NCBI GenBank assembly: GCA_025774805.1
Contig: JALGZR010000073.1
Span: 1-38,571, forward strand
DNA from: a bacterium
GTDB taxonomy: Bacteria > ARS69
Reading direction: 5' to 3'
Length of the DNA stretch: 38,571 bases
Below the pieces are notes generated by a model. It was not told the DNA's origin. It ran no database searches and saw only the letters and a list, made by a program, of their open reading frames with translations. Every line of letters begins with the position of its first letter. Position 1 is the stretch's first letter. Both the position numbers and the translations under genes were made by a program. Shown here one piece after another: positions 1 to 38,571 of the stretch.

Positions 1-1802
1 ACCCCGGTCCCGCCCGGAGGGGTGGTCGAGAGCGGGACGGAGCTCGCGAGGGCGAAGTCCGCCGATGCCGTCGTGAGCACGCCCTTGTGGGTCACCGAGA
101 TCTCGTACGGCCCGGGAGGAAGATCGGCGACCCAGATCTGCTCCACGTTGTCCCGGAAGTTGTCGCCGGTCGTCGCCGCCGCGGTGGGGGCGGCCGGGTC
201 GAGCACCCAGGGCTCGTAGACCACGGTCGGCTCCGGCGGCGTCGTGGGAAGGTCGTCCTCCTGCAACCGGAGATCGAGGTCGTGCACGAGCATGAGATCG
301 GGGGGATCGATAGCGTCGGCCGGCGGCGTGCCCGGGACGTCCGTCCACGCGAGCGTGAATCTCACCGGCCCGGCGGAGTTCTGGGTGAACCAGTACTGTT
401 GCACCGTTTGATTCGCCAGCGTGTCCATGAAGAGCCGGCCCGGGTTTCCGCCGTCGTCGTCGATGAGCTGGGCGGCGGAGAGCGTATTGACCAGTCCCCA
501 CCCGTAGGAGTAGTCGGGCCCGTCGCTCGAGCCGGACTCGTCGGCCGTCTGGATGAGGATGGCCTTGAGGAGGGCGGCCGTCGGGATCGTTCCGCCGTGG
601 GTCTGCCGGTAGTGGTCGACCAGGAGGTTCGCGGAGCCGCACGCGTTCGGGGAGGCCATCGACGTTCCGCTCAGGGACGCGTAGTCGTTGTCCGAGCCGT
701 TCATCGTCGACCAGAGGGCGATGCCGTTCGCGACGACGTCCGGCTTGAGGCGGCCGTCGTCCGTCGGTCCCCAGTCGCTGAACGAGCTCATGACCACGCT
801 GCCCGGACCGGAGTAGCCGCCCGGGATGTCCTCCACCGCCCCGACGAGCAGGATGTTCTTGGCGGTCGCGTTCCACGCGAGCGTGTCGTACGTGTCGTCC
901 CCGTCGGGCTGGTGGGTGTCGGTCGACCAGACCCACTCCTCGCCGGCGTTGTCCCAGTGGTAGTGGCCGCCTCCGGAGCCGGGGCCGTCGTCGTTGCGGT
1001 TGTTCCCCGCCGACTTGCAGATGAGGTAGTACGGAGCGTCGTACGCGACCTGGTCCCAGTCCTCGCTCAGGAACGCGTAGAAGCCGAAGCCGTAGTCCTC
1101 GTTGCTGTCGATGTCCAGGTCGCCATACCAGTACCACTCGCCGTCACCCGGGTTGTAGCGCCAGCCCGCGATGTAGCCGTAGGAGTGGTTCGACAGCCAC
1201 ATGCCGGCGGCCGCCGCGCCCGCCATCTCGGACTCGTCGCTTCCCCAGTCGAAGCAGAGGAGCCGGGCGGCGTACGACATTCCGCGGGCATCGGAGTCGA
1301 CCCCCGCGGCGATGAGCGTGCCGGCCACGTGCGTGGAGTGGTAGTGCGTACCACTCGGAGAATCGCCCTGCTCGGCGCGTCCACCGAACTCGTCGTGCGT
1401 GAGGCGCACGCCCCCCGCGTCCCACACTCCCAGGCGACCGGCGCCGGCGCCGGCGCCGGTCAGAGCGAAGCCGGCTCCGCCCCCGGGCCAGACCCGGTCG
1501 GTGGAGACGGTCTGCGCGGCGTCGAGGTTCTCTACGCCGAGGTAGAAGGGGTGGTTCCGCGCCCCGATGAACTGGAGCTCGATGTCCCGGTCCTCCCGCA
1601 GCGCGGCGGGCGCGGGGCTCGGACGGGAGCGCAGCGCGTGGTAGAGCGCGGGACGGCGGGCTTCCAGCTCGAGCCGGAAGCGCTCGGCGTGGCCGCGGAG
1701 CTCCTCCACGCGGGTCGTGGGTTGGGCGCTTGCGGGCGAGGCGGGGAGCGCCGGGAACAGGGCGGTGAGGGCGACGGAGACCAGCCAGCGCGGTGGGGGC
1801 AC
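1..1802 (-). CDS. Secreted subtilisin-like (S8) serine protease, C-terminus beyond window
   Basis: The start is GTG at 1802, preceded by GAGGAG about 8 nt upstream. Residues 1-26 form a signal peptide (MPPPRWLVSVALTALFPALP, then a small-residue site around ASA|Q), so the enzyme is exported. The catalytic triad of peptidase family S8 is visible: Asp128 in GVWDAGGVRLTHDEF, His155 in HSTHVAGT (the usual HGTHVAG with Ser for Gly) and Ser381 in GTSMASP. The oxyanion-hole Asn lies in SAGNN. After the catalytic domain (to about residue 430) comes a beta-rich region (RFTLAWTD.P) typical of the P-domain-like or jelly-roll extension of secreted subtilases. At least 600 residues are present and the frame is open to base 1, so the end is unknown. 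A Gly-Ala tract lies just before the catalytic Asp. The family assignment is firm; the substrate is unknown. Confidence 0.93.
   Translation of the reverse strand, partial: MPPPRWLVSVALTALFPALPASPASAQPTTRVEELRGHAERFRLELEARRPALYHALRSRPSPAPAALREDRDIELQFIGARNHPFYLGVENLDAAQTVSTDRVWPGGGAGFALTGAGAGAGRLGVWDAGGVRLTHDEFGGRAEQGDSPSGTHYHSTHVAGTLIAAGVDSDARGMSYAARLLCFDWGSDESEMAGAAAAGMWLSNHSYGYIAGWRYNPGDGEWYWYGDLDIDSNEDYGFGFYAFLSEDWDQVAYDAPYYLICKSAGNNRNDDGPGSGGGHYHWDNAGEEWVWSTDTHQPDGDDTYDTLAWNATAKNILLVGAVEDIPGGYSGPGSVVMSSFSDWGPTDDGRLKPDVVANGIALWSTMNGSDNDYASLSGTSMASPNACGSANLLVDHYRQTHGGTIPTAALLKAILIQTADESGSSDGPDYSYGWGLVNTLSAAQLIDDDGGNPGRLFMDTLANQTVQQYWFTQNSAGPVRFTLAWTDVPGTPPADAIDPPDLMLVHDLDLRLQEDDLPTTPPEPTVVYEPWVLDPAAPTAAATTGDNFRDNVEQIWVADLPPGPYEISVTHKGVLTTASADFALASSVPLSTTPPGGTG
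1437..1460. repeat. 24-bp perfect palindrome made of a GC-only hexamer repeat inside the S8 protease gene
   Basis: The unit GCGCCG is repeated in tandem between an A at 1437 and a T at 1460, giving a perfectly self-complementary 24-mer. On the minus strand it encodes the LTGAGAGAG stretch just ahead of the catalytic Asp motif. A hexamer unit can expand or contract without changing frame. Confidence 0.8.
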
Positions 1803-1850
1803 GGGGCGCTCCTCGGACGGGATGCGGATGCGGCGGGAGGGGACGCCCCG

Positions 1851-1879
1851 ATTATCCCAGCCCGGGATGGGCCTCGCAA
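1851..1879 (-). promoter_or_regulatory. Sigma70-type promoter for the S8 protease gene
   Basis: On the minus strand, TTGCGA (complement of 1874-1879) is followed after 17 bp by GATAAT (complement of 1851-1856). That is 4/6 and 5/6 matches to consensus at ideal spacing. Transcription would begin near 1844, leaving about 40 nt of leader before the GTG at 1802. Confidence 0.6.
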
Positions 1880-1959
1880 GGCGGCCGCGCCGCACGCTCC
1901 GACGGGCGCCCCGGGGGCACGCGCCGACCGCTCCGGAGCCCGCGGACGGCGGTCGAGCG

Positions 1960-1988
1960 TTGACAGCTAGCCATTTGTCTAGTATTCT
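1960..1988 (+). promoter_or_regulatory. Near-consensus promoter of the polymerase cassette, with almost no leader
   Basis: TTGACA (1960-1965) is a perfect -35, the spacer is 17 bp, and the -10 is TATTCT (1983-1988). The ATG of the first gene is at 1998, so the predicted start of transcription (about 1995-1998) falls at or within 3 nt of the start codon and the mRNA would be leaderless or nearly so. GACA (1962-1965) and TGTC (1976-1979) form an inverted repeat with a 10-bp centre that overlaps the -35 and spacer, a sensible place for a repressor. Whether a LexA-like protein binds here cannot be told from sequence. Confidence 0.7.
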
Positions 1989-1997
1989 TTTCCCGTC

Positions 1998-2351
1998 ATG
2001 ATCTACGAGGACCTGAGGGAGCGGATCGGCGTGCGCGCCGACTTCCGCGGGCGCCGCGTGACCCCGCTCGCGTTTCGCCGGAAGGGACGCGTCCACCGTC
2101 TGCGCCAGGTGGCGGCCCGCTGGGAGGAGCGGCAGGGCGGTCGCCGCCTTCTGTACTTCTCCTGTCTCGACGACGCCGGCGATCTCTACCAGCTCCACTT
2201 CGACGCGGTCGAGGTGTCCTGGCACCTCGACGCCGTGCAGGTCGCCGCCGACCCGGTGCCGTTCGGGCGGGCGCGGCCGGCCGATCCCCGGCGGTCCCCC
2301 TCTCCCGGTCGCCCCGTTCCGGCGGAGCGCGGGCGGCCCGGCGCGCCGTGA
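1998..2351 (+). CDS. DUF6504-like small protein at the head of the translesion polymerase cassette
   Basis: This is a 117-residue soluble protein. The N-terminal 90 residues read as a compact beta-rich domain with the pattern PLAFRRKGRVHRLRQV..RWEE, then LLYFSCLDDAGDLYQLHFDAVEVSWHL. The tail is Pro/Arg-rich. The pattern and its position next to a Y-family polymerase resemble the DUF6504 proteins that accompany DNA polymerase Y genes in other high-GC bacteria; I recall this resemblance and have not searched it. The stop overlaps the GTG of the polymerase gene (GTGA at 2348-2351), so translation is probably coupled. The biochemical role is unknown; an accessory or regulatory role in damage-induced synthesis is inferred from context. 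The start ATG sits about 10 nt after the -10 hexamer. Confidence 0.75.
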   Translation: MIYEDLRERIGVRADFRGRRVTPLAFRRKGRVHRLRQVAARWEERQGGRRLLYFSCLDDAGDLYQLHFDAVEVSWHLDAVQVAADPVPFGRARPADPRRSPSPGRPVPAERGRPGAP

Positions 2352-3544
2352 TCGCGCACGTCGACATCGACGCGTTCTTCGCCGCGGTCGAGCAACGGCG
2401 CGATCCCCGTCTGCGGGGGCGGCCGGTCGCGGTCGGCAACGGGGTCGTGGCGAGCTGCTCGTACGAGGCGCGCGCGCGCGGCTGCCGCACCGCCATGACG
2501 CTTCCCGAGGCCCGGCGCGCCTGCCCCGACCTCGTGATCCTCGACGGCAACTACGCGACGTACCGCTGTTTCGCCGAGGCGGTGTTCGACGTCTGCCGCG
2601 ACTACTCGCCCGCGCTGGAGACGTACCTCGACGAGGCGGTGCTCGACCTCACCGGCACCGGCCGGCTGTGGGGGCACGCGTCGAACGTGGCGCGCGCGCT
2701 CCGGCGGCGGGTCCGCGAGCGAACCGGTCTCGCCGTCACGGTCGGCGTGGGGTCGAACCGCATGCTGGCCCGGCTGGCCACCGCCCGGGCGAAGCCGGAC
2801 GGCTTCGGGATCATCGAGCCGGGCAAGGAGGCCGAGCACGTCGCGAACCTGCCGGTCGAGCAGCTCCCGGGGGTGGGGCCGCGCACGGCGGCGAGCCTCC
2901 GCGACCTGAACCTCACGACGGCGGGCGCGCTGCGGCGGCTGTCGCGCGCCGAGCTCACCGCACTCTACGGGGTCCGGGGCGACGCGCTCTACGACCGCTG
3001 CCGCGGGCGCGACACGCGCGCCGTGTCGGCGCGGGAGGTCCCCGCCTCGATCTCCCGCGAGACGAGCTTCCACCGGGACACGTCCGATCCGGAGGAGCAC
3101 CGCGCGATGCTGTACTACCTCGTCGAGCGGGCCGCGCGCACGGCGCGGGGGCTCGGGCTCGCGACGCGAACCGTCTCCGTGCGAATCCGGACGGCCGACG
3201 GGAAGGGGGAGGAGGCTCGACGCTCGGTCCGCGAGGGGGTGACGGTCGACACCCGCCTCTTTCGTCTGGCCGGCGAGCTGTTCGAGCGGGCGCACACGCG
3301 CCGCGTCGCGTTGCACCTCGTCGGGTGCGCGCTCTCCGGCTTCGTGCCCGACGGGAGCTGGCAGCTCGACTGCTTCGACGCGGCGGGCGATCCGGCCCGA
3401 CGCGCCCTGTGCGACGGGCTCGACGCGATCCGCGAACGGTACGGGCACTCCGCCGTCGTCGCCGGTCCCTCGCTCGCGCTCCTCGGCCGGCTCCGACAGG
3501 ACGCGCACGGCTTCGTGCTGCGGACCCCGTCCCTGACGCGATAG
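2348..3544 (+). CDS. dinB: Y-family translesion DNA polymerase (Pol IV/DinB type)
   Basis: 398 residues with a GTG start inside the stop of the upstream gene. The palm begins with HVDIDAFFAAVEQ (Asp6 and Asp8 bind metal; Phe11 is in the steric-gate position), followed by GNGVVASCSYEARARG. The second acidic motif YLDEAVLDLTG keeps Asp95 and Glu96, so all catalytic acids are present and the protein is a polymerase, not an inactive ImuB. The thumb has the helix-hairpin-helix LPGVGPRTAASL, and a little-finger domain follows. QLDCF near residue 339 resembles the QL(S/D)LF sliding-clamp binding motif. The gene lies 33 bp upstream of dnaE2, so the two probably act together in bypass of damaged template. 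In many bacteria the DnaE2 partner is ImuB; here it is an intact Y-family enzyme. Confidence 0.93.
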   Translation: MIAHVDIDAFFAAVEQRRDPRLRGRPVAVGNGVVASCSYEARARGCRTAMTLPEARRACPDLVILDGNYATYRCFAEAVFDVCRDYSPALETYLDEAVLDLTGTGRLWGHASNVARALRRRVRERTGLAVTVGVGSNRMLARLATARAKPDGFGIIEPGKEAEHVANLPVEQLPGVGPRTAASLRDLNLTTAGALRRLSRAELTALYGVRGDALYDRCRGRDTRAVSAREVPASISRETSFHRDTSDPEEHRAMLYYLVERAARTARGLGLATRTVSVRIRTADGKGEEARRSVREGVTVDTRLFRLAGELFERAHTRRVALHLVGCALSGFVPDGSWQLDCFDAAGDPARRALCDGLDAIRERYGHSAVVAGPSLALLGRLRQDAHGFVLRTPSLTR

Positions 3545-3577
3545 GCGGCGCTCCATGTCCCGCCCGGGAGTCCTCTC

Positions 3578-6500
3578 GTGTCCTTCGTTCCGCTCCGCGT
3601 TCGCAGCCACTTCTCCCTTCTCTGGGGGACGGCGTCGCCCGCCCGCCTCGCGGAACGGGCGTCCCGGCTCGGGTACCGTGCGCTCGCGCTGACCGACCGC
3701 GACTCGATGGCCGGCGCCGTCGTCTTCCTCGAGGCGGCGCGCGCGGCGGGGGTCCGACCCCTGCTCGGCGCGGAGATCACGGCGGCCGACGAGGACCGCT
3801 CCGCCGTCCCCGCGCTGCTGTTGCTCGCCCGCGATCGCGACGGGTACGCGACGCTCTGTCGCGTGGTCTCGGAGCGGCGGCTCGAGCCCGCGTTCGATCC
3901 GGTCGCGTCGCTCGCCGCCAGCGCGGCGGGGGTGCACGTGGTCTGCGGGGAGCCGGCGCTCGCGACGCGCCTGCGCGAGGTCGTGCCCCCCGGCTCGCTC
4001 TGGCTCGACCTCCCCCCCGAGGGGCGGCGGGCCGTGCCCCCGACGGAGCTCGCCGCCGCGGCGCGCCGGCTCGACGTCGGCCTCCTCGCGACGGGCGGCG
4101 TCTCCCTCGGCGGGGTGGAGGACCACGAGCTGCACCGCGTCCTGCGCGCCGCGGCGGCGCGCGATCTCGTCGCGCGCTTCGATCCCGCCCGTGGCGCGAC
4201 GCCGGACGAGGTGCTCGTGGCTCCGCGGGACGCGGCGCGGGCGTGGCGCGGCTTCCCCGACGCCCTCGCGAACGCGCGGCGGGTCGCCGCGAGCTGCGCG
4301 GTCGAGCTGCACCGCGGCACGCCGATCTTCCCGGTCACCCCGCTGCCGCCGAATCGGGACGCACTCGCGCACCTGCGCGCGCAGTGCGAAAAGGGGATCC
4401 GGCGCCGCCTGCGCGACCCGGAGCTTCTCCGCGAGACCCGGGCCCGGCTCCGGCGGGAGCTCGACGTCATCGCCCGGCTCGGCTTCGTCGAGTACTTCGT
4501 CATCGTCGGCGACATCGTGCGGGCGGCCCGGGCGCGCGGCATCCCGACCGTCGGCCGCGGGTCGGGCGCGAGCTCGGTCGTGTCGTGGGCGCTCGGCATA
4601 ACCAACGTGAATCCGGTCCGTTACGACCTTACGTTCGAGCGATTTCTCCACGACCGGCGCGCGGACTGTCCCGACCTCGACGTCGATCTCTGCTGGCGCG
4701 GACGCGACGAGGTCATCGAGCACGTCTACCGGACCTACGGCCGCGATCGCGTCGCCATGATCTCGACGCACGTCCTGTTTCACCCCCGCTCGGCGTTCCG
4801 CGAGGTGGCCCGCGCCTGCGGTCTGCCGCCCGCCCGGGTCGACCGGATGTCGAAGCTGCTTCCCCGCACCTGGGACGACGACGGTCTGCGCGACCGTCTT
4901 CGCCACGACCCCGTCGCCCGGCGCGGCGTCCCTCTCGACGATCCGACGGTCGCCCACGCGCTCGCGCTCGCCGAGCGGCTGCTCGGCGCGCCCCGTCACC
5001 TGGGCATCCACAGCGGAGGGATCGTCATCGGGGACCGTCCGCTCACCGCGTACACCGCCCTCGAGCGGGCGACGAAGGGGATCGTCGTCACGCAGCTCGA
5101 GATGCGCGCGATCGAGAAGATCGGTCTCGTCAAGATCGACCTGCTCGGAAACCGGGCGCTCTCGACGGTGCGGGAGACCGTCGCGCTCGTCGAGCGCGGC
5201 CGGGGGGAGCACATCGATCTCGACGCCGTCCCCGACGGCTGTCCGGAGGCGGCCCGGCGCCTCCGCGCGGGCGACACGCTCGGCGCGTTCCAGATCGAGT
5301 CTCCGGGGATGCGCAATCTCCTCCGCCAGCTCCGGCCCACGACGCTCGACGGCGTCATCGCCGCGCTCTCCCTCATCCGCCCCGGGCCGGCGGGATCGGG
5401 GATGAAGGACCTCTACGTCCTGCGGGCGCGGGGACGCGAGCCGGAGACCTACGCCGACGGCCGGCTGCGCCGGGTCCTGCACGCGAACCGCGGCATCCTG
5501 CTCTACGAGGAAGACGTGATGCGCGTCGCGACCGCGGCCACGGGGATGCCGCTCTCCGACGCGGACGGGCTGCGGCGGGCGATCGGCCGGGCGCGCGAGC
5601 CCGCGGAGTGGGAGGCGCTCGAGCGGTGGTTCGTGGCGAAGGCGGTGGCGCACGGGGTGGAGCCCGCCGCGGCGACCGCGATCTGGAGCGACCTGGCCCG
5701 GTTCGGCGCCTATGCGTTCTGCAAGGCGCACGCCGCGGGGTACGGCGTCCTCGCGTACTGGACGGTCGTGCTCAAGGCGCGCTACCCGGCCGAGTTCGCC
5801 GTCGCGATCCTCAACAATCACCAGGGCATGTACCCGAAGCGCGTGCACCTCGAGGACGCGCGCCGCCACGGCGTGCGGATCCTGCGCCCCTCGGTCGGAC
5901 GCTCCGCGGAGGAGTTCACGCTCGAGGACGGGGCGGTGCGCGTCGGGCTCGGGGAGATCGCGGGACTCTCCCGGCGCGCGATCGAGTCGACCGTCGGGGC
6001 GCGCGACCGGCGCCCCTTCACGAGCCTCGGCGACTTCCTGCGCCGCACGCGCCTCGCGCGGCCCGAGGCCGAGGCGATCGTGAAGTGCGGCGCGGCCGAC
6101 GACTTCGGGGAGACCCGGCCCCGCCTCCTCTGGCGCCTCCGCGCGACATTCGGCGACGAGACCGCCCGCCGGGCCGGGGACGAGCCGGCGCTGTTCGATC
6201 CGGAGCGGTTCCGCCGCGTTCCGCCCTCTCCCGATCTCGCCGACTACGATCCGTTGCGGCGGGCGGAGATGGAGCGCGAGCTCCTCGGGTTCCCCGTGGA
6301 CGGCCACCCGATGCGCTTCTGGCGGGACGCGCTCCGCCTGCGGGGTGTGGTCCCCGCGGCCGCCCTCCCGCCACACGCCGGCCGGCGCGCCCTCGTCGCC
6401 GGCCTGGCGAGCGCGCACCGGCGCTTCGCCACGGCGCGCGGTGGTACGATGCAGTTCCTCACGCTCGAGGACGAGACGGGGCTCGCGGAGACCACGCTCT

Positions 6501-6700
6501 TCCCCGACGCGTACCGTCGCTTCGCCGGCCTCGTCCGGGGGGGCGGCATGCTGCTCGCCGCCGGCCGCGTCGAGGACCACCTCGGGGCGATCACCCTGAC
6601 GATGGACCGGCTCGAGCGATTGCCCGCCGGCCCGCCCCGCCCGCGGGGGGCCGGGCCGCGCGTAGGTCACGGGTCGAGCCTGGTCGGACACACGAGATAG
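3578..6700 (+). CDS. dnaE2: Error-prone DNA polymerase III alpha subunit DnaE2 (ImuC)
   Basis: 1040 residues, the usual DnaE2 length and shorter than replicative DnaE. The PHP domain is N-terminal (VRSHFSLLWG, LTDRDSMAG, residues 1 to about 220). The C-family polymerase core carries PDLDVDL (Asp368, Asp370) and KIDLLG (Asp521), which match the three catalytic acids. HLGIHSGGIVI and the tandem HhH region follow, then an OB-fold near the C-terminus (GTMQFLTLEDETGLAETTLFP). The GTG start follows GGGAG. It lies 33 bp after dinB, in the same operon. DnaE2 acts in damage-induced mutagenesis with a Y-family partner. No imuA or lexA gene is in the window. Confidence 0.95.
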   Translation: MSFVPLRVRSHFSLLWGTASPARLAERASRLGYRALALTDRDSMAGAVVFLEAARAAGVRPLLGAEITAADEDRSAVPALLLLARDRDGYATLCRVVSERRLEPAFDPVASLAASAAGVHVVCGEPALATRLREVVPPGSLWLDLPPEGRRAVPPTELAAAARRLDVGLLATGGVSLGGVEDHELHRVLRAAAARDLVARFDPARGATPDEVLVAPRDAARAWRGFPDALANARRVAASCAVELHRGTPIFPVTPLPPNRDALAHLRAQCEKGIRRRLRDPELLRETRARLRRELDVIARLGFVEYFVIVGDIVRAARARGIPTVGRGSGASSVVSWALGITNVNPVRYDLTFERFLHDRRADCPDLDVDLCWRGRDEVIEHVYRTYGRDRVAMISTHVLFHPRSAFREVARACGLPPARVDRMSKLLPRTWDDDGLRDRLRHDPVARRGVPLDDPTVAHALALAERLLGAPRHLGIHSGGIVIGDRPLTAYTALERATKGIVVTQLEMRAIEKIGLVKIDLLGNRALSTVRETVALVERGRGEHIDLDAVPDGCPEAARRLRAGDTLGAFQIESPGMRNLLRQLRPTTLDGVIAALSLIRPGPAGSGMKDLYVLRARGREPETYADGRLRRVLHANRGILLYEEDVMRVATAATGMPLSDADGLRRAIGRAREPAEWEALERWFVAKAVAHGVEPAAATAIWSDLARFGAYAFCKAHAAGYGVLAYWTVVLKARYPAEFAVAILNNHQGMYPKRVHLEDARRHGVRILRPSVGRSAEEFTLEDGAVRVGLGEIAGLSRRAIESTVGARDRRPFTSLGDFLRRTRLARPEAEAIVKCGAADDFGETRPRLLWRLRATFGDETARRAGDEPALFDPERFRRVPPSPDLADYDPLRRAEMERELLGFPVDGHPMRFWRDALRLRGVVPAAALPPHAGRRALVAGLASAHRRFATARGGTMQFLTLEDETGLAETTLFPDAYRRFAGLVRGGGMLLAAGRVEDHLGAITLTMDRLERLPAGPPRPRGAGPRVGHGSSLVGHTR

Positions 6701-6864
6701 AGTCGTTTCCGAAGTCATCGCCGAAACCCATTGTCAAAAGGTCGATTGCGGCGGAGCTCTTTGGGCGGTCCGGGCGGGACTTGCAACCTCGGGCGAATCG
6801 GGAAATCCTACCGGGGTTCTTTCCGCGGACAGGACCCGCGGGCACCGCGGGTCGCGGAGGCGAG

Positions 6865-7410
6865 ATGAAGCGCACGATCTACGAGGGCCGACTCGTGAAC
6901 CTCTACGTCGAGGAGGTCACGCTGCCCAACGGCTCGACGACCATCCTGGAGTTCATGGAGCACCCCGGCGCGTCGGCCGCCGTGCCGCTCTTCGAGGACG
7001 GCACGATCGCGATCCTGCGTCAGTACCGTCACGCCATCGGAGGTTGGATCTGGGAGGTGCCGGCCGGGAAGCTCGACCGGCCGGGGGAGGATCCCCTCGA
7101 ATGCGCGCGGCGAGAGCTGGGCGAGGAGGCGGGCCTGGCCGCGGCCCGCTGGGACAAGCTGGGATCGATCTACACCACGCCCGGCTTCTGCGACGAGATC
7201 ATTCACCTCTATCTCGCCCGCGATCTTTCCGAGATCCCGAGAGAGCACGAGGCCGACGAGGTCATCGAGGTGCATCGGATGGCGCTCACCGACGCGCTCG
7301 CCCGCATTCCGATCGAAGAGATCCGCGACACGAAGACGGTGGCCGCGCTGCAGGCGACCGCGCTCCATCTCGGAACCGGTCTTCCCGACCGGTGGCCGGA
7401 GAGCCCGTGA
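6865..7410 (+). CDS. Nudix hydrolase, ADP-ribose pyrophosphatase type
   Basis: 181 residues. The ATG at 6865 has a GGAGG ribosome binding site 4 nt upstream. The frame is open much further 5', but the RBS and the MKRTIYEGRLVNLYVEEV opening, typical of the family, fix the start. The fold follows the ADPRase pattern: PLFEDGTIAILRQYRHAIGGWIWEVPAGKLD, then the Nudix box ending RRELGEEAGL. The loop between the Nudix Gly and Glu (GKLDRPGE) is one residue longer than the textbook GX5E spacing. It probably hydrolyses ADP-ribose or a similar NDP-sugar in the cytoplasm. It lies 164 bp downstream of dnaE2 and may have its own transcript. Confidence 0.88.
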   Translation: MKRTIYEGRLVNLYVEEVTLPNGSTTILEFMEHPGASAAVPLFEDGTIAILRQYRHAIGGWIWEVPAGKLDRPGEDPLECARRELGEEAGLAAARWDKLGSIYTTPGFCDEIIHLYLARDLSEIPREHEADEVIEVHRMALTDALARIPIEEIRDTKTVAALQATALHLGTGLPDRWPESP

Positions 7411-7488
7411 GCGACGGCCGGTGAACCGGGGCGCCCGATGATCCGAGAGGGCGGGCGACGCCGGGTCGGCCACGACACGAGGTGACGG

Positions 7489-9600
7489 ATGACGCGCCGG
7501 ATTCTCATCGCGACCTTCACGATCGGCCTGCTCCACCTCGCCTCTATGCTCTGGGCCACCGCGGGGCGTCCCTCCCTCCCCGTCGACGATTCGTTCATCT
7601 ACTTCCAGTACGCCCAACGGGCGGCCGACGGGCAGCCGTTCGTCTACCAGCGGGGGGAGGGGCCGACGACCGGGACGACCAGCGTGCCGTGGATGGCCGC
7701 CCTCGCGGGCGCCGCGCTTCTCGGCTTCCGCGGAAAGGCGATGATCTTCCTGTCGATGCTTCTCGGCGGTCTGCTTCTCGCGGTTGCCGCCCGCTGCGCC
7801 GCGGAGACGCAGCGGGCTCTCGCGCCGCGCCGTCCGGGGGACGAACGGCCCGGTGACCTGGCGATCGGCCGCATCCCGCTCGCGGGAGCGCTCGTGCTGC
7901 TCTCGGGACCGCTCCACTGGGGGGCATGGAGCGGAATGGAGATCGCGCTCACGGCCGCGGCGATCCTCGCCGCCTTTCGCGAATGGGTGCGCGCGGGGGG
8001 GCGTCCCGGACTGCGGCCGGCGCTGGCCGGCGCGGCCCTCGCCACGGTTCGCCCCGAGGGCGCGCTCCTCGCGCTCTGGCTGCCGCTCTTCTGGGGCGCG
8101 GCGGCGCTCCTCCGACGCGAGAGCTGGCGGAACGCGGCGTGGGGCGTGCTCCCGCTCGCCGGCGCGCTGTTCCAGCCCGTGCTCTACCTGATCGTCACCG
8201 GGGAGCCCCGCTCCACCGGGTACCTCGCGAAGTCCTTGCTGGCCGAGCCGGGCATCGACCCCGTCTCCGTCGCGCGGATCGCGCTCCTTCGCGCGGCCAG
8301 CCTGGCGACCGGGCTCTTCGGCGGAGTGGCGCCGTTCGTCGACGGACGGGGGCTGTACGCGTACGACTCGATCGGGGTGGCGCTCTTCGTCGCGCCCGGT
8401 GCGGCCGTCCTGTTCCTCATCGGGGTGCTGCCCGCGCTCGCGCGCGAGGGAGGCGAGCGGCACGCCGGTCCCGGAGCCCTCGCGCTCGCCTGGATCGGAA
8501 CGCTTCTCCTCGCGACCTCCCTCATCGAGGAACCGGACGCCCACTTCAACCGATACCAGATGCCCGTCCTCCCGCTGTTCCTGGTCTGGGTCGCGATGGG
8601 CGTGGGACGCCTGGAGCGTGCGCTGCGGGATCGGAATGCGGGACTGGCGCGGCTCGCCGCCGGAATCCGCGGTTACCTCGCGCTCTTCGGCGTCGCCTCG
8701 GTCGTCTTCTTCATCGCGGCGTTCGGAGACAACGCCGCCGACATCGACCGGATGCAGATCCGGTTCGGGGAGACCCTTCGCCGAACCCTCGACCCCGGGG
8801 ACGTCGTCGCTCTCAACGACGCGGGCGCGATCGCGTACTTCTCGGAACGGAGGACGCTCGACCTGATCGGACTGACGACGCCCGGCTTCGCCGGCCTCTG
8901 GACCCAGGGCAGCGGCGCTCTCTGGGAGAAGCTGGAATCCCTCGACCCCGACCGCCGCCCCGACTGGTTCTGCATCTTTCCGAACTGGTTCGAGTTCGAC
9001 GGGCTGGACCTGCTGCGTCGGGTCGGGAGCGTTCGACTGCGCCGACCCTCCATCGTGGACGCGGAAAAGGTACTGTATCGCGCCGACTGGTCCCGGGCGC
9101 GCTCGGGAGACGCGCCCCGCGTCGTGGGCCCGGACGGGGAAGCGCCTCGCACCGTCGATCGGCTGGACGTCGCGGACGTCGCCTCCGAGACCGCGCACCG
9201 ATTCCGCTGGGACGACGGGGAGCGGGAAAGCGGCGCGTCGACTTTCGTCCGCCGCGCCGACTTCCCCCGGTTCCCGGGCGACGAGGTCGTCGACGGAGGG
9301 CGGACGGTGTTTCACGAGGCGACGTTCGAGCTGGAGACTTCTCTGGGAGAGCCGACCGCCCTGGTCGTCCGCACCGTGTCCGGCGTGCGCCAGCGTCTTC
9401 TGATCTCCGTGGACGAGAGCCCGGACCGGGAGAGAGAGGTCTACGCGGCCGGCACGGGGAGATTCCACGACGCGGTGATCGCGACGATTCCCCCCGGAGA
9501 AGGTCCGGTGCGAATCCGGCTGCGCGTCCGGCCGGACGCCGCCTCGTCCGCGCCCCTCGTGCTCGCCCACGTCTTCAGCCTGGCGGGCGTCTCCGAATGA
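7489..9600 (+). CDS. Polytopic GT-C glycosyltransferase, AftB/mannosyltransferase-like
   Basis: 703 residues. The N-terminal helix (TRRILIATFTIGLLHLASML) is followed by the lumenal acidic motif VDDSFIYFQYAQRAADGQPF (Asp33-Asp34) and PTTGTTSVPWMAALAG. This matches the DDxFI...G..fv...GE...G.Ts.lw pattern of lipid-phosphosugar-dependent GT-C enzymes such as AftB and related uncharacterised transferases. About ten membrane segments run to residue 410, then a soluble periplasmic C-terminal part of about 290 residues. It would transfer a sugar from a polyprenyl-phosphate carrier onto an envelope glycan or protein; donor and acceptor are unknown. The last bases overlap the next gene (ATGA at 9597-9600), also a GT-C enzyme, so the two are cotranslated. 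Confidence 0.8.
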   Translation: MTRRILIATFTIGLLHLASMLWATAGRPSLPVDDSFIYFQYAQRAADGQPFVYQRGEGPTTGTTSVPWMAALAGAALLGFRGKAMIFLSMLLGGLLLAVAARCAAETQRALAPRRPGDERPGDLAIGRIPLAGALVLLSGPLHWGAWSGMEIALTAAAILAAFREWVRAGGRPGLRPALAGAALATVRPEGALLALWLPLFWGAAALLRRESWRNAAWGVLPLAGALFQPVLYLIVTGEPRSTGYLAKSLLAEPGIDPVSVARIALLRAASLATGLFGGVAPFVDGRGLYAYDSIGVALFVAPGAAVLFLIGVLPALAREGGERHAGPGALALAWIGTLLLATSLIEEPDAHFNRYQMPVLPLFLVWVAMGVGRLERALRDRNAGLARLAAGIRGYLALFGVASVVFFIAAFGDNAADIDRMQIRFGETLRRTLDPGDVVALNDAGAIAYFSERRTLDLIGLTTPGFAGLWTQGSGALWEKLESLDPDRRPDWFCIFPNWFEFDGLDLLRRVGSVRLRRPSIVDAEKVLYRADWSRARSGDAPRVVGPDGEAPRTVDRLDVADVASETAHRFRWDDGERESGASTFVRRADFPRFPGDEVVDGGRTVFHEATFELETSLGEPTALVVRTVSGVRQRLLISVDESPDREREVYAAGTGRFHDAVIATIPPGEGPVRIRLRVRPDAASSAPLVLAHVFSLAGVSE

Positions 9601-11510
9601 CCCGCGGACGGCGCGACCTCCTTCTCGTGACGGGAGCGCTCGCGGTCCGCATCGCGCACCTGGCGGCGATCCGCCGCGGGCCTCTCCTCGAGTACCTGCT
9701 GATCGACTCCGCGTTCTACGATCGCGTCGGCCGCGTCCTCGCCGAGGGAGGCGGCTTTCCTCCCGGACCGTTCTTCATGAACGTGCTCTACGGAACGTTT
9801 CTCGGCGGGGTGTACGCGATCTTCGGAGCGGGCGCGGGAGGGAGGGAGGCGGCCCTGCTTCTCCAATCGCTCCTCGGCGCCGCCTCGGCGGGGCTGACCG
9901 CGCGGCTGGGCGACGCCCTCGGCCGTCCGCGGGAGGGTCTGCTCGCGGCCGCGCTGCTCGCGCTCTTCGGTCCCGCCATCTTCTACGACGGCGCGCTCCT
10001 GACGCCGAGTCTCCTGCTCTTCCTCACCACCGCCGCGCTGCTCGTCGCCGTCCGCGACGGGGACCCCTCCTCACGGCGGTCTCTGGGGCTCGGAGTCCTC
10101 ACCGGGCTCCTTGTCCTGGGGCGCGCGAACAACTTGCTCCTGCTCGCGGTCTTCACCGCCCGCCACCTCGCGCGGGGTCGGTCCGGGGTGCGGCCGGCGC
10201 TTCTTCTGCTCGTGGGAGCGGCCCTCGTCGTGGCCCCGGTGACGGTCCGCAACTGGCGGGTCTCCGGGGAGTTCGTGCCGGTCACCGCGAATGCGGGCAT
10301 GGCGCTGTGGGCGGGCAATCACCCCGGGGCGACCGGCATTTACTCGCAGCCGGCTTTCCTCACGAACCCCGTTCCCGAGAGCGAGGCCGAGGAATACCGG
10401 GCGGAGGCGTCGCGCCGCGCCGGAAGGGAGCTGACCCTCGCCGAGTCGAGCCGCCACTGGATCGGGCGCACGACGGAGCGCTGGCGGAACGAGCCGGGGG
10501 CCGCGATCCGCCTGGGGATGCGCAAGCTCCGGATATACTTCCACGCGACCGAATCGCAGACGAATCTCTCGTACTACTTCGCGATGGATCAGTCCCCGGT
10601 CCTCGCGCTCTTCCGGATCCACCTCGGCTGGGTTCTTCCCCTCGTTCTCGTGGGCCTCGCGGCGAGCGGCCGGCGCCTCGCCCTGCCCGCCGCCGCCGTC
10701 GGCGTGTCGCTCCTCACGTGTCTCGTGTTCTACGTGTCGTCCGAGTACCGCCACCCCGTGCTTCCGTGCCTTCTCCTGTTCGCCGCGGCGGGGTTCTTTC
10801 ACCTCCGCGACCGGCTCCGGTCGTCGGGTCGAGGGGGGGCGAATCTCGCGATCGCGGCCGGAATCCTCCTTCTCTTCGTGGCGACGAACTACCGCGATCC
10901 CTTTCTCGCGCGCCTGCAGAGCCGACGGGTCGACTACCTGAACTTCGGGACGCTCGCCTCGACGGCCGGACGGCTCGACGAGGCCGAGGCATTCCTCCGG
11001 GAGTCGGTCGCCATCGATCCCGAGTGGGCGTCGAACCGTCGCGCGCTCGCCGACGTGCTGCGCCGCCGCGGGGACTTGGCCGGCGCCGCCGAGCAGTCCC
11101 GCTGGGCCGACCACCTCGAGGGGATTCCCCCGGACACGACCGGCGTCGGTCTGGAGACGGCGAATCGCCTTTTCGAGGAGAAGCGCTACCGCGAGGCGCA
11201 GGTGATCTTCCTGGAGATGGCCGTCGATCGGAGGGGCCCGGTGGCGCCGTCGCTCAACAACGCGGGGCTCTGCGCCATGAACCGGGGCCGCGGGGACGAG
11301 GCGGACTCGCTCTTTCTCGCCGCCATCGCCGAGGACTCCACGTATGCGAGCCCCGTCATTCACCGGGGGCGGCTCGCTCTGGCCCGAGGGGACTCCACGG
11401 CGGCGGCGGCCCGGGCGCGGGAAGCCCTCGCCCTCGCTCCCGCCGACGAGCGGGCGCGTCGCCTTCTGATCCGCGCCACGGGGGACCGCAGACGCAGCAG
11501 AGGCTGGTGA
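9597..11510 (+). CDS. GT39/PMT-like membrane glycosyltransferase with C-terminal TPR domain
   Basis: 637 residues. The ATG at 9597 overlaps the previous stop. The frame is open far upstream, but there it only shadows the upstream gene. The first periplasmic loop carries LLIDSAFYDRVGR (Asp37), as in GT-C/PMT enzymes, and PAIFYDGALLTPSLLL is typical of the ArnT-like/PMT_2 fold. Around ten helices extend to about residue 440. Residues 455-637 contain TPR-like units (YLNFGTLASTAGRLDEAEAF, AEQSRWADHL, SLNNAGLCAMNRGRGDEADS, HRGRLALARGDSTAAAARAR). The pair with 7489-9600 suggests consecutive steps in extracytoplasmic glycosylation, with the TPR part docking a partner or acceptor. Substrate unknown. 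Confidence 0.82.
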   Translation: MTRGRRDLLLVTGALAVRIAHLAAIRRGPLLEYLLIDSAFYDRVGRVLAEGGGFPPGPFFMNVLYGTFLGGVYAIFGAGAGGREAALLLQSLLGAASAGLTARLGDALGRPREGLLAAALLALFGPAIFYDGALLTPSLLLFLTTAALLVAVRDGDPSSRRSLGLGVLTGLLVLGRANNLLLLAVFTARHLARGRSGVRPALLLLVGAALVVAPVTVRNWRVSGEFVPVTANAGMALWAGNHPGATGIYSQPAFLTNPVPESEAEEYRAEASRRAGRELTLAESSRHWIGRTTERWRNEPGAAIRLGMRKLRIYFHATESQTNLSYYFAMDQSPVLALFRIHLGWVLPLVLVGLAASGRRLALPAAAVGVSLLTCLVFYVSSEYRHPVLPCLLLFAAAGFFHLRDRLRSSGRGGANLAIAAGILLLFVATNYRDPFLARLQSRRVDYLNFGTLASTAGRLDEAEAFLRESVAIDPEWASNRRALADVLRRRGDLAGAAEQSRWADHLEGIPPDTTGVGLETANRLFEEKRYREAQVIFLEMAVDRRGPVAPSLNNAGLCAMNRGRGDEADSLFLAAIAEDSTYASPVIHRGRLALARGDSTAAAARAREALALAPADERARRLLIRATGDRRRSRGW

Positions 11511-11518
11511 GATATGCA

Positions 11519-11551
11519 GGCGAGCCGGCTTCAGGCGGAGGCCGGCTCGCC
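11519..11551. terminator. Bidirectional hairpin between convergent genes
   Basis: GGCGAGCCGGC (11519-11529) and its exact complement GCCGGCTCGCC (11541-11551) form an 11-bp perfect stem around an 11-nt loop. It starts 8 nt after the plus-strand stop and includes the last codons and stop of the minus-strand HD gene. There is no T tract, so it may act as a 3'-end protector or a Rho-assisted or T-less terminator. Confidence 0.55.
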
Positions 11552-12112
11552 CGCGAGTCCCAGCTCCGCCGCCACGCCGGCCATCGCGTCACGTACGAGC
11601 CCGATGTGCTCGCCGAGATCGATTCCGAGCTCCTCGGCTCCCCGGCGGATGTCCTCCCGGTTCACGTTTCGGGCGAAGGCCTTGTCCTTCATCTTCTTCT
11701 TCACCGACTTCACCGGCACGTCGGCGATCCGCTTCGTCGGGCGCACGAGGGCGCAGGCCGTGAGGAACCCGCAGAGCTCGTCCACGGCGTAGAGGGTCTT
11801 GGCCATCTCGGTCTCCCGGGGGACACCGGTGTGCTCCGCATGGCCCAGGATGGCGCGGCGGATGCCCTCGTCGATGCCGCGCTCCGCGAGAATCTCCTCG
11901 CCCCGGAACGGATGGTCCTCGAGAGTCGGATACCTCTCGTAGTCGAAGTCGTGAAGAAGGCCGGTCACGCCCCAGACCTCGGGGTCCTCGCCCTTCCGCT
12001 CGGCGTAGGCGCGCATCGCGGCCTCGACCGCGAGCGCGTGCTTGAGAAGGGCCTCGTTGCTCGTGAACTCGGTCAGGAGGTTCCAGGCCTCCTCGCGGGT
12101 CGGAATCGACAT
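11531..12112 (-). CDS. HD-superfamily phosphohydrolase (COG2316-like)
   Basis: 193 residues from the ATG at 12112 (MSIPTREEAWNLL), which has a GAGAGGTG Shine-Dalgarno sequence. A start 13 codons earlier is possible but lacks an RBS. The HD metal site is laid out as His25 (LLKHALAVE), His54-Asp55 (LLHDFDYE), His67 (EDHPFRGEEIL) and ILGHAEH, then LYAVDELCGFL. This is the usual order for small stand-alone HD hydrolases of the HDIG type annotated as predicted hydrolases. The C-terminal KKKMKDKAFARNVNREDI segment is characteristic of this subgroup. It probably cleaves a phosphomonoester or nucleotide in the cytoplasm; the substrate is not known. It converges on the glycosyltransferase operon. Confidence 0.83.
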   Translation of the reverse strand: MSIPTREEAWNLLTEFTSNEALLKHALAVEAAMRAYAERKGEDPEVWGVTGLLHDFDYERYPTLEDHPFRGEEILAERGIDEGIRRAILGHAEHTGVPRETEMAKTLYAVDELCGFLTACALVRPTKRIADVPVKSVKKKMKDKAFARNVNREDIRRGAEELGIDLGEHIGLVRDAMAGVAAELGLAGEPASA

Positions 12113-12339
12113 CGCGACACCTCTCGGGAGTCGAAGTCCTCGGGGGTCCATTCGAATCGCGTTCGCACGCGGACTCTACTCCGGGGCGTCCCCGCCGTCA
12201 CGGGCGCTCGCGCCCGCGGGGGCGGGGCGACCGGGCGCTCCCGGCGGCGCGGGCGTCAAGATCGGCTAGTTTCCCCTGGACTTGCCCAGTGGAATCACCG
12301 ATGAAGGAGGTTGAACGTGCCGGAGGAGGGAGGATCCCT

Positions 12340-12861
12340 TTGAATCACGTCATTCCCAAGCGTGAGGTCGCGGTCAAGCTTCATCTGGAAACGGGTGACG
12401 TCCTTCGGGGTCGGGTCTTTCTCGATTACATCGACGCCATTCACCGGGGCGAGCAGACGCTGCTCGACAAGTTCAACGACGACTACGGTTGGTTTCCGCT
12501 GCGCCCGGAGGAGGGGGGGACGGTCGAGGTGGTCAATCGGAGCCGGGCGATGGTCGTCGAGCCGGGAGAGGGGATCCCCGAAGAGCTCGTCCGCAAGGAG
12601 AACTCCCCCGTGTTTCGTCGAGAGCGGGTGACGATCCAGCTCGTGACGGGTCGGACGTTCACCGGCCTGATCGCCATGGATCTTCCCGACGAGTTCTCGC
12701 GGGTCTCCGACTTCCTGAACTTCCCGCAGGACTTCTTCGCGCTCGAACGGGACGAGGGGCCGGTGCTCGTCTCCAAGGCGCACGTGCGCACACTCGTCGC
12801 GCACGAGAAGCCGCCGCTCGTGCCCAGCTCCCCGGACGCGGACACGGCGAGCGAGAGCTGA
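12340..12861 (+). CDS. Conserved protein of unknown function with two similar beta-rich halves
   Basis: I do not recognise a characterised family. From the TTG at 12340 the product is 173 residues. This TTG has GGGAGG 6 nt upstream; an ATG at 12301 and a GTG at 12289 are in frame but poorly placed for ribosome binding. The protein appears to hold two related modules: one starts REVAVKLHLETGDVLRGRVFLDY, the other ERVTIQLVTGRTFTGLIAMDLPDEFSRVSDFLNF. The shared pattern of a strand, a turn, G.(V/I) and an acidic stretch suggests an internal duplication of an SH3/Sm-like barrel. No signal peptide or membrane helix is visible. A GTG at 12317 behind a very strong AAGGAGG opens an 8-codon frame that stops on the TTG, so the true N-terminus is uncertain (see findings). 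Confidence 0.7.
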   Translation: MNHVIPKREVAVKLHLETGDVLRGRVFLDYIDAIHRGEQTLLDKFNDDYGWFPLRPEEGGTVEVVNRSRAMVVEPGEGIPEELVRKENSPVFRRERVTIQLVTGRTFTGLIAMDLPDEFSRVSDFLNFPQDFFALERDEGPVLVSKAHVRTLVAHEKPPLVPSSPDADTASES

Positions 12862-12989
12862 TCCGAAGCGGGAACATCGCGCGCGTCCGCCGGGTTTCGT
12901 AGACAAGACCCCCGCACATCCCTTCACGCCCTCCGGGCGGACCACGGACGCGCCGTCGACCGCGCCCTCGATTCGAGCAGGAGACGCCC

Positions 12990-14351
12990 TTGAATCCCGA
13001 ACCGACGGCCCCGCCCCTCGCCTCGTCGCCGCGGACCGTTCTGCTCTACCCTCCGAGGGTGACGCGGGCTCTGCTCGTCGCGATCGGCATCGTCTTCGGG
13101 ATGACGGTCATCGCGAGCGTCCCGTTCGGAGTCCGCCCGCTGCTCGAATCCGATCTGCGCGTGCTCCTGAACTTCGGGGCGAACGTGGGTCCCCTCGTCG
13201 CGGCCGGGGACCTGTGGCGCCTCGTCGCCTCGATCTTCCTGCACGCGAATCTCCTGCACCTCGTCTTGAACGCGATCGCGCTCTACGTCCTCGGGCGGAA
13301 CCTGGAGGCGTTCTACGGTCCGTGGGGATTCCTCTTCCTGTTCGTGGCGTCCGGGATCGTCGGCTCCGTGGCGAGTGCGGTGACCGCCCAGGGTATCTCC
13401 GTGGGGGCGTCCGGAGGGATCTTCGGAATGTTCGGGGCCTCCCTGCTGTTCGCGTTCCGCTACCGCGGCGTGCTTCCCCCCCGGGTGACTCGCATCATGG
13501 GGACCCTGTTGCTGCCCTGGGTCGTTCTCAACGTCGCCCTGGGGCTGTTCTTCCCGCGCATCGACCTCGTCGCCCACCTGGGCGGTCTTCTCGGAGGCGC
13601 GACCATCGCGCTCTTTCTTCCTCCCGTGGCGCTCCGGGCGTCCGCGGGACGACCCTCGGACGCCCCTCGTCTGCTCGCGAGCCTGACGCTGTCGATCCTT
13701 CTCGTGACGGCCGTCACCGCCGGGATGAACCTGATGCGGTTCAAGGGACCGAACGGGGCGCTTCTCGACCCACGGGCGATTCCCGCCCTCGGCAGGATCG
13801 ATCCGGTGCTGGCGATCGCGATCGCGACCGAGGAGATCGACCGCAATCCGTACGACCCGCAGCTCTATTCGGCCCGGGCCGATCAGCTCGTGGTCCTCGA
13901 GCAGTGGCTCGACGCGATCCACGACTATCAGACGGCGCTCGAGATCGACTCGTACGACGCGGGCACGCTCAACAACTTCGCCTGGCTCCTGCTCGAGATG
14001 GCTCCCGAGGGCCTGCGGAACTGGACGGAGGCGGGGCGGCTCGCGACGAGAGCCCTCCGCGAGTCTCCCGAGAACCCCTACGTTCTCGGAACCTACGGCA
14101 CGTGGCTCCTCCGCACCGGAGAGCCCGCGGCCGCCGCCGGCTATCTCCGTCGAGCGCTGTCCGTGTCGCGGCCCGCCGAGGCCGACGCGACGGACCGTTA
14201 CCTGCTCGCCATCGCGCTCGCGCGCTCGGGACGGCCGATCGAGGCGGAGGAGATGCTGGAGAGCGCCATTCGGGTCGACCCCGACAACGCCTACCGGGGC
14301 GAGGCCGAGTCCTCGTCCGACCGGGGGACCCAGGCCGCACCCTCGCTGTAG
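12990..14351 (+). CDS. Rhomboid-family intramembrane serine protease with C-terminal TPR region
   Basis: 453 residues with a TTG start at 12990 and AGGAG 7 nt upstream. The rhomboid core spans residues 25 to about 240 with six or more helices. It has WRLVASIFLHANLLHLVLN (His85, His90, Asn94 of the HxxxN motif), catalytic Ser141 in GASGGIFGMFG and the dyad partner His196 in DLVAHLGGLLGG. Residues 265-430 are soluble TPR-like helices (AIATEEIDRNPYDPQLYSAR, AIHDYQTALEIDSYDAGTLN, AAAAGYLRRALSVSRPAEAD). It cleaves transmembrane substrates in the inner membrane; the TPR domain probably recruits them. The last 61 bp overlap the tail of the opposing protease gene. Confidence 0.93.
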   Translation: MNPEPTAPPLASSPRTVLLYPPRVTRALLVAIGIVFGMTVIASVPFGVRPLLESDLRVLLNFGANVGPLVAAGDLWRLVASIFLHANLLHLVLNAIALYVLGRNLEAFYGPWGFLFLFVASGIVGSVASAVTAQGISVGASGGIFGMFGASLLFAFRYRGVLPPRVTRIMGTLLLPWVVLNVALGLFFPRIDLVAHLGGLLGGATIALFLPPVALRASAGRPSDAPRLLASLTLSILLVTAVTAGMNLMRFKGPNGALLDPRAIPALGRIDPVLAIAIATEEIDRNPYDPQLYSARADQLVVLEQWLDAIHDYQTALEIDSYDAGTLNNFAWLLLEMAPEGLRNWTEAGRLATRALRESPENPYVLGTYGTWLLRTGEPAAAAGYLRRALSVSRPAEADATDRYLLAIALARSGRPIEAEEMLESAIRVDPDNAYRGEAESSSDRGTQAAPSL

Positions 14352-15919
14352 TCGAACGCGAGGACCCCGTCCGCGAACAGCGCGCTCCCGACGTTGCCCA
14401 CCGCCTCCTCGAGGGCGACGATCCCGCTCTCCGAAGACGAAACGAGCGCCGTCACGTTCCGGAAGACGGCGGAGCCGAGGGTGAGACGCCCGACTTCGAA
14501 GCTCCCGAGCGACTCGCTTCCTCCGATGCCCGCGATCTCCAGTGCGCCGTCCTCCGCGTCCGCCTTCAGACCGTGGTGCCTCGCGAACGGGGAGTGAATG
14601 AGAAGCGTGGCGTTGTTTCCGGTGTCGAGGAGGAACTTGCCGGCGGGCAGGTCGTCGATTCGGCCCTCGATGCGGGGGACGTTGGCCTCGAGCGAGAGCG
14701 GGACCCGAACGAGCTGCGGCCCGGCCCGGTACGTCTCCGGAGCGAAGAGACGCAACCGCTCCGCCGCGTAGTCGATCTCCACCGCGAAGCGGCTGAGGAA
14801 GTCGTATCCGAGCACACCGTCGAGCGGGAATGAAGTGGCCGCCGCCACCTGGTCGAGCGAGACCGTGACCAGGGTCTGGTTCGTGATCTCCACCCCCGGC
14901 AGGCGGAGGGAGCGCACCTCCACGAACGAGGCGCTCTCGCTTCCTCCCGCTCCCCGCGCCTCCAACACGCCCCGGGAAGTGAGGCCGAGCTCCTCCGCGA
15001 GACGGCGGCCGAGAACGGTCGCGCCGGCCCCCGTGTCGACGAGGAAGGGTCGGGGCTCGCTCCCCTCGACCCGCACCCGGACGACGGGAATCGCCCCGAG
15101 GAATTCGAGCGGAATCGACCGGGCCTGATGGGGGTCGACGATGCGCGCATCGGTTCCCGTCCCGGGGGCGGGCCGGCGGAACTCCGCCTCTTCCGGAGGG
15201 GCGATCGACTCGATTACGGTCGTCGTGATCACGAGATCGAACCGCGGATCGCCCGAGCGCTGGACGGAGCGGAACGGAAAGCGAACGCCGTCGACGAGCC
15301 GCCATTCCTCGAACGTCGTCCGGACCTCGACACCGTGTTGCGATTCGGTCAGAGAGACCGGGAGAAGGAGCGGGCCCGTTTCGCCGTCCCGGTCTTCGAG
15401 GTGAAGGACGCGGGACAGGCCACCGGTCGGGATCAGCTCGAGTCCGTCCCGGTGGGCCCGGACCGTGAGCCCGCTCGGGTCGGGCTCGAGGTAGCCGTGG
15501 AAGAGGAGATCGTGCGAGAGGAGGAACGAGGCGCGCTCGTCGCCGGTCACCTCTCTCACGTCCCCGTTCGCGTCCCGGCGCCACGTCTCGTCCCCGCGAA
15601 CCGTCGCGACCTGGCGGATTCCCGCGAGCTCGAGAGTCTCCTGCAGTCGCCGGGGCTCCCGGACGGCGATCGTCTCCACCCGGCCCGCGGGGGTTCCCGC
15701 CTGCTCGAGCACCGCCTCGATGCGAAGCGCCCGGGGGCCCGCGGGCCGACCCTCGGGGTACACGGATCGACGGATCCGTTCAAGCGTGGCGGCGAGACCT
15801 TCCTCCGTCGCCTCCGGGACGGCGACCCGGTCCGTCGCCGGCGCCGCCGGAATCGCCGTTCCGACTCCGAGGCAGACCGCGATTGCCGCCCGGAGAATCG
15901 ACCGATAGGATGCCGCCAT
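14291..15919 (-). CDS. Exported tandem retropepsin-like aspartic protease
   Basis: 542 residues from the ATG at 15919. Longer forms up to 15958 are possible, but the 15919 start gives a clean signal peptide (MAASYRSILRAAIAVCLGVG...APA). Residues 30-260 are an unassigned beta-rich region (RREVT/VRFPFRSV type). Two retropepsin-like halves follow, each with the D-T-G active-site triplet: PFLVDTGAGATVLG (Asp295) and KFLLDTGNNATLL (Asp432). Each is paired with a hydrophobic flap/GVLGYDFLSRFAVEIDY-type strand. Two DTG modules in one chain can form an intramolecular pseudodimer like a pepsin. It is expected in the periplasm. It lies back to back with the rhomboid protease gene. The protein partner or substrate is unknown. 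Confidence 0.85.
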   Translation of the reverse strand: MAASYRSILRAAIAVCLGVGTAIPAAPATDRVAVPEATEEGLAATLERIRRSVYPEGRPAGPRALRIEAVLEQAGTPAGRVETIAVREPRRLQETLELAGIRQVATVRGDETWRRDANGDVREVTGDERASFLLSHDLLFHGYLEPDPSGLTVRAHRDGLELIPTGGLSRVLHLEDRDGETGPLLLPVSLTESQHGVEVRTTFEEWRLVDGVRFPFRSVQRSGDPRFDLVITTTVIESIAPPEEAEFRRPAPGTGTDARIVDPHQARSIPLEFLGAIPVVRVRVEGSEPRPFLVDTGAGATVLGRRLAEELGLTSRGVLEARGAGGSESASFVEVRSLRLPGVEITNQTLVTVSLDQVAAATSFPLDGVLGYDFLSRFAVEIDYAAERLRLFAPETYRAGPQLVRVPLSLEANVPRIEGRIDDLPAGKFLLDTGNNATLLIHSPFARHHGLKADAEDGALEIAGIGGSESLGSFEVGRLTLGSAVFRNVTALVSSSESGIVALEEAVGNVGSALFADGVLAFDYSEGAAWVPRSDEDSASPR

Positions 15920-17042
15920 GCCCGCCCTCGCGCGCCTCTTCCTCGCCGCCTTTCTCACCGACGCCTCCCTCTATCTGGCCTTTGCCGCTCTCCCGTTCCG
16001 GGCGATGGACCTCGGCGCGGGATCGATCAGTCTCGGCATCCTACCGACTCTTTACGCGATCGCCTACATGTCGACGGCGCAGCTCGGCGGGCGCCTGTCC
16101 GATCGCGCCCCCCGCCTCGTCCTGGCCCGGCTCGGCGTTGCGCTCTTCTTCCTCGGCTGTCTTGCCCTCTCCCGGGCCCCCGCTCTCGGCGCGATTCTGG
16201 TGACCCTTCCGGCGCTCGGTCTCGGCCTCGGCTTCTTCTGGTCTCCGGTTCAGGCCGCCGTCTCGGATCGGGTCGCGCCCGGACGCCTGTCGCGGGCGGT
16301 GATGGGCTTCAACGTCGCCTGGAGCCTCGGCAAGGGGAGCGGCCTCGTGGTCGGGGGGATCCTGACCGAGCGGCTCGCGCCCTCCACCGCGCTGCTCGTG
16401 GCCGGGTTTCCCGCGCTCCTGACGCTGGCACTGCTCCCCGCCGACGTCCCCCGCGCGGCCGCGAGTCCGCCGGGCCCCACGCCCACGGCGGCCCGGACGG
16501 GGCGTTCCGCCGACGTGTTCCTGCGTCTGGCCTGGATGACGAACGCGATCGCGTTCGGATTGGGAAGCACGATGAACGTGCACGCGCCGAAGCTCCTCGT
16601 CGCCCGGGGGGCGGGGCCGATCGAGTTCGGAGTGATCCTCGGCACGGTCTTCGCGGCCCAGACGCTGACGTTCGCCGCCCTTGCGGAACACCGGCCCGGA
16701 CGATCCGCGCTCCTGGGCGCGTACGCCGCCGGGCTCGCCGCGCTCGTCGGGTTTCTCTTCGCTCCCGGTCTCGCGTCGCGGGTGATCGCGGCGCTCCCGC
16801 TCGGGATCTGCCTCGGGATCGCGTATCAGACCTCGATCTACGCGAGCCTGGACCGCTCGCACGGGCGCGGCCGGGCGGCGGGACTGCACGAGACCCTCCT
16901 CGGAGCGGGAAGCTCGTCGCTTCCGCTGCTCGGGGGGGCCGCCGCCGCCCTGACCGGCGCGCTGACCGCCCCGTTCCTCCTGGGAGTCGGGGTGCTCCTG
17001 GTCGGGATCGCCGTCACCCGCGCGGTGAGTCCGGCGCATTGA
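15918..17042 (+). CDS. MFS-type transporter
   Basis: 374 residues, almost entirely hydrophobic, with about 11-12 transmembrane helices. MPALARLFLAAFLTDASLYL opens TM1. The loop after TM2 (GGRLSDRAPRLVLARLGV) has the G.L.DR.GRR-like motif A of the major facilitator superfamily, and GFNVAWSLGKGSGLVVGG resembles motif C. The ATG at 15918 has AGGA 7 nt upstream and shares bases 15918-15919 with the divergent protease start. The 3' end overlaps the opposing symporter gene by 29 bp. Direction of transport and substrate cannot be read from sequence. Confidence 0.87.
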   Translation: MPALARLFLAAFLTDASLYLAFAALPFRAMDLGAGSISLGILPTLYAIAYMSTAQLGGRLSDRAPRLVLARLGVALFFLGCLALSRAPALGAILVTLPALGLGLGFFWSPVQAAVSDRVAPGRLSRAVMGFNVAWSLGKGSGLVVGGILTERLAPSTALLVAGFPALLTLALLPADVPRAAASPPGPTPTAARTGRSADVFLRLAWMTNAIAFGLGSTMNVHAPKLLVARGAGPIEFGVILGTVFAAQTLTFAALAEHRPGRSALLGAYAAGLAALVGFLFAPGLASRVIAALPLGICLGIAYQTSIYASLDRSHGRGRAAGLHETLLGAGSSSLPLLGGAAAALTGALTAPFLLGVGVLLVGIAVTRAVSPAH

Positions 17043-18450
17043 AGATGAGGTCTCTCCCTCGCGGATCGGGCCGGGTCAGCAGGCTTCCCACGACCAATGC
17101 GAGGACCGAGCCGAGGAGGGCGGGGTAGACGGTCTCGAGCCCGGGGACGATGCGTCCGCCCCAGGTCTCCCACCCGATCGTCACGAGGATCCCGGTCGCG
17201 ATGGACGCGATCGCTCCCCCCGCCGTCGCCCGCGGCCAGACGAACGCCGCGAGCAGAGAAGGAGTGATCCCCGCGCCGTACATCGTGTACGCGTACAGGG
17301 CGACCGCGAGAAACCGGTCGGAGAGTCGGGAGAGAACGTAGGCGGCGAGGCCGAGGAGGAGGACGACCCCGCGCGACACGCGGACGAGCTCCCCTTCCGA
17401 CGCGGCCGGGCGCAGAAAGCGCTGGAAGACGTCCCGCACGAGACAAGTCGCGGGCACGAGCAGATAGGAGTCCGCGGTGGAGACGATGATCGCGACGATC
17501 GTGGCCAGGAGGAGTCCACCCAGGATCGCGGGAAGATGGTCACGTGCGACCAGAACGAGCACGTGCCCGGGGTGCTCGAGGGGGCCGGTGAGCCCCGAGC
17601 CGATCCAGGCGCACGCGATGATCCCCACCTCCATCCCCAGAACTCCGATCACGAGCCACCGGATCGATCGTGCGGCGTCGATGGGTCGACGCGCCGAGAA
17701 GAAACGCTGATACATGTTCGCGTCGCCCAGGACGAGAAGAAACGCGGGCAGGGTGAGCGCGATCGCCTCCTTCGGGCCGATGCCCGCGAAGAGGCGCAGC
17801 TTCTCCGGCGGAAGGGAGGCGGCGAGCCCTTCCGCGCCGCCGATCCGGTGCCAGAGGAGCGGAAGGGTGATCGCGAATCCTCCCAGCATGAGCAGGCCGT
17901 TGACCACGTCGGTGTATGCAACCGAGATCAGCCCGGCCAGGGCGGTGTAGGCGATGACGAAGGCGGCGGCCACGAGAACGGCGATCTCCGGATCGAGCTG
18001 CGGCGCGAGCGCGTGAAGCACGGCGCCGCCCGCGCGGTACTGGTAGGAGACGATGGTGACGTAGGCGAGCGTCAGAACCGTGGTGCCCAGGACCCGAGCG
18101 GCCGGAGCATAGCGCGCCTCGAGGATGTCCTGGACCGTATATCCCTCGAACCGCCGGACCCGGGGGGCCAGGGGCGCGAGAACGAGAATGCCGAGCACTC
18201 CTCCCAGCGGCAGAAACCAGGCGGCGATCCCCACCTCCACCGTCTTCTCGGAGTTCCCGAATATGCTCCCGGTTCCGATCCAGGTGGCGAGGAGCGTGCC
18301 GAAGAGGACGAAGGTGGAGAGCTGCCGACCGGCGAGCGAGAAGTCGACCTGCGTCCGGACGCGGCGGGCTTTCCGGACGCCGACCCCGAGAAGGGCGAGG
18401 AGATAGACGAGAACGAGGACGGCGTGGATGGTTGCGCGTGAGTCCGGCAT
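17014..18450 (-). CDS. Sodium:solute symporter family (SSS) transporter
   Basis: 478 residues with about 13 membrane helices. The family signature regions are present: DFSLAGRQLSTFVLFGTLLATWIGTGSIFGNSE at the TM1-TM2 boundary, GGAVLHALAPQL, TALAGLISVAYTDVVNGLLMLGG, GDANMYQRFFSARRPIDAARS and ATIVAIIVSTADSYLLVPATCLVRDVFQRFL (the Na+-site helix). The ATG at 18450 is preceded by GGAGG. This is a Na+-coupled importer of the inner membrane; the solute could be an amino acid, sugar or organic acid. The gene converges on and overlaps the MFS gene. Confidence 0.92.
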   Translation of the reverse strand: MPDSRATIHAVLVLVYLLALLGVGVRKARRVRTQVDFSLAGRQLSTFVLFGTLLATWIGTGSIFGNSEKTVEVGIAAWFLPLGGVLGILVLAPLAPRVRRFEGYTVQDILEARYAPAARVLGTTVLTLAYVTIVSYQYRAGGAVLHALAPQLDPEIAVLVAAAFVIAYTALAGLISVAYTDVVNGLLMLGGFAITLPLLWHRIGGAEGLAASLPPEKLRLFAGIGPKEAIALTLPAFLLVLGDANMYQRFFSARRPIDAARSIRWLVIGVLGMEVGIIACAWIGSGLTGPLEHPGHVLVLVARDHLPAILGGLLLATIVAIIVSTADSYLLVPATCLVRDVFQRFLRPAASEGELVRVSRGVVLLLGLAAYVLSRLSDRFLAVALYAYTMYGAGITPSLLAAFVWPRATAGGAIASIATGILVTIGWETWGGRIVPGLETVYPALLGSVLALVVGSLLTRPDPRGRDLIFNAPDSPRG

Positions 18451-18517
18451 GCACCCTCCGAGGAGGCGTGAGGATAGCCCGAGGGGGAGCGGAGCGCCTC
18501 CGCAAAGGGGCCCGGTC

Positions 18518-18526
18518 TGGTAGGAT
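18518..18526 (+). promoter_or_regulatory. Extended -10 promoter candidate for the exonuclease/UDG operon
   Basis: TGGTAGGAT fits the TGN plus -10 pattern (TAGGAT against TATAAT). No good -35 lies 17 bp upstream, as is usual for extended -10 promoters. Predicted start of transcription is near 18533, about 20 nt before the GTG at 18554. Confidence 0.4.
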
Positions 18527-18553
18527 GTCGCCCCGTCCCCTCCGGAGGAGCCC

Positions 18554-19420
18554 GTGGCCGAGAGCCTGCTCGATCATCCCTACGTCGTGCTCGACTTCGA
18601 GACGACCGGGCTCTCGGCATCTCGGGGGAGCGAGGTCATCGAGACGGGGGCGGTCCGCCTCGTGGGGGGCGAGGTGTCCGACCGCTTCCACGCGCTGTCC
18701 CGACCGCGGCTCCCCATTCCCGAGGACGCGCTGCGAATCCACGGGATCACGAACGAGATGGTGGCGGGAGAGCCGCCCTTCTCGGAAGTGCTCCCCGCCT
18801 TTCTCGCCTTCCTCGGCGAGGCCGTCCTCGTCGCGCACAACGCGCCCTTCGATCGCTCCTTTCTCGACGCGGCCCTCCGGCACGCCGGGAGACCGGCGCT
18901 GCCGAACCCGGTTCTCGACACGGTGCGGCTCTCCCGCTCGCTCTTCCCCGAGATGGGCCGCCACGATCTCGAGACCCTCTGCCGGGAGCATCGCATCGAG
19001 CGGGGGAGACGGCACCGGGCTCTGGACGACGTCGTCGCCACGGCGACGCTCTTGCGGATTCTCCTGGAGCGCGCCGGGGAGTCGGGCGTGCGAACCCTGT
19101 CCGGGCTTCTCGAGATCGGAGGCACCCCGGAGCGGCCGCCCACCCGGGAGCCGGCCGAGCCGAACATCCGATTGGATGCGGCCGGACAGGCGCGGCTCGA
19201 AGAGGCTTCGATTACGGGGGATCGGATCGTGATCTCCTACCTCTCGGCCGGGGGGAACCGCACGCGGCGAGCGGTCGTCCCCTATCAGTTCGACGCGGCC
19301 GGACGGAGCCCCCGTCTGGTCGCCTACGATCTGGAAAAGGAGGCCACGCGGACCTTTCGGCTCGATCGGATCCTGACCGTCGAGGAAGACGGTCCCGAGG
19401 GAGGAGAGGACGAGGCATGA
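18554..19420 (+). CDS. DnaQ-type 3'-5' exonuclease fused to a C-terminal WYL domain
   Basis: 288 residues with a GTG start and GGAGGAG directly upstream. Residues 8-172 are a DEDDh exonuclease: Exo I VLDFETTGL (Asp14, Glu16), Exo II HNAPFDRSFLD (Asp100) and Exo III HRALDD (His154, Asp159). All metal ligands are intact. Residues 213-277 follow the WYL-domain pattern: IVISYLSAGGNRTRRAVVPY, then PRLVAYDLEKEATRTFRLDRI. WYL domains bind ligands such as single-stranded DNA or nucleotides and usually regulate or target their partner. The stop overlaps the uracil-DNA glycosylase ATG (ATGA at 19417-19420), so both belong to one DNA-repair operon. The exonuclease call is firm; the WYL call rests on motif reading. 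Confidence 0.88.
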   Translation: MAESLLDHPYVVLDFETTGLSASRGSEVIETGAVRLVGGEVSDRFHALSRPRLPIPEDALRIHGITNEMVAGEPPFSEVLPAFLAFLGEAVLVAHNAPFDRSFLDAALRHAGRPALPNPVLDTVRLSRSLFPEMGRHDLETLCREHRIERGRRHRALDDVVATATLLRILLERAGESGVRTLSGLLEIGGTPERPPTREPAEPNIRLDAAGQARLEEASITGDRIVISYLSAGGNRTRRAVVPYQFDAAGRSPRLVAYDLEKEATRTFRLDRILTVEEDGPEGGEDEA

Positions 19421-19982
19421 GCCTCCCCACGATTCGGAAGCGTCTCGGGGATTGCACGCGATGTCCGCTGCACGCGAGCCGGACGAATCTCGTGTTCGGA
19501 TCGGGCAACCCCCGCGCCGACATCTTCCTGGTCGGCGAGGCGCCCGGGGCCCGGGAAGACGCGCAGGGAGAGCCGTTCGTGGGCGCCGCCGGGAAGCTCC
19601 TCGACCGGATGCTGGCCGGTATCGGTCTCGCCCGGTCCGACATTACATCACGAACGTGTTGAAGTGCCGTCCGCCGTCGAACCGGAACCCGAAGCCTCCG
19701 GAGATCGACACGTGCGTGCCGTTTCTCTTCGACCAGATCCGCTCGATCCGTCCCCGGATGGTGGGTACCCTCGGCAACTTCTCCACCCGGGTTCTTCTGA
19801 ACACGCGAGAGGGGATCACGAAGCTCCGGGGAAGAGTCCACGAGGCGGGGGGCCTCCGGATCGTGCCCATGTATCACCCGGCCGCCGCCCTCCACAACGG
19901 GGCCCTTCGGGGGGAGATCGTGAAGGACTTCGACCTCCTGGGGGCTTTGGCCGCGGGCGCGGGGGAACGGGGGCACCCATAG
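19417..19982 (+). pseudogene. Family-4 uracil-DNA glycosylase, interrupted by a -1 frameshift
   Basis: The first frame (from 19417) gives CTRCPL (Cys13, Cys16, cluster ligands) and GEAPGAREDAQGEPFVGAAG, motif A of family-4 UDG, then breaks at SDI. The +2 frame continues from about 19644 as YITNVLKCRPPSNRNP...DTC (the other two cluster Cys), NTREGITKLRG and MYHPAAAL (motif B), to a TAG at 19980-19982. Adding one T at 19643-19644 (SDI-YITN) restores a continuous 188-residue protein with all family motifs. No other damage is seen. So this is either a recent one-base lesion or a sequencing error in a T run. An intact product would excise uracil from DNA with a 4Fe-4S cluster. It is translationally coupled to the exonuclease-WYL gene. 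Confidence 0.85.
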
Positions 19983-20070
19983 AGCGGGGTAACACGAGGG
20001 CACGGTCAGGAAAGCGGGCGGGGAGCGATCGAGTCGGTCGGGGAATGCTGCGGAAAACGGGCACCGCGTG

Positions 20071-20079
20071 TGATAGAAT
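20071..20079 (+). promoter_or_regulatory. Extended -10 promoter candidate for the FG-GAP protein gene
   Basis: TGATAGAAT reads as TGN followed by TAGAAT (5/6 match to the -10 consensus). The -35 region is weak. It lies in the 190-bp gap after the UDG gene, about 95 bp before the TTG at 20173. Confidence 0.45.
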
Positions 20080-20172
20080 CGAGGCCGAGTCGATACGACA
20101 CGCCCCGATTGCATTGCGCTGCAGCCTTCGACTCCGGTCCCGTTCCGCGGAGTCGGCGATGGGAGAGTTCGC

Positions 20173-22797
20173 TTGGCCTTTGCTTCGCCCTCTCGGGACG
20201 GATCACCAGGCTCCGCACCCCATTCTCTGTGCGCCACCCTCTTCGCGGTAGGGAGCCTGGCCGCCGCGGCTCCGTCGGTGTGGGCCGGTTTCACCGAGTC
20301 GAGTGCCGCGTACGGCATCGCGAACGGCGACAGCATGAGCTACGCGGCCGGCTTCGTCGACTACGACGGCGACGCCGACCCCGACCTCTTCGTGAACGAT
20401 CACTGGCAGAGTCCCCAGCACCTCTACCGGAACGAGGGGGGAGTCTCCTTCCTGGATCAGTCGGCGCTCTACCTTGGGGGAGGGAACGACCGCCACGACC
20501 AGCTCTGGGGCGACTTCGACAACGACGGGGATCCCGAGCAGTACCTCTGTCACGGCCGGGAGCAGAACAACGAGCTCTTCTGGAACGGAGGAAACGGGAC
20601 CTGGATCGAGGGAGCCGTCGCGGCCGGAGTCGACGACTTCGACGGGCGGGGACGGGAGCTCACGTTCGCGGACTTCGACCTCGACGGATACCTGGACATC
20701 TTCCTGGTCAACGCCCTGCGATTGGGATTCCCCCGCCCGAACGTCCTGTTCCGCAATCAGGGGGACGGCACGTTTCTGCGGATGACGAACAGTGACCCGC
20801 TGTACGAGACCCGGCTCCACGTCTCGGGAGTGGATTACGATCTCGACGGGTTCCCCGACCTGGTGACCACGAATCCGCAGTACCAGCCGGGAGAGCTCTA
20901 CCATAACGACGGCGATCTCACGTTCACGAACGTCACGTCGACCGCGTTCCCGGGCATCACCGATCCCCTCCTGCACGCGCAGGGGCTCGCGTGGGGCGAC
21001 TACGACGATGACGGCGATCTCGACCTCTTCACGTCCTCCGGGAACCGGGGGCTCTGGGATCACTCCGTCCTCGAGGGAGACTCGCTTCGCTACTACGTCG
21101 AGGTGAACTCGACCGAGACCGAGATCCTCACCATCTGGACCACCGCCGACAGCGTCACGCTGAGCTGCACGACCGGGGATTGGCAGCCGGTCATGTGCTG
21201 GTACGGAGCCGCCGGGGACTCCACGTCGACGTTTCCGATCACCCTCCGCCTCGACGAGATCCTGTGGCCTCCGCCCGATCCCGCGGCGGGGGTCTCGGGG
21301 CTGCTCCTCTGGTCCGTTCCGGGGGCCGGTGACTACGCGGTCAAGCTCAAGATCCTGGGGGGTGTCAACAAAGTGCTGAAGGTCGGGGGGGGACTCCGTC
21401 CGATCGGAGCGGGAGTGGACTCCTCGATGGCGGAGGGCCTCGATCCACCGCCGTTCTACATCTACGAGGACTGGTCGAATCGGCTCTACCGGAACGAGGG
21501 AGACGGCACGTTCGCCGAGGTGACCGCGACGGCGTTCGCGACGAACGACTCGACGTTCAACAGCATGGGAGCCACCTGGGGCGACTACGACAACGACGGG
21601 TCACTCGATCTCTACGTCTCGAACGGGGGGACCATCTTCAGCGGAAACGAGCCCAACGTGCTCTACCGGAACAACGGCGACGGCACGTTCACCGACGTGG
21701 CCGCCGTGGAGGGGGTGCTGGGCACGACGCGGGGCATGACGGACGGCGCGGCCTGGGGCGACGTGAACGGCGACGGTTTCCTCGATCTCTACGTGGATCA
21801 CGGCGCGGAGCACCCCCCTTTCGGGGTGGGTCCCCGCGAGCTCTTCCTGAACGCCCCGAACGCGAACCACTGGCTCAAGCTCGACCTCCGCGGTCTCGGC
21901 ACCGACAACGGGAGCGGAATCGGAGCGAGGATCCGCGTCGTCACGAGCTCCGGGACACGGTGGCGCACGGTGCTGGGCGAGAGCGACAACTGCTTCTCGA
22001 ACAGCTCGACCGTTCATTTCGGCCTGGGATCGGACACGGTCTGCGAGAGCGTTCGGGTGATCTGGCCGTCGGGTGCGACCGACACGCATTACTCGGTCGG
22101 CGTCGACCAGCACTACGTCGCCGTCAAAGGCGAGGTCCTCCGCTCGAGACAGGACCCGGACCTCGTCGTCGACCGCGGACCGATCGACGTCGGGCTGGAA
22201 GTCGGGACCACCACCCACGAGCCCGTGCCGCTCGACAACCCGGGCGGGCTGGCCTGCTATTACGCCGTGCATCTGGAGGACTGCTCCGGGCAGCCGGTGT
22301 CCTGGATGACGATGAGCGCCGACTCCGGAGGTGTCTGGCCGGGAGGGGACGGGGGCAACAGCCTCGAGCTGGAGATCAGCTCCTGGGGGCTCGAGGTGGG
22401 TCAGTACTGCGGGCGGGTGGTCTTCGAGTCGAACGGCTCCCAGGGCCCCGACACGCTCGACGTCGCCCTCGAGGTGTCGAACAACGGGCTCGGCGTCGAC
22501 GGGGTCGCCGGCCTCCCCGCCCGCTTCGACCTCGGGCCGCCGCGACCCAATCCGACCGCGCGGGGCGTCGCGGTCTCTCTCGCGCTGGCGACGGGGGGAG
22601 AGACGCGCGTCACCGTCCACGACATCCAGGGCCGATCGGTCGCGACGCTTCTCGATCGCTGGCTGGACGCCGGCCGCCACGAGGTCGCCTGGGACGGCCG
22701 GGATCCGACGGGCCGGCGGGCCACTTCCGGCGTCTACCTGATCCGCGCCGCCCAGGCCGGGAGCCGCGCCACGCGCAAGGTGCTGATCCTGAATTGA
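20173..22797 (+). CDS. Secreted FG-GAP/VCBS-repeat protein with ASPIC/UnbV domain and C-terminal sorting-like domain
   Basis: 874 residues with a TTG start at 20173, GGGAG upstream, and a late signal-peptide core (ATLFAVGSLAAAAPSVWA). At least seven Ca2+-binding D.D.DG..D repeats are visible, for example VDYDGDADPDLF, GDFDNDGDPEQY, ADFDLDGYLDIF, VDYDLDGFPDLV, GDYDDDGDLDLF, GDYDNDGSLDLY and GDVNGDGFLDLY, which predict a beta-propeller. The ASPIC/UnbV module follows (NHWLKLDLRGLGTDNGSGIG, then VHFGLGSDTVCESVRVIWPSG). The last 90 residues (RPNPTARGVAVSL...VHDIQGRSVATL...WDGRDPTGRRATSGVYLIR) are the FlgD-Ig/type-A-sorting-like module. This is the CRTAC1-type architecture of cell-surface or secreted proteins; the ligand is unknown. 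An inserted segment at about residues 300-420 interrupts the propeller. Confidence 0.88.
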   Translation: MAFASPSRDGSPGSAPHSLCATLFAVGSLAAAAPSVWAGFTESSAAYGIANGDSMSYAAGFVDYDGDADPDLFVNDHWQSPQHLYRNEGGVSFLDQSALYLGGGNDRHDQLWGDFDNDGDPEQYLCHGREQNNELFWNGGNGTWIEGAVAAGVDDFDGRGRELTFADFDLDGYLDIFLVNALRLGFPRPNVLFRNQGDGTFLRMTNSDPLYETRLHVSGVDYDLDGFPDLVTTNPQYQPGELYHNDGDLTFTNVTSTAFPGITDPLLHAQGLAWGDYDDDGDLDLFTSSGNRGLWDHSVLEGDSLRYYVEVNSTETEILTIWTTADSVTLSCTTGDWQPVMCWYGAAGDSTSTFPITLRLDEILWPPPDPAAGVSGLLLWSVPGAGDYAVKLKILGGVNKVLKVGGGLRPIGAGVDSSMAEGLDPPPFYIYEDWSNRLYRNEGDGTFAEVTATAFATNDSTFNSMGATWGDYDNDGSLDLYVSNGGTIFSGNEPNVLYRNNGDGTFTDVAAVEGVLGTTRGMTDGAAWGDVNGDGFLDLYVDHGAEHPPFGVGPRELFLNAPNANHWLKLDLRGLGTDNGSGIGARIRVVTSSGTRWRTVLGESDNCFSNSSTVHFGLGSDTVCESVRVIWPSGATDTHYSVGVDQHYVAVKGEVLRSRQDPDLVVDRGPIDVGLEVGTTTHEPVPLDNPGGLACYYAVHLEDCSGQPVSWMTMSADSGGVWPGGDGGNSLELEISSWGLEVGQYCGRVVFESNGSQGPDTLDVALEVSNNGLGVDGVAGLPARFDLGPPRPNPTARGVAVSLALATGGETRVTVHDIQGRSVATLLDRWLDAGRHEVAWDGRDPTGRRATSGVYLIRAAQAGSRATRKVLILN

Positions 22798-22840
22798 CCC
22801 CCGGTTGACCGCCGGAACCCCGCCGCTCGGGGGCATTTTT
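22798..22840 (+). terminator. Possible intrinsic terminator after the FG-GAP gene
   Basis: CCCCCG (22798-22803), immediately after the stop, can pair with CGGGGG (22828-22833). This is followed by CATTTTT, ending at 22840. The loop is long (24 nt) and GC-rich, but the five-T run is rare in this genome and well placed. Confidence 0.45.
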
Positions 22841-22843
22841 CCC

Positions 22844-22872
22844 TTATCCGAATCGGGGTCCCCGCATAGAAT
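22844..22872 (+). promoter_or_regulatory. Promoter candidate for the ferredoxin/ProDH gene
   Basis: TTATCC (22844-22849) is a weak -35. After 17 bp comes TAGAAT (22867-22872), the same -10 hexamer as at 20074. The leader to the ATG at 22960 would be about 80 nt. Confidence 0.4.
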
Positions 22873-22959
22873 GCCGGGGCGATTTCAGACTGACGTCGCG
22901 TCCCTCCGGGGACTCCCGTCCGAGTGTCGATTCACCATCTGTCGGGGAGGATCGAACCC

Positions 22960-24195
22960 ATGGCCTACGTCGTCGCGGAACCCTGCATCCGGTGCAGATA
23001 CACGGACTGTGTCACGGTCTGCCCCGTGGAGGCCTTCAAAGCGGGGAAGAACTTCCTCGTGATCGACCCGGACATCTGCGTCGATTGCGAGCTCTGCGTG
23101 CCCGAGTGCCCGACGGAGGCGATCTTTTCGGAGGAGACCCTTCCTGAGAAGTGGGCGCACTACAAGGAGATCAACGAGCGCTACTCCCAGGAGTGGCCGG
23201 TGATCTCCGAGCAGCAGGATCCGCTTCCCGACGCGGATTCGATCCGGCCCCGGCCGAGGACTAGGTCGGCGCCGAACCGCGAAGGGGCCGCCTTGAATCT
23301 CCTCGATCGGACGGTCGCGGCGGTCGTCCCCCGTCTGCCCCGCCGCCTGGTGGGCGCCGTGGCCCGTCGCTACATCTCGGGCGAGACGCTGGAGTCGGCC
23401 CTGACGACCACCGCCGCGCTGAACGAGCGCGGCTTCACCACGACCCTGGACGTCCTCGGCGAGAACATCACCCGCATCGAGCAGACCGAGCCGACCGTGG
23501 CAACGTACCGGGAGGTCGTCGCGCGACTCGCCGAAGGGGAGCTCGACGGAAACATCTCGGTCAAGCCGACCCACCTGGGTCTCCATCTCGACCCCGATCG
23601 CTGCTACAAGAACTTCCGCGTCCTCCTCGACGAGACGGAGAGGCGGAGCATGTTCCTCCGGATCGACATGGAGGACTCCTCGACCACGACGGCGACCTTG
23701 GATCTCTATCGTCGGCTTCGGAGCGAAGGTCACGACGGGATCGGGGTGGTGCTGCAGTCCTACCTGCACCGCAGCGAGGAGGACGCCCGGACCCTCACGG
23801 AGCTCGGCGCACGCGTCCGGGTCTGCAAGGGCATCTACCGGGAGCCGCCGGAGATCGCGTTTCAGGATCCCGAGGAGATTCGCCGCAGCTTCTTGAGCAT
23901 CGTCGATATCCTCCTGAGTCACGGGTGCCACGTCGGAATCGCCACTCACGACGCGTCTCTCATCCAGGGTTCCTACCGGCTGCTGGATCGGGCGGGCGGG
24001 CTCGACGGCCTCTACGAGTTCCAGATGCTTCTGGGAGTCACCGAGTCGCTGCGGGACTCCGTGCTCGCGGCGGGGCACCCTCTCCGCGTGTACGTGCCGT
24101 TCGGACGGGATTGGTATGCCTACTCGATCCGACGGCTGCGCGAGAATCCCCAGATCGCGGGCCACGTGTTCCGTGCGATGTTCGGGATCGGGTGA
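22960..24195 (+). CDS. 7Fe ferredoxin (FdxA-like) joined in frame to proline dehydrogenase
   Basis: As sequenced this is one 411-residue frame from the ATG at 22960 (GGGGAGG 9 nt upstream). Residues 1-100 are an FdxA-type 3Fe-4S/4Fe-4S ferredoxin: [20 protein letters not shown] and [20 protein letters not shown] (Cys9, 12, 17, 21, 40, 43, 46, 50). Residues 112-411 are a monofunctional PRODH barrel: [60 protein letters not shown] and YSIRRLREN. It would oxidise proline to pyrroline-5-carboxylate on FAD, with a ferredoxin at hand as electron carrier. However, one added T near 23239 would end the ferredoxin at a TAG (23262-23264) with the tail [11 protein letters not shown], and a TTG at 23293 would then start a normal PRODH ([15 protein letters not shown]). 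So the fusion may be an artefact, while both genes are certain. No P5C dehydrogenase is nearby. Confidence 0.85.
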
Positions 24196-24288
24196 GTCGG
24201 GGGTGCGCTTGCTCCTCCGCGGGACGGGCCGTATTCTTTCCGGAACCGATTTCCCCGTCGAGAACCCCAGGGACCGAGGACGAACCGT

Positions 24289-25401
24289 ATGGACCTGACG
24301 CCCGACATCCTCCGGCGCATGCCCAAGGTGCTGCTTCACGACCATCTCGACGGGGGGCTCCGCCCCGCCACGGTGATCGAGCTCGCGGAGGATTACGGGG
24401 TCGACCTGCCGGCCGCAGGGGAGGCCGAGCTGAGGACGTGGTTTCACGAAGGCGCGAAGGTGGGGAACCTCTCCCAGTATCTCGAGGCCTTCTCCATCAC
24501 CATCTCCGTGATGCAGCGCGCGGACGCCCTGACGCGGGTGGCCGAGGAGATGCTCGAGGACTTGGCCCACGACGGGGTGGCGTACGTGGAGACCCGGTTC
24601 TCGCCTCTCTTTCACAAGAAGGCGGGGTTGAAGCACCACGAGGTTCTGGAGGCGGTTCTCCGGGGGCTCGAGCGGGGACGGGAGAAGTTCGGCGTCCGGT
24701 GGGGAGTCATTCTCTGCGGGATGCGGAGCATGGATCCGATGACCAGCCTGCAGATGGCCGAGCTCGCCGTCTCGTACCGGGACCGGGGAGTCGTCGGTTT
24801 CGACCTGGCGGGCGACGAGCTGGGTCACCCGCCCAAGCACCACCTCGACGCCTTCCACCTCATCCAGCGGGAGAACTTCAACATCACGATCCATGCGGGA
24901 GAGGCGTTCGGCAAGGAGTCGATCTGGCAGGCTCTCCAGTACTGCGGGGCTCACCGGATCGGTCACGGCACCCGGCTGCAGGAGGATCTCTTCCTCGAGG
25001 GAGAGGCCGTGGTCGGCATCGGTTCCCTGGCCGGATACGTTCTCGACAAGCGGATCCCCCTCGAGATCTGCCTCACGTCGAACCTCCACACCGGGGCGGC
25101 CGCCTCGTACGCGACCCATCCCTTCCGCCATTTCTTCGACAAGCGCTTCCGCGTCACCCTGAACACCGACAACCGGCTCATGTCCGACGTGACGATGACT
25201 TCCGAGTACGAGGCCGCCGCGCGGGAATACCGCCTCGATTTCACCGACCTCGAGAAGATCTCCATCAACTCGATGAAGAGCTCCTTCCTTCCCTACAACC
25301 AGCGGCTCTCGGTCATCTACGACGTGCTCAAACCGGGATACACGCGGCTCCGCGACGAGTTCGGGATCGCACCCCACACGCCGCCCGTGATCCTCCATTG
25401 A
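24289..25401 (+). CDS. add: Adenosine deaminase
   Basis: 370 residues with the complete zinc site and catalytic set of the ADA family: HDHLDGGL (His17, His19), IHAGEAFG (His202, Glu205), RIGHGT (His226) and LNTDNRLMS (Asp294). The TDN form, in place of TDDP, is a known bacterial variant. GFDLAGDE and ICLTSNLHTGA complete the barrel. It hydrolyses adenosine or deoxyadenosine to inosine and ammonia in the cytoplasm for purine salvage. The stop overlaps the TTG start of the Nudix-MBL gene (25398-25401), so the two are coupled. It lies 93 bp after the ProDH gene. Confidence 0.95.
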   Translation: MDLTPDILRRMPKVLLHDHLDGGLRPATVIELAEDYGVDLPAAGEAELRTWFHEGAKVGNLSQYLEAFSITISVMQRADALTRVAEEMLEDLAHDGVAYVETRFSPLFHKKAGLKHHEVLEAVLRGLERGREKFGVRWGVILCGMRSMDPMTSLQMAELAVSYRDRGVVGFDLAGDELGHPPKHHLDAFHLIQRENFNITIHAGEAFGKESIWQALQYCGAHRIGHGTRLQEDLFLEGEAVVGIGSLAGYVLDKRIPLEICLTSNLHTGAAASYATHPFRHFFDKRFRVTLNTDNRLMSDVTMTSEYEAAAREYRLDFTDLEKISINSMKSSFLPYNQRLSVIYDVLKPGYTRLRDEFGIAPHTPPVILH

Positions 25402-26792
25402 ATCGAGTCGATCCGCCGCGCCCCCGGTTGAGCGCGGCCGCGATCGTCCTGAACCGGGACGGTTCCGGGGGGCTCCGGGTCCTCGTCGGAAGACGCGATC
25501 CGCGCTCCCGATTCCTCGGGGGGTATTTCGCGTTCCCGGGCGGAGCCATCGAAGCGGTGGACGGGGATCCGGAGTCGGAGGGGATCGAGATCTGCCTGCG
25601 TCGGGCCGTCTCGCGCGAGCTGCAGGAAGAGACCGGCGTCGTGGTGGCGCCCGACGCGTTCCTGCCCGCGGGCACGAGGATCACCCCCGCGTTCTCTTCC
25701 ATCCGGTTCGAGACGGCGATGTTCGTCACCTCCATGGGCGGGCCGCTTCGCCTGACCGCGGCCGAGGGGGGAGAGCTCCTCGATCTCGAGTGGGGCGACC
25801 CGCGCGTGCTCTGCGCGAGGTGGCGGGACCTCGGGATCCGGATCGCCCCTCCGGTCGTGCCGATGCTGCAGGAGATGGCCGAGGCCGGGGGCGAGAGCCC
25901 GGAGTCGATCGCCCGACGTCTGCGTCGCGTCAATCGGGAGATCGAGCCGGACGGCCCGCGGGTCGAGTTCGTGCCCGACGTCCTCATGGTGCCGGTGAGA
26001 TCGGACACCCTGCCCCCTGCGTCCCATACGAACTGCTATCTCGTCGGATCTCGGGAGATCCTGATCGTGGATCCGGGCAGTTCCGAAAGAGCCGAACGGG
26101 AGCGACTTCTTCGCCACGTGCGCCGGAGGGCGGAGGAGAGAACGGTCCCGAAGGCGGTCGTTCTCACGCACCACCACCGGGACCACACCGGCGGGGCGGC
26201 GCACGCGTCCCGGGAGCTCGGCGTGCCCGTTCTCGCCCACGCCGAGACCTGGGCCCGCTGGAAGGGGGCGGGGGAGGTGCCCCCCGGGCGGCGCGGCGAG
26301 CTGCGGGACGGCGAGAGGATCGAGCTCTCCGGGGGAGAGCGGCTGCACGTCCTGCACACCCCGGGGCACGCCGCCGGTCACGTCGCGCTGTTCGACGAGA
26401 CCGACGGCAGCCTCTTCGCCGGAGACCTCGTGAGCGGGCTCTCGACCGTGCTCATCGATTCCGCTCCCGGAAGCCTCGAGATCTACCTCTCCTCTCTCGA
26501 GCGCATTCGCGACCTCGACGCGCGCACGGTTCTTCCCGCGCACGGCCCGCCGATGATCGCGCCTCGGGAAGCCGTGCAGAATCTCCTGGACCACCGCGTC
26601 GAACGGGAGGAGAGAGTCCTGCGCGCGTTGGAGGGGGGGCGTCGGGACCTGGCGGCGATCGTGGAGTCGGCCTACGCGGACACCCCCGACGTCCACCCGG
26701 AGCTCGCGAAGAACCAGACGGAGGCCCACCTCGACCGGCTGGAGGGGCGGGGGCTCGTCCAACGGAGCGGGGGCTCCTGGGAGCGGGTCTGA
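25398..26792 (+). CDS. Nudix hydrolase fused to a LACTB2-like metallo-beta-lactamase domain
   Basis: 464 residues from the TTG at 25398, which overlaps the add stop. Another TTG at about 25428 (LSAAAIVL) is possible. Residues 10-220 are a Nudix domain: VLVGRRDPRSRFLGGYFAFPGG, then REL.EETG as R73-E-L-Q-E-E-T-G80. This is the NUDT19/CoA-type layout with a long insert before the box. Residues 235-400 are an MBL fold with the metal motif THHHRDHTGG (His258, His260, Asp262, His263), HTPGHAAGH and LFAGD. The tail (to 464) is a winged-helix-like LACTB2 C-terminal domain (AIVESAYADTP...HLDRLEGRGLV). LACTB2-type MBLs cleave RNA or thioesters; Nudix enzymes cleave nucleoside diphosphates or CoA. The substrate is unknown. 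Confidence 0.87.
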   Translation: MNRVDPPRPRLSAAAIVLNRDGSGGLRVLVGRRDPRSRFLGGYFAFPGGAIEAVDGDPESEGIEICLRRAVSRELQEETGVVVAPDAFLPAGTRITPAFSSIRFETAMFVTSMGGPLRLTAAEGGELLDLEWGDPRVLCARWRDLGIRIAPPVVPMLQEMAEAGGESPESIARRLRRVNREIEPDGPRVEFVPDVLMVPVRSDTLPPASHTNCYLVGSREILIVDPGSSERAERERLLRHVRRRAEERTVPKAVVLTHHHRDHTGGAAHASRELGVPVLAHAETWARWKGAGEVPPGRRGELRDGERIELSGGERLHVLHTPGHAAGHVALFDETDGSLFAGDLVSGLSTVLIDSAPGSLEIYLSSLERIRDLDARTVLPAHGPPMIAPREAVQNLLDHRVEREERVLRALEGGRRDLAAIVESAYADTPDVHPELAKNQTEAHLDRLEGRGLVQRSGGSWERV

Positions 26793-26809
26793 GTCGCGGG
26801 ACGCGGGAC

Positions 26810-26823
26810 CGGGGAAGGCCCCG
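26810..26823 (+). terminator. Small GC hairpin after the Nudix-MBL gene
   Basis: CGGGG (26810-26814), loop AAGG, CCCCG (26819-26823) lie 17 nt after the stop. An alternative pairing uses CGCGGG at 26802-26807 with CCCGCG at 26820-26825. There is no T run, so termination is only suggested. Confidence 0.3.
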
Positions 26824-26875
26824 CGCGAAGGGACGGGCCGCAACCCGCCGTCGGTTGGGCCGGGGAGCATTTGGA

Positions 26876-26904
26876 TTGATTCGATCCCACCCCCGGGATA
26901 AGAT
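26876..26904 (+). promoter_or_regulatory. Promoter candidate upstream of the aminotransferase gene
   Basis: TTGATT (26876-26881), a 17-bp spacer and TAAGAT (26899-26904) give 4/6 matches in each box. The patch is the most AT-rich part of a GC-rich gap. The leader to the ATG at 27114 would be about 200 nt and would include the orphan coding fragment at 26931-27059. Confidence 0.45.
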
Positions 26905-26930
26905 CTGCCGCCCCCAACGGGTTCGGTACA

Positions 26931-27059
26931 TTCTTCCGGGTCGGCCCTTCGATCGACTCCCATCACACGAACTGCGCCTGGTGGGACACGCCGATCAACA
27001 AGGGCGGCATCGGCGAGGTCGGGTACACGCTCGTGGCCGACATGACCCGCGCGCTCTGA
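26931..27059 (+). pseudogene. Orphan C-terminal protein fragment in the gap before the aminotransferase
   Basis: The 321-bp gap 26793-27113 holds a short frame that reads FFRVGPSIDSHHTNCAWWDT, continuing PINKGGIGEVGYTLVADMTR and AL, then TGA at 27057-27059. Codon third positions are almost all G or C, as in real genes here. The composition (His-His, Cys, two Trp, a Gly-rich turn) looks like a folded protein's C-terminus and not a shadow frame. There is no start codon or RBS upstream and the frame closes at 26877-26879. I do not recognise the family. It is most likely the tail of a deleted gene. Confidence 0.4.
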
Positions 27060-27113
27060 CCCCGGCCTCTTCGCGAGACCGTTCGCCGACCCCACCGCCG
27101 AGGAGGTGACCCG

Positions 27114-28457
27114 ATGACGGAGCCGTCCCTGTCCGCGCACTTTCGCGGTCGATCCCCCTCGGCCATCCGGGTCGCGGGCATCCGGTTCGCCGAGCGGACC
27201 GACGACACCGAGGCGATCAACGTCGCGATCGGGAACGTGAGCCTACCCATGCACCCGGCGATGATCGAGCGCCTCTCGCACCTGCGGGACGAGGGGAGCC
27301 CGTTCCGGGACGGGGTGGTGCAGTACACGTCCACGGTCGGGCTCGACGAGACGAGGCGGGCGTTCCTTCACACGATCGCGTCGTGCGGTCTCGACGCGGA
27401 CGGCCTCCACTGCCAGATCACCGACGGGGGCAGCCAGGCGATGGAGCTCGTGACGGTGGGGCTGTGCGGCCCGGCCGGAGGCGGGACCGAGCCGTTGCTC
27501 CTCATCGACGCCGCCTACACGAACTACCTCGCGTTCGCCCAGCGTCTCGGCCGCCCCACCGTCTCCATCACCCGGACCCTCGGGGACGACGGCAAGTTCG
27601 CGCTCCCCGACCTGGCGGAGATCGAGCGCGTCATCACCGCCGAAAGTCCCGCCGCGCTCGTCGTCATCCCCTACGACAACCCCACCGGCCAGTTCTACGA
27701 CCAGGATTCGCTCGACGCTCTGGCGAGGCTGTGCGTGAAGCACGATCTCTGGATGGTGTCCGACGAGGCGTACCGCCAGCTCTTCTACACGGACGGGATC
27801 GCCAGCAGCATCTGGGCGATCGACGACGACCGCGTCCCCGGCATTCGCGGCCGGCGAATCTCCATCGAGTCGACCTCCAAGGTGTGGAACGCGTGCGGGC
27901 TGCGCATCGGAGCGCTGGTCACCGACAACGCCGAGCTCCACCGGCAGGCGGTCGCGGAGAACACCGCCAGTCTCTGCCCGAGCGCGATCGGACAGTGGAT
28001 CTTCGGCGCGATCGCCCACGTGAGCCACGCCGACCTGAACGACTGGTACGGAAGACAGCGGGCCTACTATCGGAAGATGCTCGAGCGCTTCACCGCGAGG
28101 ACCCGCGAGCTTCTTCCGGAGTCCATCGTGAGCAGTCCGGACGCATCGATCTACTCGGTGGTCGACGTGCGGAAGATGACGTCCGACTTCGATGCTCTCG
28201 AGTTCGTGCTCTGGTGCGCCACCGACGGGCAGGTGGAGATCGACGGACGCGCGTACACCCTGCTCGTCGCGCCGATGGGCGGCTTCTACGCCACAACGGC
28301 CGACCAACCCAACCCCGGGCGCACCCAGATGCGCATCGCGTACGTCGAGACTCCGGAGCGCATGGAGCTCGTGCCCGACCTCCTCGCCTCGCTTCTCCCG
28401 GCCTACCTGGACCGGGCCGGCGCGGAGACGGGAGAGCGCGTCGCCGGGCGGGGCTGA
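27114..28457 (+). CDS. PLP-dependent class I/II aminotransferase
   Basis: 447 residues. The ATG is preceded by GAGGAGGTGA, one of the best ribosome binding sites in the window. This is fold-type I: VQYTSTVGLDETRRAFL, TDGGSQAMELV (cofactor phosphate loop), VVIPYDNPTGQFYDQ (Asn-Pro-Thr-Gly), MVSDEAYRQLFY (Asp for the pyridine nitrogen), STSKVWNACGLRIGALV with Lys256 as Schiff-base lysine, and a C-terminal Arg in TQMRIAYVE. It transfers the amino group from an amino acid to a 2-oxo acid. An aspartate/aromatic-type specificity is plausible but not proven. It is followed 49 bp later by the DUF1848 gene. Confidence 0.9.
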   Translation: MTEPSLSAHFRGRSPSAIRVAGIRFAERTDDTEAINVAIGNVSLPMHPAMIERLSHLRDEGSPFRDGVVQYTSTVGLDETRRAFLHTIASCGLDADGLHCQITDGGSQAMELVTVGLCGPAGGGTEPLLLIDAAYTNYLAFAQRLGRPTVSITRTLGDDGKFALPDLAEIERVITAESPAALVVIPYDNPTGQFYDQDSLDALARLCVKHDLWMVSDEAYRQLFYTDGIASSIWAIDDDRVPGIRGRRISIESTSKVWNACGLRIGALVTDNAELHRQAVAENTASLCPSAIGQWIFGAIAHVSHADLNDWYGRQRAYYRKMLERFTARTRELLPESIVSSPDASIYSVVDVRKMTSDFDALEFVLWCATDGQVEIDGRAYTLLVAPMGGFYATTADQPNPGRTQMRIAYVETPERMELVPDLLASLLPAYLDRAGAETGERVAGRG

Positions 28458-28506
28458 GCGCGGGTTTCACCGAGCACGACCCGACACTTCTCTGGGTGCG
28501 ATCCCG

Positions 28507-29442
28507 ATGCCCGAGATCGTCTCCGCCAGCCGCCGCACCGACCTTCCGGCGTACCACGCCCGCTGGTTCGCGAACCGCATGCGCGCCGGATACTGCCACT
28601 GGATTCATCCGTTCACCGGCGCGGTGCGGCGCGTCTCCCTCCGCGCCGAGGACGTGATCGCGTTCGTGTTCTGGACGCGCCACCCCGGGCCCCTCATGCC
28701 GTTTCTCCCCGAGCTCGTGGAACGGGGGACGCCCTTCCTGTTCCAGTACACGATCACCGCCGAAGGCGCGCCGGTCGAGTCGCACGGGCCGACCCTCGCC
28801 GCCCAGATCGGACGCTTCGCCGAGCTCTCCCGTCGCTACGGAGCGGACGCCGTCCTTTGGCGGTACGATCCCGTTCTCCTGTCGGACGACCACGCGCCGG
28901 AGATCCACATCGCGCGCTTCGCGGATCTCGCCGCCCGCCTCGAGGGCATGACCCGGCGCTGCACGTTTTCCTTCGTCGACTTCTACGGCAAGACGGTCCG
29001 CAATCTCGCCCGGGTCGAGGCCGTGACGGGGATGTCGTTCCATCGCCCCTCTTCCGAGGAGAAGCGGGTTCTCGCCCGGAACCTCGCGGAGATCGCCGGT
29101 GAGCGGGGCATGGAGCTCCTCTCCTGCTGCGACGAATCCCTCGTGGGCGAGGGCATCGGCCGCTCGCGCTGTGTCGACCCGATCGCCGTCGCCCGCGTCG
29201 CCGGCGGGGAGCCACCCGAGCTTCCGCCGCGCCCCACCCGGAAGGACTGCGGGTGCGTCCGCTCGATCGACATCGGCACGTACGACACCTGCGGCTTCGG
29301 GTGCGCCTACTGTTACGCGGTCACCTCGCGCGCGGCCGCCCTCCGCCGCCTCGCCGGCGCCGACCCCGACGACACCGTGCTGTGGCGCCCGCCGTCGCTC
29401 CGCGGCGTCGACCTCGCGGAGAGAGAGGTGGGGGAGGGGTAG
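28507..29442 (+). CDS. DUF1848 family protein with predicted Fe-S cluster
   Basis: 311 residues from the ATG at 28507. It opens with the family signature IVSASRRTDLPAYHARWFAN and continues VFWTRHPGPLMPFLPEL, FQYTITAEG, WRYDPVLLSD and FSFVDFYGKT. The C-terminus carries a cysteine cluster, CGCVRSIDIGTYDTCGFGCA followed by YCY, which resembles radical-SAM cluster motifs. The fold looks like a TIM barrel related to the spore photoproduct lyase group. The biochemical function is not established. It may be cotranscribed with the aminotransferase. Confidence 0.88.
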   Translation: MPEIVSASRRTDLPAYHARWFANRMRAGYCHWIHPFTGAVRRVSLRAEDVIAFVFWTRHPGPLMPFLPELVERGTPFLFQYTITAEGAPVESHGPTLAAQIGRFAELSRRYGADAVLWRYDPVLLSDDHAPEIHIARFADLAARLEGMTRRCTFSFVDFYGKTVRNLARVEAVTGMSFHRPSSEEKRVLARNLAEIAGERGMELLSCCDESLVGEGIGRSRCVDPIAVARVAGGEPPELPPRPTRKDCGCVRSIDIGTYDTCGFGCAYCYAVTSRAAALRRLAGADPDDTVLWRPPSLRGVDLAEREVGEG

Positions 29443-29473
29443 GTCGCACTTCGAAGCATAGCCGCCCCCCCGC

Positions 29474-29503
29474 TTGAATCCGCGGCACGGGCTCACCTAC
29501 ACT
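29474..29503 (+). promoter_or_regulatory. Promoter candidate for the LVIVD-repeat protein gene
   Basis: TTGAAT (29474-29479), an 18-bp spacer, then TACACT (29498-29503). Transcription would start near 29510, about 35 nt before the ATG at 29545. Confidence 0.45.
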
Positions 29504-29544
29504 CGATGGGCGCTCCCCACGCACCCCTTTACGGGAGTCTCCCG

Positions 29545-31809
29545 ATGCGAATCCCTCTCGCCCTCGCGCTCGCGGCGCTCGCCCTTCCGGCGCCGGCGAG
29601 CTCGCTCGAGTGTGTCGACTACTCTCCCCACGTACTCCCGACCGGCACGTTGTTCACCGAGGACACCGTCTACGACCTGGAGTCCTCGGGATCGCTCGCC
29701 TACGCATTGTCCCAATGGAGCCTCGACGTCTACCGTGTCCACTCCTCGGGGAGAATGAAGCGGATCGGCGGAGGCCTGCTGGATCACACCGCGATCGAGG
29801 CCCATCTCACGCTCGGTGAGGATTTGGCCTACGTCGGGTTCTCCGTGGTGGGCCCGCTCTGGCTCGATCTCCTGGATCTCTCCGATCCGCTCGCTCCGAC
29901 CCCCGTGGCAACGGTGACGTTGCCGGGAATCGCCAAGGGCGTCGCGGAGGCGAACGGCCACGCCTTCGTCGCGGCGGATGCCGCCGGGCTCCAGGTCGTG
30001 GACGTCGGGGTCCCGGAATCGCCGGTCATCGTCGCGAGTGCGCCGACGCCGGCGAACGCCGAGGACATCGCCCTGCTCGGCGACCTGGCGCTCGTGGCGG
30101 CCCGGAGCGAAGGCCTCGTCGTGTTCGACGTGTCGAATCCACTGGCACCGTCGGAGCTGGGCAGCCTCCCGGTTCCTGCGGGCGACTGGGCCTGGCGGGT
30201 GGGGGCGGCCGAGCCCCGGATGGCCATCGTCGCATCCTACTCGCTGGAATCGAATGCGGGCCTACTCATGCTCATCGACGTCTCGGATCCGACGAATCCC
30301 GTGGAGGAGGGATCCCTCCCCCTGAGCGGTCGACCCGAGCGTCTGGCGACCGACGGCGACCGGGCGTACGTCAGCCACCGGGGGTACGGGTCACCGTCGC
30401 TCCAGATCGTCGAGCTGCACGGTCGCGGCGCTCCGGTCACCCGGAGCGTGGTCCAGCTGGGCGGCTGGACCAACGGCTTGACGGTGCTCGACTCCGAGCG
30501 GGTCGTGCTGTCCAGCAAGGGGATCGATGCCGCGACGTCGAAAACCGTGATCCGCGCGGTGGAGATCCGCGCCGGAACGCTCACCGACGCGCTCCACCTC
30601 ACGGACGCCGTCGAGCCTCTGGTGGGGATGGAGGGCACCACCGCGCTGACCTCGATTCCGGCTTCGGCGCTCGGGATTCGCGATGCATCGGACGAGGACC
30701 TACCGCTGATCGGCTCGGTGACGTTGCCGAGCTCGATGCAGATCGCCGCCAAGGAAGGGGACGTCGTCGTCGCCGCCGTCTCCCGGGGTCTCTGGTTCGT
30801 GGACGCGAGCGACCTGGCGTCGCCGCAGGCGATCTCTTCGATGGACGAGCTGACCGATGTCCGATGGCTCGACGTTCACGAGAGTCACGCCTACGTCAGC
30901 GCGATCTCGCCGTGGGACTCCCTGCCCCCCTCTCATCACCGGATCATCGACGTGAGCGATCTCGCGAACCCGATGGTTGTCTACGAGGAGGAGGGCATGT
31001 GGGGTCCGTTCGCGTTCCACGGAGACCACGCCTATGCCGGAGGAACGACGCTGCGGATCTTCGAGGTCTCGGATCCCGCCCATCCCGTGGAGCTTCCGGA
31101 CGTGTACGTGGACGGCCACACGATCGCCGACGTAGGGGTCCTCGCGGATCGGCTCGTGCTCGTGCTCGCTCCGGGGCTGGAAGCCTGGAGCTGCCAGCTT
31201 CGGACGTACGACCTGACCGTCCCCGGCGCGCCCGTCGAGGTCGGCCGTGTTCCCCTCGCCATGGCGCCGGAGACGGTCCACCCGAACGCACTCGCCCTGA
31301 CGCCGGGATGGGCGTACGTCACCGGCCGCTACGGTATGCAGGTGTTTCGTACCCTCCCTCCGGATCTCCCGGAACTGGTCGGTATCGTGCCCCACGAAGG
31401 GATCCAGATGCGCCGCGTGTTCGCGACCGACGATCACGTCTTCATCTACCGTCGCACCTCGGGGAGCAACGAGCCGATCGGAGTCCTCGCGCACCCGTGC
31501 TCCACGTCGGCGGTCGACGCGATCGTCTCCGGAACGGACGGGATTCCGCTGCGAGCGTTTCCGAATCCGTTTCGCGCGGCGACCAACATCGAGCTCGACC
31601 GACCGCTCGGCGCGGACGGGCGCGCTCTCGTCTATGACGTCGCGGGCCGGCGAGTCGCCGATCTGACCCGAACCCTGGCGCCCGGTCGCCGGTCCCTGCG
31701 CTGGGACGGCCGGGGCCCCGCCGGGCGAGCGGTCTCGACCGGTGTCTACTTCCTTCGGGTTCGGGAGGGAGACCGGACGCGCTCCCTCCGACTCGTTCGC
31801 CTCCGCTGA
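29545..31809 (+). CDS. Secreted LVIVD-repeat beta-propeller protein with C-terminal sorting-like domain
   Basis: 754 residues from the ATG at 29545 (GGGAG 7 nt upstream), which gives a clean signal peptide (MRIPLALALAALALPAPASS). Repeats of the LVIVD type run through the body, such as GLQVVDVGVPESPVIV, GLVVFDVSNPLAPSELGSL, LLMLIDVSDPTNPVEEGSL, HHRIIDVSDLANPMVVYE and TLRIFEVSDPAHPVELPD. Each is preceded by a strand of the A.VA...GL type, which predicts a surface propeller. The last 85 residues (PNPFRAATNIELDRP, VYDVAGRRVADL, LRWDGRGPAGRAVSTGVYFL) are the FlgD-Ig/type-A-sorting-like module also seen at 20173-22797. It is probably secreted or surface-anchored; the ligand is unknown. Confidence 0.87.
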   Translation: MRIPLALALAALALPAPASSLECVDYSPHVLPTGTLFTEDTVYDLESSGSLAYALSQWSLDVYRVHSSGRMKRIGGGLLDHTAIEAHLTLGEDLAYVGFSVVGPLWLDLLDLSDPLAPTPVATVTLPGIAKGVAEANGHAFVAADAAGLQVVDVGVPESPVIVASAPTPANAEDIALLGDLALVAARSEGLVVFDVSNPLAPSELGSLPVPAGDWAWRVGAAEPRMAIVASYSLESNAGLLMLIDVSDPTNPVEEGSLPLSGRPERLATDGDRAYVSHRGYGSPSLQIVELHGRGAPVTRSVVQLGGWTNGLTVLDSERVVLSSKGIDAATSKTVIRAVEIRAGTLTDALHLTDAVEPLVGMEGTTALTSIPASALGIRDASDEDLPLIGSVTLPSSMQIAAKEGDVVVAAVSRGLWFVDASDLASPQAISSMDELTDVRWLDVHESHAYVSAISPWDSLPPSHHRIIDVSDLANPMVVYEEEGMWGPFAFHGDHAYAGGTTLRIFEVSDPAHPVELPDVYVDGHTIADVGVLADRLVLVLAPGLEAWSCQLRTYDLTVPGAPVEVGRVPLAMAPETVHPNALALTPGWAYVTGRYGMQVFRTLPPDLPELVGIVPHEGIQMRRVFATDDHVFIYRRTSGSNEPIGVLAHPCSTSAVDAIVSGTDGIPLRAFPNPFRAATNIELDRPLGADGRALVYDVAGRRVADLTRTLAPGRRSLRWDGRGPAGRAVSTGVYFLRVREGDRTRSLRLVRLR

Positions 31810-31838
31810 TCCGCCGGCCGGAGGCGCCTCCGTCGCGA

Positions 31839-31870
31839 CCCCGCCCGCCCCGGTTCGGGAGCGGGCGGGG
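31839..31870. terminator. Very stable bidirectional hairpin between convergent genes
   Basis: CCCCGCCCGC (31839-31848) pairs perfectly with GCGGGCGGGG (31861-31870). The loop itself folds (CCCG-GTT-CGGG), giving about 14 bp with one bulged A at 31860. It sits in the 80-bp gap between the plus-strand stop at 31809 and the minus-strand stop at 31890. There is no T tract. Confidence 0.6.
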
Positions 31871-31889
31871 GGGACGGTCTCGGAATCCC

Positions 31890-32531
31890 TCAGAGGATCT
31901 CCCATCCGTGCGCTTCGGCGTGCTCGCGGAGCCCGGGGTGGGGATCCACCGCGACCGGATGCCCGAAGCAACCGAGGAAGGGGATGTCCTGGACGTGGTC
32001 GGCGAAACCGAAGGACCGGTCGAGATCGAGATCGTGCTCCCGCGCCAGCTCCCGGACTCCCTCGACCTTGGCCGGACCGAACCAGTGCGGGCCGGCGAGC
32101 CGGCCGGTGTATCGCCCGTCCCGGGTGTCCAGGCGGGTTCCGGAGGCGACTGCGATGCCCAGGTCCTCCGCCACCGCGTCCGCCAGGAAGTCGGGAGCAC
32201 CGGTGAGGAGACAGACGACCTTTCCCTCTTCCCGGAGCCTCCGGAGCCTCGCGATCGTCCCCTCGTGGTAGCGGGCCCGCAGGGTCGTGATCAGGAAGTC
32301 GCGGGTGAGGCGCTCGACCTCCCCGATCTCGAGGCCGGTCAGGTATCGCTTGTTCCGCCGCATCGCGCGCGTTCGTCCGACGAGCGGCAGGGGCAGCAGC
32401 TCCGACAGGAACGGAATCCACTGACGGGGACCGAGAGCGCCGCGGCGAGCCAGAAACGGGACGAACAATCGCTCGGCCGAGGTCCCCGCGATCAGGGTGC
32501 CGTCGAGATCGAAGATCGCGCCCGGACTCAC
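31890..32531 (-). CDS. HAD-IB family phosphatase
   Basis: 213 residues with a GTG start at 32531 whose first G is the last base of the upstream TAG, so it is coupled to the CDP-alcohol transferase gene. HAD motif I is IFDLDGTLIAGTS (nucleophile Asp8, general acid Asp10), motif II VCLLTGAP, and motif III/IV GPAKVEGVREL and FGFADHVQDIPFL. The helical cap between residues 20 and 100 is typical of subclass IB (SerB/PgpC-like). The neighbour makes a phosphoglycerol- or phosphoinositol-type lipid, so dephosphorylation of that lipid phosphate (a PgpC-like role) is a reasonable inference. Other small phosphomonoesters are possible. Confidence 0.85.
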   Translation of the reverse strand: MSPGAIFDLDGTLIAGTSAERLFVPFLARRGALGPRQWIPFLSELLPLPLVGRTRAMRRNKRYLTGLEIGEVERLTRDFLITTLRARYHEGTIARLRRLREEGKVVCLLTGAPDFLADAVAEDLGIAVASGTRLDTRDGRYTGRLAGPHWFGPAKVEGVRELAREHDLDLDRSFGFADHVQDIPFLGCFGHPVAVDPHPGLREHAEAHGWEIL

Positions 32532-33211
32532 TACTCCCCCCGGACCTCTATCGGGTACTCCTTGGCCAAGAGGAGCTCGCGGCTGTCCACGAGAACGGGA
32601 AGCCCGCGGATCACGCAGAGCCCGACGGTCAGGTACACGAGAGCGATCCGGACGACATCGAGTCCGCTCCGCCACTCCGGGAGGAGCGAGAGGGCGCCCG
32701 ACTCCTCTCCCTTGGCGACGACCATCACGGCCCCGAGGACGACGAAGGCCGCCACCTTGGCGACGCCGTACAGAGAGCGGCTGAACCGGGAGGCGACCAG
32801 GAAGTGCGTGATCCCCGCCCTCATCATCGTCTTCTCGCCGAACGGGGTCTTTCCCTTCGAGAAGGCGACGCTTCGCGCCGTGTCGACGAGAAAGCTCCGC
32901 GTGACCACGACGATCGGAACCCAGACCCCGACGAGATGCACCGTCGCGAAGTAAATCCAGAAGACGTGTTCGACGATTCGATCCGCGGTGATGTCGATCA
33001 GGGCGCCGAGCTCGGAGGCGACCCCCAGCCGACGCGCCAGGTATCCGTCGAGCGCGTCCATCGTGATCACGACGACGGTGAGGATGAGACCGGCGAACGC
33101 GTACCAGAAGGAACCGGAGAGCAGACCGAGCGCCACGAAGGCGAGGCAGACGCGGAGGACGACGACACCGTGAGGTGCGAGATGAGCGGGTCGTGCCGGC
33201 GTGGACTCCAT
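32531..33211 (-). CDS. CDP-alcohol phosphatidyltransferase
   Basis: 226 residues from the ATG at 33211 (GGAGGGTG upstream). A longer form to 33274 has no RBS. The complete CDP-OH-P signature DG(X2)AR(X8)G(X3)D(X3)D is present as DGYLARRLGVASELGALIDI followed by TAD, with all four metal-binding Asp residues. About six membrane helices are predicted. It condenses CDP-diacylglycerol (or a similar CDP-lipid) with an alcohol such as glycerol-3-phosphate or inositol phosphate at the inner membrane. The overlapping HAD phosphatase gene suggests that the product is a lipid phosphate that is then dephosphorylated. The head group is not determined. Confidence 0.9.
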   Translation of the reverse strand: MESTPARPAHLAPHGVVVLRVCLAFVALGLLSGSFWYAFAGLILTVVVITMDALDGYLARRLGVASELGALIDITADRIVEHVFWIYFATVHLVGVWVPIVVVTRSFLVDTARSVAFSKGKTPFGEKTMMRAGITHFLVASRFSRSLYGVAKVAAFVVLGAVMVVAKGEESGALSLLPEWRSGLDVVRIALVYLTVGLCVIRGLPVLVDSRELLLAKEYPIEVRGE

Positions 33212-33368
33212 CCCGTCACCCTCCGATCTTTCCCCGGCACGGAGGCGGCCGGGAATGCCGGAACCGCGGGTCATGGTAGACGAGGCTCGTCAGGAGTGAC
33301 AGCGACTTCCTCCCGGGTCCCCTGGCGGCGTTCTGGCCCATTCGCATTCCGCAGGCTAAGGTGAGGGC

Positions 33369-34133
33369 ATGATCCCGGAACCCGAGGCCGCGAAGACCGA
33401 CGACGAGGCAACACCGGCCGTTCGATTGCAGGACGTCGCCAAGCGCCTGGGAACGACCGCGGCTCTGGACGGCATCACGCTGGACGTCCCCGTCGGTGTC
33501 GGCACCGCGATCGCCGGCGAGACGGGCAGCGGCAAGTCCACTCTGCTGAGTCTCGTGATCGGTCTGCTGCGACCCGACCGGGGACTCGTGCACGTCCTGG
33601 GGCGACCCCTGGACTACGACGATCCCGCGCCGCAGAGACGACGGATGGGATACTCGATCCAGCAGGTCGCCCTGTTCCCCCACCTCCGAGTGCGAGAGAA
33701 CATCGCTCTGGCGGCACGTCTCGCGAGGTGGTCCTCCGAGGAGATCGAGCTTCGCCTGCAACAGCTCCTCGCGCTCATGGCACTGTCGCCCGATCTCCTC
33801 CGGCGCTACCCTCCCCAGCTCTCCGGCGGACAGCAGCAGCGGGCCGCGATCTGCCGGGCCATGATGCTGCGACCGGAGCTGCTCCTGCTGGACGAGCCGT
33901 TCTCCGGACTGGATCCGGTGACGAAGGGGGTCGAGCTCCACGCTCGCGAAGCGGCGACCTTCCTCCTCGTCACCCACGACCTGGCCGAGGCCCGCCGCCT
34001 GGCCGAGCAAATCGTCATCCTCCGGGAGGGCCGGCTGATCGAGGCCGGCCCTGCGGACCGCGTGATCCGGGCCCCGAAGCACGAATACTCGCGGCAGCTC
34101 ATCCGCTCGCAGCTCGGTGAGCCGGATGCGTAG
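33369..34133 (+). CDS. OpuC/ProV-type ABC transporter ATP-binding protein
   Basis: 254 residues with an AAGGTGAGG ribosome binding site. Walker A is GETGSGKST, the Q-loop is in YSIQQVALFPHL, the signature is LSGGQQQR, Walker B is LLLLDEPFSGLD, and the switch His is in LLVTHD. It lacks the C-terminal CBS domains of OpuCA. The stretch between the D-loop and switch (LDPVTKGVELHAREAATFLL) is about six residues shorter than in related ATPases. It energises the substrate-binding/permease fusion encoded immediately downstream, whose ATG (34126) lies inside this gene. The likely substrates are quaternary amines (choline, betaine, carnitine) or low-molecular-weight thiols. Confidence 0.9.
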   Translation: MIPEPEAAKTDDEATPAVRLQDVAKRLGTTAALDGITLDVPVGVGTAIAGETGSGKSTLLSLVIGLLRPDRGLVHVLGRPLDYDDPAPQRRRMGYSIQQVALFPHLRVRENIALAARLARWSSEEIELRLQQLLALMALSPDLLRRYPPQLSGGQQQRAAICRAMMLRPELLLLDEPFSGLDPVTKGVELHAREAATFLLVTHDLAEARRLAEQIVILREGRLIEAGPADRVIRAPKHEYSRQLIRSQLGEPDA

Positions 34134-35601
34134 CGCCCTGCTCGTGATCCCGTTGGTCGCGATGGGGGACGTGGCGGCCGGGACCGTGGCCGTGGGGTCG
34201 AAGAACTTCACGGAAAGCTACCTGCTCGCCGAGATCGTGTGCCAGTTGCTGGAGGCGGAAGGGCACGAGGTGAACCGGAGACTCGGCTTCGGCGGCACCA
34301 AGGTATGCTACGAGGCCCTGATCGCCGGCGAGATCGACCTCTATCCCGAGTACACGGGGACGATCCGCGAGGTGATTCTCGACGGGGGATCGGACACGGA
34401 GATCGACGCTCTCAACCGGGAGCTCGCCCCCCACGGCCTGCGGGCCGTCACCCCCCTCGGCTTCAACAACACGTATGCGATCGCGGTGGCGCCGGAGATC
34501 GCCCGCGACCGGGGCCTGAGGCGAATCTCGGATCTCGCCCGCGAGCCGGACCTCGGGCTGGGCTTCAGCCACGAGTTCCGCGATCGGCGTGACGGCTGGC
34601 CGGGACTGGCTGCGCTCTACGAGCTGCCGCAGCAACCGTCCGGAATCGAGCACGGTCTCGCCTATCAGGCCATCGCCCAGGGTCGCATCGACGTCACGGA
34701 CGCGTACTCCACCGACGGCGACATCGAGCGCTACGGACTCGTGCTCCTGGAGGACGATCGCGGCTACTTCCCGGACTACCTGGCGGTGCTGCTGACCCGC
34801 AACGGGCTGCCCGCGGCCGTCCGGCAACGAGTCCGGACGCTGGAGGGGATCCTCGACGACGCATCGATGCGCGCGCTGAATGCGCGGGTGGTCGTGGACG
34901 GTCAGCCGATTCCCGCCGTCGCCAGCGAGTTCCTGACCGCGCGGGGGTTGATCCGGGAAACCGTAGGCGCCGCTCCGCTCTGGCAACGGCTCGCGAAGAA
35001 CTCCGCACGACATCTCAAGCTCACGGCCATCGCCCTCGCGCTCGCCTGTCTTTTCGGCGTGACGGCGGCGTTGCTCACCTTCCGGCATCGCGGGATCTCC
35101 GGCCCCCTGCTGTACGTGGCCGGTCTCCTGCAGACCATTCCCTCGATCGCTCTGCTCGCGCTGATGATCCCGCTGTTCGGGGTCGGGCAGTGGCCCGCCA
35201 TCGTCGCTCTGTTCCTGTACTCGTTGTTGCCCGTCGTGCGCAGCACCGTCACCGCGCTTGTCTCCATCGATCCGGTCTACCGCCGGGTCGCCGCCGCCAT
35301 GGGCATGAGCCGACTGCAGGAGCTGCGTCACGTGCTCGTGCCGCTCGCGCTGCCGCACATCATCGCCGGGGTCCGGACGGCCGCGGTCATCAGCATCGGC
35401 ACCGCGACACTGGCGGCCTTCATCGGCGCCGGCGGACTCGGGGAGCCGATCGTCACGGGTCTCGCGCTGAACGACAGCCGGCTGATCCTGGAGGGCGCGA
35501 TCCCGGCCGCGCTCCTGGCCATCGGGACGGAGCTCGGCTTCGACGGGCTGGAACGACGGCTGGTGCCGGCCCACATGAGATCGAGGAATCTGGCGGTCTG
35601 A
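34126..35601 (+). CDS. Substrate-binding protein/permease fusion of an OpuC-type ABC importer
   Basis: 491 residues from the ATG at 34126; a GTG at 34117 is also in frame. Signal sequence MRSALLVIPLVAMGDVAA is followed by the OpuAC/OpuBC-type binding domain: GSKNFTESYLLAEIVCQLLE, LGFGGTKVCYEALIAGEIDL, YPEYTGTI and DVTDAYSTDGDI. From about residue 285, five or so helices form the permease (HLKLTAIALALACLFGVTAA, LQTIPSIALLALMIPLFGVG) with the EAA loop AAAMGMSRLQELRHVLVPLA. The binding domain is N-terminal to the permease, the reverse of OpuABC and EgtUBC. It imports a quaternary amine or related solute with the upstream ATPase. Confidence 0.9.
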   Translation: MRSALLVIPLVAMGDVAAGTVAVGSKNFTESYLLAEIVCQLLEAEGHEVNRRLGFGGTKVCYEALIAGEIDLYPEYTGTIREVILDGGSDTEIDALNRELAPHGLRAVTPLGFNNTYAIAVAPEIARDRGLRRISDLAREPDLGLGFSHEFRDRRDGWPGLAALYELPQQPSGIEHGLAYQAIAQGRIDVTDAYSTDGDIERYGLVLLEDDRGYFPDYLAVLLTRNGLPAAVRQRVRTLEGILDDASMRALNARVVVDGQPIPAVASEFLTARGLIRETVGAAPLWQRLAKNSARHLKLTAIALALACLFGVTAALLTFRHRGISGPLLYVAGLLQTIPSIALLALMIPLFGVGQWPAIVALFLYSLLPVVRSTVTALVSIDPVYRRVAAAMGMSRLQELRHVLVPLALPHIIAGVRTAAVISIGTATLAAFIGAGGLGEPIVTGLALNDSRLILEGAIPAALLAIGTELGFDGLERRLVPAHMRSRNLAV

Positions 35602-35640
35602 AGGAGATGACCGACCTCGTCCGAGGGCCCGGGCGGAAGC

Positions 35641-37125
35641 TCATTCATTTGGCCGACGAAGGCCCGGGGATCGATGAGCTGCCTTCGAGCGGCGCGTCGC
35701 GCGGGGGAACTCGGAGATCCCCGAACCGAGACGATCGAGTTCGAGTCGGAGACGACCCGCCAAGTCGGAACGGATCGCAAGGAGATCGTTCGTTTCTTCG
35801 AGATCGTCGGCGAGATCGAAGAGCATCTCCCGGCCGTCGCGAAAACGAATGAGCTTCCAGCGGCCCATCCGGATCGCCCAGTCCTGCGCCGAGTTCGACA
35901 CGATGACGAGAGGGGAACGCTCTTCGCGTTCTCGATCCTCGCCGAAGATCTCGGGGAGAAGACTCCGTCCATCCGGGCCCAGGTCGGGCGGGAGCGGATG
36001 CCCGAGGAAGTCCGCGATGGTCGAAGGAAGATCGACAATTCCGGCGACGGCGTCGCTGTGACGCCTCGCTGCCCCCTTGCCCGGCGGCCGGACGAGAAGG
36101 GGGATGCGATGGCCGGCCTCCCAGATCTGGCCCTTCGATCCTCTCAGCCCGCCGTTCGGGCGGAACCTCGGTTCGGCCATCATGAATCGGCCGGCCCCGT
36201 TGTCACTTGTCACCACCACGAGTGTCCGATCCGCGATTCCCTCGCGCTCCAACGCTCTGAGGACGGATCCGACCGTCCAGTCAAACTCCCGAACACAGTC
36301 GGGGTAAAGGCCTGCCCGGCTAGACCCGCGAAATCCGGGCGGAGGCGTATACGGGAAGTGGGGGTTGTAGGTCGGAAGGTACAGAAAGAATGTCGTGTCC
36401 GCGTGGTCTTCGATGAACCGCACCGCTTCCTCGGTGAGCGAAGCCGCGACGTACCGCCGATCCACCGTGTTCGGGAGAGCCGGGGGACCTGTTCTCCAGC
36501 CGCGATCGGGTCCCCTGCCCCGACGGGCCGGGGTTACCTCGTGATCGACGACCCACACGAACGGAGGTTTCGACCGACCGTGAAAGAGCCCAACGTAATG
36601 ATCGAAGCCCGCCTCCAAGGGTCCCGGCTCTCTTCGGTCTCCCGGCTGGGGGTGAGTCAGCCGCGGATCGGTGATCTCCATCCCTCCCGGTCCGAGGCCC
36701 AGGTGCCACTTGCCGATACAGGCCGTCACGTAGCCGAGCGATCCGAGAAAAGAAGGCAGGGTGGGCTCTCCCGGACGGAGGAGGAGTGGCGTCGCGACGT
36801 CGGCAGTGCGTACGATTCCGCGCCGCCAGGCGTAGGTTCCGGTCAGAAGACCGAAGCGCGTCGGGGTGCAGATGGGCGCGACGGAGTGGGCGTCCGTGAA
36901 GAGCATCCCGTCCCGGGACAGGCGATCGATCCAGGGAGTGAGGACATAACGGGAGCCGTAGCATCCGACGCTTCCGTACCCGAGATCATCCGCCAGAATG
37001 ATCACGATGTTGGCTCGAAGGGACGCGATCCCCGGTGCGTCTCCCGCGACGCGCCCGCCGGAAGTTGCGCAGCCGACCGCGGTCCAGGCCCCGAAGAGGG
37101 TGAGGGCGACGAGTGCCCTTCGCAC
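35641..37125 (-). CDS. Sulfatase (type I, Cys-type) lipoprotein
   Basis: 494 residues with a GTG start at 37125 (GGAGG 8 nt upstream). The N-terminus is a lipoprotein signal with lipobox AVGC (Cys19). The alkaline-phosphatase-superfamily core has IVIILADDLGYGSVGCYG (metal Asp46-Asp47) and the formylglycine motif CTPTR (Cys86-Arg90) in SVAPICTPTRFGLLTGTYAW. GKWHLGLG, VVVTSDNGAG, GLRGSKGQIWEAGHRIPLLV and WKLIRF follow as in arylsulfatases. Cys86 must be oxidised by a formylglycine-generating enzyme, which is not in the window. It is anchored in the envelope and probably desulfates a polysaccharide or aryl sulfate. Confidence 0.93.
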   Translation of the reverse strand: MRRALVALTLFGAWTAVGCATSGGRVAGDAPGIASLRANIVIILADDLGYGSVGCYGSRYVLTPWIDRLSRDGMLFTDAHSVAPICTPTRFGLLTGTYAWRRGIVRTADVATPLLLRPGEPTLPSFLGSLGYVTACIGKWHLGLGPGGMEITDPRLTHPQPGDRREPGPLEAGFDHYVGLFHGRSKPPFVWVVDHEVTPARRGRGPDRGWRTGPPALPNTVDRRYVAASLTEEAVRFIEDHADTTFFLYLPTYNPHFPYTPPPGFRGSSRAGLYPDCVREFDWTVGSVLRALEREGIADRTLVVVTSDNGAGRFMMAEPRFRPNGGLRGSKGQIWEAGHRIPLLVRPPGKGAARRHSDAVAGIVDLPSTIADFLGHPLPPDLGPDGRSLLPEIFGEDREREERSPLVIVSNSAQDWAIRMGRWKLIRFRDGREMLFDLADDLEETNDLLAIRSDLAGRLRLELDRLGSGISEFPRATRRSKAAHRSPGLRRPNE

Positions 37126-37182
37126 GGACCGTTCCTCCGAAAGTGGATGGACCGGGATGCAGTGGTTCGAGAGCGGCGAAGT

Positions 37183-37209
37183 CTAGCCTCGATCCGTCAG
37201 AAAATCTCG
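37183..37209 (+). repeat. Left terminal inverted repeat of the MITE-like element
   Basis: 27 bp, an exact inverse of 37351-37377. Confidence 0.9.
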
Positions 37210-37267
37210 AGGGAAAACGCACGAGAGCGCGCCAGCCGGGGTCGCGCGCAGCCCGAGCCAAGCGGAG

Positions 37268-37287
37268 CTTATCTCACGATAAGTGAG
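37268..37287. other. Two mutually exclusive hairpins at the element centre
   Basis: CTTATC (37268-37273)/TCAC/GATAAG (37278-37283) gives a 6-bp stem. Overlapping it, CTCAC (37273-37277)/GATAA/GTGAG (37283-37287) gives a 5-bp stem. Only one can form at a time. Confidence 0.5.
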
Positions 37288-37350
37288 TGTTGGCGAGGGC
37301 GAGCACGGCCGCGGATGGCATGCTATCGTGCGAGCGCCAGCGCTTTTCGC

Positions 37351-37377
37351 CGAGATTTTCTGACGGATCGAGGCTAG
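37351..37377 (-). repeat. Right terminal inverted repeat of the MITE-like element
   Basis: 27 bp, an exact inverse of 37183-37209. Confidence 0.9.
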
Positions 37378-37707
37378 CACAGGCCGGATGAGACGCCGAG
37401 GCGTCCTGTTCCCCTGTTGTCCGCACTCCGCGCACGCACAAGGTTGCGGGATCCGAGTGGACGGACCGGGGAGGCTGCCGGCTCGCGACCCCCGCGGCGA
37501 ACGGTCACGTCGGTTCCTCCCCGAGCCACCGACCGCGACCCGCGCCGTGACGGGCGGGAGTTGCCGACACGTCGTCGAGATGAGGCGGAGCCACGGAGGG
37601 CGGAGCCGACGATCGCGATCCGAGCGGGGCCGTCTCCACAATTCCCCCCGAATCCCCCTTGATGGCGGGCCACCCGAGAGTTAAGTTAGGTAAACTTTCT
37701 GGGAAGT
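37378..37707. other. 330-bp intergenic stretch between the MITE-like element and the RelA/SpoT gene
   Basis: I see no credible gene here. Composition stays GC-rich to about 37675, then turns abruptly AT-rich (TTAAGTTAGGTAAACTTTCT from 37681) just before the next ATG. TTGATG (37659-37664) and TAAGTT (37682-37687), or TAAACT (37691-37696), could serve as promoter boxes but match consensus weakly. The composition switch near 37680 may be the border of acquired DNA. Confidence 0.5.
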
Positions 37708-38571
37708 ATGTACTTAACGAAAGATGATCTATTGGCATGGACTCGTCCCGGGAAGCATAGCAAGTCCAGGATCAATCGAGCTGGCGCTGCTTTGGCGGCT
37801 GGGCGGACCGACGAGGAAGACTTCTATGCGATCAACAACTGGAGATCCAGTCATAGCTTTCCGCTGAATTCCTTTCAAATGAGTTTAAGAGCGCGTGCCC
37901 GAAGGGTTGACGATCATCCGGTAATCGCCCAGAGGCTCAAGCGAATGTCTTCGATCAAAGCGAAACTAGAACGGTTCCCTCACATGGCCCTGACTCAGAT
38001 GCAAGACATCGGAGGTTGTCGAGCTGTAGTGCGCAACACTTTGCGTGCTTACCAACTTCTCAATGTGTATCTCACGGCAGATGCGAAGAGTCCGAATCGT
38101 GGCCCCGAACACATTGAACAGTATGACTACATTGACGATCCGAAAGAAGATGGGTATCGAGGGATCCACTTGGTCTACAAATACAGAACGTCATCGGATT
38201 TGCACAAGCCATGGCAAGGGTTGAGAATCGAGATACAGATTCGGTCAAAAGTCCAACATGCTTGGGCGACTGCTGTTGAGACAGTCTCGACGTTTACTGG
38301 ACAAGCGTTGAAGTTCAGTGGGGGCCGTGACGAGTGGAGACGGTTCTTCGCGCTAGCTTCGAGTGCATTCGCTATGCGAGAGCGAACGCAGGCGGTGCCG
38401 AATGTGCCCACCGATGAAACTGTCCTATTGTCGGAGCTTATCGAGTTGAGAGACAGACTCCGAGTCGATGTAACGCTCCGGGGATGGGGGATTGCCGTTA
38501 AGGAGCTGACTGAGCGAGCAACTCGCCAATCCGATTTGTTTCTACTAGTGCTTGATCCTAGTGGCCCCAAT
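37708..38571 (+). CDS. RelA/SpoT-domain protein, foreign composition, C-terminus beyond window
   Basis: 288 codons from the ATG at 37708 with no stop before the edge. The N-terminus is MYLTKDDLLAWTRPGKHSKS. RelA/SpoT nucleotidyl (pyrophosphokinase) motifs follow in order: IAQRLKRMSSIKAKL (nucleotide-binding basic helix), MALTQMQDIGGCRAVV (Asp100), KEDGYRGIHLVYKY (Tyr150, His154) and RIEIQIRSKVQHAWATAVET (Glu175, Gln177). No HD hydrolase, TGS or ACT domain precedes or follows within the window, so it is not a long Rel. Such stand-alone RelA/SpoT-domain proteins occur as accessory genes, including toxic small alarmone synthetases and CapRel-type phage-defence factors. Base composition is near 50 % GC with A/T-rich third positions, unlike every neighbour, which indicates recent transfer. 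Function beyond the domain is inferred. Confidence 0.85.
   Translation, partial: MYLTKDDLLAWTRPGKHSKSRINRAGAALAAGRTDEEDFYAINNWRSSHSFPLNSFQMSLRARARRVDDHPVIAQRLKRMSSIKAKLERFPHMALTQMQDIGGCRAVVRNTLRAYQLLNVYLTADAKSPNRGPEHIEQYDYIDDPKEDGYRGIHLVYKYRTSSDLHKPWQGLRIEIQIRSKVQHAWATAVETVSTFTGQALKFSGGRDEWRRFFALASSAFAMRERTQAVPNVPTDETVLLSELIELRDRLRVDVTLRGWGIAVKELTERATRQSDLFLLVLDPSGPN

Follow-up and report, generated by a model that had tools for sequence, protein, structure and literature searches.

A DEDDh 3′-5′ Exonuclease Fused to a WYL Domain in a Bacterium of the Lineage ARS69: a Candidate Housekeeping Enzyme without a Fixed Partner Gene

Introduction

A gene in the middle of the window (the whole stretch of 38,571 nucleotides analyzed here) encodes what a preliminary description from the sequence took to be a DEDDh exonuclease carrying a WYL domain, cotranslated with a uracil-DNA glycosylase (UDG). 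This raises the question of what a WYL domain does on an exonuclease: whether it senses a signal, holds the substrate, or forms part of a proofreading or uracil-repair unit.

The architecture is not new. A combination of WYL with a 3′-5′ "exoRNase" was already catalogued in 2014 (Makarova et al., PMC4012209), and the member proteins are, as far as that catalog entry goes, uncharacterized. That entry, one of the WYL-enzyme fusions catalogued there, joins the two domain types seen in the window gene; it names no member, organism, domain order, function or experiment. A literature search for WYL together with DEDDh returned CRISPR annotation, genome announcements and unrelated work, and no study of a DEDDh-WYL protein was found among them. 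WYL is likewise unmentioned in a 2026 survey of bacterial polymerases (PMC12926913).

Results and Discussion

Both Domains of the Fusion Protein Are Present

The following features were found in the window:

18554..19420, + strand: DEDDh 3′-5′ exonuclease-WYL fusion gene, 288 aa, GTG start (Pfam RNase_T and WYL)
18584..19054, + strand: exonuclease domain, residues 11–167 (Pfam PF00929, conserved residues, structure)
19055..19165, + strand: linker and helix (residues 182–189) between the domains (low-confidence linker, AlphaFold)
19193..19384, + strand: WYL domain, residues 214–277, an Sm-like barrel (Pfam PF13280, AlphaFold, PDB matches)

The reading frame starts with GTG at 18554, preceded by a ribosome-binding-type sequence (GGAGGA), and ends with a stop codon at 19418–19420. 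RNase_T (PF00929; E 7.3e-37, 127.9 bits compared to a cut-off of 24) and WYL (PF13280 over residues 214–277; E 4.6e-13, 49.4 bits compared to a gathering cut-off of 21.8) were the only Pfam matches above cut-off, and at that level neither an N-terminal HTH nor a WCX domain was detected. All five DEDDh ligands noted in the preliminary description are present, namely D14 (18593), E16 (18599), D100 (18851), H154 (19013) and D159 (19028), and an alignment of 34 proteins showed little or no variation at these positions. The AlphaFold model of the whole protein, built with 34 sequences, had a mean pLDDT of 91.3 and was weak only at the linker (approximately residues 191–210; 62 for the block 191–200) and at the last residues. 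The fusion of a DEDDh exonuclease to a WYL domain is thereby confirmed as real.

In structure, the exonuclease domain was closest to the PolC exonuclease (Z 26.5), followed by S. aureus DinG (Z 23.8) and E. coli epsilon (Z 23.7). The nearest solved relatives by sequence and structure (the PolC and DinG exonucleases, epsilon and ExoX) are all DNA enzymes. DnaQ epsilon and the PolC exonuclease share the catalytic fold and residues of the fusion, but they have no WYL domain, and epsilon has an alpha-binding tail instead. E. coli Exonuclease I (ExoI, SbcB), a 3′-5′ exonuclease on single-stranded DNA (ssDNA), resembles the fusion in that a DEDDh domain is followed by an SH3-like domain (PMC4319927), and its exonuclease domain was aligned to the fusion model with Z 19.4 over 179 residues (model range 7–220). 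It differs in having a larger SH3-like domain (approximately 158 residues) and a helical domain. The WYL barrel did not superpose in place on the SH3-like domain of ExoI, and the likeness in arrangement is kept as an analogy only.

The preliminary description had proposed a family search and a structural model of the C-terminal part as checks on the WYL domain, and this assignment was borne out by both, the Pfam match lying well above threshold and the model having a WYL fold. Residues 203–288 predicted alone reached a mean pLDDT of 87.9 (AlphaFold). The top PDB matches for this part (Foldseek) were BrxR, ssDNA-bound CapW, PafBC and ssDNA-bound DriD, with Z values of 8.7–11.5 over 72–79 residues (VIA-align; 11.5 to both BrxR and CapW, 10.8 to mycobacterial PafBC). 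A sequence profile of the WYL part retrieved the same kinds of protein and, in addition, 8bnv and 8bns, which are labeled AAA ATPase and which we take to be Pif1 entries. BrxR, CapW, PafBC and DriD have the same WYL fold and corresponding groove arginines as the fusion; they differ in carrying an HTH domain and in controlling transcription, whereas the fusion has neither HTH nor WCX.

The groove of the barrel is basic, with R239 (19268), R266 (19349), R269 (19358) and R272 (19367). R239 was invariant among 32 sequences, and a basic residue nearly always occupied positions 266 and 272; in Bdellovibrionota, Y predominates at position 269 and K in place of the other groove arginines. In PafB, ssDNA binding is abolished by alanine at R181, at R211 and R214, at R181, R204 and R208, or at Y196 (PMC11804915). 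By our own residue mapping, taken from a profile alignment, R239 corresponds to PafB R181, and R266, R269 and R272 to R208, R211 and R214. These counterparts support the idea, judged from sequence, that the WYL part may meet ssDNA. At the eponymous W-Y-L site the window protein has P253-R254-L255, with R254 (codon at 19313) in place of the Tyr. This position holds Y or F in the other 31 sequences and R in relative G004. According to Makarova et al. (2014; PMC4012209), conservation of the eponymous residues across the WYL family is not strong.

The Fusion Is Chromosomal and Widespread

One scan of genome contigs returned 80 loci, 35 of which contain the fusion. These came mainly from Bdellovibrionota, but also from Zixibacteria, Methylomirabilota, Cyanobacteria/Obscuribacterales, Planctomycetes and Spirochaetes. 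A WYL domain was found by Pfam in 20 of 21 aligned proteins tested. When 97 Bdellovibrionota genomes were searched with a WYL profile built for this family, approximately 20 matches with E < 1e-15 lay in frames of fusion length (candidate fusions), and on this sequence evidence the fusion is common though not universal in that phylum. The Bdellovibrionota gene has a conserved chromosomal neighborhood, with motAB-like genes on one side and an lspA-like gene on the other, and in Zixibacteria the gene and a histidine ammonia-lyase-like neighbor point away from each other; these neighbor names come from reading the sequences and not from a family search. Otherwise the neighborhoods at the fusion loci examined were varied, and no repair, defense or signaling partner was found to recur. 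In phage and plasmid collections no place covered 80% of the query, and the matches listed were to the exonuclease domain. A mobile or defense gene is rejected on this lack of phage or plasmid matches at 80% coverage and of conserved defense neighbors.

In the phylum of the window, a sample of five genomes was compared: the window genome G000 (96% complete) and the relatives G001 (100%), G002 (82%), G003 (67%) and G004. The fusion is present in G004, and the exonuclease-WYL query had no match in G002 or G003, at their 82% and 67% completeness. The exonuclease of G001 (L003 1492–2064) has 190 residues and ends ahead of the WYL part, in a similar neighborhood with an MFS gene upstream and downstream sequence resembling that of the window. 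A genome-wide profile search found no WYL domain anywhere in the complete G001 genome, and WYL is thus dispensable in at least one lineage.

The tree of exonuclease domains grouped WYL-bearing forms non-randomly, with weakly supported deep branches. This quick tree gave six changes of WYL label, including two artefact rows (L018, truncated near a contig end, and L056 with an N run). One origin of the fusion with losses and several origins are both compatible with those branches and cannot be told apart from the sequences.

A WYL-less DEDDh clade (168–187 aa) was found to head type I CRISPR-Cas loci, of types I-E, I-F and I-C by cas gene content:

L028 5024–6578, L059 4716–6278, L069 4925–6507 and L052 5992–6498: WYL-less DEDDh CRISPR loci

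In three of these four loci a WYL-WCX regulator gene, with HTH recognized in two, directly adjoins the DEDDh gene. Both domains of the fusion also match the PADLOC models of CRISPR-associated DEDDh/WYL genes (PDLC01247 and PDLC01457). The fusion loci differ from those genes in that no cas genes were seen in their searched flanks, where queries with Cas1, Cas3 and Cas8 had no relative at any fusion locus; relatives of these queries turned up only at the four loci of the WYL-less clade.

The WYL Barrel May Hold the Substrate of the Exonuclease in cis

The explanation that we favor, with about even confidence, is that the fusion is a chromosomal housekeeping 3′-5′ DNA exonuclease whose WYL barrel binds the ssDNA of its own substrate in cis. 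The DEDDh domain, of the DnaQ/PolC-exonuclease kind, would trim DNA in the 3′-5′ direction, while the C-terminal barrel would grip the single-stranded part of the same molecule and thereby raise affinity, processivity or the choice of substrate (3′ overhangs, gaps or excised strands). Such an enzyme would serve in general repair or in degradation and would not be the replicative proofreader. This reading is modeled on the Pif1-WYL helicases of T. elfii and D. desulfuricans (PMC9964779), which are likewise DNA-acting enzymes with a C-terminal WYL domain; there the WYL part, as described for T. elfii, holds ssDNA in cis and makes the enzyme more active. The analogy extends to the WYL part, since the enzyme part of Pif1-WYL is a helicase unrelated to the exonuclease. 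Several findings count against this reading: R254 of the window protein stands where Y196A costs PafB its ssDNA binding, R269 is mostly Y in Bdellovibrionota, G001 has no WYL, and ExoVII is present in the window genome.

The preliminary description had WYL sensing a ligand and steering the exonuclease. In such a switch the domain would respond to a separate signal and not to the substrate, either a nucleotide second messenger or ssDNA as an alarm, and would turn the nuclease on or off. The WYL regulators PafBC and DriD do sense ssDNA as a damage signal (PMC11804915), DEDDh genes adjoin separate WYL-WCX regulators in the three CRISPR loci above, and ligand sensing is proposed for WYL fusions by Makarova et al. 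(PMC4012209). The idea keeps some standing, but we consider it unlikely: nucleic acid is the substrate of an exonuclease in any case, and a grip in cis is therefore simpler and needs fewer assumptions, and defense or signaling genes do not recur near the fusion loci.

Replicative Proofreading Is Probably Performed by DnaE1

The preliminary description also called the exonuclease proofreading-type. In that case it would serve DnaE1 or the DnaE2-like polymerase as epsilon does, in replication or in translesion synthesis, with WYL replacing the alpha-binding tail. The window genome had a single RNase_T match and a single WYL match, both being the fusion gene, which is thus the sole DEDDh protein found there; no DEDDh enzyme of ExoI, ExoX or RNase T type was seen in this 96%-complete genome. 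Of eight genomes searched that belong neither to Bdellovibrionota nor to its clade, seven likewise had a single RNase_T match, including G011, where the locus is part of a chromosome record. ExoVII is encoded there as well, so that the fusion, if it degrades ssDNA, would not be alone in doing so.

The window also encodes a Y-family (DinB-type) polymerase (2348–3544) whose active-site motif looks intact and, after it, a DnaE2-like C-family polymerase (3578–6700) in which the start of the PHP is degenerate. In G001, too, a DnaE2-type polymerase is encoded upstream of the exonuclease. Their position upstream of the exonuclease, approximately 12 kb in the case of the DnaE2-like gene, would fit a translesion proofreader, but unrelated genes separate the polymerases from the exonuclease.

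The PHP active site consists of nine zinc ligands (PMC5636811), and a complete motif is the criterion for an active PHP proofreader (PMC12926913). The motif of DnaE1 is complete (HHDHEHCDH) in the window genome and in G001, G004, G011, G005, G008 and G016; these six other genomes have just one DEDDh gene each, and in five that gene includes WYL. DnaE1 therefore probably performs replicative proofreading itself. In Bdellovibrionota G012 the motif is degenerate (HHENDRGDH) and several DEDDh genes are present besides the fusion. Scores against the epsilon equivalog models of NCBIfam stayed below their cut-offs (PRK05711, 113.9 bits compared to 196; TIGR01406, 120.4 compared to 222.7). A proofreading role of the fusion is thus disfavored by the intact DnaE1 motif, and on these sequence comparisons we rate it as quite improbable.

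An RNA Substrate Is Very Unlikely

The name "exoRNase" used by Makarova et al. suggests an RNA exonuclease, in which the barrel would hold RNA in the manner of Hfq. RNases do exist among DEDDh enzymes, the fusion protein gave a weak match to the model of the exoribonuclease Rv2179c, and the WYL barrel resembles Hfq. We consider this very unlikely, as the closest relatives in sequence and structure are DNA exonucleases and the characterized WYL domains compared here (Pif1-WYL and PafB) bind ssDNA.

The Uracil-DNA Glycosylase Is Not a Conserved Partner

Directly downstream of the fusion gene lies:

19417..19982, + strand: family-4-type uracil-DNA glycosylase frame (PF03167 halves in two frames)

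The ATGA overlap noted previously is real: the UDG start codon (ATG, 19417–19419) overlaps the exonuclease stop codon by four bases (19417–19420). An intact cotranslated partner was not found, as the UDG frame breaks after approximately 75 codons by a one-base frameshift at around 19641–19648, outside any long homopolymer, and the two halves of PF03167 lie in different frames (19495–19644 and 19638–19901). The window UDG showed 66–69% identity to the intact ortholog of G001. The break is either recent or an assembly error, since the sequence on both sides of it is well conserved. This UDG is a second paralog, seen in G000 and G001 only among the five genomes of the phylum sample. An intact and stronger family-4-type UDG is encoded at G000:C205 (46–53% identical to the window copy) and has a counterpart in all four relatives. 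Further matches to the UDG superfamily were seen in the window genome at G000:C254, C78, C260 and C228.

The adjacency recurs in one of the four relatives, G001, where the UDG overlaps the stop codon of the shortened exonuclease (GTGA), but the exonuclease there has no WYL. In G004 the fusion is present without an adjoining UDG. Elsewhere none of approximately 35 fusion loci has an adjacent UDG, the nearest lying approximately 2.4 kb away with two genes between (L010). Exonuclease, WYL and UDG thus combine independently in the relatives, which counts against a three-part unit, and a UDG operon as a conserved system is rejected on the frameshift and the non-conserved pairing. Removal of uracil by a UDG leaves an abasic site, and a 3′-5′ exonuclease first needs a free 3′ end. 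The proposed two-step unit, in which the two cotranslated products would act jointly on uracil-containing DNA by excision and trimming, is consequently highly improbable despite the overlaps and the orthologous UDGs in similar neighborhoods of the window and G001.

Conclusion

To our knowledge, WYL domains have been studied almost solely in transcription regulators and Pif1. It is possible, and we put it forward tentatively, that DEDDh-WYL proteins form a widespread housekeeping family which fills the niche of ExoI and ExoX in phyla without those enzymes and uses an Sm-like WYL barrel as ssDNA clamp, and that DEDDh and WYL are a recurrent functional pair, either fused on the chromosome or neighbors in type I CRISPR loci. 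The fusion is common in Bdellovibrionota, some members of which are culturable. A DEDDh-WYL enzyme would allow a direct test of whether WYL serves nucleases in general as an ssDNA-binding module. Where a phylum showed no ExoI-type enzyme, such a protein would also be a candidate for its ssDNA exonuclease.
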